Shown in pieces: positions 1 to 64,000 of a stretch of 64,000 nucleotides of DNA (position 1 is the stretch's first letter; the number at the start of each line of letters is the position of its first letter). The DNA is from Gordonia westfalica (GTDB lineage: Bacteria > Actinomycetota > Actinomycetes > Mycobacteriales > Mycobacteriaceae). The stretch covers positions 4,402,001 to 4,466,000 of the forward strand of contig NZ_FNLM01000034.1 of assembly GCF_900105725.1 (NCBI RefSeq). Direction: 5' to 3'. Under the pieces are notes generated by a model that saw only the letters and a program-made list of their open reading frames with translations, did not search any database and was not told where the DNA came from. A program made the translations under genes and the position numbers.

Positions 1-108
1 CCGCTGCTCATACCGAACGATGCTATCCTGATCCGTGAACGCCCCATGTTCGCCTCTGCCCTCGGCACGCGGCTTGGGGCTCCATTCGTTCTAGGGTCGC
101 GCATCTGA
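1..108 (+). CDS. 3' end of an unidentified gene (partial)
   Basis: An open frame enters from the left edge and stops at TGA 106-108, giving 35 residues ending in VLGSRI. No family could be recognised from so short a tail. It may be the end of an upstream gene in the restriction locus, or a chance frame. The next frame (95 onward) begins just before this stop, so the two could be one gene split by a frameshift. Confidence 0.2.
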   Translation, partial: PLLIPNDAILIRERPMFASALGTRLGAPFVLGSRI

Positions 109-415
109 TGTCATCGATGCGGCACGCCTACACAATCAGATGGCCGTTCCCGAGAAGTCGACGGCGGAAGGTGTGCTGCTGCATCCGAGAATCGGGCAGC
201 ATCTCGATGAATCGGCGACAATTCACGGGCGCCGCCGGAAACACCTGATCGTCGACCTGGGTGTATGCGCTGTTGACATCCGTCTGGCGTTGCTGGCGTT
301 CCGCGGAACGCTATTGTCAGTCAGTTTGTCCGACCGCCTCGCTACGCTGGTCGGCTCGGCAACAACGGAGCATCTTTGTGTCAGGATCAGGGGCGGTGAA
401 GGGAGGCAGCAATGA
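95..415 (+). pseudogene. Possible remnant or 3' end of a McrC-like restriction gene
   Basis: This frame is open from 95 to TGA 413-415. The first ATG is at 140, but protein-like sequence starts earlier. The segment GVLLHPRIGQHLDES, followed by a basic stretch and HLIVDLGV, loosely resembles the C-terminal part of McrC-type 5-methylcytosine restriction subunits. That is pattern recognition only. The frame ends in an ATGA overlap with the HsdR-like gene at 412, which would suit translational coupling. Most of the gene, if real, lies outside the window, and the later residues look less protein-like. Confidence 0.25.
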
Positions 416-3400
416 CAGGCAACTTCGAGTTCCTGCATGCCGAGTGGCCACAGCTATACGCAAGCGCCAAGAGCGCAGAGCGAGACGCACTGTTCGATGC
501 CCGAACCACATGCTTCTACGCGCGTCGGACACTCGAATCGACAGTGCAGTGGCTCTACACCGCGCACGACCTCCAGGCTCCGTACCGCGACGACCTCTCC
601 GCGCGAATTCACGAGCCGGCTTTCCAGCAGTTGTTGCCGCCGCAGCTGTTCCCGAAGATGAACCTCATTCGGAAGAGCGGCAACCATGCGGTCCACGACG
701 ACCGGCCTGTCAGCAAGGAGTTCGGACTCCGGGTGCTGGGCGAGCTGTTCCACATCCTGTCGTGGTTGGCGCGCGAGTACGCGTCGAACCCGGCCTCCAA
801 ACCGGCGGCCGACGTACAACTGGAGCGCGAGCGTCTTCCTAAACCAGGTGGTGGTCCAGGGGTCGCGAAGACGGTTGCCCAACTGCAGCAGCTGAACGCG
901 CAGCTGGAACAGAAGGATGCAGAACTCGCACAGGCCGCCCAGCAGCGCGCCGACCTCACCGCCCAGCTCACCGCCCGCGACGACCAGCTCAAGGCGGCGG
1001 ATGCCGAGAAAGCGACACTCGAGGACCTGATTGCAGCCCTGCGAGCACAGGTCGTTGCAGCCAAGGACGCGGCCGCGCCGCGTCGGGATACCCACGACTA
1101 CAACGAAGCCCAAACCCGAAGCGACATCATCGACCTGATGCTGCACGAAGCGGGCTGGCCTCTGAACGAGCCGCGGGACCGCGAGTATCCCGTGACCGGG
1201 ATGCCGGACGGCAAGAATGGATACGTCGACTACGTACTGTGGGGCAAAGACGGGCTGCCGCTCGCGGTCGTCGAAGCCAAACGAACGTCCAAGGACGCCG
1301 GTGCCGGCAAACATCAGGCCACGCTCTATGCCGACAGCTTGGAAGCCATGACGGGTCGTCGGCCGATCATCTTTTATACCAACGGGTTCGAGATCTACCT
1401 GCACGACGATCTGAACTATCCGGCCCGGCTCGTCGAGGGTTTCTACACGCGAGACGAACTCGAGCTCGAGATCCAACGTCGAACGACCCGCAAGAAGCTC
1501 GCCGACATCGATGTCCCCACGTCGATCGTCGAGCGCCACTATCAGACGCGAGCAATCAGGCGGGTCGCCGACCGATTCGAGAACGAGCGTCAGCGGTCTG
1601 CGCTCCTGGTGATGGCGACCGGGTCTGGTAAGACGCGGACGGTCATCGCCCTCTCCGACATGCTGATGCGCGCCAACTGGGCCAAACGCATCCTGTTCCT
1701 CGCCGACCGGGTGGCGCTGGTCAAGCAGGCCGTGAACGCCTACAAGACCTTCCTACCCGAGGCGCCACCGGTGAACTTGTTGACCGACAAGAGCACCGAC
1801 GGCCGCGTCTACGTATCGACCTATCCGACGATGATGGGCCTGATCAACGAGATCGACAACGGCCGACGCCGCTTCGGTCCTGGTTACTTCGATCTCATCG
1901 TCATCGACGAGGCGCACCGATCCGTGTACCAGAAGTACCGCCGGATCTTCGAGTACTTCGACTCGTTCCTGCTCGGCCTCACCGCCACCCCGAAGGACGA
2001 CGTCGATTTCAACACCTTTCAGCTCTTCGGGCTCGAGACCGGTGTTCCCACCGACGACTACGAACTCGAGGAAGCCATCAATGACGGCTACCTCGTCCCG
2101 CCGCGAGCAGTCAACGTGCCTTTGGGATTTCAACGCCACGGGATCAAGTACGACGACCTGACCGACGAGGAGAAGAAGCGCTGGGAGGCCCAGGATTGGG
2201 AGCTCGGTGACGACGATGACGAGTATCCCGATGCCGTCGATGCTGAGGCCGTCAACAAATGGCTGTTCAACACCGACACCGTCGACAAGGCGCTCGAAGT
2301 ACTCATGACGAGAGGACACAAGGTCGCCGGTGGCGACCGGCTCGGCAAGACGATCATCTTTGCCAAGAACCAGCGCCACGCCGACTTCATCGCGCAACGC
2401 TTCGACGTCAACTATCCCCAGTACAAAGGAACATTCGCGGCGGTCATCACACACGCGGTCTCACATGGCCAAGACCTGATTGATCGGTTCTCGCAGCCGA
2501 ACTCAGAGCCGCACATCGCCGTCTCTGTCGACATGCTGGACACCGGCGTCGACGTTCCCGACGTCGTCAATCTCGTCTTTTTCAAACCGGTTCGATCGAA
2601 GACCAAGTTCTGGCAGATGGTCGGCCGGGGAACGCGGCTACGGCCCGACCTCTACGGCCCGGACCAGGACAAGAAAGACTTCTTCATCTTCGACCTGTGT
2701 GGCAACGTCGAGTTCTTCGGCGCTCACCCGGAATCCACAGAGGGAACGATCGTCAAGAGTCTGTCGCAGAAGCTCTTCGAGAAGCGCACCGACATTGTCT
2801 TCGCACTCGACAGGTCAAGAATCTACCCCGGTCTACGCGACGAGGTCGCAGACGGTCTTCACCGGCACGTCCAGTCTATGAACCTGGACAACTTCCTCGT
2901 CCGGCCACGGCGTCGCCAGGTCGAAGCCTATCGCGATCGCGCCCAATGGGATTCGTTGACCGAGCAGAAACTCCGCGAGATCGTCGACAACCTGTCCGAT
3001 CTGCCCACCACCATCCGCGACACCGACGAGATGGCCAAACGCTTCGATTTGATCGTGCTCAGTGGCCAGCTCGCAGTCATCGAAGGCGACGAGACCGAGT
3101 TCTCGCACCGCAGAGACCGGATGCGGGAGATCGCGGACGGCCTTCTCGAACAGCTGACCATCCCGAAGATCAAAGCCAAGGAAGCGCTCCTGCGTGAAGT
3201 CGCTTCCGAAGAGTGGTGGGTCGACGTCACGCCGGAGATGCTCGAGGAAGTTCGCAAGGAAGTCCGATCGCTCGTCGGTCTACTCGAGAAGACCAAGCAG
3301 CCAATCGTCTACACCGAGTTCGCCGATACCTTCATCGGCGACGTCGAAGAAGTCGACATGCCGGTCATGCGCACCGGGACGGATAAGGAACGGTTCACCG

Positions 3401-3858
3401 CGAAGATTCGCGACTATCTCCGATACCAACCGGACAACCTTGCTCTGCAGAAACTCCGGACCGGAAAACCGTTGACGCAGAGTGACCTCGATTCGCTGCA
3501 GGAACTCCTGGGCCGCAGCGGAGCGGGCTCGCCCGAAGAGCTTCAGCAAGCCATCGACGAAGCGCAAGGTCTGTCCAAGTTCATCCGGTCGCTCGTCGGA
3601 CTCGACCGGCAGGCAGTCAACGAGCGCTTCACAGCCTTCCTCGCCGAGACCAACGCAACAGCCGACCAGATCGACTTCGTCGGTCTCATCGTCGACTATC
3701 TGACCCGGAACGGCTCGATGGAACCGGGCCAACTCTACGACCCGCCGTTCATCGACAAGGCGCCGCAGGGGCCGGACCAAGTGTTCGACATGGACCGTTT
3801 GTCCAGGCTCGTCGAGATCATCGAAGGGTTCGACGAAGCGGGTGGACGGTCCGCGTAG
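412..3858 (+). CDS. hsdR: HsdR-like restriction helicase-nuclease (EcoEI R type) with DUF4145 N-terminus
   Basis: This 1,148-residue protein is built like an EcoEI-type type I restriction R subunit, which translocates DNA with ATP and cleaves it. Residues 1-140 resemble DUF4145, and about 150-225 are an Ala/Gln-rich coiled coil. A PD-(D/E)XK nuclease domain follows, with D273 (GYVDY), E288 and K290 (VVEAK). The SF2 helicase carries Walker A MATGSGKT at 401-408, VIDEAH at 497-502, LTATP near 523 and QMVGRGTR near 735, then an EcoEI R C-terminal region. GGGAGG at about 401-406 sets the ATG start. No methylase or specificity gene lies downstream. They may be upstream of the window, or this may be a solitary defence protein. 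Confidence 0.88.
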   Translation: MTGNFEFLHAEWPQLYASAKSAERDALFDARTTCFYARRTLESTVQWLYTAHDLQAPYRDDLSARIHEPAFQQLLPPQLFPKMNLIRKSGNHAVHDDRPVSKEFGLRVLGELFHILSWLAREYASNPASKPAADVQLERERLPKPGGGPGVAKTVAQLQQLNAQLEQKDAELAQAAQQRADLTAQLTARDDQLKAADAEKATLEDLIAALRAQVVAAKDAAAPRRDTHDYNEAQTRSDIIDLMLHEAGWPLNEPRDREYPVTGMPDGKNGYVDYVLWGKDGLPLAVVEAKRTSKDAGAGKHQATLYADSLEAMTGRRPIIFYTNGFEIYLHDDLNYPARLVEGFYTRDELELEIQRRTTRKKLADIDVPTSIVERHYQTRAIRRVADRFENERQRSALLVMATGSGKTRTVIALSDMLMRANWAKRILFLADRVALVKQAVNAYKTFLPEAPPVNLLTDKSTDGRVYVSTYPTMMGLINEIDNGRRRFGPGYFDLIVIDEAHRSVYQKYRRIFEYFDSFLLGLTATPKDDVDFNTFQLFGLETGVPTDDYELEEAINDGYLVPPRAVNVPLGFQRHGIKYDDLTDEEKKRWEAQDWELGDDDDEYPDAVDAEAVNKWLFNTDTVDKALEVLMTRGHKVAGGDRLGKTIIFAKNQRHADFIAQRFDVNYPQYKGTFAAVITHAVSHGQDLIDRFSQPNSEPHIAVSVDMLDTGVDVPDVVNLVFFKPVRSKTKFWQMVGRGTRLRPDLYGPDQDKKDFFIFDLCGNVEFFGAHPESTEGTIVKSLSQKLFEKRTDIVFALDRSRIYPGLRDEVADGLHRHVQSMNLDNFLVRPRRRQVEAYRDRAQWDSLTEQKLREIVDNLSDLPTTIRDTDEMAKRFDLIVLSGQLAVIEGDETEFSHRRDRMREIADGLLEQLTIPKIKAKEALLREVASEEWWVDVTPEMLEEVRKEVRSLVGLLEKTKQPIVYTEFADTFIGDVEEVDMPVMRTGTDKERFTAKIRDYLRYQPDNLALQKLRTGKPLTQSDLDSLQELLGRSGAGSPEELQQAIDEAQGLSKFIRSLVGLDRQAVNERFTAFLAETNATADQIDFVGLIVDYLTRNGSMEPGQLYDPPFIDKAPQGPDQVFDMDRLSRLVEIIEGFDEAGGRSA

Positions 3859-3896
3859 CTATGACTTCTTGTCCCGCAGTAACTCTCGCGGGCTTA

Positions 3897-3936
3897 TTTC
3901 CTTCCCGCTGATTGGATCCGATCAGCGGGAAGGAAA
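3897..3936. terminator. Bidirectional hairpin between convergent genes
   Basis: Two perfect 16-base arms (TTTCCTTCCCGCTGAT and its complement) flank an 8-base loop containing GGATCC. The hairpin sits between the end of the hsdR-like gene and the end of the convergent dehydratase gene. Terminal A and T runs on each arm give a U-tract for both transcripts, so it can act as a two-way terminator. Confidence 0.7.
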
Positions 3937-3960
3937 CGGTCAAGCGGGAATGAGGTGCCG

Positions 3961-4848
3961 TCAGCCCTTCCGCGTCGTCGCGGTGAGGTGCGGGAATCCC
4001 TTGCGACGGTCGCGGATCGCGATGTCGAAGTTCCCCTCGCCGTCGATCCGGCGGGTGTAGAGGTTCACCTTGGCGGGCAGCAGGATCGGCTTGCCGAACT
4101 TCACGTCGTAGGTGACCGCGCCGGGCAGCTGTGACTCGACGTTCGCGATTGCGGCTGCGGCACTCCACATCCCGTGGGCGATCGCCCTGGGGAAACCGAA
4201 GGCCTTGGCCGTCAGGTTCGCCATGTGGATCGGGTTCCGGTCGCCCGACGCGGCGGCGTACTCGCGGATCCGCTTGAGGTCCACGGCCAGGATCGAATCC
4301 GGCGGCGGCGGGGTCTTCGACTTCGGCTCCGGACCGCGCGGCTCGTCGGACAGGCTGGTCCGCTGCTGCTTGAGGAAGGTCGCGGTCTGCGTCGTCACCA
4401 GTTCGGAGCCGACGCTGATCTCGCTGATGAGGTCGACGAGGATTCCCTTGCGATGCTCACGCAGGTTCTCCGCGTGCGTCTCGATAGACAACGGCTCGCC
4501 GACCTCGATCGGACGCTTGCGCTCGATCTTGTTCGTCATGTGGACCGAACCGATTGCGCCGAACGGGAATTCATCCGACGTCAGCAGCTTCATGACCACC
4601 GGGAACTGCAGTACGAACGGGTACGTCACCGGCAGGGTGGTGCCGAAGCGCTGACCGGTGGCATGGCAATACGCCTGCAGCGCAGCGGGATCGACGCGGA
4701 CGTCGTCGAGGCGGTAGCGGGTGTCGGGGACGGTCGCGTCGGCCGCGACACGGGCGGGCTTGCCGATACCCGGCAGCATGGCGGTGACGGCCTTGCCGTA
4801 CAGGTCGCCGGTGCCGGGAGCGCCCGGGAGTGTGATCGTCTTGGCCAT
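3961..4848 (-). CDS. htdX: MaoC-like 3-hydroxyacyl-thioester dehydratase HtdX
   Basis: This double hot-dog hydratase/dehydratase of 295 residues converts 3-hydroxyacyl thioesters to 2-enoyl thioesters. The hydratase motif is near residues 195-220: SGDRNPIHM followed by AIAHGM, with the catalytic Asp and His in SGDxNPIH. The ATG at 4848 overlaps the fabG4 stop as TGATG, so the two are translationally coupled. A GTG one codon earlier is possible. Gene order with fabG4, fadA2 and fadE5 matches Rv0241c-Rv0244c. FabG4 and HtdX therefore probably do consecutive reduction and dehydration steps in acyl-chain metabolism. Confidence 0.9.
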   Translation of the reverse strand: MAKTITLPGAPGTGDLYGKAVTAMLPGIGKPARVAADATVPDTRYRLDDVRVDPAALQAYCHATGQRFGTTLPVTYPFVLQFPVVMKLLTSDEFPFGAIGSVHMTNKIERKRPIEVGEPLSIETHAENLREHRKGILVDLISEISVGSELVTTQTATFLKQQRTSLSDEPRGPEPKSKTPPPPDSILAVDLKRIREYAAASGDRNPIHMANLTAKAFGFPRAIAHGMWSAAAAIANVESQLPGAVTYDVKFGKPILLPAKVNLYTRRIDGEGNFDIAIRDRRKGFPHLTATTRKG

Positions 4849-6212
4849 CACGCACCCAGGAATCCCTGGCCGCAGACGCGGACCACGTTGCCGGTGATGG
4901 CGCTGCTCGCCGGATTGGCGAAGTAGGCCACGGTCTCGGCGACGTCGACGGTCTGGCCGCCCTGCTGCAGCGAGCTCATCAGGCGGCCGGCCTCACGGGT
5001 TGCCAGCGGGATCGCCGCGGTCATCTTGGTCTCGATGAAGCCGGGCGCGACGGCGTTGATGGTGATGCCCTTCTCACCCAGGATCGGTGCGTAGGCGTCG
5101 ACCAGGCCGATGACACCGGCCTTCGATGCGCCGTAGTTGGTCTGGCCGCGGTTGCCGGCGATACCGGCGATCGACGACACGTCGATGACCGCGCCGCCCG
5201 AACGCAGCGCGCCCTTCTCCAGCAGCGTCTCGACGAGGGTCTGCGGGGCGATGAGGTTGACCGCGATGACGGCATCCCAGCGGGCGTCGTCCATGTTGGC
5301 GAGCAGCTTGTCGCGGGTGATGCCGGCGTTGTTGACGATGATGTCGATGCCGCCGTGACGTTCGAGAGCGTGCTCCGCGAGCTTCGCGCCGGCCTCGGGA
5401 TCGGTCACGTCGATGGGGAACGACGTGCCGCCGACCTTGTTCGCGGTCTCCGACAGCGCGTCACCGGCCTGCGGGACGTCGGCGGCGATCACGTGAGCAC
5501 CGTCGCGCGCGAGGACCTCGGCGATGGTCGCGCCGATGCCGCGGGCGGCGCCGGTCACCACGGCGACCTTGCCCTCGAGCGGTCGGTCCCAGTCCTTCGG
5601 GGCGGTCGCGTCGGCCGAACCGACCCGGATGACCTGCGCGTCGACGAAAGCGGACTTGGCGGACAGCACAAAGCGTACGGTCGACTCCAGGCCGGTCAGA
5701 CCGGTCTTGGCGTCGGGCGAGACGTACACGAGCTGGACGGTGGAGCCCTTGAGCAGCTCCTTGCCGAGTGAGCGGGTGAAGCCCTCGAGAGCGCGCTGCG
5801 CGACCCGCTCGGAGGGATCGGTCACGAGCTCCGGCGTGGTGCCGATGACCAGGAAGCGCGCGCACGGGGCGGTCGAGCGCATCGCCGGCTGGAAGAACTC
5901 GAACAACTGGCGCAGTTCGGCAGGGGAGGTGATGCCGGTGGCGTCGAAGACCAGTCCGCCGTACTTGTCGGCGCTGCGGCCGGTCACGGCGTTCTGGATG
6001 AGGTCATAGTCGTCGCCCGAGAGCATCTCGCGCAGCGGTTCGACGAGGCGTCCCGATCCTCCGAGCAGTACGGGTCCGGGCAGCGGCGGCTCGGACGGCT
6101 TGTAGCGCCGCAGGGGCGGCGGCACGGGGAGTCCGGCCTGCTTGGCGATGAATGCGCCCGGCGCGGAATGGACGAAGCTCGAGTACAGGCCAGTGTTTCC
6201 GTTGGCGGCCAC
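4848..6212 (-). CDS. fabG4: 3-oxoacyl reductase FabG4 (high-molecular-weight SDR)
   Basis: FabG4 is a two-domain short-chain reductase that reduces 3-oxoacyl thioesters with NADH. At 454 residues it has the same length as the M. tuberculosis protein. The N-terminal half is a degenerate Rossmann domain. The C-terminal catalytic domain has the cofactor motif [10 protein letters not shown] near residue 215, NNAG, a catalytic Ser and YGASK near 360. The GTG at 6212 was chosen because GAGGAG lies just upstream and the length then fits the family; an open frame runs much further but is antisense to fadA2. It is co-transcribed with htdX and divergent from fadA2. Confidence 0.93.
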
Positions 6213-6245
6213 GTTGATCTCCTCTGACTGTCGTTCGACAACGAA

Positions 6246-6261
6246 CTTACTGTTGAGTAAG
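6246..6261. promoter_or_regulatory. Candidate operator in the fabG4/fadA2 divergent promoter
   Basis: CTTACT-GTTG-AGTAAG is a perfect 6+4+6 inverted repeat in the 88-bp gap between divergent fabG4 and fadA2. TATAGAT at about 6270 is a plausible -10 for fadA2. Almost the same site lies upstream of fadE5 (14429-14444), which suggests one TetR-type repressor controls the whole set. The regulator itself cannot be named from this window. Confidence 0.5.
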
Positions 6262-6300
6262 AATACGCTATAGATACCGCACACGACCCTGGAGATCGAC

Positions 6301-7614
6301 GTGGCAGAGAACAGCACCACCCCGAAGAAGCCCGAGACCCGCACCGACCGTCCGGTGGCGATCCTCGGCGGCAACCGCATTCCGTTCGCCCGCCAGGACA
6401 AGGCATATGCCAAGGTCAGCAACCAGGAGATGTTCACCGCGGCCCTCGACGGTCTGGTGAGCCGCTTCAGCCTGCAGGGCGAGAAGCTCGGCATGGTCGC
6501 CGGCGGCGCCGTGCTCAAGCACGCCCGTGACTTCAATCTCATCCGTGAATCGGTTCTGGGATCGGCACTCTCGCCGTACACGCCCGCCTTCGACATCCAG
6601 CAGGCGTGCGGCACCGGCCTGCAGGCCATCACCACCGTCGCCGACGGCATCGCGCGCGGCCGCTACGACGCCGCGATCGGTGGCGGCGTCGACACCACCT
6701 CCGACGCCCCGATCGCAGTCGGTGAGGGCCTCCGCCGCCAGCTGCTCGAGGTCAACCGCGCCCGGTCCACCAAGGACCAGATCCTCGGCGCCGTGAAGCT
6801 GCTCACCAAGCTCGGGATCGAGATCCCGCAGAACGGCGAGCCGCGCACCGGCATGTCGATGGGTGAGCACGCCGCCATCACGGCCAAGGAATTCGGCATC
6901 AAGCGGGCCGACCAGGACGAGCTGGCCGCACGCAGCCACCAGAACATGGCCGCCGCCTACGACGACGGGTTCTTCGACGACCTGATCACCCCGTTCATGG
7001 GCCTCACCCGCGACCAGAACCTGCGCGGCGACTCCACCGCCGAGAAGCTCGCCAAGCTCAAGCCGGTCTTCGGCGTCTCCCTCGGCGACGCGACCATGAC
7101 CGCGGGCAACTCGACCCCGCTCACCGACGGCGCGTCGACCGTCCTGCTGGCCAGCGACGAGTGGGCGGCCGAGCGCGGCCTGCCGGTGCTCGCGTACTTC
7201 GTGGACAGCGAGACCGCTGCCGTCGACTACGTGAACGGGCCCGACGGCCTGCTCATGGCCCCGACCTACGCCGTGCCTCGTCTGCTGGCCCGCAACGGTC
7301 TCACCCTGCAGGACTTCGATTTCTACGAGATCCACGAGGCGTTCGCGTCGGTCGTGCTCGCGACGCTGCAGGCGTGGGAGTCCGAGGAGTACTGCAAGGA
7401 GCGTCTGGGCCTCGACTCGGCTCTCGGACCCATCGACCGGTCCAAGCTCAACGTCAACGGCTCCTCGCTCGCGGCGGGTCACCCGTTCGCCGCGACCGGC
7501 GGCCGCATCGTCGCGCAGGCGGCGAAGCAGATCAAGGAGAACGGCGGTGGTCGTGCGCTGATCTCGATCTGTGCCGCCGGCGGCCAGGGCGTCACCGCCA
7601 TCATCGCGGGCTGA
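6301..7614 (+). CDS. fadA2: Acetyl-CoA acyltransferase (thiolase) FadA2
   Basis: This 437-residue thiolase condenses or cleaves 3-ketoacyl-CoA. The nucleophile is C103 (QQACGTG). H394 in the GHPF segment and C424 in SICAAGGQG complete the standard thiolase triad. The start is a GTG preceded by GGAG. It is divergent from fabG4-htdX and followed by a strong terminator, so it is probably monocistronic. The order corresponds to Rv0243. The biological direction (beta-oxidation or condensation) cannot be settled from sequence. Confidence 0.93.
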
Positions 7615-7652
7615 TCCCGCGTCCGGCTCGGTTGCCGGACCGAACTGAACAA

Positions 7653-7694
7653 AGAGATGGATCGGGCGACGAATCGCTCGATCCGTCTCTTTTT
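7653..7694 (+). terminator. Rho-independent terminator of fadA2
   Basis: A 12-base stem (AGAGATGGATCG pairing with CGATCCGTCTCT, with one G-U) and a 14-base loop are followed by a run of T at 7690-7694. It lies about 40 bases after the fadA2 stop. Confidence 0.85.
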
Positions 7695-7781
7695 CGACCT
7701 CGAAATGGGGTCCTTCGTCACATGTTTGGACTAAACGAGACCCCGGACGTGTCAACGGCCGAAAAGTAGCGTAAACATGAA

Positions 7782-7802
7782 GACAGCTCCGGCAGAGCTG
7801 TC
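7782..7802 (+). promoter_or_regulatory. Stem-loop in the leader of the VanW gene
   Basis: GACAGCTC-CGGCA-GAGCTGTC forms an 8-bp perfect stem. A further GACAGCTC copy at about 7815-7822 could pair with the same right arm, so two exclusive structures are possible. The region from 7695 to 7908 holds no gene and must contain the promoter. No known riboswitch class was recognised. Confidence 0.3.
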
Positions 7803-7908
7803 AGACCCCCGACCCGACAGCTCAGCCGGAGCACCTACATTTCTGGGGTATGAGTTCTGCGGCCACCACCACGACTGGCCCAGGTAGTCAGCCGTGATGG
7901 ATGGAGTT

Positions 7909-9594
7909 GTGACCACGAGCGCCCGGCGAGTCCGCCACGCGATACGCGCTGTGCTCGCCGTCGTCGTCCTCGTGACGCTCGCGCTCTCCATCGACTTCGT
8001 CGCCACCCGCGATCACTCCGCCCGCGGAGCCGTCATCGGCGGGATCTCGGCAGGCAATCGCGACGCCGGCGGGCTCGACCCCGTCATCGAGGAGCTGGCC
8101 CAGCGCTCCACCCAGCCGGTCGTCCTACGAACCCCCGAGGGGTCGGCAGAGGTCGCGCCGGCAGAACTCGGCCTCTCCTTCGACGGGGACGCGACCCGCG
8201 CGCGTCTCCTCGAACAGCCGCGTAACCCGGTCGCGCGGTTTCTGGCCCTCTTCGGCCGCGGTCTCGACGTCGAACCGGTCGTGGAACTCGACCCGGCCGC
8301 CATGAACAAGGCCCTCGACGCCCATCGTCGGTCGCTGGAGAAGGCGGCGGTCGAGGGCGGCGTGCACTATCAGGGCACGACGCCGGTGGGCGACGAGCCG
8401 GCACCGGGCGAACGCGTCGCACGCGAGGCCGCGGCGGTCGTGCTCGTCGACCGCTGGCTCGACGGGGCGCCGATCGACATGCCGATGGAACCGTTCTCGC
8501 CGACCGTCAGCCCGGAGGTCGTCGCCGCGACCGTCGCCGGCCCCGCCGAACGCGCGACGTCGGCGGCGGTGAAGCTGACCGATCGGCGGAAGCGCACGGT
8601 CGAGGTCCCGGCGGGGGACATCGCGTCGATGCTGACCTTCGGTCCCGACGGCCGGGGCGGACTCGCGCCCCGCGTCGACGAGAAGAAGGCCCGAGAGTCG
8701 CTCGCCCCAGATCTCGATCCTTCCCAGCGGCCGGCCGTCAGTGCGACATTCAGCCTCGCGAGTGGCAGTCCGACCGTCGTGCCGGCGGTCACCGGCTCGA
8801 AGATCAACTGGGACAAGACGCTCCAGACGCTCGCCACGACCGCGGTCGCGGACGGCGGCAACCGAACCACCGACGTGGTCTACGACGACGTCGACCCCAA
8901 GCTGACCACCGAAGCCGCCCGCAAACTCGGTGTGCGCGAACTGATCAGCGAGTACACCACCGACGGTTTCTCGAGCGCATCCGGCGAGAACATCCGTCTC
9001 GTCGCCGCCGAGGTCGACGGCGCGCTGGTCCTGCCCGGCAAGGTGTTCTCGCTCAACGGGCACACCGGTCCGCGTGGTGCCGCCGAGGGTTATGTGGACT
9101 CGACGATCATCAACAACGGCCGCGCCGCGACGGCCGTCGGCGGCGGGATCTCCCAGTTCGCGACCACTCTCTACAACGCCGCCTACTTCGCCGGACTCGA
9201 GGACGTCGACCACACCGAGCACGCGTACTACATCTCGCGGTACCCCGAGGCGCGCGAGGCCACCGTCTTCGAGGGCGCCATCGACCTGAAGTTCCGCAAC
9301 AACACCCGTCACGGCGTGCTCATCGAGACCAGCTGGTCGCCGTCCGCGGTCACCGTGCGGCTGTGGGGTACCAAGGCTTTCGAGGTCGAGTCGATCACCG
9401 GCGAGCGGACCGACCCCACCGAGCCGGAGAAGATCAAACTCCCCAAGGGTGACGACTGCATCGCCAGCAACGGTAGCAAGGGTTTCACGACGTCGAATAC
9501 GCGGATCATCCGCGACGCCCGCACCGGACAAGAGGTCAAGCGGCACACCCGCACCGTCCGGTATGCGCCCGAGCCGAACGTGAAGTGCGTGTAG
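7909..9594 (+). CDS. VanW/YoaR-like envelope protein
   Basis: This protein of about 561 residues has an N-terminal basic segment and one membrane anchor (AVLAVVVLVTLALS). Two peptidoglycan-binding-type repeats follow, then a C-terminal VanW domain with the signatures SLNGHTGPR and GGGISQFATTLYNAA. VanW proteins are cell-envelope proteins of unclear biochemical role, found near vancomycin-resistance genes in some bacteria but common in actinobacteria with no such link. GGATGGAG precedes the GTG at 7909. GTG 7894 and ATG 7897 in the same frame are alternatives. Confidence 0.82.
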   Translation: MTTSARRVRHAIRAVLAVVVLVTLALSIDFVATRDHSARGAVIGGISAGNRDAGGLDPVIEELAQRSTQPVVLRTPEGSAEVAPAELGLSFDGDATRARLLEQPRNPVARFLALFGRGLDVEPVVELDPAAMNKALDAHRRSLEKAAVEGGVHYQGTTPVGDEPAPGERVAREAAAVVLVDRWLDGAPIDMPMEPFSPTVSPEVVAATVAGPAERATSAAVKLTDRRKRTVEVPAGDIASMLTFGPDGRGGLAPRVDEKKARESLAPDLDPSQRPAVSATFSLASGSPTVVPAVTGSKINWDKTLQTLATTAVADGGNRTTDVVYDDVDPKLTTEAARKLGVRELISEYTTDGFSSASGENIRLVAAEVDGALVLPGKVFSLNGHTGPRGAAEGYVDSTIINNGRAATAVGGGISQFATTLYNAAYFAGLEDVDHTEHAYYISRYPEAREATVFEGAIDLKFRNNTRHGVLIETSWSPSAVTVRLWGTKAFEVESITGERTDPTEPEKIKLPKGDDCIASNGSKGFTTSNTRIIRDARTGQEVKRHTRTVRYAPEPNVKCV

Positions 9595-9626
9595 ACCGAT
9601 CGGAGTGTTTCGCCCGGGGTCTTTAC

Positions 9627-9644
9627 CGAGCGATAGAACGCTCG
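9627..9644. promoter_or_regulatory. Candidate operator upstream of the SDR gene
   Basis: CGAGCG-ATAGAA-CGCTCG is a perfect inverted repeat 15-32 bases before the GTG of the short-chain dehydrogenase and just after the VanW stop. Size and symmetry suit a TetR-family operator. The binding protein is unknown. Confidence 0.35.
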
Positions 9645-9658
9645 ATAGGCTCCGAGTC

Positions 9659-10438
9659 GTGGATATCAATGGAGCTAGTGCAATCGTCACGGGTGGCGCG
9701 TCGGGGATCGGCGCAGCTGCGGCTCGCCAGCTGGCGGCCAAGGGTGCGAAGGTCATCGTCGCCGACCTGAACGCAGACAAGGGTGAGGAACTCGCCAAGG
9801 AGATCGGCGGGCAGTTCGTCGCCGTCGACGTGACCTCGACCGAGCAGATCGAGGCTGCCGTCAACGCGGCCACCGAGCTCGGCCCGCTGCGCGCGCTGGT
9901 CAACTCGGCCGGCATCGGCTGGGCCCAGCGCACCATCGGCCGCGACGGCGAATTCGGATCGGCACACAACCTGGACGCCTACAAGAAGGTCATCGCGATC
10001 AACCTGATCGGCACCTTCGACTGCATCCGTCTCGCCGCCACCGCGATGAGCCGCAACGAGCCGCTCGACGCACACGGTGAGCGCGGCGCGATCGTCAACA
10101 TGGCCAGTGTCGCCGCCTTCGACGGCCAGATCGGCCAGGCGTCGTACTCGTCGTCCAAGGGCGGCGTCGTCGGCATGACCCTGCCGGTCGCGCGTGACCT
10201 GGCCGCGGTCGGCATCCGCGTCAACACCATCGCCCCCGGCCTGATCGACACCCCGATCTACGGCGAGGGCGAGGCCGCCGAGGCCTTTAAGGCGAAGCTG
10301 GGCGAGTCGGTCCTGTTCCCGCATCGTCTGGGCGCCCCCGACGAGCTGGCCTCGATGGTCGTCGAGCTGGTCACCAACAGCTACATGAACGCCGAGGTGA
10401 TCCGCGTCGACGGCGGCATCCGGATGCCTCCGAAGTAG
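9659..10438 (+). CDS. SDR-family 3-hydroxyacyl-CoA dehydrogenase-like protein
   Basis: This is a classical short-chain dehydrogenase of 259 residues. The NAD-binding motif TGGASGIG is at about 12-19, NSAG follows, the catalytic pair is in YSSSK, and the end is [10 protein letters not shown]. The overall pattern resembles type II 3-hydroxyacyl-CoA dehydrogenases of fatty-acid and branched-chain catabolism. GTG 9659 starts the SDR fold directly; an upstream ATG at 9605 would add an improbable leader. Its place inside the fadA2-fadE5 interval supports a role in acyl-CoA oxidation. Confidence 0.85.
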
Positions 10439-10459
10439 TCCGTAAGACCACCACTTCTC

Positions 10460-10503
10460 GCCGAACCCACTGCCTCTCACCGGCGGTGGGTTCGGCCTTT
10501 TCC
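10460..10503. terminator. Terminator between convergent SDR and ADH genes
   Basis: GCCGAACCCAC and GTGGGTTCGGC form an 11-bp perfect stem with a 15-base loop, followed by CTTTTCC. It lies between convergent stops. The AACCCAC/GTGGGTT core recalls the larger palindromic repeats in this window, but it is shorter and single. Confidence 0.75.
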
Positions 10504-10518
10504 GGTGGGTTGTGTCGG

Positions 10519-11574
10519 TCAGGCCTGCAGGATGACTTTCAGCGCCTTGGTCTCGGCGGCCCGGCCGAAGACGTCGTAGGCCTCGATGATGTCGCCGAGG
10601 TCGAAGCGGTGGCTGACGAACAGGTCGGGGTCGATTCGACGCTGCGCGACGAGTTTGAGCAGAACGCCGAGCGTGTCGGTGTTCACCAGGCCCATCGAGA
10701 CGTTGATGTTGGAGATCCACAGGTCCTGGAGCGCGAGCTCCACCGGGGCGCCGTGCACGCCGACGTTGGCGACATGGCCCGCGGGCCGGACGACGTCCAG
10801 GCACATCTGGAAGGTCTGCGGGATGCCCACGGCCTCGATTGCGACGTCGACGCCGAGCCCGTCGGTCATCGCGAGAACCTGGTCTTTCCAATCGGGATCC
10901 GACGACACCACACCGTCGGTCGCGCCGAAGGCCTTGGCCTGCTCGACACGGTTCGGGTCGATGTCGACGGCGATCACGCGGCTCGGCCCGTACAGTCCCG
11001 ACGTCGCGATCGTCGCGAGACCCACCGGTCCGGCGCCGACGACGGCCACCACATCACCGGGTTTGACGTTGCCGTACCGGATGCCGATCTCATGTCCGGT
11101 CGGCAGGATGTCGCTGAGCACGACGCCCTGCTCCGGCGTGACCCCCGGCGGCAGTTTGTAGACGGAGGTCTCGGCGTAGGGCACGCGTACGAACTCGGCC
11201 TGCGTGCCGTCGATGAGGTGCCCGAAGATCCAACCGATGCCCGGCGCCCCCTCGTCGCCGAGACAGTGCGAATGCACTCCGTGCTTGCAGAAGTCGCATT
11301 TCCCGCAGGCCGAGACGCACGACAGTATCACCTGGTCGCCGACCGCGAGAGTGGTTACCGCCGAGCCGATCTCGGTGATCGTGCCGACGCCTTCGTGGCC
11401 GAGGATGCGGCCTTGTTCGACCGCGGGGACGTCACCTTTGAGGATGTGGAGATCGGTGCCGCAGATGGTGGTCGCGTCCATCTTCACGATGACGTCGGTG
11501 GGTTGGAGGATCTTCGGTTCGGGTACGTCGTCCCAGCTCTTCTCGCCTGGACCGTAGAATACGAGTGCCTTCAT
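10519..11574 (-). CDS. Zinc-dependent alcohol dehydrogenase (MDR family)
   Basis: This medium-chain dehydrogenase has 351 residues. Catalytic-zinc ligands are the Cys in ICGTDLH and the His and Glu in GHEGVG. A structural zinc site is formed by the cysteines of SACGKCDFCKHG and the following SHC. The nucleotide fold has GAGPVGLA. It should oxidise or reduce an alcohol/aldehyde with NAD(P); the substrate is unknown. GGGAG precedes the ATG at 11574. The gene is divergent from the LppU-like gene, with a palindromic repeat copy in the shared promoter region. Confidence 0.88.
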   Translation of the reverse strand: MKALVFYGPGEKSWDDVPEPKILQPTDVIVKMDATTICGTDLHILKGDVPAVEQGRILGHEGVGTITEIGSAVTTLAVGDQVILSCVSACGKCDFCKHGVHSHCLGDEGAPGIGWIFGHLIDGTQAEFVRVPYAETSVYKLPPGVTPEQGVVLSDILPTGHEIGIRYGNVKPGDVVAVVGAGPVGLATIATSGLYGPSRVIAVDIDPNRVEQAKAFGATDGVVSSDPDWKDQVLAMTDGLGVDVAIEAVGIPQTFQMCLDVVRPAGHVANVGVHGAPVELALQDLWISNINVSMGLVNTDTLGVLLKLVAQRRIDPDLFVSHRFDLGDIIEAYDVFGRAAETKALKVILQA

Positions 11575-11682
11575 CGGCTCTCCCTCGAGTTGTCTCCGAC
11601 TGTCTGTGGTTCCCTCCTCGAGGCTAGGAGACCTTCGCCGGACACGCCCGGGCCTTCTCGTATTGAGACGCGACCGCAATCC

Positions 11683-11752
11683 CAGACCCACCCCTTTTCG
11701 GCAAACCCAGCCCCTTGTGACGGGGTGATTCTGCGGAAAAATGGTGGGTTTG
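11683..11752. repeat. Nested palindromic repeat, copy A (degenerate)
   Basis: CAGACCCACC followed by TTTTCGGCAAACCCA, and downstream GCGGAAAAATGGTGGGTTTG, form the outer and inner arms of the same palindrome seen at 12381, 30972 and 62986, with several mismatches. This copy lies between divergent genes rather than at a gene end. Its right arm contains an ATG (11741) in frame with the LppU-like protein. Confidence 0.7.
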
Positions 11753-11761
11753 CAGGCGTCT

Positions 11762-12376
11762 GTGAGTTGTCCGCCGTACCCGGGACAACCGCCGGCGGGC
11801 CAGTATCCGCAGGGTCCCTGGGGACCGCCGCCGCCGAAGAAGAGTCACAAGGGGCTCTGGATCACGCTCGGCGTCCTCGCGTTCCTCGTCGTGGGCGCGG
11901 TGATCGCCGGCGGGGTGGCACTGGTCGGGAACTCCGACGGTGCGATCGTCTACAACGCCGACGACGTCGACGTGGGGCAGTGTCTCGAGGTGACGTCAGG
12001 GTCGGACTCGCTGAAGGCCGAGAAGATCTCGTGTGACACCACGGACTTCCACTACGTCGTCGCCGGCAAGTCGTTCACCCGATTCGGTTGCGGGCTCGGC
12101 TATTCGACGTTCTGGTTCGCCGGCAACGAGAAGGAGGTCCTGTGTCTCGCCCAGGCCGGGAAGTGCTACCACCTGCCCGAATCGTCGGGCGCGGACACGA
12201 CGTCGCTTGCTCAGGCCCGTGAGATCGACTGCGGCCAACCGGTTCCGGCCGGCGAGGCGACCAACTTCAAGGTCGAGACCAAGGAGTCCCGGGAGCCGGA
12301 TTGCCCCGAGGGGCAAGGTGAGTACTACGTGGCCCAACCTAAGCCGACCGGATACTGCGTCTCGCTGCTCGAGTGA
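11762..12376 (+). CDS. LppU-like membrane-anchored exported protein
   Basis: About 204 residues: a Pro/Gly-rich cytoplasmic tail (CPPYPGQPP), one transmembrane helix (LWITLGVLAFLVVGAVIAGG), and an extracytoplasmic domain with many cysteines, starting VDVGQCLEV. This resembles LppU-type septum/envelope proteins of actinobacteria, whose biochemical role is unknown. The GTG at 11762 avoids residues derived from repeat copy A. The ATG at 11741 inside the repeat would add MVGLQAS. It is followed by repeat copy B, which probably ends its transcript. Confidence 0.7.
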   Translation: MSCPPYPGQPPAGQYPQGPWGPPPPKKSHKGLWITLGVLAFLVVGAVIAGGVALVGNSDGAIVYNADDVDVGQCLEVTSGSDSLKAEKISCDTTDFHYVVAGKSFTRFGCGLGYSTFWFAGNEKEVLCLAQAGKCYHLPESSGADTTSLAQAREIDCGQPVPAGEATNFKVETKESREPDCPEGQGEYYVAQPKPTGYCVSLLE

Positions 12377-12380
12377 CCGC

Positions 12381-12458
12381 TCCGCAAACCCACCACAAAT
12401 GGGCAAACCCACCACCTCGCAAGGTGGTGGGTTTGCCGATTAAGGGTGGGTTTGCGGA
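12381..12458. repeat. Nested palindromic repeat, copy B
   Basis: Outer 14-base arms (TCCGCAAACCCACC and its complement) enclose inner 16-base arms (GGCAAACCCACCACCT and its complement) around CGCA, with 6-7 base spacers between. It sits 4 bases after one stop codon and 8 bases before the convergent fadE5 stop, so it can serve as a two-way terminator. Confidence 0.9.
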
Positions 12459-12466
12459 TCCTCAGA

Positions 12467-14302
12467 TCAGAAGGCCGCTACGTCGAGCTCCATGATGTCG
12501 TTGTCGACGTTCTCGACGGTGACGCGCACGGCGGTGAGGAGCGGCAGCATGTTCTTGGCGAAGAAGGCTGCCACGCCGACCTTGCCCTCGTAGAACGCCT
12601 TGTCGGCGTCGGAGGCACCGTTGTCGAGTGCGGCGAGGGCGATCTCGGCCTGGCGCAGCAGCAGCCAGCCGATGAGCAGGTCGCCGACGGCCATCAGGAA
12701 GCGGACCGAACCGAGGCCCACCTTGTAGAGCTCGGTCGAGTTCTCCTGTGCGGCCATCAGGCTGCCGGTCAGGGAGGCGGCCATGGCCTGGACGTCGTCG
12801 AGGGCGGTCTTCAGCAGAGCGCGCTCGGCCTTGAGGCGACCGTTGCCCGCCTCGGAGTCGATGAAGCTCTGGATCTGTCCGGCGACGTGTGCCAGTGCCT
12901 GACCCTTGTCGCGGATGATCTTGCGGAAGAAGAAGTCCTGCGCCTGGATGGCGGTGGTGCCCTCGTAGAGCGAGTCGATCTTCGAGTCGCGGATGTACTG
13001 CTCGATCGGGTAGTCCTGCAGGAATCCCGAACCGCCGAGGGTCTGCAGCGACTCGTGGCCGAGGGTGCCGTAGGCGCGCTCGGAGCCGACGCCCTTGACG
13101 ATGGGCAGCAGCAGATCGTTGACGCGAGCGGCCATCTCGGCGTCGGCGCCGGAGACGATCTTCGCGGCGGCGGCGTCCTGGTGCGACGCGGTGTAGAGGT
13201 AGATCGCGCGCAGACCCTCGGCATAGGCCTTCTGGGTCATGAGCGAACGACGCACATCCGGGTGGTGGGTGATCGACACGCGCGGCGCGGCCTTGTCGGT
13301 CATCTGGGTCATGTCGGCACCCTGGATGCGCTCCTTGGCGTACTCGAGCGCGTTCAGGTAACCGGTCGACAGGGTAGAGATGGCCTTGGTGCCCACCATC
13401 ATTCGAGCGTGCTCGATGACCTCGAACATCTGCGCGATGCCCTGGTGGACCTCGCCGACGAGCCAGCCCTTGGCCGGGATGCCGTGCTGGCCGAAGGTGA
13501 CCTCACACGTGGCCGACGCCTTGATGCCCATCTTGTGCTCGACGTTGGTGACGAAGGCGCCGTTGCGCTCGCCGAGTTCGCCGGTCTCGAAGTCGAAGTG
13601 GAACTTCGGCACGAAGAACAGCGACAGACCCTTGGTGCCCGGTCCGGCGCCCTCGGGGCGGGCGAGCACGAGGTGGAAGATGTTCTCGGTCATGTCCTGG
13701 TCGGCCGAGGTGATGAAGCGCTTCACGCCGTCGATGTGCCAGGAGCCGTCCTCCTGCTGGGTGGCCTTGGTGCGGCCGGCGCCCACGTCCGAACCGGCGT
13801 CGGGCTCGGTCAGCACCATGGTGGCGCCCCAGCCGCGCTCGGCGCAGATGGTGGCCCACTTCTTCTGCTCGTCGGTGCCGTTGTTGTAGAAGATCTCGGA
13901 GAATCCGGCGCCGGCGGCGTACATGAACACCGGCGGGTTGGCGCCGAGGATCATCTCGCCGATCGCCCAGTACAGCGAACGCGGGGCGGGGAGGCCGCCG
14001 AGCTCCTCGTGGATGCCGATCTTGTCCCAGCCGCCTTCGACGAGGGCGTTGTAGGACTTCTTGAAGGATTCGGGGATGGTGACGCTGTGGGTCTCGGGAT
14101 CGAAGACCGGCGGGTTGCGGTCGGCGTCGACGAAGGATTCTGCGATGGGGCCCTCGGCCAGCGCCTTGACCTCGCGGAGCATGTCCACGGCGGTCTCGTG
14201 GTCGAGGTCGCCGAAGTCGCCCGACTCCAGCACCTTGTCGAGCTCGAACAGCTCGAACAGGTTGAACTGCAGGTCGCGCATGTTGCTCTTGTAATGGCCC
14301 AT
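12467..14302 (-). CDS. fadE5: Acyl-CoA dehydrogenase FadE5
   Basis: This is an FAD acyl-CoA dehydrogenase of 611 residues, the same length as M. tuberculosis FadE5 and recognisably very similar along its length, with landmarks [24 protein letters not shown] and [13 protein letters not shown]. It oxidises acyl-CoA to 2-enoyl-CoA; FadE5 is known for broad chain-length use. The ATG at 14302 has AAGGA upstream, and residues from here match the family start (GHYKSN). Synteny with fabG4/fadA2 is broken only by the four genes between. Confidence 0.95.
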
Positions 14303-14428
14303 GGTGAATTCCTTCTCTGGTGTGGCCGTATGCGTGATGACGGTGTTGTCTGCCAGGTCCCGGTCCGACCCCATTCGGCTGGAGTGGGTACCGGCCGGTC
14401 CTGGTGGAGTTGTCTCGGTTCGAGCTAA

Positions 14429-14444
14429 GTTACTCGCCGGTAAC
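14429..14444. promoter_or_regulatory. Candidate operator upstream of fadE5
   Basis: GTTACT-CGCC-GGTAAC is an inverted repeat with one mismatch, about 130 bases before the fadE5 start. Its core TTACT-N4-GGTAA matches the fabG4/fadA2 site (TTACT-N4-AGTAA) in arm length and spacing. A common repressor is inferred. Confidence 0.45.
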
Positions 14445-14578
14445 CGCCAATATAGACCCATATCGCCAGGGGATCAATCGCTGATCCATGTGATCTGCGC
14501 CGAGGGCGGGGGCGGACTATGTCCCACGACAATTCCGGCAACCGCTGCAGGTGAGGACCGGATGCGGTCCAATCGGAC

Positions 14579-15127
14579 ATGCGCACACGACGATGGACCA
14601 GGGGCGGGATCACGAGCATCGTGGCAGCGGTCGTCGCTGTCGGACTGGCGCCGGCGGTGAGCGCCGGACCGGCGAACGCCGCGGAGCCGGCCTGGAACGG
14701 CGTCTACTCACTGAAGCGATTCGCGGCGTCGAAGACGGGGACCAGCCTCGCCGCGCGGCAGCCGGAACCGGATTTCTCCGACGACTACACCTTCCGGAGC
14801 TCATGCGACGGCGGTACGTGCGTGGCGACCGTCGTCGACGGTCCGAAGCCCGCCAATCCGACGCTGCCGCAACCGCCGCGCTACACCTGGGGAGACGGTT
14901 CCTGGGTTCACCGCTACGACTGGGAGTGGGACTGCTGGCAGGGCGCGGGCGTGCCCAAGGTGTGGCGGCCGGCGAAGTCGGTCGCGTATTACACGCCGCA
15001 GGGCGACGGCACGCTCAAAGGCGTGTGGCGGACCACGATCGACGGCGGGCCCTGTGATGGGACGGTCGACATGAATGTCGCGGCCTATCCGGTGACCCCG
15101 CCGGCCCCCGGCTGGAATCTGTCGTGA
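14579..15127 (+). CDS. Conserved mycolata-type secreted protein
   Basis: This 182-residue protein has a Sec-type signal peptide (basic MRTRRWTRG, hydrophobic segment, AxA site near ANAAEP at about 31-37). The mature part has the pattern SKTGTSLAARQPEPDFSDDY, several Trp (YDWEWDCW) and four Cys that could form two disulfides. Similar exported proteins of unknown function occur in mycobacteria and relatives. No catalytic motif was recognised. It ends 5 bases before the convergent nfo stop and is divergent from fadE5. Confidence 0.75.
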   Translation: MRTRRWTRGGITSIVAAVVAVGLAPAVSAGPANAAEPAWNGVYSLKRFAASKTGTSLAARQPEPDFSDDYTFRSSCDGGTCVATVVDGPKPANPTLPQPPRYTWGDGSWVHRYDWEWDCWQGAGVPKVWRPAKSVAYYTPQGDGTLKGVWRTTIDGGPCDGTVDMNVAAYPVTPPAPGWNLS

Positions 15128-15132
15128 TCGGC

Positions 15133-15903
15133 CTACAGCGCTGAGCGCAGGTATTCGAGGTCGGCCGGGATGCCCTCGGCCGGCGTCTCCAGGATCACCG
15201 GTGCATCGGCGGCCGCAGCCACGGCGGCGAGCACCTCGGGGTCGATCTGGCCCGACGCGAGGTTGGCGTGACGGTCGCGCCCGGAGTCGAACTCGTCGCG
15301 GGAGTTGTTGAGGTGCACCAGGTCGATGCGTCCGGTGATCTCCTTGACGCGCTCGACGAGGCCGACGAGGTCCTCGCCACCGGCCCAGGCGTGGCAGGTG
15401 TCGAGGCAGAAGCCGGCCTGCTCGAAGTCGCCGACCGCTTCCCACAGACGGTCGATCGACTCCAGGGTCCGGGCCATCGCGTGGTCGCCGCCGGCGGTGT
15501 TCTCGATCAGGATCGGCACACCGAAGCCGCCCTTGTCGACCTGGCGGTCGAAGAGCTTGCGCCAGTTGGCGAATCCCTCGGACGACTCCTCGCCGTCACG
15601 CAGATGCCCACCGTGCACGACGAGTCCGAAGGCTCCGAGTTCGGCGGCCGCGGCGGCCTGCTGCTCGACGGCCTTGCGCGACGGCATACGCAGTCGGTTG
15701 TTCAGGCTCGCGACGTTGATCTGGTAGCTGGAGTGCACGACGACGTCGACGTCGGATTCCCGGATGGCCGCGGCATGCGGATTCGGTTGCGGCTTCTTCC
15801 AGCTCTGCGGGTCGGTGACGAACATCTGGAACACGTCGATCCCCAGCTCTGCTGCGGTGACCAAGGGGTCGGTGTCCTCACGAAGGTGTGCTCCGATGCG
15901 CAT
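15133..15903 (-). CDS. nfo: Deoxyribonuclease IV (AP endonuclease, Nfo/End)
   Basis: This 256-residue TIM-barrel zinc endonuclease cleaves DNA 5' to abasic sites in base-excision repair. Metal-ligand motifs are in order: VVHSSY, VVHGGH, ILIENTAG, CLDTCHAWA, VHLNNSRDEFDSGRDRHANL and ILETP. Length matches the actinobacterial family (about 250). The ATG at 15903 begins MRIGAHLRE, the usual family start. Confidence 0.93.
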   Translation of the reverse strand: MRIGAHLREDTDPLVTAAELGIDVFQMFVTDPQSWKKPQPNPHAAAIRESDVDVVVHSSYQINVASLNNRLRMPSRKAVEQQAAAAAELGAFGLVVHGGHLRDGEESSEGFANWRKLFDRQVDKGGFGVPILIENTAGGDHAMARTLESIDRLWEAVGDFEQAGFCLDTCHAWAGGEDLVGLVERVKEITGRIDLVHLNNSRDEFDSGRDRHANLASGQIDPEVLAAVAAAADAPVILETPAEGIPADLEYLRSAL

Positions 15904-15975
15904 GCGTCAACGATAGTGCCCGCATCCCGTCGGCGATGCCGGTGCCCGGAGAGGGCTCATCCGACGACGCGGCGG

Positions 15976-16191
15976 TCACTCGCCGGGCGCCGGCTCCGTC
16001 TCGATCGTGATCGGTACCCCGGCCGCGATCAGCAGCCGGCACGGGGCGGCGCTGTCGTGGTACAGATTCAGCCATTCGTGACCGCGCGTCCCGTCGGAAT
16101 ACACCGCATCGAGGGTGCGGTTCAGCCGGGCCTCCGCCTCCTTGGTGATGATGTAGCGCTGGTCGCCGTAGCGCAGGTAGCGATTGGGCAC
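15976..16191 (-). CDS. Small conserved-looking hypothetical protein
   Basis: A 71-residue soluble protein starts at a GTG with GAGGAGG upstream (VPNRYLRYGDQRYI). An upstream in-frame start at 16284 would add 31 residues without a ribosome site. It contains one Cys, an acidic C-terminus (ETEPAPGE), and no membrane segment or known domain. It lies 72 bases upstream of nfo on the same strand and may share its transcript. Function unknown. Confidence 0.6.
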   Translation of the reverse strand: MPNRYLRYGDQRYIITKEAEARLNRTLDAVYSDGTRGHEWLNLYHDSAAPCRLLIAAGVPITIETEPAPGE

Positions 16192-16421
16192 CGAGACCTC
16201 CTCTGTGATGGGGGATTGCCGGCCTCCAGTGTGATCCACGACACGCCCACGAGCGGTACTTCGGTCGAAACCGGCGACGTCCACGGTGTTCGTGCCGGTG
16301 GCGACGGCCGGTGGGCGCGGGCCGTGCTGCGGTGGCTCACCGATCGAAGATGGCCACTACACTGACGGCAGGTTACGAGCGTGGGTTGCCCTGAGGGGCG
16401 TGACGGGCGGGATTGTGTCGG

Positions 16422-17726
16422 GTGAGTGTTGACGAGTCGGTGGGCGTCCCGCGGCCGGGTGAGTCCTCGAAGCGCGGTGAGGGCAGCTCGGCTGAGGACA
16501 CGACCTCGACGGATGTGAACCTGTCGAAGACGGCCGGACAGGGTGATCCCGCTCCGCAGGCGTCGGAGGCCGACCCGCCGCGGATCGCGCCGGTCCTCGA
16601 GGACCTGGCCGCCGCCGCGGAGATGGAGGCCGAACCGGAGAACCGTCGCGACCTGACCATGGTCCGACGCATCGCCGTCACCGCCTGGTTCGTGCTGATG
16701 GGCGTACACATCGCCCTCGAGGGCCTGGCCTTCGACCGCACCCGGCTGATCATCCTGATGTGCCTCGGCCTGGCCGCGGCGAGCATCGGGCGCCGCAAGT
16801 TCATCACGATCATTCTCGACTGGGCCCCGTTCGCCCTGATCCTGATCCTCTACGACTGGACGCGCAACATCGCGCAGATCGTCGGCATGCCCACGCACTG
16901 GCATCTCGCGATCGACTTCGACGCCTTCTTCTTCGGCGGCGTCACGCCCACGGCGTGGCTGCAGGAGCAGCTCAAGCAGGCGAGCCCGCCGTGGTGGGAA
17001 GTCATCGTCAGCGTCGTCTACATGTCGTACTTCATCATTCCCTATGCCGTGGCAGCATGGCTCTGGCTCAAGGACCGTGCGGCCTGGCGCCGGTACGCGG
17101 CCTGCTTCGTCGCGACGACCTTCCTGGCCCTCGTCGGATACACCCTCGTGCCCGGTGCCCCGCCGTGGGCGGCCGCACGATGCACCGCGGCCGAGGTGCA
17201 GGACTATCCGCGTGATCCGATCTGCATGTATTCGCAGGAGGCCAACGAACCGGGTGGGCTGCTCGGCCCGCTGGACAACGCGTACCCCGACGCGAATCCG
17301 TACGTCGAGCGCATCTCGGCGCGTGGCTGGAATTATCTGAACATCCACGCCGCGTCGAACCTGGTCACTCTCGGGCAGGGCAAGTCCAACCTCGTCGCGG
17401 CCATCCCGTCGCTGCATGCCGGCCTCACCATGCTGCTGGCGCTGTTCATGTGGCCACGGGTCAAGGCGCTCGGAAAAACGCTCTACATGGGCTACGCGCT
17501 GGCGATGGCGTTCGCGCTCACCTACACCGGCGAGCACTACATCTTCGACATCGTGCTCGGCTGGGCGCTCGCCGCGGCGGTGATCGGGGTGTACCAGATC
17601 GTCGACCGGAAGTACCTCATACCGCGCCAGAAACGCCTGGCCGCCGAGGCCGAAGCGGAAGCTGCCGGGATCGAATCCGACAGCGAGGACCCGGACGCGG
17701 AGAAGGTGTCGACGCCCGCGTCCTGA
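16422..17726 (+). CDS. PAP2-superfamily membrane protein (inositolphosphotransferase-like)
   Basis: About 434 residues: a hydrophilic N-terminus of about 85, at least six membrane helices, and an acidic C-terminal tail. The PAP2 motifs are PSLHAG and GEHYIFDIVLGW, giving the catalytic His-Ser-His/Asp set typical of Aur1/Ipt1-like lipid phosphatases and phosphotransferases. A role in phosphoinositide or other envelope lipid turnover is inferred from family only. GTG 16422 was chosen as start; a TTG 9 bases upstream is in frame. Confidence 0.8.
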   Translation: MSVDESVGVPRPGESSKRGEGSSAEDTTSTDVNLSKTAGQGDPAPQASEADPPRIAPVLEDLAAAAEMEAEPENRRDLTMVRRIAVTAWFVLMGVHIALEGLAFDRTRLIILMCLGLAAASIGRRKFITIILDWAPFALILILYDWTRNIAQIVGMPTHWHLAIDFDAFFFGGVTPTAWLQEQLKQASPPWWEVIVSVVYMSYFIIPYAVAAWLWLKDRAAWRRYAACFVATTFLALVGYTLVPGAPPWAAARCTAAEVQDYPRDPICMYSQEANEPGGLLGPLDNAYPDANPYVERISARGWNYLNIHAASNLVTLGQGKSNLVAAIPSLHAGLTMLLALFMWPRVKALGKTLYMGYALAMAFALTYTGEHYIFDIVLGWALAAAVIGVYQIVDRKYLIPRQKRLAAEAEAEAAGIESDSEDPDAEKVSTPAS

Positions 17727-17745
17727 CGTCGCTAGCCTGGGACAG

Positions 17746-18174
17746 GTGAGCTCGCGTAGGGCCCGGACGATTCGACGGTACCGGGGGCTGATCCTTCCTC
17801 TCGTGCTCGCGGTGATGCTCATGCACACCGTGATCGCGGGTCCGGCCGCGACGGACGGCGGCCCCGGCTCCCATTCCCCCGCCGGTCATCAGGCGGCGGC
17901 GACGTCGCATCCCGGCATGACGCCCGCTGCGATGATCGGTGAGGCCCCGTCGATGTCCGGAGCGGACTGCGGCGATCACGACCACGGTTGTGTGTTCATC
18001 CGAGCCGCCGACCTCGATCTCCCGGCCGCCGCGCTCGTCCTGCTCGCCTGGGCATTCCTGTCCCTGTCGGCGGCTGCACTGTACCGCCGGGCCCGTCGGC
18101 GCGTCGTCGTCCTCGGACGTCCGCCCCCGTGGGCCATCCACTCCCACCTGCAGTTGCAGGTGATCCGCTGCTGA
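17746..18174 (+). CDS. Small DUF6153-like membrane protein
   Basis: This 142-residue protein has an N-terminal hydrophobic segment (LILPLVLAVMLMHTVIAG), a His/Met-bearing extracellular loop (GHQAAATSHPGM, CGDHDHGC), a second helix (ALVLLAWAFLSLSAAAL) and a basic tail. This layout fits DUF6153-type proteins, which often neighbour DUF305 genes. Here the DUF305 gene follows after 70 bases, so the pair probably forms one transcription unit. Metal handling is inferred from the His-rich loop and the neighbour. Confidence 0.6.
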   Translation: MSSRRARTIRRYRGLILPLVLAVMLMHTVIAGPAATDGGPGSHSPAGHQAAATSHPGMTPAAMIGEAPSMSGADCGDHDHGCVFIRAADLDLPAAALVLLAWAFLSLSAAALYRRARRRVVVLGRPPPWAIHSHLQLQVIRC

Positions 18175-18244
18175 GGAGACGTCCGCGGGCCGATGGGTCC
18201 GCCATGTCGTCATATCCGAAAACCCTCAGCAGCAAGGAAAACCG

Positions 18245-18934
18245 ATGTCTGTACACCGCAATGCAACTGTTCGACGCCGCGCCGCGACCGGGATCGCCCT
18301 GGGAGCAGCCGTCGCACTCGCCCTCGCCGGCTGTTCATCCGACGAATCGCCCTCCGGCACAAACACTGCCGACCGCCCGGCGACATCGTCACCGGCGGGC
18401 GCGTCCGCTCCCGACCGATCACCCGCGCCGGCCCACAACGACGCCGACGTCGACTTCACCACCGAGATGATCCCGCATCATCGCCAGGCGGTGATGATGG
18501 CCGAACTCGTCGAGGGTCGGACACAGAATCGCGAACTCATCGAGCTCGCGGACACGATCGAGGACGCTCAGGAAGACGAGATCGACCAGATGGCAGCCCG
18601 ACTCAGGTCATGGGGCGTCCCGATGGGGGAGCACATGGACGGGGACATGGATCACGGGGGTATGGGACCCGGGGGTGACGGCGGAATGGGCCACGGGGAC
18701 ATGCCGGGGATGATGTCCCCCGCGGAGATGGTGGCGCTCCGGAACGCCAGTGGCGCCGAGTTCGATCGACTCTGGCTCGAGGGCATGATCCGTCACCATG
18801 AGGGGGCCATCGCGATGGCCGACGAGGAACTCGCGCACGGCATCGATCCGGCGAGCAGAGCCCTCGCCACGCAGGTGAAGAAGACCCAACAGGCCGAGAT
18901 CGACCAGATGCGGGCGATGCTCGGGCAGGGCTGA
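18245..18934 (+). CDS. DUF305 lipoprotein, Met/His-rich
   Basis: This 229-residue lipoprotein has lipobox LALAGC at about residues 25-30. A linker of Ser/Thr/Pro leads to the DUF305 ferritin-like four-helix fold, with the characteristic EMIPHHRQAV and GMIRHHEGAI repeats. Between them is a Met/His/Gly-rich insert (MGEHMDGDMDHGGMGPGG and more), typical of copper-binding exported proteins. An AGGA site precedes the ATG. Copper or silver binding outside the membrane is the likely role, but the metal is not proven. Confidence 0.88.
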   Translation: MSVHRNATVRRRAATGIALGAAVALALAGCSSDESPSGTNTADRPATSSPAGASAPDRSPAPAHNDADVDFTTEMIPHHRQAVMMAELVEGRTQNRELIELADTIEDAQEDEIDQMAARLRSWGVPMGEHMDGDMDHGGMGPGGDGGMGHGDMPGMMSPAEMVALRNASGAEFDRLWLEGMIRHHEGAIAMADEELAHGIDPASRALATQVKKTQQAEIDQMRAMLGQG

Positions 18935-18946
18935 GCGGACGACGGA

Positions 18947-18981
18947 GCGGGGGCGGTCCCGGAGTCCGGAACCGCCCCCGC
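18947..18981. terminator. GC-rich hairpin between convergent genes
   Basis: GCGGGGGCGGT and ACCGCCCCCGC pair, with an internal CCGGA/TCCGG stem, giving a long hairpin with two bulges. It lies between the DUF305 stop and the convergent DUF4185 stop. There is no T-run, so termination strength is uncertain. Confidence 0.6.
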
Positions 18982-18999
18982 CTCGTCGGAAATCCTGCG

Positions 19000-20064
19000 T
19001 CAGCGTTTGAGCGGCAACCGCATCAGATAGACCTGGTAGCCGATCGAGATCGAGTACGTGAAGAAGAGGGTGCTGCCCTTCGACCACGGGTGGATGTACG
19101 GCGCATACCCGGTGTACGGGTCGGCGGACGGTGCCACGAGCTCACCCGAAGTCCAAGGGCCCCAAGGGTTGTCGGCGGTCCGGAGGGTCACGCCGATGTC
19201 CTGGCTGGCCAGCGAGATGTACTTGCCGAGATAGTCGTTCCAGGCGACGGACATCTCGCCGGTCGGCGCGCCCATCACCGGGGTGGCGACGCCGGGGTTG
19301 TTGCGGACCCAGCGGCCGTAGGAGAAGTAGTCCCACTTGCCGAGGTTCTCGATGTCCTTCTCGTCCACCCGGGCGAGATAGACGCCGCCCCAGCGGCCGT
19401 CGGGCGTGCCGTAGTAGTAGACGGTCTTGCCGACCTTCAGGAAGGCGACCATCTGAAACTTCTTGTTGCCGCCGCCGTTGGGGCGGAAAGCGTTGAGCGC
19501 ACGCCAGTTCTCGCCGTTGTCGTCGGACACCACGAGGCCCGACCAGTTGGTCGTCCAGATTCCCGGCGAATCCCACCGTTTGACCGACATGACGGTCATG
19601 TACTGCTTGCCGTTGGCGGCGACGCCCGCGGTCGGGATGATGGTGACCTCGCGGCGGACATTCGGCTTCAGGAGCCGCTTCGCGTGGCCGGGGCGGCCGG
19701 CGTGCGAGGTGAACGTCATGCCGTCGGCCAGGTTGCGGTCGGTGCTGCGCAGCAGGACATTGGACCGCCAGTAGTACAGCTCCCCGTACAGCAGTGACCA
19801 GCCGTTGAACGACTGGGTGTCGCCGAAGGCGGTGAGGATCTCGCCACGGCCGTTGTCCCACATGACGCCCAGGTCGGTGCCCACGATGTTGTGGCGACCC
19901 ACGGTGTCGTTCATGGCGAACGGGCCGGTGAGGCGATTGACGATGGTCGCCGGACCCGCGGCGTTCGCGGCGTGAGCGGGTGAGGCGGTCAGCGTTGTCG
20001 TCAGCGCAACAGCGAGTGTCGAGACGACGAGACCCAGGAGAAGCCGATGAAGGCGTCGTGTCAT
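19000..20064 (-). CDS. Secreted DUF4185 protein, candidate endo-D-arabinanase (GH183 family)
   Basis: This 354-residue protein has a clear Sec signal peptide ending in SPAHAANAAG. The mature part shows the five-bladed-propeller-like DUF4185 pattern: GTDLGVMWDNGRGEILTAFG, VVSDDNGENW, YYGTPDGRWGGVYLARV and WGPWTSGELV. DUF4185 members have been shown to be endo-D-arabinanases (GH183) acting on mycobacterial-type arabinan, so cell-wall arabinogalactan or lipoarabinomannan remodelling is plausible in this mycolate-bearing host. Individual catalytic acids were not assigned. Activity for this branch is inferred. Confidence 0.8.
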   Translation of the reverse strand: MTRRLHRLLLGLVVSTLAVALTTTLTASPAHAANAAGPATIVNRLTGPFAMNDTVGRHNIVGTDLGVMWDNGRGEILTAFGDTQSFNGWSLLYGELYYWRSNVLLRSTDRNLADGMTFTSHAGRPGHAKRLLKPNVRREVTIIPTAGVAANGKQYMTVMSVKRWDSPGIWTTNWSGLVVSDDNGENWRALNAFRPNGGGNKKFQMVAFLKVGKTVYYYGTPDGRWGGVYLARVDEKDIENLGKWDYFSYGRWVRNNPGVATPVMGAPTGEMSVAWNDYLGKYISLASQDIGVTLRTADNPWGPWTSGELVAPSADPYTGYAPYIHPWSKGSTLFFTYSISIGYQVYLMRLPLKR

Positions 20065-20134
20065 GGGCGTGACCCTATCAAGACCTGAGGCGCATGTGGG
20101 AAGTATTTTACCTGGCTAAGTACCCTTTTTTTGC

Positions 20135-21001
20135 TCAACCTTCGCGATAACGCTTGGTGGTGTCCACGGTGGTGAAGTCGATCTGCGACGCCGCGTTGTT
20201 CACCGCCGTGACGAGGGCGGTGCCGAACATCCCGCCGGTGTCGTAGAGCCCGGTGGTGCTCACCGAGACGCCGTCGTGCTCGACGTGATGGTCGGCTTCG
20301 ACCCCGATTCGCTCGCCCTGAGGTAGACGGCTGATCGCCACGGTGAGGTCGCAGTTGATGAACCCGATGCCCTCGCTTCCCCAATTCGACATCAGACTGG
20401 CCGATTCGGCGCTGATGACGGCGCGCTGGAACGGCGTCAGCTCCGTGCCGCGGACGAGCGGGGCCGCGCGGGTCCAGATCCGCTTGCGGTTGCCGTTCTG
20501 GTGATTGGCCATCGTGGGGTCCCACTCGCCGAGCGCACCGTCGGGTGAGTCGGACGAGAAGAGGGGAGCGAGGCCGTCCGGTGTCGTGGTGGGCGGTCGG
20601 AAGGTCACGGTCTCGGCCGGGCGGTGCCATCGCTCGCCGGGCGGATTGACCGACGTCCGCAGGAACACCGTGGTCCCGCGCGCGACGACGACCTCGCCGC
20701 CGTCGGCGGGATGCTGCACGATCTCGGTGTCGACCACCCGGATCCGCCCGCCGGAGCGGATGACCCGGTTGCGGGTGGACGTGACCTCCTGGCGCGCGGC
20801 CTTGAACAGCTCGATGGTGCACCGGGCGGGCAGGAACTCGTCCGTGCCGTACTCGGCCTCGACCGCCAGTGCCACCAGCCCGCACACCGCCGGACCGGTG
20901 ACGGCATCGGCGGCCCAGGCGCTGGCCGCGAACGGCGTGGGCCGGTACCGGGCCTCGCCGGACGGGTCGTCGACCGGCTCGAAGAATGCGATGGTGGTCA
21001 T
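20135..21001 (-). CDS. Acyl-CoA thioesterase-like double hot-dog protein
   Basis: This 288-residue protein has two hot-dog halves in the arrangement of the TesB/4HBT_3 thioesterase-like family. The N-terminal half has FEPVDDPSGEARYRPTPFAASAWAAD, and the C-terminal half ends with IGFINCDLTVAISRLPQGE and SVSTTGLYDTGGMFGTA. Hydrolysis of an acyl-CoA is the family expectation; substrate and catalytic Asp are not certain. It lies upstream of the DUF4185 gene on the same strand, 70 bases apart, with an A-tract that may form part of a promoter. Confidence 0.7.
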   Translation of the reverse strand: MTTIAFFEPVDDPSGEARYRPTPFAASAWAADAVTGPAVCGLVALAVEAEYGTDEFLPARCTIELFKAARQEVTSTRNRVIRSGGRIRVVDTEIVQHPADGGEVVVARGTTVFLRTSVNPPGERWHRPAETVTFRPPTTTPDGLAPLFSSDSPDGALGEWDPTMANHQNGNRKRIWTRAAPLVRGTELTPFQRAVISAESASLMSNWGSEGIGFINCDLTVAISRLPQGERIGVEADHHVEHDGVSVSTTGLYDTGGMFGTALVTAVNNAASQIDFTTVDTTKRYREG

Positions 21002-21090
21002 CCATTACTTACTACCGGTACGACATTCAGTTTGTGCCATGGCCCCTCAAGGACGGCACCTACCGCGTCGTAGTGGGATAACCTTCGACC

Positions 21091-21672
21091 ATGACTTTTG
21101 CGACGGCGTACCAGAAGCATTTCCCCGACGAATTGATCGGCGCCGTTCGTACCGCGCTGATCGTCATGTCGATCGTCGGCATCGTGCTGGGCATCATCGT
21201 GATCCTCTGGCCCGGTCCGACCATCGTCGTGGTGGCGATCCTCTTCGCGATCTCGCTGATCATCGCCGGAATCTTCCGTATCTACCAGGCTTTCGCGGCG
21301 ACGTTCCTGAGCAAGGGCGTACGTGTCCTGCTCGGCGTCGTCGGTGTGATCGTCCTGCTCGCCGGCATCATCGCGCTCTTCAGCCCCGGTGACGCGGTGT
21401 GGCTGCTCGCGGTCTTCATCGGTATCGGCTGGATCTTCCAGGGCGTCGCCGACCTCTACGCCGCGGCCACCAAGTCCGGCCACAGCCCCACCTGGTTCCT
21501 GATCCTCTCGGGCATCATCGCCGTGATCGCCGGCATCGTGATGATCATCCTGCCGGTCTTCTCGCTCCAGGTGCTGGCCTGGGTCGGTGGCATCATGCTG
21601 GTCGCACTGTCCATCGCGACGCTGCTGACGCTTCCCAAGAAGGTCGACGCCCCGGCCGAACCGGCGGTCTGA
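21091..21672 (+). CDS. HdeD-family (DUF308) membrane protein
   Basis: This 193-residue protein has six hydrophobic helices arranged as three repeated helix pairs, each ending in the small/Gly-rich pattern of DUF308 (IVGIVLGIIVILWPGPT, LLAGIIALFSPGD, VIAGIVMIILPVFS). HdeD of enteric bacteria is linked to acid resistance; in actinobacteria the role is unknown. The gene is divergent from the thioesterase gene. Confidence 0.85.
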   Translation: MTFATAYQKHFPDELIGAVRTALIVMSIVGIVLGIIVILWPGPTIVVVAILFAISLIIAGIFRIYQAFAATFLSKGVRVLLGVVGVIVLLAGIIALFSPGDAVWLLAVFIGIGWIFQGVADLYAAATKSGHSPTWFLILSGIIAVIAGIVMIILPVFSLQVLAWVGGIMLVALSIATLLTLPKKVDAPAEPAV

Positions 21673-21674
21673 CC

Positions 21675-21752
21675 TCGACACGCGGCGTCCTCGCTGCGCT
21701 CGGTCGTCGCGGCTCGGCCGGCGGATCATTCTCTGCCGGTTGAGCTTGTCGA
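21675..21752. repeat. Dispersed repeat ending in the GAGCTTGTCGAA core
   Basis: Between the convergent HdeD and NRPS-like stops lies GC-rich sequence with short inverted elements (CGCTGCGCTCGG) ending in GGTTGAGCTTGTCGAAACC. A copy of the same GAGCTTGTCGAA core is at about 31304-31315. Such elements are common intergenic repeats in Gordonia and relatives (recalled, not searched). Confidence 0.55.
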
Positions 21753-21755
21753 AAC

Positions 21756-24700
21756 CTACTTTGCCGTCGGCCACGGTGCGATGGGGTTGCCCTGCCAGCG
21801 GGTGTGCGCGGGCACCACGTCACCGCGCATGACCAGCGATGCCGGTCCGACCGTTGCCGATTCGCCCAGCCCCGACGCGGGGAGGGCGACACAGTGTGGT
21901 CCCAGGGTCGCGCCGGCGTCGAGGGTGACGCGATCGATGGCCATGACGCGGTCGTGGAACAGATGGGTCTGGACGACGCAGCCGCGCTGAACGGTCGCGC
22001 CGTCGCCGAGGCTGACCAGATCGGCCTCGGGTAGCCAGTAGGTCTCACACCACACGCCACGTCCGATCCGGGCGCCGAGCAGACGCAACCAGAGGTTGAG
22101 GATCGGTGTCCCGGTGGCGGCGTTGGCGAACCACGGCGCGGCCACGGTCTCGACGAATGCGTCGGACAGCTCGTTTCGCCAGACGAAGGAACTCCACAGC
22201 GGGTGTTCGCTCACCGTGATCCGGCCGACGACAAGCCATTTCGCGGCGGCCGCGGTGCCACAGGCGATGGCGCCCACTCCGAGCAGCAACAGGCCGCTGA
22301 CCAGCGCGGCGACGCCGTAGTGCACGTGGACGGCGACGTACTGCAGCCCGATCAGCATCCCGACACCCAGCCCGAACGACACCATCACCGGGACGAGGCG
22401 CAGGGTCTCGATGACGGAGCGCGCGACCTTCAGCTTCATCGGCGGATCGAAGGTGCGCGAGGTGTCGGTCTCGGCGGCGGTGCGGCGCAGCCGGACCGGT
22501 GGGCTGCCCAGCCAGCTCGACCCCGACTTCGCACGGTCAGGGGTCGCGGACAGCACGGCGACCAGGCCGTTCTTGGGTACCTTGCGACCCGGCCCGGTCA
22601 TTCCCGAGTTGCCGAGGAAGGAGCGCTTGCCGATCTTCGCCTCGTCGATGTGCAACCACCCGCCGCCGAGTTCGTACGACGCGACCATCGTGTCGTCGGC
22701 CAGGAAGGCGCCGTCGCCGATGGTGGTGAAGCGTGGCAGCACGAGTGCGGTCGAGATCTCGGTGCTCTTGCCGACCTTGGCCCCCAGCACCCGGAACCAG
22801 ATCGGTGTCAGCAGGCTGGCGTAGAGCGGGAACAGGTAGGTGCGGGCGGCGTCGAGGAGACGTTCGGTGAGCCAGACCTGCCACCCGACCCGCGAGCGCA
22901 CCGGGTGGTAGCCGGTACTCAACCCCAGTGAGGCCAGGCGGACGAGCGCTGCGGTGATCGCGGCGAAGACCACGAGGCTGGTCAGGGTCGCCGCAGGTAG
23001 GAGGATGAGCGCGCGGATCGCGACGTCGCGCAACCGGTCTGCGGAAAGAGCCCAGGTGCCGATGACGGCGAGTCCGGCGGCGAGCGAGATCAGCGGGATC
23101 GCGGCCAGCACCAGCGAGGACAACCCGTAGACGGGGACCCATACGCTCGCGCGCGGCGGGCGATGGTCGGGCCACGGATGTGCGGCCTTGCCGACCTTGA
23201 TCGCGGGTGAACCGGCCCAGTGCTGGCGCGCTTTCACCCGACCGAAGACCGCCGAACCCGGCGCGACGACGGCGTCCCGACCGACCACCGCGCCCGGCAT
23301 GAGCGTCGAACGCGCACCGATCGACGCGCCGCGTTTGATCGCGACCTCGCCGATGTGGACGACGTCGCCGTCGATCCACCAGCCGGCGAGGTCGACCTCC
23401 GGTTCGACCGACGCGCCCTCCCCGACGGTCAGCAGTCCGGTGACGGGCGGGATGGTGTGCAGGTCGACGCCCCGGCCGATCTGCGCCCCGAGCGCGCGGG
23501 CGAGGTAGATCATCCACGGTGCGCCCGACAGGTTGGCCGCGCCGCTCGCGTCGAGGAGCCGTTCGGCCACCCACAGACGCACGTGCACGCTGCCGCCGCG
23601 GGGATACTCGCCCGGCGTGACCCCGGAGAGAAGCAGCCGGGAACCGATCGCCGCGATACACATCCGGCCGGGCGGGGTGATGAAGACCAGGAAGGCGGCG
23701 AGCAGGACCCACCAGTTCACCTCGACGAGCCAGGGCACCGACCGGTCCAGCCGGTCGGCGACGACGACGCCGAGGTTGTTCACGACGCCGAGCCAGGTCG
23801 CCCACTGCAGGCCGGTCAGGGTCGTCAGCGGGACGGTCAGTGCGAGCTGGGCGAGCCCGGTTGCGCGCGGTGTCGGCGCCACATGGCGTTCGACGATGCT
23901 CGTCATCGGTCTGCGCGCGTCGAGCATCTCCGCCATGGACCCGAGACGCGGATGGTCGTAGAGGTCGGCGACCGAGATGTCGGGGTGGCGTCCGCGGATC
24001 GCCGTCACCAGCTGCGCTGCCGCCAGCGAACCACCGCCCTCCGCGAAGAAGTCCACATCGGGATGGGAGATCCGGATTCCGAGCACATCGGTCCACAACT
24101 GCGCCAGCCACAACTCGGTCTCACCGAGTTCCACATCGTCATCCACTGGTCTGCTGCTGCCCGGCAGGGGCCAGGGCAGCGCATCGCGATCAACCTTTCC
24201 CGAAGTGCGCGTGGGCAATTCGTCTACGAGGGCGAGGGTCGGGACCATCGCGGCGGGCAGGTGGCGGGTGAGCTCGGCATGTGCCGCGGAGACGTCGAAG
24301 TCGGGATCCGGGGAGACCAGGTATCCGACGAGCAGGCTGTTGCCGGCCGCGGACTTGCGGACGGCGGCGGCGGCGCCGCTCACCCCGGGCAGATGCTGCA
24401 GCGCGTTGTCGATCTCGCCGAGTTCGATGCGTCGCCCGCCGACCTTCACCTGGTCGTCGGCGCGGCCCATGAAGATCAGGCCCGCGGGATCGAGCCGGAC
24501 GAGATCGCCACTGCGGTAGGCGCGTTCCCAGCCCAGGGATGGCATCGGGGCGTACTTCTCGGCGTCCTTGGCCGGGTCGAGGTAACGGGCCAGGCCGACG
24601 CCGCCGATGACCAGTTCACCGACCTCGCCCTCTGCGACCGGCTGACTCTCTGCGTCGACGACCGCGAGATCCCAACCGCGCAGCGGTAATCCGATGCGCA

Positions 24701-25637
24701 CCGGGCCGGGGCCGCCGAGCGGGGCGGCGCAGGCGACGACCGTCGCCTCGGTGGGTCCGTAGGTGTTCCACACCTCGCGGCCGGGTACGGCGAGCCGGTC
24801 GGCGAGCTCCGGCGGACAGGCCTCGCCGCCGAAGATCAGCAGCCGCACCGCTTCCAGGGCCTCCGGGGGCCACAGCGAGGCCAGCGTCGGCACGGTCGAG
24901 ACCACCGTGATGTCGCGCGCCACCAGCCACGGGCCCAGGTCCATGCCGCTGCGCACCAGCGATCGCGGTGCGGGCACCAGGCAGGCGCCGTTGCGCCACG
25001 CCAGCCACATCTCCTCGCACGACGCGTCGAAGGCGACCGAGAGTCCGGCGAGGACACGGTCACCCGGTCCGATCGGTTCGTCGGCGAGGAAGATGTGTGC
25101 CTCGGCGTCGACGAAGGCGGCGGCGTTGCGGTGGGTGACCGCGACTCCCTTCGGTGTCCCGGTGGAACCCGAGGTGAAGATGATCCACGCGTCGTCGTCG
25201 GGTGTGGGACGTGCCGGGGCAGCGGCGGTGGTGCCCGCGGGTTTCGTCGACCGCGGGCCGTCGGCGTCGACGATGGCATCGACCGCGGCTTCGGTGAAGA
25301 CGAGTTCGGCGCGCTCGTCGGGATCGTCGGCGTCGACGGGGACGTAGGCGGCACCGGCGTAGAGGGTGGCCAGGATGGCGACGTACAGATCGCGCGAACC
25401 GGACGGCATCCGGATGCCGACGCGGCTGCCGCGCCCGACGCCGACCTCGGCGAAACGCGCGACGGTGCGTCGGATCAATGCCAGCAGTTGGCCGTAGGTG
25501 AGGGTGACGTCGCCGTCGTCGATGGCGGCGGCATCGGGATTCGCCCGTGCGGTCTCGGTGAGGACGTCGCACAGGGTCCGCGGGTCGTCTGCCTGCGCGG
25601 ACAGCAGGAACTGCGGATGGATCTGTACCTGTGTCAC
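21756..25637 (-). CDS. Pls/PosA-type single-module NRPS-like synthetase
   Basis: This 1,293-residue protein starts with a complete adenylation domain (about 20-510): IIFTSGSTGTPKG, the FDAS aspartate, NTYGPTEATV and YRSGDLVR. A carrier domain follows, with phosphopantetheine Ser537 in EGGGSLAAAQ. From about 600 there are membrane helices interleaved with three left-handed beta-helix acyltransferase-like segments. This A-T-membrane layout is that of epsilon-poly-lysine synthetase Pls and PosA-like proteins, which polymerise one amino acid without a condensation or thioesterase domain. No tailoring or resistance gene is adjacent. The product is unknown. GTG start at 25637. Confidence 0.88.
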   Translation of the reverse strand: MTQVQIHPQFLLSAQADDPRTLCDVLTETARANPDAAAIDDGDVTLTYGQLLALIRRTVARFAEVGVGRGSRVGIRMPSGSRDLYVAILATLYAGAAYVPVDADDPDERAELVFTEAAVDAIVDADGPRSTKPAGTTAAAPARPTPDDDAWIIFTSGSTGTPKGVAVTHRNAAAFVDAEAHIFLADEPIGPGDRVLAGLSVAFDASCEEMWLAWRNGACLVPAPRSLVRSGMDLGPWLVARDITVVSTVPTLASLWPPEALEAVRLLIFGGEACPPELADRLAVPGREVWNTYGPTEATVVACAAPLGGPGPVRIGLPLRGWDLAVVDAESQPVAEGEVGELVIGGVGLARYLDPAKDAEKYAPMPSLGWERAYRSGDLVRLDPAGLIFMGRADDQVKVGGRRIELGEIDNALQHLPGVSGAAAAVRKSAAGNSLLVGYLVSPDPDFDVSAAHAELTRHLPAAMVPTLALVDELPTRTSGKVDRDALPWPLPGSSRPVDDDVELGETELWLAQLWTDVLGIRISHPDVDFFAEGGGSLAAAQLVTAIRGRHPDISVADLYDHPRLGSMAEMLDARRPMTSIVERHVAPTPRATGLAQLALTVPLTTLTGLQWATWLGVVNNLGVVVADRLDRSVPWLVEVNWWVLLAAFLVFITPPGRMCIAAIGSRLLLSGVTPGEYPRGGSVHVRLWVAERLLDASGAANLSGAPWMIYLARALGAQIGRGVDLHTIPPVTGLLTVGEGASVEPEVDLAGWWIDGDVVHIGEVAIKRGASIGARSTLMPGAVVGRDAVVAPGSAVFGRVKARQHWAGSPAIKVGKAAHPWPDHRPPRASVWVPVYGLSSLVLAAIPLISLAAGLAVIGTWALSADRLRDVAIRALILLPAATLTSLVVFAAITAALVRLASLGLSTGYHPVRSRVGWQVWLTERLLDAARTYLFPLYASLLTPIWFRVLGAKVGKSTEISTALVLPRFTTIGDGAFLADDTMVASYELGGGWLHIDEAKIGKRSFLGNSGMTGPGRKVPKNGLVAVLSATPDRAKSGSSWLGSPPVRLRRTAAETDTSRTFDPPMKLKVARSVIETLRLVPVMVSFGLGVGMLIGLQYVAVHVHYGVAALVSGLLLLGVGAIACGTAAAAKWLVVGRITVSEHPLWSSFVWRNELSDAFVETVAAPWFANAATGTPILNLWLRLLGARIGRGVWCETYWLPEADLVSLGDGATVQRGCVVQTHLFHDRVMAIDRVTLDAGATLGPHCVALPASGLGESATVGPASLVMRGDVVPAHTRWQGNPIAPWPTAK

Positions 25638-25779
25638 AGCAACCGTCTTGTCACGAGTTCGAGAATATAGCGGACCCAGGTGACCGGCAGACGGCGACTC
25701 GGTGAATGTTTTCCGCGGCGTTTACCGGATATACGGGGGTGCCGAGGGTGTAGCTTCGGCTCAGACCAGGAGGAACCTC

Positions 25780-26754
25780 ATGCCCATCGTCCATCACCGG
25801 CGGCCGAGTCTCCTGTCGTATCCGCTGTGGCTCGGCTCTCGCGTGCTGCTGAAACCGGCGCTCGCGCTCTGGCCGGTCAACAAGGCCGGTCTCGCGGGCC
25901 TGTTCCTCATCGACCGGTTGGTGGCGGTGGGTCCCAAGCCCCGCGGGGTGGTCCGCGAGCAGTTGACGCTCGCGGGGCGCTCCACGGAGCTGATCATGCC
26001 GGCCGGACCGTCGCGTCGGGACAGTGACACGGCGATGCTCTACCTGCACGGCGGTGCCTTCGTCGTGTGCGGTCTCGGTACTCATCGGTCGATCGCCGCC
26101 CGTCTGGCCCGTGCCTGCGAGATGCCGGTGTTCTCGCTCGAGTACCGGCAGCTTCCGGCGGCCGGGGTGGGCGCATCGGTGGCCGACGCCGTCGACGCGT
26201 ACGCCGAACTGATCCGCGAGCGTCACTATCGGCGAGTCATCGTCGCCGGCGACTCCGCGGGCGGGTTCCTCGCGGCCAAGGTCATCGAGGCCGCCATCGA
26301 ACGGGGACTCCCGGCCCCCGCGGCGCTCATCGGATTCTCGCCGCTGCTCGACGTCGACCTGGGCACCAACCCGGACCGGTCCAGTCGCTCCGACGCCTAC
26401 CTGCCGAAGTCGAAGATGGCGAAGCTGGCGCCCGAGTTCGACCGCGGTCCCGTGCCGTTGACCGGGGTACGCCGCATCGCCGATCTCGACCCCGCCGAGT
26501 TCCCGCCGACGGTCATGGTGACCGCCGACGGCGAGATGCTGGAACCCGATGTCATCGACCTGATCGAGACCCTCGACGAGGCCGGGGTCGAAGCCCTCGC
26601 ACACAGCTACGCTTGGCAGGTACATGCGTTCCCGGTGCTGACCACCCATCACCCGGAGACCATCCACGCGATCGAGACGACCGCGGCATTCGCGAAGCAG
26701 GCAATACGAGAGGGCAAGGGCACTGACGACCGAGAGGGCCAACGAGCCGGCTGA
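25780..26754 (+). CDS. HSL-type alpha/beta-hydrolase (esterase/lipase)
   Basis: This 324-residue hydrolase of the hormone-sensitive-lipase group has the oxyanion motif HGGAF at 90-94, nucleophile Ser159 in GDSAGG, an acid in EMLEPD near 257 and the catalytic His282 in QVHAF. It should hydrolyse short or medium acyl esters. The ATG at 25780 has AGGAGGA directly upstream; the frame is open further but without a ribosome site. It is divergent from the NRPS-like gene, and its stop lies 5 bases before the DUF202 gene start, so the two are probably co-transcribed. Confidence 0.87.
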   Translation: MPIVHHRRPSLLSYPLWLGSRVLLKPALALWPVNKAGLAGLFLIDRLVAVGPKPRGVVREQLTLAGRSTELIMPAGPSRRDSDTAMLYLHGGAFVVCGLGTHRSIAARLARACEMPVFSLEYRQLPAAGVGASVADAVDAYAELIRERHYRRVIVAGDSAGGFLAAKVIEAAIERGLPAPAALIGFSPLLDVDLGTNPDRSSRSDAYLPKSKMAKLAPEFDRGPVPLTGVRRIADLDPAEFPPTVMVTADGEMLEPDVIDLIETLDEAGVEALAHSYAWQVHAFPVLTTHHPETIHAIETTAAFAKQAIREGKGTDDREGQRAG

Positions 26755-26758
26755 CGGT

Positions 26759-27151
26759 GTGGGTGGGGGCTCCGATGCGAACGCCGCCCCGAACCCGGTT
26801 CCCCCGGCCCCGGCCGGCCCGCCGGGTGCGATCGATGCGCGGTTCACCCTCGCCGCCGAACGCACGCTCCTCGCGTGGGTGCGTACCGCGCTGGGATTCA
26901 TGGCCGCGGGTATGGCGATCGTCTACCTCGCCCCCGACATCGACAGTCCGGTACTCGAACTGATCCTGGGTCTCGTCCTCGTGGCGCTGGGATGTTGCCT
27001 CGCCCTGATCGGTGCGTGGCGGTGGCGGCGCACGATGCGCGTGCTCCAGAGCGGCGGCGAGATGCCGGGCCCGGCCCAGATCCTGTTCGTCGTCACTGCG
27101 ATAGTGGTGGTGGCCATCCTGATCGCGGTTGTCGTCGTAGTCCAGACGTGA
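26759..27151 (+). CDS. DUF202 (YidH-like) membrane protein
   Basis: This 130-residue protein has a Pro/Ala-rich N-terminus, the DUF202 signature RFTLAAERTLLAWVRTALGF, and three hydrophobic helices. Family members are inner-membrane proteins of unknown function. GTG 26759 is used, though its ribosome site is poor and a start overlapping the upstream gene cannot be excluded. A second small membrane gene follows after 47 bases. Confidence 0.75.
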   Translation: MGGGSDANAAPNPVPPAPAGPPGAIDARFTLAAERTLLAWVRTALGFMAAGMAIVYLAPDIDSPVLELILGLVLVALGCCLALIGAWRWRRTMRVLQSGGEMPGPAQILFVVTAIVVVAILIAVVVVVQT

Positions 27152-27198
27152 TCGAGTCCAGTCCTGATCGCCAGCAACCGTTCCAACCAGGAGTTCTC

Positions 27199-27483
27199 GT
27201 GAGTACCGGCCCCGACTTCGCACGCGGCGCGCAGACCCTGTCGACGACGATGACCACCATCGGCGCGACCATCCTCATCATCTGCCTGGGCTGGCTGACC
27301 GTCGACTGGTGGCGCGACGGCCGCTGGTTCTGGGTGGCCGTCGGCATCGCCATCATCGTGGTCAACATCGTGCTGATCGTGATGCAGGTCCGCCGCCGCC
27401 GCGCGGAACGCGCGAAGGGCCCGAAGCGCCCCCGGCGTCCGCTGATCGACAACTTCGACGACCTCGACGACGGCCCTTCGTGA
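27199..27483 (+). CDS. Small two-helix membrane protein, unknown
   Basis: This 94-residue protein has two hydrophobic segments (MTTIGATILIICLGWLTV and FWVAVGIAIIVVNIVLIVM), then a strongly basic loop (RRRRAERAKGPKRPRRP) and an acidic end (NFDDLDDGPS). AGGAG precedes the GTG. Its TGA stop is the first triplet of the 44-bp tandem repeat that follows. Function unknown. Confidence 0.7.
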   Translation: MSTGPDFARGAQTLSTTMTTIGATILIICLGWLTVDWWRDGRWFWVAVGIAIIVVNIVLIVMQVRRRRAERAKGPKRPRRPLIDNFDDLDDGPS

Positions 27484-27606
27484 CGGCCCTCCGCAAGCTC
27501 CGGGCCTCCTCAGGGAGCGGGTGGTGACGGCCCTCCGCAAGCTCCGGGCCTCCTCAGGGAGCGGGTGGTGACGGCCCTCCGCAAGCTCCGGGCCTCCTCA
27601 GGGAGC
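27481..27606. repeat. 44-bp tandem repeat, nearly three copies
   Basis: Units begin at 27481, 27525 and 27569 and are identical over the visible length; the last is cut after about 38 bases. The core is CCGCAAGCTCCGGGCCTC followed by CTCAGGGAGC. The first unit includes the stop codon of the upstream gene. The same unit, diverged and inverted, is tandemly triplicated at 51751-51873 with the same 44-bp period. Confidence 0.95.
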
Positions 27607-27640
27607 CACTGCTGCCTGATCCGAAAGAGCGCGACTCACC

Positions 27641-27696
27641 CCCCTCGCTGCCTGAGGTGCGAGGAGCGTTAGCGACGAGCCTCGAAGGCCTCGTGA
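27641..27696. repeat. Dispersed repeat, deletion variant, inverted
   Basis: Read on the minus strand this is CTTCGAGGCTCGTCG joined to CTAACGCTCCTCGCACCTCAGG. It matches both ends of the element at 39731-39807 but lacks its middle. It lies directly after the 44-bp tandem array and just before the ABC exporter stop. Confidence 0.7.
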
Positions 27697-27711
27697 GATG
27701 ACCTCGCAGCC

Positions 27712-29631
27712 CTACGCCGTGAGCGTCCCGTCCTCGGGGTCCCCACCGTCGTCGGCGAACTGCGTGCGATACAGCTCGGCGTAGCGTCCGTTGCGTGCCA
27801 GAAGCGTCGGGTGGTCTCCGCGTTCGACGACGCGCCCCGCTTCGAGCACCACGATCTCGTCGGCCGCGCGGACCGTCGAGAGCCGGTGCGCGATGACGAT
27901 CGAGGTCCGTCCTTCGAGGGCCTCGCCCAACGCTTCCTGAACCGCGGCCTCCGACGTCGAATCCAGATGTGCGGTCGCCTCGTCGAGGATCACCACCGAC
28001 GGCTGCGCGAGCAACAGTCGCGCGATGGTCATCCGCTGGCGCTCACCGCCGGACAGGCGGTACCCGCGTTCGCCGACGATGGTGTCGAGGCCGTCGGGCA
28101 AGGACGCCACCAACTCCTCGAGGCGGGCCCGGCGCAGCGCGTGCCAGATCTCGTCGTCGGAGGTCTCGGGCCGGGCCAGAACGAGATTGGCGCGAATGCT
28201 GTCGTGGAAGAGATGGCCGTCCTGCGTGACCAGCCCGACGGTGCGATGCACCGACGCGGTCTGCAGGTCGCGGATGTCGACGTCGGACAGTCGGACCGAG
28301 CCCTCGTCGACGTCGTAGAGCCGGGTGGCGAGGCTCGCGATCGTCGACTTGCCCGCACCCGAACTGCCGACCAGGGCCACCATGCTGCCGGCGGGGACGT
28401 CGAGGTCGACGTGGTGCAGGACGGTTGCACCCGCCCGGTTATCGAGCTGCGCAACCTCTTCCAGCGATGCCAGCGAGACCTTGTCGGCCGCGGGGTAGGC
28501 GAAGGAGACGTTGTCGAAGTGCACCGACACCGGGACCGGCCGGCCGCTCTCGGTGCCGGGGACCGGTCGTGCGTCCGGGGCGTCGGTGATCAGCGGTGTC
28601 AGGTCGAGGACCTCGAAGACGCGCTCGAAACTGACCAGCGCGCTCATGATCTCGACACGGGCGTTCGCCAGCGCGGTGAGCGGGGCGTACATGCGGGTGA
28701 GGAGGAGGGCGAGCGAGACGACCGCACCCGCCGACAGATGCTCGTTCACCGCGAGCCATCCCCCGAGCCCGTAGACCAGGGCGAGCGCGAGCGCGGAGAC
28801 CAGTGTCAACGCGGTGAAGAAGTAGGCCTGGAGCATCGCGCGTCGAACACCGATGTCGCGCACACGATCCGCACGGTCGGCGAACTCGCGTGATTCCAGG
28901 TCGGGGCGGCCGAACAGCTTGACCAGGGTGGCACCGGGTGCGGAGAACCGTTCCGTCATCTGGGTCGACATGCGCGCGTTGTGCTCCGCGGCCTCCCGAG
29001 AGAGAGAAGCCATCCGGCGTCCCATCCGACGCGCCGGGACCACGAAGATCGGCAACAGGATGAGGGCGAGCAGCGTGATCTGCCAGCTGATGTAGATCAT
29101 CACGCCCAGGGTCAGCGTGAGTGTCACAATGTTCGAGACGACACCGGAGAGTGTGTCGCTGAAGGCGCGCTGCGCGCCGATGACGTCGTTGTTGAGCCGG
29201 CTCACCAGGGCGCCGGTCCTGGTCCGGGTGAAGAAGGCGACCGGCATCCGCTGGACATGGTCGAAGACTGCGCGACGCAGGTCGAGGATGAGGCCCTCAC
29301 CGATGTTCGACGACAGCCACCGCACCCCGATTCCGGCCGCCGCCTCGGCGACGGCGATCAGGGCGATCGCCACCGCGATTCCGACGATCATCGCCTCGGA
29401 CCCACTGGCGGTGATGAGGTTGACGACTCGTCCGGCGAGCAGCGGCGTCACCACGGTGAGGACCGCGGTGAACACCGACAGCACCAGGAACAGCCCGATC
29501 CGGCGCCGATGGGGGCTCGCGAACCCGCCGATCCGGCGCAGCGTCGCACGTCGATCTCCCCGCAACCGCTTACCGTCCGGCGAGGTCGACGACTTGTACA
29601 TCATGTCCCAGGCGACCGACTCCATGCTCAT
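27712..29631 (-). CDS. ABC exporter half-transporter (MsbA-like)
   Basis: This 639-residue fusion has six transmembrane helices (about 45-330) followed by a nucleotide-binding domain. Walker A is GSSGAGKST near 422, the signature is LSGGERQR, Walker B is VVILDEATAHLD, and the H-loop is IAHRLST. Such half-transporters dimerise to export lipids, peptides or drugs; the substrate is unknown. The ATG at 29631 was used, with a second ATG two codons later. A palindrome at 29645-29657 lies right upstream. Confidence 0.9.
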   Translation of the reverse strand: MSMESVAWDMMYKSSTSPDGKRLRGDRRATLRRIGGFASPHRRRIGLFLVLSVFTAVLTVVTPLLAGRVVNLITASGSEAMIVGIAVAIALIAVAEAAAGIGVRWLSSNIGEGLILDLRRAVFDHVQRMPVAFFTRTRTGALVSRLNNDVIGAQRAFSDTLSGVVSNIVTLTLTLGVMIYISWQITLLALILLPIFVVPARRMGRRMASLSREAAEHNARMSTQMTERFSAPGATLVKLFGRPDLESREFADRADRVRDIGVRRAMLQAYFFTALTLVSALALALVYGLGGWLAVNEHLSAGAVVSLALLLTRMYAPLTALANARVEIMSALVSFERVFEVLDLTPLITDAPDARPVPGTESGRPVPVSVHFDNVSFAYPAADKVSLASLEEVAQLDNRAGATVLHHVDLDVPAGSMVALVGSSGAGKSTIASLATRLYDVDEGSVRLSDVDIRDLQTASVHRTVGLVTQDGHLFHDSIRANLVLARPETSDDEIWHALRRARLEELVASLPDGLDTIVGERGYRLSGGERQRMTIARLLLAQPSVVILDEATAHLDSTSEAAVQEALGEALEGRTSIVIAHRLSTVRAADEIVVLEAGRVVERGDHPTLLARNGRYAELYRTQFADDGGDPEDGTLTA

Positions 29632-29644
29632 GTCGCCCAGGGTA

Positions 29645-29657
29645 GAACTTAAAGTTC
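29645..29657. promoter_or_regulatory. Palindrome upstream of the ABC exporter
   Basis: GAACTT-A-AAGTTC is a perfect 13-base palindrome 14 bases before the exporter start codon. The position suits a repressor site overlapping the transcript start, as in MarR- or TetR-controlled exporters. No regulator gene is adjacent. Confidence 0.3.
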
Positions 29658-29818
29658 ACTTGAGGTCCAATCGGGCGCGGCGGCCCCCTGGTGGACGGGG
29701 AGAGTCGCACCGTCACCAATGCTCTAGTTTGGTATTTGCGGTCACAACGGCGATCACGATCAGTGGATCGGCCACGGAATGTGAGGTCGGCACGGCCGAC
29801 GGTTAGGGGCGAGGCTCA

Positions 29819-30829
29819 ATGGCAGAACTCAGGCTCGGATACAAGGCGTCGGCGGAGCAGTTCGATCCGCGCGAGTTGGTGGAGATCGCGGTCGCAGCCG
29901 AAGAGCACGGACTGGACTCGGTCGCGGTCAGCGACCACTTCCAGCCGTGGCGGCACAACGGCGGCCACGCCCCCTTCTCGCTCGCGTGGATGGCGGCCGT
30001 CGGTGAGCGCACCAAGCGCGTCCAGATCGGCACGTCGGTCATGACCCCCACCTTCCGTTACAACCCGGCGGTCATCGCCCAGGCCTTCGCGTCGATGGGA
30101 TGCATGTACCCGGGTCGCATCATGCTCGGCGTCGGCACCGGCGAGGCGCTCAACGAGTACGCCACCGGCTTCCAGGGCGAGTGGCCCGAGTTCAAGGAGC
30201 GCTTCGCCCGCCTGCGCGAGTCGATCAAGCTCATGCGTGAACTGTGGACCGGTGAAGAGGTCAACTTCGACGGCGAGTACTACCACACGCAGGGTGCGTA
30301 CATGTATGACGTTCCGGAACAACCGATCCCGGTGTACGTCGCCGCCGGTGGACCGGTCGTCGCCCGGTATGCGGGACGCGCCGGCGACGGCTTCATCTGC
30401 ACCTCGGGCAAGGGTGCCGAGCTCTACACCGAGAAGCTTCTCCCTGCGGTGAAAGAAGGTGCGGAGAAGGCCGAACGCGACTTCGACGCCATCGACAAGA
30501 TGATCGAGATCAAGATCTCCTACGATCCCGATCCCGAACTGGCGCTGGAGAACACACGATTCTGGGCGCCCCTGTCGCTGACCCCGGAGCAGAAGCACAG
30601 CGTCAACAGCTCCACCGAGATGGAACGTCTCGCCGACGAACTGCCCATCGAGCAGGTCGCCAAGCGCTGGATCGTCGCCTCCGACCCCGACGAGGCCGTC
30701 GAGAAGGTCAAGTTCTACACCGACGCCGGACTGAACCACCTCGTCTTCCATGCGCCCGGCCACGATCAGCGTCGTTTCCTGGAGAACTTCCAGCGCGACC
30801 TGGAACCGCGCCTGCGCAAGCTCGGCTAG
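29819..30829 (+). CDS. fgd1: F420-dependent glucose-6-phosphate dehydrogenase Fgd1
   Basis: This 336-residue luciferase-like TIM-barrel enzyme oxidises glucose-6-phosphate to 6-phosphogluconolactone and reduces coenzyme F420, supplying F420H2 to deazaflavin reductases. Length and sequence match M. tuberculosis Fgd1 throughout. The F420/active-site segment DHFQPW holds Asp39, His40 and Trp44, and GTGEALNE holds the catalytic Glu near 109. In M. tuberculosis it is followed by pta and ackA; here about 4.9 kb of other genes intervene. The stop codon CTAG is shared with a convergent small frame. Confidence 0.97.
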
Positions 30830-30945
30830 TTGTACTGACCCGGGACGTCGGGTACGTCCTTCGGCGAGTCAGCGTGGAAACAGGTCGGCGCCGATCCGCA
30901 GTTCGGTGGGCACCAACAGAAGACCGACCGGCAGCGCCCGATCAT
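30826..30945 (-). CDS. Possible 39-residue Cys-rich protein
   Basis: A convergent small frame encodes [17 protein letters not shown] and a further Cys in [10 protein letters not shown], five Cys within about 20 residues, ending QYN. Its TAG overlaps the fgd1 TAG through the palindrome CTAG. The Cys spacing looks protein-like (metal or disulfide). No convincing ribosome site was seen, and the high-GC code can produce such frames by chance. Confidence 0.25.
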
Positions 30946-30971
30946 CAAGCTGACCGCCGAATAGTGACAGC

Positions 30972-31033
30972 CCCACCCTTTTTGGGCAAACCCACCACCC
31001 CCGGGGGTGGTGGGTTTGCCCAAAAAGGGTGGG
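30972..31033. repeat. Nested palindromic repeat, copy C (perfect 62-bp palindrome)
   Basis: Arms 30972-31002 and 31003-31033 are exact reverse complements with no loop, centred on CCCCCGGGGG. Each arm contains CCCACCCTTTTTGGG and CAAACCCACCACC. It is the best-preserved member of the four-copy family. It lies after fgd1 and could terminate transcription in either direction. The stretch 31034-31284 holds no supported gene. Confidence 0.97.
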
Positions 31034-31261
31034 TTTGCCGGACGTCAGGCCGCGACGAAGGCCTGATCACCGAACAATTCGGCATGTGGACCGCAGCGCC
31101 ACCGACAGTTCCGCAGGGCACCGTGTGATGAGTGTTCCGCGGAACACTCATGCCGGGCGGGCGCAACGCTGTTGACCCGACCCTGGCTCCGCAGCACCAG
31201 CGAATTGCAGCGCTACCCGGTACCCAACCTGGCGGGTCAATACAGCTAGTACAGCCAGTCC

Positions 31262-31329
31262 CGATTCATGGCTCGAAACCGCGCTCAGCGCGGCCCCGCT
31301 GGCTGAGCTTGTCGAAGCCTGTGAATCGG
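31262..31329. repeat. Dispersed GAGCTTGTCGAAGCC repeat forming the end of the LysR gene
   Basis: The segment holds CGCGCTCAGCGCGG and GGCTGAGCTTGTCGAAGCC, flanked by the 8-base inverted ends CCGATTCA and TGAATCGG. It covers the last codons of the LysR gene, whose protein ends RLRQAQPAGPR. The element therefore supplies the C-terminal tail and stop codon. Confidence 0.6.
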
Positions 31330-32217
31330 CTGCAGCACAGCGGCGTCGAGCAGTTCCAGTACTCGCTGTACCGGCGGCAGGTCCTGAGCGCTCTGTCGTA
31401 CGCGCACCCGGATCGCGCGGACGGGTGTGGGGTCGACGATGGGGATCGCCACCACCCCGGCGGGTAGGTGGGTGAGCGCGAGTTGTGGGACCACGGTGAG
31501 TCCGACGCCGGCGGCGACGAAGCGGATCGCGGTCGGGTAGTCCTGTGTCTCGATGCTGAAGTCCGGTGTGAAACCGACTGAGGTGCAGGCGTTCAGGAGT
31601 GCCTGCCGGCACGGGCCCCGGGCGACGTCGTTGTCGACCCACGGCACCGGGGACAGCTCACGCAGGGTCACCGACTCGCGACCGGCCCAGTGCGACTCAT
31701 GCGGTACCACTGCGTGATACGGGTCGCTGGTGAGGGGGCGGCTGGTGTAGCCGCCGGAATCGCCGGCGGGGTGGTCGGTGTCGGCGACGTAGATCTCGAC
31801 GTCGGGGGAGGCGGCGGAGGGGTCCGCGAGTTCGATCAGCCGGAGGTCGAGTCTCAGGCCGGGGAATTCGCGCGTCAGGGCCGCGACGATCGGCGGGATC
31901 CACGTGGCCCCTGCCGATGCGAAGTAGTTGATCCGGAGTTGCCCCAGGCGTCCGTCGCGGAGTTCGGAGATGAGGCCGTCCACGCGCGCCAGCTGTTCGA
32001 AGACCGGCTCGGATTCGGCGGCCAGGATAGTGCCGGCCTCGGTGGGCACGATGCCCCGGCCGTCGCGCTCGATGAGTGTCAGTCCGGTTTCTCGCTGCAG
32101 GGTGGCGATGTGCTGGCTGACCGCCGACGGCGTGTACCCCAGAGCGGTGGCGGCGCCGCCGATGGATCGCTCGCCGATGACGGACCGCAGGACCCGGAGT
32201 CGGTGGATGTCGACCAT
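31285..32217 (-). CDS. LysR-family transcriptional regulator
   Basis: This 310-residue regulator has an N-terminal winged HTH (RSIGGAATALGYTPSAVSQHIATLQRETG, about 17-45) and a substrate-binding-type effector domain from about 90. The last 11 residues come from a dispersed repeat and are probably not functional. It is divergent from the DMT transporter gene with an 83-bp shared promoter region. By the usual LysR arrangement it probably controls that transporter; the effector is unknown. Confidence 0.88.
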   Translation of the reverse strand: MVDIHRLRVLRSVIGERSIGGAATALGYTPSAVSQHIATLQRETGLTLIERDGRGIVPTEAGTILAAESEPVFEQLARVDGLISELRDGRLGQLRINYFASAGATWIPPIVAALTREFPGLRLDLRLIELADPSAASPDVEIYVADTDHPAGDSGGYTSRPLTSDPYHAVVPHESHWAGRESVTLRELSPVPWVDNDVARGPCRQALLNACTSVGFTPDFSIETQDYPTAIRFVAAGVGLTVVPQLALTHLPAGVVAIPIVDPTPVRAIRVRVRQSAQDLPPVQRVLELLDAAVLQPIHRLRQAQPAGPR

Positions 32218-32300
32218 GGATTCGACAATACAGCTGGACTTAACAGACCGATAGAAAATTTCACTTGTCCTGAAGAACTCGATGGCCGACGCTGGGAGGT

Positions 32301-33332
32301 ATGACCCCGCGCTCCTCGTCGCCCGCAGTTCTCGGCGTCTCCCTGCCGGCCCTGGCCGCGCTCACCACCGTCGTGCTGTGGGCGTCGGCGTTCGTCGGCA
32401 TCCGGGCGTTGGGGGACTCGTTCTCGCCGGGCTCGATGGCGTTCCTGCGGCTCCTGGCGGCGGTCATCCCGCTGACGGTCATCGTGCTCGTGGTGCGGCT
32501 GCGGAGGCGGAGCCCTCGCGGTGTCCACGACGGTCCGGCCCCCACCTGGTTCCCGCGGGGACGGGCGTTGGGGCTGGTGATCGCCTACGGCGTCGCCTGG
32601 TTCGCCGGCTACACGATCCTGCTGAACTGGGCCGAGCAGCACCTGGATGCCGGCACCGCGTCCCTGCTGGTGAACCTGGCCCCGATCCTCGTCGCGATCG
32701 CCGCGGGACTCTTTCTGGGAGAGGGCTTTCCGCGACATCTGGTGATCGGTATGACCATCGCCTTCGCCGGGGTCGTGCTCATCGCGGCCGGTGGCTCGGC
32801 CACCGCTGACGCCCATGCCGATTGGCTGGGAGTGCTCCTCGGAATCGCTGCCGCGGTGCTCTACGCGACCGGCGTGCTCATCCAGAAGTCCGCACTCCGC
32901 ACGGTGGACGCGCTGACCGCGACCTGGCTCGGTGCCCTCGCCGGTCTCGTTGCGACCCTGCCCTTCGCGCCCGCCGCGATCTCGGAGCTCGCGGACGCCG
33001 ACGCATCCGCGATCGCCGCGGTGATCTACCTGGGCGTCGGGCCCACCGCGATCGCCTTCTCGACCTGGGCGTATGCCCTCGCGCGCACCGATGCCGGCGC
33101 GATGGCGGCGACGACGCTCGTGGTTCCCGCGATCGTGATCGTGATGTCCTGGGCGCTTCTCGACGAACTGCCGACCGGCGTCGGGATCGTCGGCGGCGTG
33201 CTGTGCATCGGCGGGGTGGCGATCGCGCGTCGACTGCTGCCACCGCGTACCCGGCGGGCGCGACCCGAGACCCGGCCGGCGCAGACCGCCCCGGAGCCTC
33301 GCGTACCGGAAGGTTCGCCCACTGCCACCTGA
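32301..33332 (+). CDS. DMT-superfamily (EamA) transporter
   Basis: This 343-residue protein has ten predicted helices forming two EamA repeats (VLWASAFVGIRALGDSFSPG in the first; GALAGLVATLPFAP onward in the second) and a hydrophilic Arg/Pro-rich tail. Such proteins usually export amino acids or other metabolites. GGGAGG lies only two bases before the ATG, closer than normal. It is divergent from the LysR gene, which is its likely regulator. Confidence 0.85.
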   Translation: MTPRSSSPAVLGVSLPALAALTTVVLWASAFVGIRALGDSFSPGSMAFLRLLAAVIPLTVIVLVVRLRRRSPRGVHDGPAPTWFPRGRALGLVIAYGVAWFAGYTILLNWAEQHLDAGTASLLVNLAPILVAIAAGLFLGEGFPRHLVIGMTIAFAGVVLIAAGGSATADAHADWLGVLLGIAAAVLYATGVLIQKSALRTVDALTATWLGALAGLVATLPFAPAAISELADADASAIAAVIYLGVGPTAIAFSTWAYALARTDAGAMAATTLVVPAIVIVMSWALLDELPTGVGIVGGVLCIGGVAIARRLLPPRTRRARPETRPAQTAPEPRVPEGSPTAT

Positions 33333-33468
33333 GGAATCGCCACCTCGGTTGCAGCGCCGTTTACAGCACGCGAACCTGGTCCGAAAGTGGAGATTCTGCG
33401 TCCTCGTAGCTCGCCCGGCCCGTTCAGCACATCCGATCGGGGCGCCGATGGGCGGTAGCCTAGGCGGA

Positions 33469-33490
33469 GGTGCCCGCACGTGCGGACACC
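33469..33490. promoter_or_regulatory. Candidate operator upstream of the TetR gene
   Basis: GGTGCCCGCA-CG-TGCGGACACC is an inverted repeat with 10-base arms and one mismatch, ending 21 bases before the TetR ATG. It is well placed for autoregulation. The rest of 33333-33511 shows nothing else. Confidence 0.45.
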
Positions 33491-33511
33491 CTGATTCGAT
33501 AAGTTTTTCGC

Positions 33512-34069
33512 ATGGATCGTGACCGCATGGTGGACGTCGGAGTGGGACTCGTCTCCCGCTTCGGCGCCAAGACGTTGAGTCTGACGTCCGTGGCGCGTCA
33601 CGCAGGAGTCGCCCGGGCAACTGCTTACCGCATGTTCGGCGGTCGGAATGCGCTGGTCGCGGCAATCGTCGACCGCGAGGTGTCCCTGCTGCGGATCAAG
33701 CTGCGGGAATGGTCGGCCTCCGCGCCCGATGCGGCCGGGAAGGTCCGCGCGCAGGTCGTGAACGTGCTGCCCTACATCCGCGAGCACGAGGCGCTGCAAT
33801 ATGTGCTGCGCAAGGAACCCGAGGAGATCGTGCGGGCGCTGGTCGCGACCAGCGACTCGTCGGGTCCCAGCCTCATCCAGCTGATCGTCGATCAGACGCT
33901 GCCCGATCTCGAGCCGCAGATCGGGGATCAGCTCGTCCCGGATCCGCGTGGGGCCGCGGAGTTCCTGGTGCGGACGATCTACTCGCTGATGCTCATCCCG
34001 GACAGTTCGCTCACCGACGAGCAGATCGCCGACCTCGTCGTGCGGGCGGTCGTCAAGAACGAGGAGTGA
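33512..34069 (+). CDS. TetR/AcrR-family regulator
   Basis: This 185-residue regulator has the TetR HTH near residues 23-45 (LSLTSVARHAGVARATAYRMFGG) and an all-helical ligand domain. It is followed after 7 bases by the FAD-linked oxidase gene and probably represses this unit. The same pairing (TetR, FAD oxidase) occurs at Rv2250c-Rv2251 in M. tuberculosis, as recalled. Confidence 0.88.
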   Translation: MDRDRMVDVGVGLVSRFGAKTLSLTSVARHAGVARATAYRMFGGRNALVAAIVDREVSLLRIKLREWSASAPDAAGKVRAQVVNVLPYIREHEALQYVLRKEPEEIVRALVATSDSSGPSLIQLIVDQTLPDLEPQIGDQLVPDPRGAAEFLVRTIYSLMLIPDSSLTDEQIADLVVRAVVKNEE

Positions 34070-34076
34070 CCCGACG

Positions 34077-35684
34077 ATGACCGGTGGCGAGCGGACCGCA
34101 GACGAGACCGCGATCCCGGTCGTCGAGATGCGCCGGCCGCGCTGGGGCGACCCCGGCCGCGTCACCGAGTTGCCCGCCGCCGCGGCCGCGCTGGCCGGCG
34201 ACGCCACCGAGGACCGGGGTATCGCTCCCGAGTCGGTCACGCCCGGCGACTCGCGCGTGCCGGCGGCCGTCCGCGCCGACCTCGAGGCCGTCGTCGGCGC
34301 CGAACACGTCGTCGGCTCCGACGACGCGCGGGTCCAGCACACCCGCGGCTACTCGACGCCCGACCTGCTGCGAATGCGCGCGGGCGACGCCGCCGATGCC
34401 CCCGACCTGGTCGTCTATCCGGCCGATCACGACGACGTCGTGCGAATACTGCAGGTCTGCGCCGCCGCGAAGGTCGCGGTCGTGCCGTTCACCGGCGGCA
34501 CCTCGGTGGTGGGCGGGCTCGCCCCCGACCGCGCGGGGTTCGCCGGCGTGGTCAGCGTCGACCTCCGGCGCCTCGACCGTCTCGTCGAGATCGACGAGAT
34601 CTCCCGCATCGCCACCCTGCAGGCCGGTCTCCGGGGGAGTGCCGCCGAAGCGCTTCTGCGTGATCGGGGCTGGACGCTCGGACACTTCCCCCAGTCCTAC
34701 GAGGGCGCCGGGATCGGCGGCTACGCGGCCACCCGGTCGGCCGGTCAGTCGTCGGCGGGGTACGGCCGCTTCGACGAGATGGTGGAGGGACTCGTCCTCG
34801 CCACCCCCCGCGGCACCGTCGACGTGGGGACGGCGCCCCGGTCCGCGGCGGGGCCCGACCTCCGCCAGCTGTTCCTCGGCTCCGAGGGCGCCTTCGGCGT
34901 CATCACCAGCGTTCGCCTCCGCGTCCATCCGGCCCCGGCCACCCGGCTCTTCGACGGCTGGCGCTTCGCATCCTTCGCCGACGGCGCCACCGCCCTGCGA
35001 CGACTCGCGCAGGACGGCCCGCTGCCCACCGTGATCCGCCTGTCCGACGAGGTCGAGACCGCGATCAACCTCGCCGATCCGGCACAGCTCGGCGGCGACT
35101 CGTCGGGATGCCTCGTCGTCACCGGATACGAGGGTGAGGAGCGCGAGGTGCTCCGGCGCCGCGACGCCGCATCCGAGGTGCTCGTCGACGCCGGTGGCAC
35201 GGCGCTCGGGTCCGGCCCCGGGGAGTCCTGGCGCACAGGACGTTTCGCCGGCCCCTACCTGCGCGACCCGCTGCTCGACGCCGGTGTGCTGGTCGAGACC
35301 CTGGAGACCGTCACCTATTGGTCGAAGTTGCACGAGCTGCGCGCCGCGGTCACCGCCGCGATCACCGACACGCTCACCGCCTCCGGTACACCCCCGCTGG
35401 TCATGTGCCATGTCAGCCACGTCTACGCCGCCGGTGCGTCGTTGTACTTCACCGTGGTCGCGCCGTTCGGCGCTGACCCGATCACCGAGTGGGCGGCCGC
35501 GAAAACCGCCGCGAACGACGCGATCCGGGCAGCCGGCGCGAGCATCACCCACCATCACGCCGTCGGCCGCGACCATCGCGACGCCTACCACGAGGAGATC
35601 GGTCCGCTGGCGCTCGAGGCCCTGCGGGCGGTCAAGGCGACCCTCGATCCCGACGGCGTCTGCAATCCCGGCATCCTGATCTGA
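34077..35684 (+). CDS. FAD-linked oxidase, alkyl-DHAP synthase-like
   Basis: This 535-residue protein has a PCMH-type FAD domain (PADHDDVVRILQVC, VPFTGGTSVVGG, LGHFPQSYEGAGIGGYAATRSAG, LFLGSEGAFGVITS) and a C-terminal substrate cap with the ITHHHAVGRDH motif and YHEEIG. The His-rich motif is typical of alkyldihydroxyacetonephosphate synthases, which form ether lipids in eukaryotes. In actinobacteria the substrate is unproven. It follows the TetR gene closely. Confidence 0.85.
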   Translation: MTGGERTADETAIPVVEMRRPRWGDPGRVTELPAAAAALAGDATEDRGIAPESVTPGDSRVPAAVRADLEAVVGAEHVVGSDDARVQHTRGYSTPDLLRMRAGDAADAPDLVVYPADHDDVVRILQVCAAAKVAVVPFTGGTSVVGGLAPDRAGFAGVVSVDLRRLDRLVEIDEISRIATLQAGLRGSAAEALLRDRGWTLGHFPQSYEGAGIGGYAATRSAGQSSAGYGRFDEMVEGLVLATPRGTVDVGTAPRSAAGPDLRQLFLGSEGAFGVITSVRLRVHPAPATRLFDGWRFASFADGATALRRLAQDGPLPTVIRLSDEVETAINLADPAQLGGDSSGCLVVTGYEGEEREVLRRRDAASEVLVDAGGTALGSGPGESWRTGRFAGPYLRDPLLDAGVLVETLETVTYWSKLHELRAAVTAAITDTLTASGTPPLVMCHVSHVYAAGASLYFTVVAPFGADPITEWAAAKTAANDAIRAAGASITHHHAVGRDHRDAYHEEIGPLALEALRAVKATLDPDGVCNPGILI

Positions 35685-35727
35685 GCTCGTCCGGTTGGAC
35701 CCCTCGGGCGCCACTATGCTGGGGCGC

Positions 35728-37926
35728 ATGGCCACCGACGCTGCCGTTACCGACCCCACCGCTGGAGATCGAGTCGCCGGGGATCGAGGTGCCGGCGAGT
35801 CGACGACCAGCATCTATCTCGCCTCGGCCGAGGGGGAGACCGGGAAATCCGTCGTGGCGCTGGGCCTGTTGGCCCTGCTCGCGGCAACCGGAGGTCGGGT
35901 CGGGGTCTTCCGCCCGATCACCCGCGCCGACGGCGACAACCGGGACCCGCTGCTCGACCTCCTCATCGACTATGACTCGGTGGACGTGCCCTACGAGGAC
36001 TGCCTGGGCGTGACCTACGAGCAGGTCCACGACGACCCCGAGGCCGCGATCGGGGAGATCGTCGCCCGGTTCCATGCGCTGGCAACCCACTGCGATCGCG
36101 TGGTGATCGTCGGCTCGGACTACACCGACGTCGGCACCCCGTCGGAGCTGAGCTTCAACGCGCGCATCGCCGCCAACCTGTCGGCCCCGATGGTGCTCGC
36201 GCTGAAGGCCGACGGCAGATCACCCGAGGCGATCGCCGATCTCGCCGAAGGACTGCTCGCCGAGGTCGGCACCGCCCATGCGACACCGATCGCCCTCGTT
36301 GCGAACCGGTGCGACCCCGACCGGCTCGACGAGATCCGGGCGACGCTGCGCCGCACCGGGGTTCCGAGTCTGTGTCTCCCGGAGGAGCCGATCCTGTTCG
36401 CCCCCACCATGGCCGAGCTGAAGGAGGCGCTCGGCGCCACCATGTACAGCGGCGACGAGGAGTTCCTCGACCACGAGGCGCTACGGGTGATGGTGGGCGG
36501 GATGACCGTCGAACACATCCTGGAGCGTCTCACCGACGGCACGGTCGTGATCACGCCCGCCGACCGGTCCGACGTGCTCCTCGCGCTCGTGAACGCCAAT
36601 ACGGCGCAGGGTTTCCCGCGACTGTCGGGCATCATCCTCAACGGCGGGCTCAAGCCGCATCCGATGATCGAGGCGCTGGTGAGCGGACTCAAACCGACGC
36701 TGCCGATCATCAGCTGTCCGCACGGCACCTACGACACCGCGCGAACCGCGGCCCACACCCGCGGCCGGCTCAACGCCGGATCGGCGCGCAAGATCGAGGC
36801 GGCGTTGTCGCTCATGGAGACCTACGTCGATCCCGAGGTCGTCATGCGCAACCTCAACGTCGACGTCCCGTCCGTCGTGACCCCGCAGATGTTCGAGTAC
36901 CGGCTCATCTCCCGTGCGCGGGCGCAGCGTAAGCACATCGTGCTCCCCGAGGGCGGCGACGACCGCATCCTGCGCGCGGCGAGCCGTCTTCTCCGCCGCG
37001 GGGTCGCCGACCTCACGCTGCTCGGTGACCAGGATGCCGTGCAGGAGAGGGCAAACGAGCTGGGTCTCGACCTCGCCGGGGTCGCCGTCATCGACCCGGC
37101 CACCTCGGAGTACCTCGACGAGTTCGCCCGGATCTACACAGATCTCCGCAAGCACAAGGGCATGGAGTTCGACCGTGCGCGGGAGAAGATGCTCGACGTC
37201 TCCTACTTCGGCACCATGATGGTGCATACCGGTCGGGCCGACGGGATGGTGTCGGGGGCGGCGCACACGACCGCCCACACCATCCGGCCGGCGTTCGAGA
37301 TCATCAAGACCAAGCCGGGCGTCTCGACGGTGTCGAGCGTGTTCTTCATGTGCCTGGCGGACAAGGTGCTCGCCTACGGCGACTGTGCGATCGTCCCCGA
37401 CCCGACCGACGAGCAACTCGCCGACATCGCCATCTCCTCGGCGCAGACCTCAGCCGCCTTCGGTATCGATCCGCGCGTGGCGCTGCTGTCCTACTCCACC
37501 GGGACGTCCGGCACGGGCGCCGACGTCGAAAAGGTCAAGACCGCAACCGAACTGGTGCGGCAACGCGCGCCGGAGCTGCTCGTCGAGGGGCCCATCCAGT
37601 ACGACGCGGCGGTCGAACCGTCGGTTGCCGAGACCAAGATGCCCGACTCCCCGGTCGCCGGGCGGGCGACGGTCCTCATCTTCCCAGACCTCAACACCGG
37701 CAACAACACGTACAAGGCGGTGCAGCGCAGCGCCGGGGCCGTCGCGATCGGCCCGGTGCTCCAGGGCCTGAACAAGCCGATCAACGACCTCAGCCGTGGC
37801 GCACTCGTGTCCGACATCGTCAACACGGTCGCCATCACCGCGATCCAGGCGCAACACGTGGACTCCGACGAGATCGTCCCAGACGAGACCGGCAGCGACG
37901 AGACCGCCACCGGAGACGCGCGGTGA
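35728..37926 (+). CDS. pta: Phosphate acetyltransferase
   Basis: This 732-residue, long-form Pta converts acetyl-CoA and phosphate to acetyl phosphate. The N-terminal P-loop-like domain ([18 protein letters not shown]) and central DRTGG-type region precede the C-terminal PTA domain ([64 protein letters not shown]). ATG 35728 was chosen; ATG 35716 is also in frame. The end overlaps ackA as GTGA, so the two are coupled. Confidence 0.94.
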
Positions 37927-39134
37927 GCGCCGACACCGCCGGCGCGGTCCTCGTCTTCAACGCGGGCTCGTCGTCGCTGAAATATCAACTCGTCCAACCC
38001 GACACCGGCGTCGTCATCGCGGACGGGATCGCCGAGCGCATCGGCGACGCCGGGTCGTCGATCACGCACGAACAGAACGGGGAGACCGTCACCGAGTCGG
38101 TGTCGCTGCCCGATCACCTGACGGCGGTCCGTCGTGCCGAACGGTTCTTCGCCGACAACGGCACCGATCTCGTGCACGCGGACCTGGCGGCGGTCGGGCA
38201 CCGCGTGGTGCACGGCGGCCGGTCGTTCTACGAGCCGACACTCGTGGACTCCTGGGTGATCTCGGAGATCAAGCGGATCTCGCCCCTGGCGCCGTTGCAC
38301 AATCCGGCCAACCTGGTGGGCATCGAGGCGGCCCGCACCCTGCTTCCCGACGTGCCGTCGGTCGCGGTGTTCGACACCGCCTTCTTCCACGGATTGCCCT
38401 CCGCGGCAGCGACCTACGCCATCGATCGGGAGGTGGCGGCCGAACACGCCATCCGTAGGTACGGATTCCACGGCACCAGCCACGAGTACGTGTCGGGCCG
38501 CGTGGCCGAGTTTCTCGGGAAGGACGTGACCGAGCTCGATCAGATCGTGCTGCATCTCGGCAACGGCGCGTCGGCCTCGGCCATCTCTGGCGGAAAACCC
38601 GTCGACACCAGCATGGGCATGACCCCGCTGGAGGGGCTGGTGATGGGAACCCGCAGCGGCGACATCGACCCCGGCCTGGTGCTACATCTCAACCGGGTGG
38701 CCCACCTGTCCGTCGACGAGATCGACACGCTGCTCAACCAGCGATCGGGACTCCGAGGCCTGTGCGGCGAGAACGACTTCCGTTCCATCACCGAACTGGT
38801 CGACGCCGGCGACGAGGACGCCCGCCGCGCCTACGACGTCTACATCCACCGGTTGCGGCATTACCTCGGTGCGTACGCCTTCGAGCTCGACAAGCTCGAC
38901 GCGATCACCTTCACCGCCGGTGTCGGCGAGAACTCGGCGCGCGTCCGGGCGGACGCGCTCGAGGGGCTGGAGCGATTCGGGATCGTCCTCGACCCGGAAC
39001 GCAACGCAGCAGCGGACCGGTCGGCGCGTCGGATCTCCGCCGACGCCAGCGCCGTCGACGTACTGGTGGTCCCGACGAACGAGGAGCTCGCCATCGCCCG
39101 GCAGTCGGCCGCGCTCGTCGCCGAGTCTGACTGA
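37923..39134 (+). CDS. ackA: Acetate kinase
   Basis: This 403-residue ASKHA-fold kinase converts acetyl phosphate and ADP to acetate and ATP, or the reverse. Motifs are [85 protein letters not shown] and TAGVGENSA. The GTG start overlaps the pta stop by four bases. The 3' flank carries a dispersed repeat and no clear terminator. Confidence 0.96.
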
Positions 39135-39151
39135 CCTGGCCCGGGGCAGGT

Positions 39152-39227
39152 CTTCGTGGCTCGTCGACTTCGATACGCTCCTTCGTCGCTACTCAGCCCG
39201 TCGGCTATCGCTCCTCGCGCCTCGGTG
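39152..39227. repeat. Dispersed 76-bp repeat, left direct copy
   Basis: Begins CTTCGTGGCTCGTCGACTTC and ends GCTCCTCGCGCCTCGGTG, 17 bases after the ackA stop. It is about 90% identical by eye to 39731-39807 in the same orientation. Confidence 0.8.
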
Positions 39228-39730
39228 CCCTCGGCCGGCTGGCCGTCGTGGAGGAGGAAAGGCCTCGCCGGTGTCCGAGGGAGGCCGGGTTTTCCCGGGT
39301 GCACGCGCGATCGGATCACCGCATCAACGCGGAACCACGGCGCATGCGACATCGCTCCGGCGCTGCGAGCTCGACCGAGGTCGTTCTCACGGATTGATGT
39401 CGCGTGCGATGTTGATACGGGTGTCGTGCACCGAGCCGGCGGGGTGACTGCGGCACACCGCGCCGGGTGGGTCGACATTCGCGTCCCGCTCAGTGGCGTC
39501 CGAGGGGAATGTGCCCTCCGCCGGTGCTCACGGGGACGCGATCGTCGCGGTTCCCCGGCGATCGTCGAGCACAAGAGACCCGGTTCCGGTGGAGGACCCG
39601 TCGTCTCTGATCCTCGAGGAGCCCGCATGCCGACTGCCGAACCTCAACTCGACCGGCAGATGTCGATCGACGTCTGTGGGTCGGGTTGAGGTCGATCGGT
39701 GGTTGGGTGAACGACGGTGTGTCACGAAGC
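39228..39730. other. Gene-poor interval between direct repeats
   Basis: About 500 bases between two direct copies of the dispersed repeat. Short frames exist on both strands, but none has a ribosome site, recognisable domain or sensible composition. It could be decayed coding DNA inserted between ackA and pknG, or repeat-generated filler. Confidence 0.5.
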
Positions 39731-39807
39731 CTTCGGGGCTCGTCGACGTCGATACGCTCCTTCGTCGCTCACTCAGCCCGGCGGCTAACGCTCCTCGCAC
39801 CTCAGGG
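39731..39807. repeat. Dispersed 77-bp repeat, right direct copy
   Basis: Begins CTTCGGGGCTCGTCGACGTC and ends GCTCCTCGCACCTCAGGG. It lies 62 bases after the pknG stop, read from the opposite strand. A deleted, inverted third copy is at 27641-27696. Confidence 0.8.
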
Positions 39808-39869
39808 AGCGGAGGGGTGCGCCGCAGCCATCGACCTCGTCGCCGCAGCGAGGACGCCGCGTATCGAGG

Positions 39870-43475
<3,606 letters not shown>

Positions 43476-43479
<4 letters not shown>

Positions 43480-44921
43480 CGGTACTCCCGTATTCGGGGG
43501 AAGAGTCCACCGACGATCGCGATCGCGGCGAGAACCGCGAGTAGGAGAATCCCGGTCCCGGTGAAGCCGAGCACGCGCTGGGCGGTGTTGATGTCGTCGC
43601 GGAACGAGGTCCGCGCGGTGGTGATCGCGTCGACCAGGGCGGTGTCGACGGCGGTGTAGGCGCGGGCCGAGCTGTTGAGGCCGTCCCCGACGGTGAGCTG
43701 CCGGGCGCGGTCGAAGTTCCCGGTCTGGATGTACCGGCGGACGGCGGCGTCGGTGCGCTTCCATTCGGCGAGCGCCGAGCTCACCTGGTCGAGCTGCTGC
43801 GCGGACACCGATCCGGCCTCGTCAGTGCTCCGGACGTCGTCGACGATGCCGTCGATCTTGGCGGTCGTCGCGGCGAAGGTACGTTCCAGTCCGCCCTGGT
43901 CGCCGCGGCGGATGAGCGCCAGGGTCTCGGCGGATCTCGCCTGCTGGGTCAGGATGCGCGCGGCGGTCAGCTCGCGCAGCGGGTCGGCGCCGTCGGTACG
44001 GGCGTTGCTGGTCGCGGCGACCGACATCAGTCCCGAGGCCAGCAGCCACACCGTCCCCAGCGTGAGCGCGCCGATCGCGGCGACCATTCCGACGTTGAAT
44101 CGACGGCGGGTCCTGCGCGCGAGATACCGGGACGTCAGCACCATCGCCGTGAGCAGCAGCAACAGCGGGATGTAGACGGTCCACGGCGGGCGGGTCAGTG
44201 AGTGCTGCGGGTCGGCGATCGCCATCGAACGCCGTTCATAGAGGCGCTGCGCGGCCGGCAGGATCTTGTCCTGCATCAGCGACGACGCCTGGCCCAGGTA
44301 CGCCGACCCGACCGGATTGCCCAGTCGGTTGTTGGTGCGCGCGGTCTCGATCAGTCCGCTGTACACCGGGATCGACGTCGAGAGGGTGTCGAGGTCCGAC
44401 GACAGCGCCCGCTCGGTCGCGTCCTCGGTCATCCCCGGTCCCGGCTCGCTGGACGTACCGGTCGCGAGGATCAACGACGACGCGGCCGTCGCCAGGGCAT
44501 CGGAATAGCGTTGCCGCAGGTCCGGGGTCTCCAGGCCGCCCGAGATGAACGCGGCGTTCGCGGATGCGTCGGCGATCGACAGGGAGCTGTAGAGGACCTG
44601 CGCGGCCTCGGCGAGCGGTTCGGTGCGTTCGATCAGTCGCTGCAGGGTCTGCGTGCGGTCCTCGAGCACGGTCGATGCGTACCAGCCGGTGGTCAGGCAG
44701 CCGAGGACGAGGATGACGCAGATGATGATCAGCTTGCCGGGTGTGGTGACCGAATAGTGCCGGAGCGTCTGGAACGGTGACTGCGCACGTTCGCGTGCGG
44801 TCGCGACGAGCTCTCGACGATCGGCGAGGACCTGGCGGATCGGCGTCGACGACTGGGCCGGACGGATCGTGCGACCGCCACGGGTGAGTGCCGTCCGCAC
44901 GGAGGACGCATCGCCGGTCAC
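43476..44921 (-). CDS. glnX: GlnX membrane sensor protein
   Basis: This 481-residue protein has four transmembrane helices: LIIICVILVLGCLTTGWYAS near 65, two central ones (YIPLLLLLTAMVL, MVAAIGALTLGTVWLLASG) and one near the end (GILLLAVLAAIAIVGGLF). Two extracytoplasmic helical domains lie between them. It corresponds to Rv0412c, the proposed partner passing the GlnH signal across the membrane to PknG. GTG start at 44921. It is first in the glnX-glnH-pknG operon. Confidence 0.9.
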
Positions 44922-45538
44922 CTAGCTGATCCCCTTCTCGAACGCTGGATCGTCTCCGGTGCGGCCGCTCGGTCGCCGGCCCCGTTCCGGCTCTCGCGAC
45001 CTGTCGAAGAAATGACTCATGGGGGTCATCGCTCACCGGGTCGTGCGTGTTTCAGCCTATGCCATCGGTGAGGGTTCCTCCGGGCATCGCGGTCGCACGT
45101 CGCACACCTACGTCCGGCCCGTCGTCGGCCCCGGAGCGCCATACCGGCTCTTCCCAGATGAGGGTGTAGGTCGGCCGGGCGCGTCGGTCCGCAGGTAGAC
45201 GTCGAGGTCTCCCGACGATGGAGGTTCCTACGCCATCCATCCGAAAGACCTCGACGTGACCGACGCTACCCCGCCGGCCGGCTTCGGCCGCCCTGACCTG
45301 ACCGCCTTCGCGTCTCATCCCAATCGACCCTGATCGAGTCTGCTGACCCCCTCGACGAGAACGCAGCGACATCACAGCCACCCAACCCCGACCGTCCGGG
45401 AAGCCGGGACACGTCACATGGCTGTGCTGCGGGCGTGTCGAGTGGGTCGTCCAGGGGCGACGCAGGAGCGTCGACGCGACGTGCTGAGAGGTGGTTCCAG
45501 TCGAGCACTAGGACACCGGCTACAGGCATGGCGATAGG
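44922..45538. other. 617-bp interval with no supported gene
   Basis: This contains the glnX promoter side and a 12-bp inverted repeat (45199-45257). A minus-strand frame with VEVFRMDGVGTSIVGRPRR and YTLIWEEPVW (about 45052-45290) looks partly protein-like, but no family was recognised. It may be a decayed gene. The interval lies where glnX and mutT3 are adjacent in M. tuberculosis, so it is part of an insertion. Confidence 0.45.
45199..45257. repeat. 12-bp inverted repeat
   Basis: ACGTCGAGGTCT (45199-45210) and AGACCTCGACGT (45246-45257) are exact complements with a 35-base loop, which contains a weaker GATGG/CCATC stem. It could be a recombination or regulatory structure or an element end. 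No direct-repeat target duplication was evident. Confidence 0.5.
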
Positions 45539-46480
45539 TCAGGAACGGCGTCGCTCCCTACGCAGGAGGGAGCGCAGAGTCTCGGCGTTCGCGTAGCCGA
45601 CCCGTAGCGCGATCTCGGCGGAGGTGAAGTCCGTGGTTGCTGAGAGGTGCCGAGCTCGTTCGATGCGAAGCCGTTGGACGAAGCCGAGCGGAGTGAGGTT
45701 GAGCGCCGCACGGACTCGTCGTTCGAGGGTGCGCCGGCTGGTGCCGAGCGACTGCGCGACGAAGGCGACGTTGAACGGTTCGTCCAGGCGGGCGCGCACG
45801 AAGCGTTCGAACTCGACGACGATCGGGTCCTCGTGCCGGAGATGTTCGTAGGCGACGAAGGCCGCCTGCGACGGACGCTCGTCGATGATGAGGAGCTTGG
45901 CGACATGTTGGGCCAGGTCGGGGCTGATCGATCGCACGAGTGAGAGCGCGAGGTCGATGTGAGCGAACGCGGCGCCGGCGGTGACGAGGTTCCCGTCGAC
46001 CACGACCATGGTGTCGAGATCGAGGGCGACGGTCGGATAGCGCTTCAGGAACTCCGGCCCCAGGAACCAGCTGGTCGTCGCCCGCCGATGATGCATCCGT
46101 CCGGTCTCGGCGACAGCGAACACGCCGGTGCACGCCGCGGCGATCCGGGTGGTCGCCTCGTCGAGGCGCCCGAGCGAGGCGATGACCGAACGAGCATCTC
46201 GGCTCTGGAGGACGTCGTTGGTAGCGGCGGCCGTAAGGGTTCCAAGCGCAGGGACGACGACCACGTCGAACTCTGCGGACTCCGACAGCGGGTGGTCCAC
46301 CGACAGGGTCATCGATGCCGTCGTGGTCACTCGCCGTTTCGGTCCGAGGATGGCGAGTTCGATCGGGTCGATCCGCGGGTCGACATCGCCGCGGGCTCCG
46401 TCGGCCACCCGCACGATGTCGATGATCGACGCGACAGCCGAACCGAAGCAGCCGTCGATCGCGATCAGTCCGATACGCAT
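45539..46480 (-). CDS. GlxA-type AraC-family regulator
   Basis: This 313-residue regulator has an N-terminal DJ-1/PfpI-like domain (RIGLIAIDGCFGSAVAS; ACTGVFAVAETG with the nucleophile-elbow Cys) and a C-terminal double HTH (FVAQSLGTSRRTLERRVRAAL; FTSAEIALRVGYANAETLRSLLRR). ATG 46480 begins the DJ-1 fold directly. It is divergent from the ABM monooxygenase gene with a 108-bp promoter gap, and is its likely regulator. Confidence 0.9.
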   Translation of the reverse strand: MRIGLIAIDGCFGSAVASIIDIVRVADGARGDVDPRIDPIELAILGPKRRVTTTASMTLSVDHPLSESAEFDVVVVPALGTLTAAATNDVLQSRDARSVIASLGRLDEATTRIAAACTGVFAVAETGRMHHRRATTSWFLGPEFLKRYPTVALDLDTMVVVDGNLVTAGAAFAHIDLALSLVRSISPDLAQHVAKLLIIDERPSQAAFVAYEHLRHEDPIVVEFERFVRARLDEPFNVAFVAQSLGTSRRTLERRVRAALNLTPLGFVQRLRIERARHLSATTDFTSAEIALRVGYANAETLRSLLRRERRRS

Positions 46481-46588
46481 GACGTAAACAATAGCAATAC
46501 TGCCGTATACGCCACTTCTCACATGCCCTTGCTCGTCATACGCTGAACTCGCTTCACCAAGAAACCTCGACACCTAGGAGAACCCCTC

Positions 46589-46900
46589 ATGTCCACACCC
46601 GCATCACTTCCGTATGCCTTCGTCGCCAAGATCGTCGCGGCCGATGGACAGCACGACGCGCTCGCCGATCTGCTCGCCGGCGCTGTCGCGCTCGCCAACG
46701 AAGAAGTAGGAACGATTGTCTGGTTCGCGGTCAGGACCCACGCCGACACCTTCTGGATCTTCGATGCATTCCCCGACGAGGCCGCTCGCGACGCCCACGC
46801 CAACGGCGCCATCGTCGCAGCCCTGATGGCCAACCAGCACCTCCTGGGCGCAGCACCCGAGATCCTGGCGGCCGACGTCCTCGCGTCCAAGCTCCCGTAG
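46589..46900 (+). CDS. ABM-domain monooxygenase-like protein
   Basis: This 103-residue single-domain protein of the antibiotic-biosynthesis monooxygenase fold has YAFVAKIVAADGQHDALADLLAG, then EVGTIVWFAVRTHADTFWIFDAFPDEAARDAHANG. Such dimeric ferredoxin-like proteins oxidise quinols or act on reactive compounds. TAGGAG precedes the ATG. It is divergent from the GlxA-type regulator and probably induced by the compound that regulator senses. Confidence 0.85.
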   Translation: MSTPASLPYAFVAKIVAADGQHDALADLLAGAVALANEEVGTIVWFAVRTHADTFWIFDAFPDEAARDAHANGAIVAALMANQHLLGAAPEILAADVLASKLP

Positions 46901-47133
46901 TCCGCCAACGCACGAGACGATCGCGCCCCGCCGAGCCGTCGCCAGGTCGCGACGCAACGCAATGCCACGCTGCGTTGCCGAGCGGTGCGAGGCCTATCGG
47001 CACACGGACAGGATGCCGGCCGCGAGCGCTCAGCCGGCGAGGGGTCCGTCGCAGAGGAGAGCGACGTCGGTGTCGGGCAGAGCCGTGAGGCCAGCGCATC
47101 GCGCGACCACCAGAACCGAACCGCCCCTGCCCT

Positions 47134-47265
47134 GCGTTTCCGCAGGTCAGGGGCTGTTCGCCGGAGCCGCCTGTCGGAATCGAACCGACGACCTAATCAC
47201 GTCGGCTTTGCGTCTATCGCTTGATGCGCCCACTGGGCGAACGAGCCGCTGACCTGCGCAAACGC
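47134..47265. repeat. Long imperfect inverted repeat around a tRNA fragment
   Basis: GCGTTTCCGCAGGTCAGG plus GGCTGTTCGCC (47134-47162) recurs inverted at about 47235-47265 (GGGCGAACGAGCCGCTGACC and TGCGCAAACGC), with two mismatches and small indels. The left arm also forms a local hairpin (47124-47153). The tRNA-like fragment lies between the arms. Confidence 0.75.
47165..47203 (-). tRNA. 3' fragment of a tRNA gene (not a complete tRNA)
   Basis: On the minus strand a perfect T-arm, GTCGG-TTCGATT-CCGAC (47173-47189), is followed by acceptor-like AGGCGGCT (47165-47172) and preceded by GTGATTAGGTC. No matching 5' acceptor, D-arm or anticodon stem was found upstream on that strand. This suggests a partial tRNA of the kind left by integrase recombination at a tRNA 3' end, or a decayed gene. 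The stretch 46901-47164 holds no supported gene. Confidence 0.45.
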
Positions 47266-47498
47266 CGAGCGTGGGGGACGCCGCCATCCGGCGGTGACCG
47301 ACGACGACCGACCAGTACCGACCGTTTCACCGGAGCTTGCGGCGGCGTCGAAGCCGAGCAAGCTCCATTCCTTTGGCTCACCGCGCCCTCCTCCTCGCCG
47401 GTCCCGTCGTCGTCGAAGACGATTCAGCCATACCTCTCACTGATTCGGCGGATCGCCCTGGCAGGTCGCGCGTGTCTCACTTACGGTGGAGGAATCCG

Positions 47499-48014
47499 AT
47501 GATCGGCTCGTCGGGTCTGCAAGGAGGCGTGGTGCGCGGAGACGGCGACGGCTGGGTGACCGATCCCGACGGTTCACGGTATTGGGGTGTTCACGGCGCG
47601 GCGGGTCTGTTGCTCCGGGCGCCGTTGGCCGACGGCGCGACAGGCGTTCTGCTCCAGCATCGCGCCGCGTGGTCCCATCAGGGCGGTACCTGGGCGCTGC
47701 CCGGCGGCGCCCGGGACTCGCATGAGGGGGCCATCGACACCGCGATCCGCGAGGCCGAGGAGGAAGCCGGCATCAGCGGCGACGAACTGCGGGTCCTCGC
47801 CGCGGTCGTCACCCACGAAGCACCCGGCGGATGGACCTACACGACGGTCATCGCCGAGACCGACGAGCCGGTGCAGACGGTGGCCAACTTCGAGTCGACG
47901 GAACTGCGCTGGGTCTCCGAACAGCACGTCGACCAGCTTCCGCTGCATCCGGCATTCGGCCTGGCCTGGCCGACGTTGCGCGAGCGGATCGCGGCACTCG
48001 ACCCGCAGGCGTAA
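47499..48014 (+). CDS. mutT3: MutT3-like Nudix hydrolase
   Basis: This 171-residue Nudix hydrolase starts at ATG 47499 with GGTGGAGGA upstream. The Nudix box is GGARDSHEGAIDTAIREAEEEAGI (about residues 67-90), with the REAEEE metal ligands. Similarity to M. tuberculosis MutT3 is clear (VRGDGDGWV, YWG, HGAAGLLLRAP, HQGGTWALPGGARDSHE), but the C-terminal extension of that protein is missing. Hydrolysis of oxidised or other nucleoside phosphates is expected. It occupies the Rv0413 position next to thiE. Confidence 0.9.
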   Translation: MIGSSGLQGGVVRGDGDGWVTDPDGSRYWGVHGAAGLLLRAPLADGATGVLLQHRAAWSHQGGTWALPGGARDSHEGAIDTAIREAEEEAGISGDELRVLAAVVTHEAPGGWTYTTVIAETDEPVQTVANFESTELRWVSEQHVDQLPLHPAFGLAWPTLRERIAALDPQA

Positions 48015-48023
48015 CGTCGCACC

Positions 48024-48401
48024 TCATCCTGCGGCGGGTCCGAGTAGCCGGTTCGCGCCGGAGATCAGTGCCGCGATGTTCGCCTCGTCGCCGGTGCTGC
48101 CCTCGCCGAAGGCCCACGCCTGCCTGCCGTTGTTCTCGCACAGCAGGAACGTGGCGATCGCGCCGTCGACCTCACGCTGGTGCAGCCGCAGGATCTGAAC
48201 GGGCGCGCCGAGGTCGTACAGGATCGAGGTCATCGCGCCGAGAGGCCCGGCGGCGACCGCGCTGCACGACATGATGCGGTCGGCGATCGCGATGGTCGCC
48301 CGGCATTCGACGAGGTCCTGCCGGGCCGGTGCGACGGACCACGATCCGAGCCGGATGGCACCGCCGGCGGCGTACTCGTCGGTGAATCGTTGCCACGTCA
48401 T
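48024..48401 (-). CDS. Stand-alone LeuA-type allosteric-domain protein
   Basis: This 125-residue protein resembles the C-terminal regulatory (dimerisation) domain of 2-isopropylmalate synthase: VECRATIAIADR, AAGPLGAMTSILYDLGAPVQILRLHQREVDG and AFLLCENNGRQAWAFG. There is no catalytic barrel. GGAGGAG lies about 9 bases before the ATG. The ATG overlaps the stop of a short upstream frame as ATGA. It could modulate LeuA by sensing leucine, but that is inference. Similar free domains occur in actinobacteria. Confidence 0.6.
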   Translation of the reverse strand: MTWQRFTDEYAAGGAIRLGSWSVAPARQDLVECRATIAIADRIMSCSAVAAGPLGAMTSILYDLGAPVQILRLHQREVDGAIATFLLCENNGRQAWAFGEGSTGDEANIAALISGANRLLGPAAG

Positions 48402-48529
48402 CCCATGGTCTCCTCCCGCATGCCCGCGGGCAGCGGACGGCCGAAGTGTTCGGCTATGGGATCAGCCGACGGCGCGGTCGTGTGCCCGTGTCGTGAGAAG
48501 GATGGATGAGGCAGATGAAGAAGATGCAT
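48398..48529 (-). CDS. Short upstream frame coupled to the LeuA-domain gene
   Basis: A 43-residue frame starts MHLLHLPHPSFSRHG and ends DPIAEHFGRPLPAGMREE, then TMG and TGA overlapping the next ATG. The last 20 residues read like a natural N-terminal extension of the LeuA-domain protein. This may be a separated N-terminus (frameshift) or a Leu/His-rich leader with coupling. No separate function is known. Confidence 0.3.
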   Translation of the reverse strand: MHLLHLPHPSFSRHGHTTAPSADPIAEHFGRPLPAGMREETMG

Positions 48530-48585
48530 CTCGAAAGCCGATTTCGGTCGAAGAACGGATGACCGACAAGAAGAGCGCAACCGAC

Positions 48586-48656
48586 CCGCAGCGGGGGGTC
48601 GGTCAGAATCAGACCCCGCTGCGGCGGGTTACGAGCGCTCGATCGATGCACATCAT
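48586..48656 (-). promoter_or_regulatory. Possible leader peptide with strong hairpin (attenuator-like)
   Basis: On the minus strand a 15-codon frame MMCIDRALVTRRSGV (48656-48609) runs into a perfect 11-bp GC stem (48614-48624 with 48586-48596), with the stop codon in the 17-base loop. It lies about 200 bases before the LeuA-domain gene. The layout resembles ribosome-mediated attenuation, but no amino acid is clearly overrepresented. Nearby 48703-48734 holds a 13-bp tandem repeat (CGCCCCTGGAAAA, 2.4 copies) and no gene. Confidence 0.3.
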
Positions 48657-48819
48657 GGTCGGTCCAGCCTAGACCTCTGTGTGCGGAGCGGCAAATGGAT
48701 TCCGCCCCTGGAAAACGCCCCTGGAAAACGCCCTCCACAGGTTCACCGACGACGATATATATGCGCGGCGCGGTACCGGCCCAGCGGGTGGTTGCGGGGG
48801 CGGTTCCAGTCGCCCGGCC

Positions 48820-49506
48820 CTACAACCGGCCGAGGAGGTCGGTGGCCGCGGCGGCCGGATCGTCGGCGGCGGTGATCGCGCGGACCACGACGATGCGGCG
48901 AGCGCCTGCGGCGGTCACCTCCGGCGCTCTCGGGGCGTCGATGCCGCCGATGGCGAACCACGGCTTGTCCGGAACCCCGGGAGCGGACATCGCGGCGGCG
49001 GTCGTCGTCACCAGGTCCAGTCCGGCGGCGGTACGCCCCGGCTTGGTGGGGGTGGTCCAGCACGGGCCGACGCAGAAGTAGTCGACGTCGGGGTCCGCGG
49101 CCGCGGCGGCCGCCTGCTCGGGGTCGTGTGTGGACACACCGATGACCGTGTCGGGGCCGACGACCCGGCGAGCGAGGCGCGGCGGCAGGTCGCCCTGTCC
49201 GACGTGGAGGACATCGGCACCCGAGAGCGCGGCGATGTCGGCGCGGTCGTTGACCGCGAGCAATGCGCCGTGCGCGTCGACGACGCTCCGTAGCGCGGTG
49301 AGGATCTCGAGCTCCTCGCGGGCCTCGAGGGTGCCGAACTGCTTCTCCCCGGCGGACCCCTTGTCCCGGAGCTGCACGATGTCGACGCCGCCGGCGAGAG
49401 CCGCGCCGACGAATTCGAGCAGGTCGCCGCGCTCGCGTCGTGCGTCGGTGCACAGGTAGAGCCTGGCGGTGTCCAGGCGGCGGCGCGATTCGGAGGCACT
49501 TGTCAC
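48820..49506 (-). CDS. thiE: Thiamine-phosphate synthase
   Basis: This 228-residue TIM-barrel enzyme joins HMP pyrophosphate to thiazole phosphate to make thiamine phosphate. Motifs: [75 protein letters not shown] and [12 protein letters not shown] 49506 is the start; longer frames upstream run antisense through thiO. It is divergent from the riboswitch-thiO-thiS-thiG unit, as in M. tuberculosis. Confidence 0.93.
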
Positions 49507-49557
49507 GGCGACCAGGCTAGCCCCGCGCGCAATGGCCGGGCGTAGGGTGGACCGCGA

Positions 49558-49648
49558 GAACACACGGGAGCCCGGGCAGGCGGGCTGAGAGTGCGGGCCC
49601 CTCCGCTGACCGTCGAACCTGATCCGGGTCATTCCGGCGAAGGAAGGT
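49558..49648 (+). ncRNA. TPP riboswitch (THI element)
   Basis: The conserved thi-box sequences are present in order: a 5' stem with ACGGGAGCCCG, the CTGAGAG loop at 49585-49591, and ACCTGATCCGGGTCATTCCGG with GAAGGAAGG near 49617-49647. It ends about 10 bases before the thiO GTG, so it most likely hides the ribosome site when thiamine pyrophosphate is bound. Confidence 0.96.
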
Positions 49649-49656
49649 GATCTGGC

Positions 49657-50717
49657 GTGAGCCATGTTTCGAAGCAGCCCGACCGAGCGCTGACCGTCGT
49701 CGGCGGTGGCGTCATCGGGCTGACCTGTGCGCTCGTCGCTGCCGATGCCGGCTGGCAGGTCCTGGTCGTCGACGCCGGTCACGACGGGCGGGCGTCGTGG
49801 GTGGCGGGCGGCATGCTCGGTTCGCTCGGCGAGGGTCATCCGGGCGAGGAGGCCGCGCTGGCCGCGTCGGTGGAGTCGGTGCGGCGCTGGCCGGGGCTGG
49901 TGAAACGGCTCGATGATCCTGCGATCGTGACGGCCACCGATTCCCTGTTCGTCGCCGCTTCGGCCGCCGACGCCGAGTACCTCCGTCACCTCGCGGACTT
50001 CGTCTGGGCCAACCAGCCGAGGACCGACGCGACGCTCAGCACGGTCACCGGTCGCGAGATCCGTTCTCTGGAGCCGTCGTTGAGTTCGCGGCTGGTCGGT
50101 GGTTACCGGGCGGTCGGGGAGTGGTCGATCGACAACAGGCGCCTGCTGGGCACCTTGCGCCGTGCCGGGGCCGCTGCCGGGGTGCGGTACACCGATGCCC
50201 GGGCGCGCGGCCTGGCCGATGTCCACGAACTCGCCGGCCTGCGCGATCAGATCCTTCTCGCTGCCGGGCTCGGCACCGCCGAACTGCTTCCCGACGTGCC
50301 GCTGCATGCGGCGAAGGGAGAGATCCTGCGACTGCGGCGCACGCGGTGGTCGGTACCGACCCCGGGGCACGTGGTCCGTGCCCGCCTCCATGGCCGAGCC
50401 GTGTATCTGGTGCCGCGGGAGGACGGGATCGTGGTCGGCGCAACGCAATACGAGGCCGGCGATTTCGGTGACCGCATTCCGCAGGCGGGTGGGGTCGCGG
50501 ATCTGCTCGCCGACGCTATCGAGGTCATGCCGGGTCTGCGCACCTACGAACTCATCGAAGCGGGTGCCGGACTCCGCCCGTGCACCGCTGACGGATTGCC
50601 GATCGTGAAACGGGTCGACGACCGCACGCTGGTCGCGACCGGGCACGGCCGCAACGGCATCGTTCTCGCCCCGGGCACCGCGGACAGGGTGCTGGGGATT
50701 CTGGAAGGAGTATCGGA

Positions 50718-50721
<4 letters not shown>
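49657..50721 (+). CDS. thiO: Glycine oxidase ThiO
   Basis: This 354-residue FAD-dependent amine oxidase oxidises glycine to the imine used for thiazole formation. The dinucleotide motif [13 protein letters not shown] is at about 11-23. [18 protein letters not shown] and the C-terminal [15 protein letters not shown] and [15 protein letters not shown] are typical DAO-family features. GAAGGAAGG lies upstream of the GTG start. It is the first gene under the riboswitch and overlaps thiS by four bases (GTGA). Confidence 0.95.
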
Positions 50722-51732
<1,011 letters not shown>

Positions 51733-51750
51733 TCGACACCGGCGTCTCGA

Positions 51751-51873
51751 ACTGCTCCCTGAGGAGCGTCCGGAGCTTGCGAAGGCGGCAACCCACTGCT
51801 CCCTGAGGAGCGTCCGGAGCTTGCGAAGGCGGCAACCCACTGCTCCCTGAGGAGCGTCCGGAGCTTGCGAAGG
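51751..51873. repeat. 44-bp tandem repeat, nearly three copies (inverted relative to 27481)
   Basis: Units start at 51751, 51795 and 51839. Each reads ACTGCTCCCTGAGGAGCGTC then CGGAGCTTGCGAAGG. Its complement shares CGCAAGCTCCGG and CTCCTCAGGGAGC with the array at 27481-27606, and the period is exactly the same. The array fills the gap between thiG and the ABC ATPase gene. Confidence 0.95.
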
Positions 51874-51911
51874 ACGCGTCTCGAAGGGCTGTCGGCGACT
51901 ATGGTCGAGTC

Positions 51912-52880
51912 GTGTTGCGGGTAACGAATCTGACCAAGGACTTCGGGAGTCAGCGAGCGGTCGACGACCTCACGTTCGAGGTCGGGCCGGGACGGGTCAC
52001 CGGCTTTCTGGGACCCAACGGCGCAGGCAAGTCGACGACGATGCGCATGATGCTGGGTCTCGATCGCCCCACCTCGGGGACCGCGACCATCGGTGGCGTG
52101 CAGTATCGCGACCTCGACCATCCGCTGCGACAGGTGGGCGCATTGCTCGATGCGCACTGGGTCCACCCCAATCGCAGTGCGCGTTCTCATCTGCGTTGGC
52201 TGGCGGCGAGCAACCGCATCCCGGTGTCCCGGGTGGACGAGGTGCTCGAGACCGTCGGGCTGGCCTCGGTGGCCCGCAAACGGGCCGGCGGATTCTCGCT
52301 CGGCATGTCGCAGCGGCTCGGACTCGCGGGCGCGTTGCTGGGTGACCCGCACACCCTGCTGTTCGACGAACCGGTCAACGGCCTCGATCCCGAGGGCATC
52401 GTCTGGATACGCGGATTCATGCGGCAGTTGGCCGCGGAAGGTCGCACCGTGCTCGTCTCCAGCCACCTGCTGACCGAGATGTCGCTCACCGCAGACCATC
52501 TCGTGGTGATCGGCCGCGGGCGCCTGATCGCGGACTGTTCGGTCAGCGAGTTCACCGGACGAGCCCGCCAGTCGGTGCGGGTCCGCGGGCCCGAGCTCGA
52601 GAAGTTGCACGCCGCGCTGGTGGAGGCCGGTCTCGCGCCGGCGCCCGGTGCGCCCGACGCCGACGGGCGGCCGGTGATGCGGGTGCCCGACACGACGACC
52701 GACCGGGTCGGTGACATCGCCGCGGCGGCCGGCGTGACGCTGCACGAGCTCGCCGCCGAATCGGCCTCGCTGGAGGAGGTGTTCATGTCGATGACCGCAC
52801 ACGCCGTCGACTATCACGGAGGCGACGGTTTCCTACCCGTCGGACCCGGTCCGAGCGCCTCGGAAGGGGGTCGGCGATGA
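51912..52880 (+). CDS. ABC transporter ATP-binding protein (ABC-2 type)
   Basis: This 322-residue ATPase has Walker A GPNGAGKSTT near 36, the Q-loop region VGALLDAHWVHPN, signature FSLGMSQRL, Walker B LLFDEPVNGLDPEG and H-loop VLVSSHLLTE. The C-terminal extension is typical of ABC-2 exporters. GTG start at 51912. The stop overlaps the permease start (ATGA). Substrate unknown. Confidence 0.92.
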   Translation: MLRVTNLTKDFGSQRAVDDLTFEVGPGRVTGFLGPNGAGKSTTMRMMLGLDRPTSGTATIGGVQYRDLDHPLRQVGALLDAHWVHPNRSARSHLRWLAASNRIPVSRVDEVLETVGLASVARKRAGGFSLGMSQRLGLAGALLGDPHTLLFDEPVNGLDPEGIVWIRGFMRQLAAEGRTVLVSSHLLTEMSLTADHLVVIGRGRLIADCSVSEFTGRARQSVRVRGPELEKLHAALVEAGLAPAPGAPDADGRPVMRVPDTTTDRVGDIAAAAGVTLHELAAESASLEEVFMSMTAHAVDYHGGDGFLPVGPGPSASEGGRR

Positions 52881-53635
52881 TCGGGCCCGCCCTCGCTGCC
52901 GTCGACGCCGAACGCATCAAACTGACCAGCACCCGGACCCCGTACTGGTGCCTGGCGATGGTGGTCGTGTTCGGTGTGGGTGTTGCCGTGCTGCTCGGTT
53001 GGCTGCTGTCCGGTGGTTACGCCGATCGTGCGTCGGTCGACACGCGGACGATCGACTACCTGGTCGGCGTGAATCAATTTGGCGTCGCGATCTTCGCGAT
53101 CATGGCCGTCCTGGGTATCACCACCGAGTACCGGTTCGGCACCATCCGCTCCTCCTTCGCGGCGGTTCCCCGCCGGCCGCTGGTGATCATCGCGAAGACC
53201 GTGGTGTTCGGCGGGCTCACCTTCGTGGTGGCCGCGATCGTGAGTCTGGTCGGGGTGGGCCTGGGTCAGGCGCTCACCGGCAACGGCATCGCGCTCGGGG
53301 GACCGGACACCGTACGACAGCTCTGGGGCACGCCGGTTTTCGCGACCCTGTGTGCGTTGATCGGGCTGTCGGTGGGTGCTCTCGTCCGGCATTCCGCCGG
53401 GGCGGTGGCGATCGTGCTGGGCTGGATGTTCGCGTTCGAACGCATCCTCTCGGTGCTCCCGCGCATCGGAGAGGACATCACGCCGTTCCTGCCGTTCCTC
53501 AACGGCTGGAACTTCTTGTCCGGTGGGTCCGACACCTTTCACTGGAATGCGTACGGCTCGTTGGGATACTTCGCAGTGGTAACCGTAATCCTGCTGGCGG
53601 TCGCGATTTTCGTCACCAGTGCCCGGGATGCGTAG
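52877..53635 (+). CDS. ABC-2 type transporter permease
   Basis: This 252-residue permease has about six transmembrane helices: YWCLAMVVVFGVGVAVLLGW, FGVAIFAIMAVLGITTEY, VVFGGLTFVVAAIVSLVGVG, ATLCALIGLSVGALVRHSAG, a short one, and YFAVVTVILLAVAIFVTS. The motif ITTEYRFGTIRSSFAAVPRR is typical of ABC-2 permeases. It is coupled to the upstream ATPase gene by a four-base overlap. Confidence 0.88.
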   Translation: MIGPALAAVDAERIKLTSTRTPYWCLAMVVVFGVGVAVLLGWLLSGGYADRASVDTRTIDYLVGVNQFGVAIFAIMAVLGITTEYRFGTIRSSFAAVPRRPLVIIAKTVVFGGLTFVVAAIVSLVGVGLGQALTGNGIALGGPDTVRQLWGTPVFATLCALIGLSVGALVRHSAGAVAIVLGWMFAFERILSVLPRIGEDITPFLPFLNGWNFLSGGSDTFHWNAYGSLGYFAVVTVILLAVAIFVTSARDA

Positions 53636-53764
53636 TTCGCGGACTCGGGGGAAAGACCCGTCCTCCATATGGACGGCAGGAATGTGACATTGCGAGTCTT
53701 GATGCCACATCTATGATCGTTCGGGCAGCCCGCGGAGCGTCGGTGCGGACTAAAATTTCCTGTC

Positions 53765-56404
53765 ATGTCCACCAATTGGCCGCTGGTCGAGCGTGAGCGT
53801 GAGTTCCGCACGATCCTCGCTGCGCTCAGCGGCAAGACGAACGGATGCGGCGTCGTGCTCACCGGTGATTCGGGGGTGGGCAAGACGACCCTGGCGCGGC
53901 ACGTCACCGCCGAACTGCCGACCGGCGTGCGCTGGGTCGCCGGTACCGAGTCGGCGCGGTCGATTCCGCTCGGCGTCTTCGCCCATCTCGTCGGTCCGGC
54001 GACGTCGAGCGATCCGGTTACCTACCTGGCGGCGGCCCGCGAATCGCTGCTGTCCGACGGCGATGTCGTCATCGGCGTCGACGACGCGCACCTGCTCGAC
54101 GAGTTGTCCGCGACGCTGCTGCACCAGCTCGCCATCGATCGTGCGGTGCACATCGTGGCGACCGTCCGCAGCGGCGAAACGGTACCGGATGCCGTGACGT
54201 CGTTGTGGAAGGACAACCATCTCACACGTATCACGTTGTCCCCGTTCACCAAACAGCAGAGCGTCGAACTGATCGAATCGGTTCTCGGCGGGCAGCTCGA
54301 GGAACATTCGGCGTCTCAGATGTGGGAGGCGTCCGGCGGCAACGCACTGTTCCTGAGACACCTCGTGGACGGCGCCCGACAGGCGAACACACTGCGGCAG
54401 GTCAACGGGGTCTGGCAACTGCGCGGCCGCGCGGCGATCACCTCCGAACTCGCCTCGCTGCTCGAGGGGCGGATCGAACAACTCGACGCCTCGGTCCTCA
54501 ACGCCCTCAAGTATCTGAGTCTGTGCGAACCGCTCGACATAGACGTACTGGCCGAACTCGCCGGCGAGGAGGCGGTGGAGGAGGCCGAGATCGCCGGCCT
54601 CGTCCGGATCACGCGTGACGGCCGCACCCTGAATGTCGCCTTCCACCACCCGTTGTTCGGCGAGGTGATCCGCCGCCGACTCGGTCTCGTCTCGTCGCGG
54701 AGGTTGCGCGGCAACCTCGTGGAAGCGCTGAAGTCGCGTCCGACCAGCACACCCGCCCAGCGGATCCGGCTCGCCGACCTCGCCATCGAGAGCGACGTCG
54801 AGATCGACCTGGCACTGGTCAGCAGTGCGGCACACGATGCGCTCGAGCTCGCGCAGACCTCGCTGGGGGAGCGTTTCGCGCGGGCGGCGCTCGAGGAGGG
54901 GGCCGGACTCGAGGTGGCCGAGCTCCTCGCACGTGCACGGATGTGGCAGGGCCACCCGGACGAGGCCGAGGAGATCCTGTCTCGTTTCTCCCCGGACGAT
55001 CTCGACGAGGGGCAGCTCCTGCTGTGGGGCTGCCTGTTCATCGGCAATGCGTTCTGGGCACTCGGCGATGCGGACCGGGCCGATGAACTCCTGCACATGC
55101 TGCGGGAGAGGGTCACCGCGCCCCACCTCGTTCCGGTGGTTTCCGCGACCGCGTCGGCGTGCGCGCTGTTCGAGAATCGTATCGGTGACGCGATCTCGCT
55201 GTCGGACAGCGTCTTCGCCGAGAAATGGCAGCTTCCGTGGGCGATCGAATGGGCTGTGTTCGGCGGCGGGCTCGCCCGAGCTGTCGCGGGGCGCGGCGAC
55301 GAGGTCCGGAAGCTGGCAGCACATTGTCGCGAGGTCGAGGTCGACGGCCTGCTCCGCTTCCCGACCGGGTTCGGCGAGATTCTCGCACTCACGCTGACGG
55401 GACGGCTCGACGACGCGGATACGGCCACCAGACGGTTCGTGACCGCTGCGCAGACCGCGCAGTACCTGGGCTGGGCGCTGTCGGAGATCCTCGTCGCCGC
55501 AGTGGAACTCTCGCGCGGGGCATGCGCGTCGGTGACCCGGCGGATGGAGCAGACGCTCGCGATCCTGGACAGCGGCAAGTTCTCCGAGTCGTGGAACTTC
55601 CCCGCGCACATCTTCCTGATCCAGGCGCTGAGTGCGCTCGGTCAGGCCGACCGTGCCGCCGAGGTCCTCGAGAAGGCCCGCGCGCGGTACGGCAAGCACG
55701 TGGCGGTCTTCGGTCCGATGCTCGCCATCGCCGAGGCCTGGCAGTCGGCGGCCACCGGAACCATCACTCCGGCCGTCGCGCTGCTCCACCGGACCGCCTC
55801 GGAGGCACGGGAATCAGGGCAACTCGCGATCGAGGCGGAGGCCCTGCACTCCGCGGCCCGGTTCGGTGACACCACCGCGGCCGACCGTCTCGCCGAACTC
55901 GCGGGACTCGTCGACGGTCCGTTGGCCCCGCTCTACGCGCGGCACGCCGGTGCGCTCGCCGCCGGCGACGCCGTCGAACTCGACTTGTGCTCAGCCGATT
56001 TCGAGGCACTGGGGGTGCGGCTGTCGGCGGCCGACGCCGCGGCACAGGCGAGTGTCCTGCACGATTCGGCGGGCAGCCGGTCGGCGACCGTGGCCTCGGC
56101 GGCGGTGGCCAATCGCCTCGCCTCGGAATGCGGCGGTTTGCGCACGCCCGCGTTGATCGCTGCGGCACAACCGCTCCCGCTGACCTCCCGCGAGCGGGAG
56201 ATCGCCAATCTCGTCGCAGCAGGACTGTCCAACAAGGAGATCGCGCAGCGACTCACGGTCTCGGTGCGCACCGTCGAGGGCCACATCTATCGTGCGTCCA
56301 CCAAGCTGGACGTCACCGATCGTGAGGGAATCGCCAAGCTGCTGCTCAAGGACGGTGATCGCGATCCAGACAGGCGATCACCTCATCGTCGTCGACCTGA
56401 CTGA
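53765..56404 (+). CDS. Large LuxR-family (LAL/MalT-like) regulator
   Basis: This 879-residue regulator has an N-terminal AAA-type ATPase with Walker A GDSGVGKTTL at 34-43 and Walker B VVIGVDDAHLLDE. A long helical-repeat middle follows, then a C-terminal LuxR HTH (LTSREREIANLVAAGLSNKEIAQRL, VSVRTVEGHIYRASTKL, about 805-865). Such proteins activate transcription in response to an inducer and ATP; the targets are unknown. The last 59 bases overlap the convergent phosphoribosyltransferase gene, and the tail after the HTH (DRDPDRRSPHRRRPD) may be non-essential. Confidence 0.92.
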   Translation: MSTNWPLVEREREFRTILAALSGKTNGCGVVLTGDSGVGKTTLARHVTAELPTGVRWVAGTESARSIPLGVFAHLVGPATSSDPVTYLAAARESLLSDGDVVIGVDDAHLLDELSATLLHQLAIDRAVHIVATVRSGETVPDAVTSLWKDNHLTRITLSPFTKQQSVELIESVLGGQLEEHSASQMWEASGGNALFLRHLVDGARQANTLRQVNGVWQLRGRAAITSELASLLEGRIEQLDASVLNALKYLSLCEPLDIDVLAELAGEEAVEEAEIAGLVRITRDGRTLNVAFHHPLFGEVIRRRLGLVSSRRLRGNLVEALKSRPTSTPAQRIRLADLAIESDVEIDLALVSSAAHDALELAQTSLGERFARAALEEGAGLEVAELLARARMWQGHPDEAEEILSRFSPDDLDEGQLLLWGCLFIGNAFWALGDADRADELLHMLRERVTAPHLVPVVSATASACALFENRIGDAISLSDSVFAEKWQLPWAIEWAVFGGGLARAVAGRGDEVRKLAAHCREVEVDGLLRFPTGFGEILALTLTGRLDDADTATRRFVTAAQTAQYLGWALSEILVAAVELSRGACASVTRRMEQTLAILDSGKFSESWNFPAHIFLIQALSALGQADRAAEVLEKARARYGKHVAVFGPMLAIAEAWQSAATGTITPAVALLHRTASEARESGQLAIEAEALHSAARFGDTTAADRLAELAGLVDGPLAPLYARHAGALAAGDAVELDLCSADFEALGVRLSAADAAAQASVLHDSAGSRSATVASAAVANRLASECGGLRTPALIAAAQPLPLTSREREIANLVAAGLSNKEIAQRLTVSVRTVEGHIYRASTKLDVTDREGIAKLLLKDGDRDPDRRSPHRRRPD

Positions 56405-57014
56405 AGTCCTCGTAGGAGAGTCCGACCGCCTCGAAGGGTTCGGGCGTGGTGAGTACGACGACCTCGTCGACGCCGCGATCGATGAGACGTCCGATGCAAT
56501 CCGACGGTGCCGTCGGAACGGCCACGATCAGTCGCGACGCACCGGCCGCATCCACCGCGTCGATGGCCACCGCCATCGTGGAGCCGGTGGCGAGTCCGTC
56601 GTCGACGAGCACCACGACCCGGTCGTCGATCTCGATGCGTGGCCGGCCGCCGCGATACATCGCCTCGCGGTCGTGCAGGATGCGGCGTTCGCGGCCGGCG
56701 ACCGCGTCGAACTCGGCACGCGAGACCCCGAGCCGGCGGGGAATGTCGTCGTTGACCACCAGATGGCCGGCGGTGAGGGCGCCCATCGCGAACTCCGGAT
56801 GCCCGGGTGCGCCGATCTTGCGCACGACGAGGGCGTCGAGATCGCCACCCGTCGCATCGGCGACCTCGCGTGCCACGGGCACACCGCCGCGGGCCAGGCC
56901 GATCACCACCGGCTTCGCCGTGCGGGTGTCGGGTCGGGCCCGCAGCACCTCGGCCACCCGCGTGCCCAGGGCGCGCCCCGCCGCCACCCGGTCGGAGAAG
57001 ACGCGCCCGGACAT
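56346..57014 (-). CDS. Phosphoribosyltransferase-domain protein
   Basis: This 222-residue protein of the type I PRTase fold has IGLARGGVPVAREVAD, a VVRKIGAPGHPEFAMGA segment and the PRPP-binding loop VVVLVDDGLATGSTM. Proteins of this group are of unproven substrate and often lie near stress or hydrolase genes. ATG 57014. The gene converges on, and overlaps, the LuxR-family gene. Confidence 0.85.
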   Translation of the reverse strand: MSGRVFSDRVAAGRALGTRVAEVLRARPDTRTAKPVVIGLARGGVPVAREVADATGGDLDALVVRKIGAPGHPEFAMGALTAGHLVVNDDIPRRLGVSRAEFDAVAGRERRILHDREAMYRGGRPRIEIDDRVVVLVDDGLATGSTMAVAIDAVDAAGASRLIVAVPTAPSDCIGRLIDRGVDEVVVLTTPEPFEAVGLSYEDFSQVDDDEVIACLDRDHRP

Positions 57015-57023
57015 GTCATGGCC

Positions 57024-57485
57024 TCAGATGCGCACCGCGGGGCCGACCTTGAGCGCGAAGCTCGGCAGGTCGGCCAGCCCGAGGCTGGCCTCGTAGGTGC
57101 GGTCGTAGCCGGTGGAGCTGATGCGCCAGCCGTCCTCGGTCCGGCGGTAGGTGTCGTCGTAGAAGGCGGCGCCGATCAGCATGAACGAGAACTCGGCGAC
57201 GATCACCCGGTCCTGCAGATACCAGCGACCGCGGGCGGTGTCGCCGGAGATCTCGATCTCGGGGTGGGTGACACGATGTTCGGTGATGACCGCCGGACCG
57301 ACGTTGGCCTCCATGTACCCGACGAGCTCGTCCCGGTTCCCGAAGGACAGGCTCTCGCCGTAGTTGCCGGTCGCGTCCTCGGTGAGCGTCGAAGCGAAGG
57401 TCGTCCAGTCCTTGGTGTCCAGTGCCCTCAGGTACCGGTACTTGAGGTTCTCGATCTCGCGGACGTCCCCGGTGCTGTTGCTCAT
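57024..57485 (-). CDS. SnoaL-like NTF2-fold protein
   Basis: This 153-residue NTF2-like protein has REIENLKYRYLRALDTKDWTTFASTL, HRVTHPEIEISGDTARGRWYLQD and AAFYDDTYRRTEDGWRISSTGYDRTYE. Members are hydrolases, isomerases or ligand-binding proteins. The ATG overlaps the stop of the upstream SCO6745-type gene as ATGA, so they are co-translated. Its stop lies 9 bases before the phosphoribosyltransferase start, suggesting one operon. Confidence 0.85.
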   Translation of the reverse strand: MSNSTGDVREIENLKYRYLRALDTKDWTTFASTLTEDATGNYGESLSFGNRDELVGYMEANVGPAVITEHRVTHPEIEISGDTARGRWYLQDRVIVAEFSFMLIGAAFYDDTYRRTEDGWRISSTGYDRTYEASLGLADLPSFALKVGPAVRI

Positions 57486-58348
57486 TTGCGCCTCGTTCCG
57501 GGCAGGACGCCGGCGTCGAGCACGGCCTTGACGATCGGGCGGGTCCGCTCGAGCAACTCGGTGGTCCCGGCCCACAGGGATTCACCCGCGGCGTCGGTGG
57601 TCGCCTCGATGTCGTCGTACACCGCGGCACCCTGCGCCGTGAGCCGATGGCCGTCGTCGACCCGTTCGGCCAGGCCGGCCTCGACCAGACGGTCGACGCT
57701 GTCCTCCCAATCCTGTTCGGAGTAGCCGCGCGTGAGGAGCACGACGCGCTTGCCCATGACCCGGCGCTTGACCGTCGGATCGGGGAGCTGGGCCTCGTGA
57801 AAGACGGCCGCGTCGAAACCGTTCAGCCCGTGGAGGACGAGGGCCGCGATGTGGTTGTCGCCCCGCCATTCCCGCAGTACCGCGGTCGCCTGCCACAGCC
57901 GTAGGCGTGGTGTGTCGGGGATCGGCGCCGACGCCCACGCGGCCGCCAGCGGACGACCGCCGAGTGGCAGGCCGGCGGCGAGTTCGGTGTATTCCGAGGC
58001 GAGTTCGTCGAGAAGGGCGTCGTCGGCGGAGTCGCCGAGGATCTCACGCAGCGAGTCGTCGAGCATCGCGTGACGGCGTTCGTGGATGCGGTCGAGCCCG
58101 GCGCCGACCGCGGCGCTCCAGGACTTGGCGATCAGGTCGGGGTTGAAGTTGTAGAAGGTGGCGGCGACGACCGATGGGGCACAGGGGCCGAAGGGTGCTC
58201 CGCGAGCCCCGACGTAGAAGCCGTGGCCGTCGAGACCGGTGTCCTCCTGTGCCCGGCCGAGCCCCGGGTTGAAGTAGGCGAGAACGTGGAACGGTTCGAG
58301 GGTCTCGTAGGCGAGGCGGGCGTGCGACTCCGTCGCGGTGGGCGTCAT
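57482..58348 (-). CDS. SCO6745-family protein
   Basis: This 288-residue soluble protein has the family pattern: LEPFHVLAYFNPGL near the start, GFYVGARGAPFGPCAPSVVAATFYNFNP, a winged-helix-like C-terminus (GYSEQDWEDSVDRLVEAGL, HRLTAQGAAVYDDIEATTD) and WAGTTELLERTRPIV. Function is unknown; the C-terminal fold resembles MarR-type helices. ATG 58348 was preferred over a GTG 13 codons upstream. First gene of a probable operon with the SnoaL-like and phosphoribosyltransferase genes. Confidence 0.8.
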   Translation of the reverse strand: MTPTATESHARLAYETLEPFHVLAYFNPGLGRAQEDTGLDGHGFYVGARGAPFGPCAPSVVAATFYNFNPDLIAKSWSAAVGAGLDRIHERRHAMLDDSLREILGDSADDALLDELASEYTELAAGLPLGGRPLAAAWASAPIPDTPRLRLWQATAVLREWRGDNHIAALVLHGLNGFDAAVFHEAQLPDPTVKRRVMGKRVVLLTRGYSEQDWEDSVDRLVEAGLAERVDDGHRLTAQGAAVYDDIEATTDAAGESLWAGTTELLERTRPIVKAVLDAGVLPGTRRK

Positions 58349-58408
58349 CAACCCACTTTCTCCACCGGTGGAACAGGTGTCAACCACCTGTCGGGGACGA
58401 CCCGGCGA

Positions 58409-59497
58409 TCAGGTGTGCCGCGAGTCCCGACTCCCGACTGGACGATCGTCGGAGTCGGTGTCGCCCACATCCGGTTCGGCGATGTCGGTGCGTGTTTCGG
58501 GTCCGAAGTCCTCGCGGCGGAGATCTTCTTCGAACGCCTCGGCTTCGAACTCGTCCTCGGGTTCCTCGCGTCCGCGGCGCCAGCCGCCCTTCATCGGCGG
58601 TGCCTCGCCGAGGTGGTCGGGATCGACCGAGCCGTACCAGGCCACCAGCACCGCGCCGATGACCGCGCCGACGAATCCGAGGATGGCCAGCCAGCCGAGT
58701 CCCGGCTTGGCCGTGTCCTCGAGGAACACGACACCGACGAGGCTCGGTCCGGCGGTCTCGCCGACCACCAGCACGGCGGTCACCCCGTTGACCGCGCCCA
58801 GTTGCAGGGCGACGGTCTGGACGTAGAAGCCGACCGCGCCTGCCGCGGCGATGGTCCAGGCCGCCGGGTCGGTCAGGAGGGCTACGGGATCGAACGGTGC
58901 GACGCCGTCGAGAATGCGGACGGCGATGGCGATGATGCCGAACAGCAGACCGGCCGCGGCGCCGCCGACGATGGCGCCCGCTGCCGAACCGAGGTTGTAG
59001 ACGCCGACGAGCGCGAAGGCACACAGCGCGAGGGTGGCGAGGAACAGGCCCCAGTGGAAGCCGACCTCTTCGCCGCCGCCGGTGTGGTGCGACGACGAGA
59101 CGCCGAGTAGGCACAGCGACATCACGACGAGCCAGATGGCGACCCATTCGCGGGTGTGCAGGGCGATGTTGAGGATGATCGTCCCGAGGAGAGCCGTGAC
59201 GACGAGGTTCGCCGAGACGATGGTCTGCGACAGGAAGAGCGGGAGGAACCGCGCGGCCAAGGCCCCGCCGGCGAATCCGAAGACGACCATCGTGGTGCCG
59301 AGAATGAAGGCGGGGTCGACGAAGGTGGACATCGTCGAGGAGATGGTGGGTGCGCCGGTCTCGGTGGTGATGCCCTTGCCCTCTGCGGCGGCGGTCTCGG
59401 CCACGCGGCGAGCGCCGAGCGCGCGGAGGACCGTCGACATCCCGTAGGCGACGGCGGCAAGGCATGCGGCGATGACGCCGACCACGAACAGTTGCAT
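58409..59497 (-). CDS. DMT-type membrane protein with acidic tail
   Basis: This 362-residue protein has nine or ten hydrophobic helices in the drug/metabolite-transporter style (AACLAAVAYGMSTVLRALGARR, FLSQTIVSANLVVTALLG, LQLGAVNGVTAVLVVGETAGPSLVGVVFLED). A hydrophilic C-terminus of about 75 residues is rich in Glu, Asp and Arg. Similar actinobacterial proteins have no defined substrate. GGAGGAG precedes the ATG at 59497. Confidence 0.8.
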   Translation of the reverse strand: MQLFVVGVIAACLAAVAYGMSTVLRALGARRVAETAAAEGKGITTETGAPTISSTMSTFVDPAFILGTTMVVFGFAGGALAARFLPLFLSQTIVSANLVVTALLGTIILNIALHTREWVAIWLVVMSLCLLGVSSSHHTGGGEEVGFHWGLFLATLALCAFALVGVYNLGSAAGAIVGGAAAGLLFGIIAIAVRILDGVAPFDPVALLTDPAAWTIAAAGAVGFYVQTVALQLGAVNGVTAVLVVGETAGPSLVGVVFLEDTAKPGLGWLAILGFVGAVIGAVLVAWYGSVDPDHLGEAPPMKGGWRRGREEPEDEFEAEAFEEDLRREDFGPETRTDIAEPDVGDTDSDDRPVGSRDSRHT

Positions 59498-59730
59498 GCC
59501 TCCTCCAACCCGGCCCGGATCATCCCGTTTCGGGGACGTCCCGGTCCGCAGTGCCGCCCCCACCACCCACACATCGCATTCACGACCGCTACAACACCGA
59601 TCGAGCGCAAACTAACAGGACGAACCGACAGACCGGTACCGAATATTCCCTCGGTGTCCGATTTCATTCAACACCGCGCGGGCACCGATGACGCGCATCC
59701 GGGTCCCCCGGTACCCCTAGACTCTGTCGG

Positions 59731-60915
59731 GTGGACAGCGCCGGACGAGCACATGTACTGATCACCTTCGGTCGGTCGTTCCTCTCTTTGGAACTCGCAC
59801 GACTCATGGCGGCGGGTGGTCACCGGGTGACGACCGTCGATTCGATACCCGTCGCGATCAGCAGATTCTCCAATGGGGTCAGCGGATTCCACCGTGTTCC
59901 GCCGCCGAAGTTCGAACCGCTCGAATACTGTCGTGCACTTGCACGCATCGTCGAGGAGAACGACGTCGACATGGTGATCCCGGTCCATGAGGAGACCGAC
60001 ATCATCGCGATGCTCGCGGAATTGTTCCCGCCGAGATGCCGGCTCTTCCTCTCCGATTTCGACATCGAGAACCGGCTGCACCACAAGTACGAATTCCAGG
60101 AACTGCTCGTCGAACTCGGAATCCCGACGCGCAAATTCGCGCGGGTCGCCGGACCCGAGGACGCCGGATCACTGGATTTCGACAAGCCCTTCGCACTCAA
60201 ACGGAGTTACTCACGCGGCTCGCAGAAGGTGCACAAAGTGCAGCCGGGAGATCCGCTGACCTGGCTCGAGCACGACGAGCAGAACCCGTGGGTCGCCCAG
60301 GAATGGATCTCCGGCGACAAATACTGCACCTATTCGGTGTGTCACGAGGGCCGGATCTACGCGCACGCCACCTACCCGGTCGACTACGCCATCGACGGCA
60401 GCTCGTGCCTCAACTTCCGGTCGGTCGACCACCCGCGCATCCAGGCGTGGGTCGCCGACATCGTCGAGCGGGTCAACTTCACCGGGCAGATCGGTTTCGA
60501 CTTCATCGAGGACGGGCCGGACAAGGACCTGTTCTGCATCGAGTGCAATCCCCGCGCGACGAGCGGGATCATGATGTTCTCGCCGGGCGACGGCGTGGAC
60601 CGCGCCTTCCTCGGCACCTCCGATCCCGACACCGAGATCATCGCTCCCGCACCCGATGTCGACCGGATGATCGGTCTGGGGATGATGCTCTACGGCTGGC
60701 GCGCGCCGTCCCGCAACGGCAGGTCCTTCCGCCAGTTCGTCCGCGACTTCCGCGGGGCGTCGGATGTGATCACCCGGCCCGGCGACCAGAAGCCCGCGGT
60801 GATGCTGCCCTTCGCCTATGCGGGCATCCTCCGCAGCTGTGTGAAGTACCGCGTCGGCCTGGCCGAGGGGTTCATGCACGACCACGAGTGGGACGGCCTG
60901 CGCATCAGCCTCTGA
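59731..60915 (+). CDS. ATP-grasp carboxylate-amine ligase-like protein
   Basis: This 394-residue protein has a Rossmann-like N-terminal part (HVLITFGRSFLSLELARLMAAGGHRVTTVDS) and then an ATP-grasp domain: FALKRSYSRGSQKV, PWVAQEWISGDKY, QIGFDFIEDGPDKDLFCIECNPRATSG with the metal ligands in ECNPR. The general reaction is ATP-driven ligation through an acyl phosphate; substrates are unknown. GTG start. No partner biosynthetic genes are adjacent. It is followed by a short hairpin (60943-60964). Confidence 0.85.
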   Translation: MDSAGRAHVLITFGRSFLSLELARLMAAGGHRVTTVDSIPVAISRFSNGVSGFHRVPPPKFEPLEYCRALARIVEENDVDMVIPVHEETDIIAMLAELFPPRCRLFLSDFDIENRLHHKYEFQELLVELGIPTRKFARVAGPEDAGSLDFDKPFALKRSYSRGSQKVHKVQPGDPLTWLEHDEQNPWVAQEWISGDKYCTYSVCHEGRIYAHATYPVDYAIDGSSCLNFRSVDHPRIQAWVADIVERVNFTGQIGFDFIEDGPDKDLFCIECNPRATSGIMMFSPGDGVDRAFLGTSDPDTEIIAPAPDVDRMIGLGMMLYGWRAPSRNGRSFRQFVRDFRGASDVITRPGDQKPAVMLPFAYAGILRSCVKYRVGLAEGFMHDHEWDGLRISL

Positions 60916-60942
60916 GTGCGGTGCTCGGGCGGTCCGACCCGG

Positions 60943-60964
60943 GTGTCCCCCAGAAGTGGGACAC
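60943..60964. promoter_or_regulatory. 7-bp inverted repeat upstream of a small secreted protein gene
   Basis: GTGTCCC-N8-GGGACAC lies 28 bases after the ATP-grasp stop and about 105 bases before the next start. It could be a weak terminator or an operator; there is no T-run. Confidence 0.3.
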
Positions 60965-61069
60965 GATCTCCCGCGCCGTCGGCGTAGACTCGAAACCTAG
61001 CACCACCTGCGGCGATGGGTCACGTGAGCAGGTCATGGTGCGGGGGAAATGTGCTCGAGGGGGCTCATC

Positions 61070-61273
61070 ATGAACACGTCCAAGATCGCTCGTCGTCTGA
61101 CCGTCGGAGCCGCGACGATCGCCGCCGCAGGTGCACTCGGGACCGCCGGTGCGCCGATGGCACCGGCAGCGCCCGCGACCGCGCCGCCGGTTCAGGCGCA
61201 ACCGGTGGTGGGGTCCGTGGCGTTGTGCTTCGGTGTCCCGCTGGGGTCGCTGTCGTTCAGCATCTGCATCTGA
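61070..61273 (+). CDS. Small secreted protein, unknown
   Basis: A 67-residue preprotein has a signal peptide (NTSKIARRLTVGAATIAAAGALG, cleavage likely after an Ala near 30). The short mature part ends in VALCFGVPLGSLSFSICI, with two Cys that could form one disulfide. Gly/Ala/Pro-rich mycolata proteins of this type are of unknown function. GAGGGGG lies upstream of the ATG. Confidence 0.65.
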   Translation: MNTSKIARRLTVGAATIAAAGALGTAGAPMAPAAPATAPPVQAQPVVGSVALCFGVPLGSLSFSICI

Positions 61274-61383
61274 CGACACGACAACTCACGCCCGGGACCG
61301 TTGGTGTCCGGGGCGGGACAATTACGTGCCGCTGACGCGGGGAAGCCCTGCTCGGACAGTCGTACCGCACGTACGATTCTCCG

Positions 61384-62964
61384 ATGACGTCGACGACGCC
61401 CGAAGTCGAAACGGGCACGGCACCGGCCCGCGCACGTGCGATTCTCGTCGCGTTGATCCTCGTGGCCGGCGTGGCCAACATCAACCTCGCGGTCGCCAAC
61501 GTAGCCCTGCCCGACATCGGCAAGGACCTCGACGCCAGCTCGACGCAGCTGAACCTGATCGCCGTCGGTTACTCGCTGGGCCTCGCCGCATCGGTGCTGT
61601 ACTTCGGTGCGCTGGGAGACCGTCACGGCCGCAAACGAATGCTCGTCTTCGGTATGGCCCTGACGATCCCGGCGTCGCTGGTGGCCGGCTTCGCACCCAA
61701 CTTCGAAGTCCTCTTCGGTGCCCGCCTGGTCGGCGGCATCGCTGCCGGCCTGGCCTTCCCGACGACCCTCGCGGTGATCACCGCGCTGTGGTCGGGGCCC
61801 AGGCGCACCCGGGCGATCGCCGCCTGGTCGGCGTTCGGCGGGGCGATCTCCGCTCTCGGCCCGGTGCTGTCGGGTGGGCTGCTGGAGGTCTTCGACTGGC
61901 ATTCGGTGTTCCTGGTGACCCTCCCGCTGGCCGTTCTCGCGCTGGCGGCGGCATGGTGGCTGGTGCCCGACGACACCGGTGACGAGGCGGCGGTCGTCGA
62001 CAACCTCGGCGGCATCGTCTCGATCGTGATGGTCGGCGCCCTGGTCCTCGCGATCAACTTCGCACCCGACAGCGACCAACGACTCCAGGTCTACATCCTC
62101 GCGGCGATCGCGATCGCCGCCGGTGCCGGATTCGTGTGGCGGCAACTTCGCGTGCGTGTTCCGCTCTTCGATCTCCGCATCGCGTCCCGACGCACCTTCT
62201 GGGTCGCGGCGCTCGGCGGGCTCATCGTCTTCGGCACGCTCATGGGCGCGATGTTCATCGGCCAGCAGTACATGCAGAACGTGCTGGGGTACTCGACCCT
62301 CGCCGCGGGCGCGACGATCCTGCCCGCCGCCGGTGCGATGGTCATCGTGGCGCCGCAGTCGGCCAAACTCGTGCAGAGCATGGGATCGCGGTTCACCCTG
62401 CTGGCCGGTTACGCCTTCATCGTGCTCGGGCTGGTGTTCGCGATGCTCACGTGGGACGAGGGCGCCCACTTCTGGCACGTCGGTCTCGTCTATGTCCTCG
62501 TCGGCATCGGCGTGGGTCTGGCCGGCACCCCGGCGTCGCAGTCGCTCACCGGATCGGTGCCCGTCCAGCGGGCGGGCATGGCGTCGAGCATGTCGGATCT
62601 GCAGCGCGACCTCGGCGGGGCCATCCTCCAGTCGACGCTCGGCGCCATCCTGACGGCCGGTTACGCCAGCCAGCTGCAGAAGACGATCGCCTCGTCGCCG
62701 CAGGCCGATCAGGTATCCCACGAGACCGAGGCCGCACTCACCAAGTCCTTCTCCAGCGCCGAGGTGCTGGCCGAGCGTTATCCGCAGTACGCCGATCAGA
62801 TCATCGGCGCCGCCCGGGACGCCTTCGTGCACGGGGACAACCGCGCCTACGGCGCCGCCGCGGCGATCGTGCTGGTGGGTGCCGCCGTCGTGTTCTTCTT
62901 CTACCCGAAGCACGAGGGTGAGCGCGCGGCGATGGCGGAGTACGCGAAGCAGCGCAGTCTCTGA
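61384..62964 (+). CDS. MFS exporter, DHA2 (14-helix) type
   Basis: This 526-residue major-facilitator protein has 14 hydrophobic helices. DHA2-type motifs are GDRHGRKRMLVFG (motif A) and GGALSALGPVLSG-like sequence (ISALGPVLSGGLLEVFDW). Drug:proton antiport or export of a metabolite is expected. It ends before palindromic repeat copy D, which separates it from the convergent TetR gene. TetR control is possible but the promoters are far apart. Confidence 0.9.
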   Translation: MTSTTPEVETGTAPARARAILVALILVAGVANINLAVANVALPDIGKDLDASSTQLNLIAVGYSLGLAASVLYFGALGDRHGRKRMLVFGMALTIPASLVAGFAPNFEVLFGARLVGGIAAGLAFPTTLAVITALWSGPRRTRAIAAWSAFGGAISALGPVLSGGLLEVFDWHSVFLVTLPLAVLALAAAWWLVPDDTGDEAAVVDNLGGIVSIVMVGALVLAINFAPDSDQRLQVYILAAIAIAAGAGFVWRQLRVRVPLFDLRIASRRTFWVAALGGLIVFGTLMGAMFIGQQYMQNVLGYSTLAAGATILPAAGAMVIVAPQSAKLVQSMGSRFTLLAGYAFIVLGLVFAMLTWDEGAHFWHVGLVYVLVGIGVGLAGTPASQSLTGSVPVQRAGMASSMSDLQRDLGGAILQSTLGAILTAGYASQLQKTIASSPQADQVSHETEAALTKSFSSAEVLAERYPQYADQIIGAARDAFVHGDNRAYGAAAAIVLVGAAVVFFFYPKHEGERAAMAEYAKQRSL

Positions 62965-62985
62965 GACCCGCGTCGGGAATCGGAG

Positions 62986-63055
62986 CAAACCCACCCTGTT
63001 TCCGTGGACGCGCCCCCGTCGTGGCGGGTGGATTCACGCAGAAAGGGTGGGTGTG
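62986..63055. repeat. Nested palindromic repeat, copy D (degenerate)
   Basis: CAAACCCACCCTGTTTCCGTG and GTGGATTCACGCAGAAAGGG then TGGGTGTG form the outer and inner arms of the repeat family, with mismatches. It lies between convergent MFS and TetR genes. The last codons and stop of the TetR gene are inside the right half. Confidence 0.75.
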
Positions 63056-63678
63056 TCGAAGGCGGCCAGCAACATTCGGGCCGCCATCGCGATCAGTGAC
63101 TCGCGGTCGGACTGCGGCGGTCGCAGGAGTGCGATGCGCAAGCACAGGCTGGCCGTGGCGCCCATGGTGAGGAAGACCAGATCGTCGATCGCCCGGTCGT
63201 CGAGGTCGGGGCGCAGGCGTGACGGCAGGATGCGGGCCAGCGGGAGCAGCGGTCCCTCGACCTCGGCCCACGCATCGCCGAACCCGTTGTTCTGGAGTTC
63301 GAGCGACGCCCGCAGCACCGACGCGTGTGATTCGAACGACGCCACGAGGGTCTCGACGACGGTGATCATCGCGTCGAGCGGCCGTTGATCCATCGCCCGT
63401 CCGATCCCGCTCGCCAGGGTGGCGGTGATGTCGTGGACCGCGGCGAGGCGCAGCTCCTCGACGATCGCATCCATGTCGGCGAAGTACCGGTAGACGGTGC
63501 CGATGCTGACGTGCGCCGCCTCCGCGAGTTCGGCGGTCGTCGGCCGACGGTCCGGATGCCGGTCCAACAACGTGAGGGTAGAGGTGAGGAGTAGCTGTCT
63601 CATCTCCCGGCTGCGCTGCTGCCGGGGCGCCTTCCGTGCCTGCTGAGACGTCTTTCTGGGCGGCGTCGAGGGGCTCAT
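63034..63678 (-). CDS. TetR-family regulator
   Basis: This 214-residue regulator has a basic N-terminus and HTH near 48-70 (TTAELAEAAHVSIGTVYRYFADM), then a helical ligand-binding domain. The final residues DTPTLSA are encoded by repeat copy D. ATG 63678 begins SPSTPPRK. The 45-bp gap to the divergent oxygenase gene holds two tandem TCACTT-type half-sites 11 bases apart, likely its operator. It probably represses that gene. Confidence 0.88.
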   Translation of the reverse strand: MSPSTPPRKTSQQARKAPRQQRSREMRQLLLTSTLTLLDRHPDRRPTTAELAEAAHVSIGTVYRYFADMDAIVEELRLAAVHDITATLASGIGRAMDQRPLDAMITVVETLVASFESHASVLRASLELQNNGFGDAWAEVEGPLLPLARILPSRLRPDLDDRAIDDLVFLTMGATASLCLRIALLRPPQSDRESLIAMAARMLLAAFDTPTLSA

Positions 63679-63723
63679 AGAAAGTGAATGGTAAGTGAGG
63701 ATGGCTCGTGTTCTCATGGATTC

Positions 63724-64000
63724 ATGGAGCGGATCCCGACTGATCTGGTGAATGGCGATCTCGCCGTGCAGCGATACGGAGAGGCCGGACGGGTCTGGCT
63801 CGACCAGATGTGGCTCGCCGACCCGCTCGCCGACGCGGTCGCGGCCGACGAGCACCCGGGCGGGTCGACGACCTCCGTGCTCCGGAACGCACTCGCGCAC
63901 GGGATCTCCTCGCTCGAGGAGTCCACCGACTCCATGCGGGCGTTGTTCGCCTTCCTCGACGACGAGCCGGACTGGGTCGATCACGACCGGATGGCCCGGG
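63724..64000 (+). CDS. MpaB-type oxygenase (DUF2236), 5' part, cut by window end
   Basis: A frame from ATG 63724 runs to the right edge (92 codons): MERIPTDLVNGDLAVQRYGE, then ALFAFLDDEPDWVDHDRMAR. The LDDEPDWVD motif is typical of the MpaB/latex-clearing-like oxygenase family, heme or metal proteins of mostly unknown substrate. It is divergent from the TetR gene. The length and end cannot be judged. Confidence 0.7.
   Translation, partial: MERIPTDLVNGDLAVQRYGEAGRVWLDQMWLADPLADAVAADEHPGGSTTSVLRNALAHGISSLEESTDSMRALFAFLDDEPDWVDHDRMAR

Follow-up and report, generated by a model that had tools for sequence, protein, structure and literature searches.

The window analysed here, i.e., the whole 64,000-nucleotide stretch of Gordonia westfalica DNA, contains several palindromic elements of one sequence family. 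Four of these (copies A to D, at 11683-11752, 12381-12458, 30972-31033 and 62986-63055) had been proposed in the original prediction, and a check of the sequence located all of them where it had placed them. The four copies are real, but a fifth, degenerate copy (copy E) brings the window total to five. The elements and genes needed for the description are as follows.

10443-10512, no strand assigned: copy E, degenerate, between convergent gene ends at 10438 (+) and 10519 (-); its inner part, 10460-10496, is well paired.
11683-11752, no strand assigned: copy A, degenerate, immediately 5' of the LppU-like gene; a divergent alcohol dehydrogenase gene starts 108 bp away.
11762-12376, plus strand: gene matching the LppU/SCO3897 domain, with copy A on one side and copy B on the other (its start is our choice; the gene caller gave 11741).
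12385-12454, no strand assigned: copy B, between the convergent ends of genes 11762-12376 (+) and 12467-14374 (-); pairing reaches 12381-12458.
12467-14374, minus strand: acyl-CoA dehydrogenase gene, its 3' end towards copy B; the anchor for the orthologous site in other genomes.
30830-31245, no strand assigned: MITE-like segment of 416 bp carrying copy C, with CTAG flanks at 30826-30829 and 31246-31249.
30968-31037, no strand assigned: copy C, a 70-bp element with a perfect 62-bp core at 30972-31033; the left outermost letters have decayed.
62986-63055, no strand assigned: copy D, degenerate, between the end of an MFS transporter gene (+) and the end of a TetR-type gene (-).

Copy C is, as had been claimed, an exact 62-bp palindrome without a loop, with 31-nt arms that are 100% complementary. 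The natural unit, however, is 69-70 bp rather than 62, and the full span of copy C is that listed above. The arms of copy B are 37 nt long and 89% complementary, while copies A and D are degenerate, again as described before; the arms of D measure 30 nt, are 73% complementary, and the TetR-type gene on the minus strand overlaps this copy by about 22 bp. Folding z-scores were -7.3 for copy C, -10.7 for B, -3.3 for A and -2.6 for D. Copy E has a weak 25-bit model match and a palindrome score of 12.5, and similar sequence is seen by eye at the same place in Gordonia amicalis (G019) and Gordonia namibiensis (G002). In G. amicalis the counterparts of copies A and B are 145 bp apart, without a gene of the LppU/SCO3897 domain between them. 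Allowing at most one mismatch, the window has 14 occurrences of the short box CAAACCCACC, where 2.4 would be expected, and none of 100 shuffles reached 14.

Other structured sequences are also present in the window. At the gathering score Rfam gave two matches in the window, a TPP riboswitch and an F6 sRNA (49554-49663 and 7780-7837), neither of them on a palindrome copy. Strong palindromes of unrelated sequence lie between other convergent gene ends, at 3897-3936 and 18940-18988, thus several hairpin types coexist in the window.

With a covariance model built from 20 copies, the 6.4-Mb genome was found to have 44 full-length places, all of them hit on both strands, and a further two that are weak. 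The original prediction had advised a search for relatives elsewhere in the genome and the genus, and regarded a set of four copies without any relatives as fatal to the idea of a family; with 44 places, and relatives in the genus, this is a real dispersed family. Thirty-seven copies are on contig C34 and seven on C36, with none in the remaining 0.79 Mb (chance 0.003 under an even spread). Copy numbers are lower bounds, as the candidates scored were limited to 49-150 per genome. The consensus arm of this family, family A, reads CAAACCCACCCTTTTTCGGCAAACCCACCACCC-nnnn followed by its mirror image, and the element ends are CAAACC/GGTTTG. A 20-letter half arm, allowing up to three mismatches, had 74 matches, present in 42 of the 44 copies, and its reversed control pattern had none in the genome. 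As all 74 matches fall inside the 44 copies, the half-arm search revealed no lone arm and no longer element with the same ends in this genome.

The arms have an internal design of their own. In G. westfalica each arm carries the box CAAACCCACC twice, 19 nt apart, and the first 12 letters of the arm resemble the 12 letters starting 19 further in for all nine sets compared (G. westfalica, G. amicalis, G. namibiensis, Williamsia, four other Gordonia and a second family, B, described below). Identity at offset 19 was 0.66-0.78 and was the maximum in 9/9 sets, compared to at most 0.53 at the other offsets from 13 to 28; pooled, the likeness was 8.66 of 12 letters against 3.75 after shuffling, the highest of 200 shuffles being 3.95. 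Pairing of the arms is not the cause of this likeness, since each outer box pairs with the other outer box and each inner box with the other inner one. Covariation of the arms is seen as well, with 15 pairs changed on both sides compared to 7.3 in shuffles, a value reached by 0/500, though relatedness can inflate such a count. In every set the 5' arm is richer in C (0.34-0.48) than in G (0.09-0.21).

The association with gene ends, which had been noted for the window, extends to the genome: in 36/44 copies one or more stops face the element from within 40 bp (two in twenty of them), and eight copies have none. Where a stop lies within 40 bp its median distance from the element is 9 bp, and across three genomes the middle half of the distances is 4-12 nt. 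Facing stops within 40 bp were equally a feature of G. amicalis (28/31 examined copies) and G. namibiensis (20/22). By arrangement, 27 of the 44 G. westfalica copies are convergent, 14 tandem and two divergent, with one incomplete; one copy counted as tandem (C34:2585657) sits within a called reading frame. Convergent neighbours make up 20-24% of the window, whether neighbour pairs, gaps or intergenic bases are counted, and against this null, taken from the window's 50 neighbour pairs with family copies among them, 27 of 43 classed copies gives P between 2e-9 and 7e-8. Gene calls came from a home-made caller that was trained on the window and misses small genes. Copy A does lie between divergent starts, as had been pointed out, and is one of only two divergent cases among the 43.

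Single genes are in some places bracketed by two copies, i.e., 11762-12376 in the window, L088:2114-3055, L092:2309-3541 and L096:2080-2457; two of the four have only domain-level or sub-cutoff family matches, one is a DUF and one has no match. In Williamsia faeni (L133) a 45% relative of the gene bracketed by C34:2377626 and C34:2378659 (L088) is bracketed as well, in the Williamsia spelling.

The graded decay among the copies had been read as the mark of a mobile or amplified REP/MITE-like element moved by a transposase. For copy C there is a part of this to retain. Its 416-bp host segment has inverted ends in which 24/30 letters are equal, CTAG counted, compared to at most 19/30 in random window pairs. 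Partial relatives of copy C with its surroundings are found at C34:172844 (222 bp, 94%) and C36:685264 (434 bp, 82%), each around another G. westfalica copy; at C36:685264 a similar segment end is visible by eye (the automatic comparison being out of register), and C34:172844 has one end only. In G. amicalis the homologous gene end adjoins an element. Since the host segment has inverted ends of its own, with CTAG flanking either side, copy C most likely travelled as a passenger: a transposon unrelated to it would have taken it up together with part of a gene end and carried it along.

For the family as a whole the mobile reading, in which a REP/MITE-type element, mobile now or formerly, was spread by an unrecognised transposase and retained at harmless gene ends, is improbable. 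It would account for the many copies with a shared consensus, the lineage-specific families and the patchy presence, and two similar sites per end recall the binding ends of transposases. Against it, the genome has no match to the REP-associated transposase Y1_Tnp (PF01797), a model that matches 5/14 control genomes, and 0/44 copies have a flanking direct repeat of at least 4 bp (1.4 expected), although very old target duplications could have decayed. The REP tags GTAG or CGTC are absent, by eye, from the ends of this 69-70-bp unit. With no Y1 transposase, no target duplication and no REP tag, the family is not a REP/RAYT system. Nor was a lone arm, a longer relative or an autonomous element with the same ends seen in the genome, all 74 half-arm matches being within the 44 copies. 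A phage, plasmid or viral origin was set aside as well, with no match in those collections at the sensitivities used (one 76-nt query or one pattern each). Copy C, in turn, seems to have moved only as a passenger. Finally, many sites are common to several species, and what had looked like graded decay is instead sequence variety in a family with old positions.

Evidence for these old positions comes from other genomes. The family A model (R1) matched in 26/59 Gordonia genomes searched. Its rows in two of 42 non-Gordonia genomes (two in G047, E 4e-9; one in G051, E 3e-5) were read as other hairpins. A search for the exact outer-box pattern in one genome per GTDB species returned 66 stretches, with carriers in Gordonia amicalis, alkanivorans, paraffinivorans, namibiensis and 'Campus' and in five Williamsia. 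Six of the 66 were set aside, two in other MAGs being chance-like and four of one 'Rhodobacteraceae' MAG belonging to a different repeat. The latter MAG (L136, L151, L154, L159) holds a palindromic repeat AAGGTGGGTTCAAACCCACCTT on several contigs, in pairs about 68 nt apart. A site was taken as orthologous if one flank gene matched with an identity of at least 60%, and site pairs were counted, so that some sites enter twice. By this measure 24/31 copies of G. amicalis and 20/22 of G. namibiensis lie at gene ends orthologous to a G. westfalica site (31/33 places were used in the former, one having no flank and one being weak, and 22/24 in the latter, two weak ones being omitted). Conversely, 25/44 G. 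westfalica sites have an orthologous copy in G. amicalis and 19/44 in G. namibiensis, and two Williamsia stretches share the site of C34:3741541.

While positions are shared, the spelling of the copies follows the site only weakly. The orthologous copy was the best sequence match in just 6/27, 6/24 and 3/20 site pairs, and mean identity was 0.80, 0.81 and 0.77 at orthologous sites against 0.78, 0.77 and 0.75 for other pairs. Some sites do keep their own letters, e.g., the identity of copy B with its counterpart is 0.96 in G. amicalis as well as in G. namibiensis. Outer boxes are 0.91-0.94 identical at orthologous sites compared to 0.50 for the adjoining 12 bp (ungapped; flanks from 59 site pairs, element classes from 40). 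The Williamsia copies were picked by exact outer boxes, which makes their outer-box conservation true by construction. That the outer boxes are kept where the flanks have diverged means that inheritance alone does not account for the spelling, which is under selection or homogenised. Between inner arms the match is poorer than between outer arms (0.80-0.90 vs 0.91-0.93). In each of three genomes four copies (of 43, 23 and 16 classed) have different spacer classes in their two arms, which suggests exchange between copies.

Both boxes of an arm share a spelling that differs between species. In genome G016 both read CAGAACCACC, and in G005 both read CAAACCC followed by C/A, G/A and CA. A second family, B, has the box GTTCTTCCCCC and a length of about 72 bp with the same 19-nt double-box offset, and is found in G025, G062, G082 and others; its model (R2) matched in 27/101 genomes, all of them Gordonia. 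The family B set of 24 contains one place twice (L293, L311). Three genomes (G010, G016 and G076) have at least six match rows for each family, and four (G036, G062, G065 and G082) have family B at the copy B gene end. Two stretches depart from the regular form: a family B element of G062 (L297, 990-1110) has three 19-nt units in its left arm, and L319 (G065) combines a B-type outer box with an A-type inner box (CAAACCC). The pattern looks like concerted evolution of a non-coding element, 70 bp long, whose places are conserved.

The sites behind the acyl-CoA dehydrogenase gene (copy B) and behind an AdoHcy hydrolase gene were read in 30 genomes each, and family A is present in five genomes at each. 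Of the 50 sites without it, 40 (21/25 and 19/25) have a palindrome score of at least 13 behind the stop, by eye mostly of unrelated sequence; the ten without a strong palindrome include a decayed family A remnant (G018) and a family B element (G036). In the window such scores were reached by 0/400 stretches inside genes, 0/51 before starts and 7/51 behind stops. With other hairpins at the same gene ends, the element appears interchangeable with them, and this is the main argument for a terminator role. It also fits a set of ordinary terminators with neither shared ancestry nor shared recognition, which the original prediction named as the outcome that would defeat it, and which we consider barely credible: the 74 half-arm matches in 42/44 copies against none for the reversed control, the boxes with their 19-nt offset and the family itself all contradict it.

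Termination is likeliest as the function, judged from sequence and position. Each arm of the 69-72-bp palindrome would present its short C-rich box twice, 19 nt apart, with the other arm mirrored, so that a transcript arriving from either side would meet box, box, loop, box' and box' soon past its stop codon. Where convergent genes end, the element most likely stops transcription, or insulates it, from both sides; its hairpin would be very stable, with a U-tract that is short or absent, akin to the disputed 'I-shaped' terminators of mycobacteria. Its positions would be largely inherited vertically and its boxes kept by selection at sequence level, while the box spellings of one genome would drift together into species dialects, probably through ectopic exchange and/or a recognising factor that changes with them. 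To this reading, i.e., bidirectional gene-end terminators or insulators with selected boxes homogenised into lineage dialects, we give slightly better than an even chance. The form described for I-shaped terminators, a stable hairpin without a U-tail at most 50 bp from the stop, is found here (36/44 copies within 40 bp; six copies folded). What speaks against a simple terminator is that no U-tract of useful length follows the elements, family A ending in GGGUUUG and then mostly CGG and family B in GGGGGAAGAAC; in an intrinsic-terminator scan of copies E, A, B and C the only match was, on one strand, the inner stem of copy B. The poorer match between inner arms, the eight copies with no facing stop within 40 bp, the two divergent copies, the one within a reading frame and the ten sites lacking a strong palindrome also count against the terminator reading. 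Readings as G-quadruplexes or Rho-loading sites were dropped after inspection by eye.

If the hairpin acts in the transcript, G-U pairs might be favoured over A-C mismatches on the sense strand. In 28 tandem copies pooled from three genomes there were 31 G-U and 43 A-C mismatches, no excess (P = 0.20). As there is no sign here of selection on a transcript hairpin, a DNA-binding factor is a live rival. The four boxes would then be putative sites of a lineage-specific protein, the palindrome reflecting the symmetry of the sites rather than RNA folding, and the bound protein would block or insulate converging RNA polymerases or organise the chromosome. Besides the absence of a wobble bias, this would explain why outer and inner boxes change together between species though pairing needs no such match (CAAACCCACC twice in G. 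westfalica, G000; CAGAACCACC twice in G016), why the offset of 19 recurs in two families with different boxes, and why the outer box is kept where flanks differ. We nevertheless regard it as unlikely, given that different hairpins occupy these gene ends in other species and that the arms covary beyond shuffles; the likeness of the boxes could, moreover, come from exchange between 19-nt units, a three-unit arm being present in G062. Rather doubtful is a role as protector of mRNA 3' ends, whereby transcripts would end further on (e.g., by Rho) and be trimmed back to the hairpin, which would keep exonucleases off either mRNA. The high stability of the hairpins and their place a few nt past stops would suit it, as would the Rho dominance described for Mycobacterium tuberculosis in the part of that paper drawn on here (PMC12288462), yet the sense strand has no wobble bias and protection alone leaves the double box at 19 nt unexplained.

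Returning to gene-end termination or insulation, a more specific proposal is that the elements form an undescribed Gordonia/Williamsia class with four boxes, 19 apart in each arm, read by a co-evolving lineage-specific factor. In its two families and dialects, box and putative reader would change together while positions stay. This we put forward tentatively, at about one chance in four. There is dispute over how GC-rich actinobacteria terminate transcription where U-tracts are missing, and the family offers tens of alike, conserved, mostly convergent sites per genome, together with natural variants and other hairpins in sister species. With such sites and variants, direct tests become feasible of termination, of a factor that may recognise the boxes and of how its dialect drifts.

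No description of this family was found among the papers listed in searches of the open-licence PubMed Central literature, those listed for its letter strings being unrelated by title, and this real gene-end family, with its 19-nt double-box design and lineage dialects, is apparently undescribed there. Several known systems resemble it in part. Integron attC sites resemble the present elements in lying behind genes as an imperfect palindrome with two pairs of boxes; judged by eye, the core boxes of attC disagree with those found here, no sign of a cassette array was noted in the viewed stretches, and this candidate was rejected. Inverted pairs of DNA uptake sequences (DUS) serve as terminators. 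The DUS of Neisseriaceae are short boxes with species dialects, in the part of the source used (PMC3630211), and this likeness is shared. However, DUS occur in thousands, with single copies in genes, compared to tens of elements here (44 places in G. westfalica, with no single arm in that genome) and four boxes per element. REP sequences are, according to the portion of the literature drawn on, palindromes dispersed outside genes, with enrichment downstream of genes and in the gaps of convergent pairs, and have a 20-40-bp unit and GTAG or CGTC at one end (PMC3733652). The present elements share this dispersal and placement with REP/BIME and their RAYTs, but are 69-72 bp long, lack GTAG/CGTC and any Y1 match in the genome, and have the 19-nt double box and many shared positions. 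Prokaryotic stem-loops and bidirectional terminators likewise prefer convergent intergenic space and the first 50 bp behind stops; the sections of that study relied on describe no double-box or dialect design, and Gordonia is absent from the portion of its species table consulted (PMC1590033). Closest in form are the I-shaped mycobacterial terminators, hairpins without a U-tail within 50 bp of the stop codon (PMC12288462), which, as far as the portion of that paper cited here goes, are a shape rather than a family of related sequences in which a box is repeated and dialects occur.
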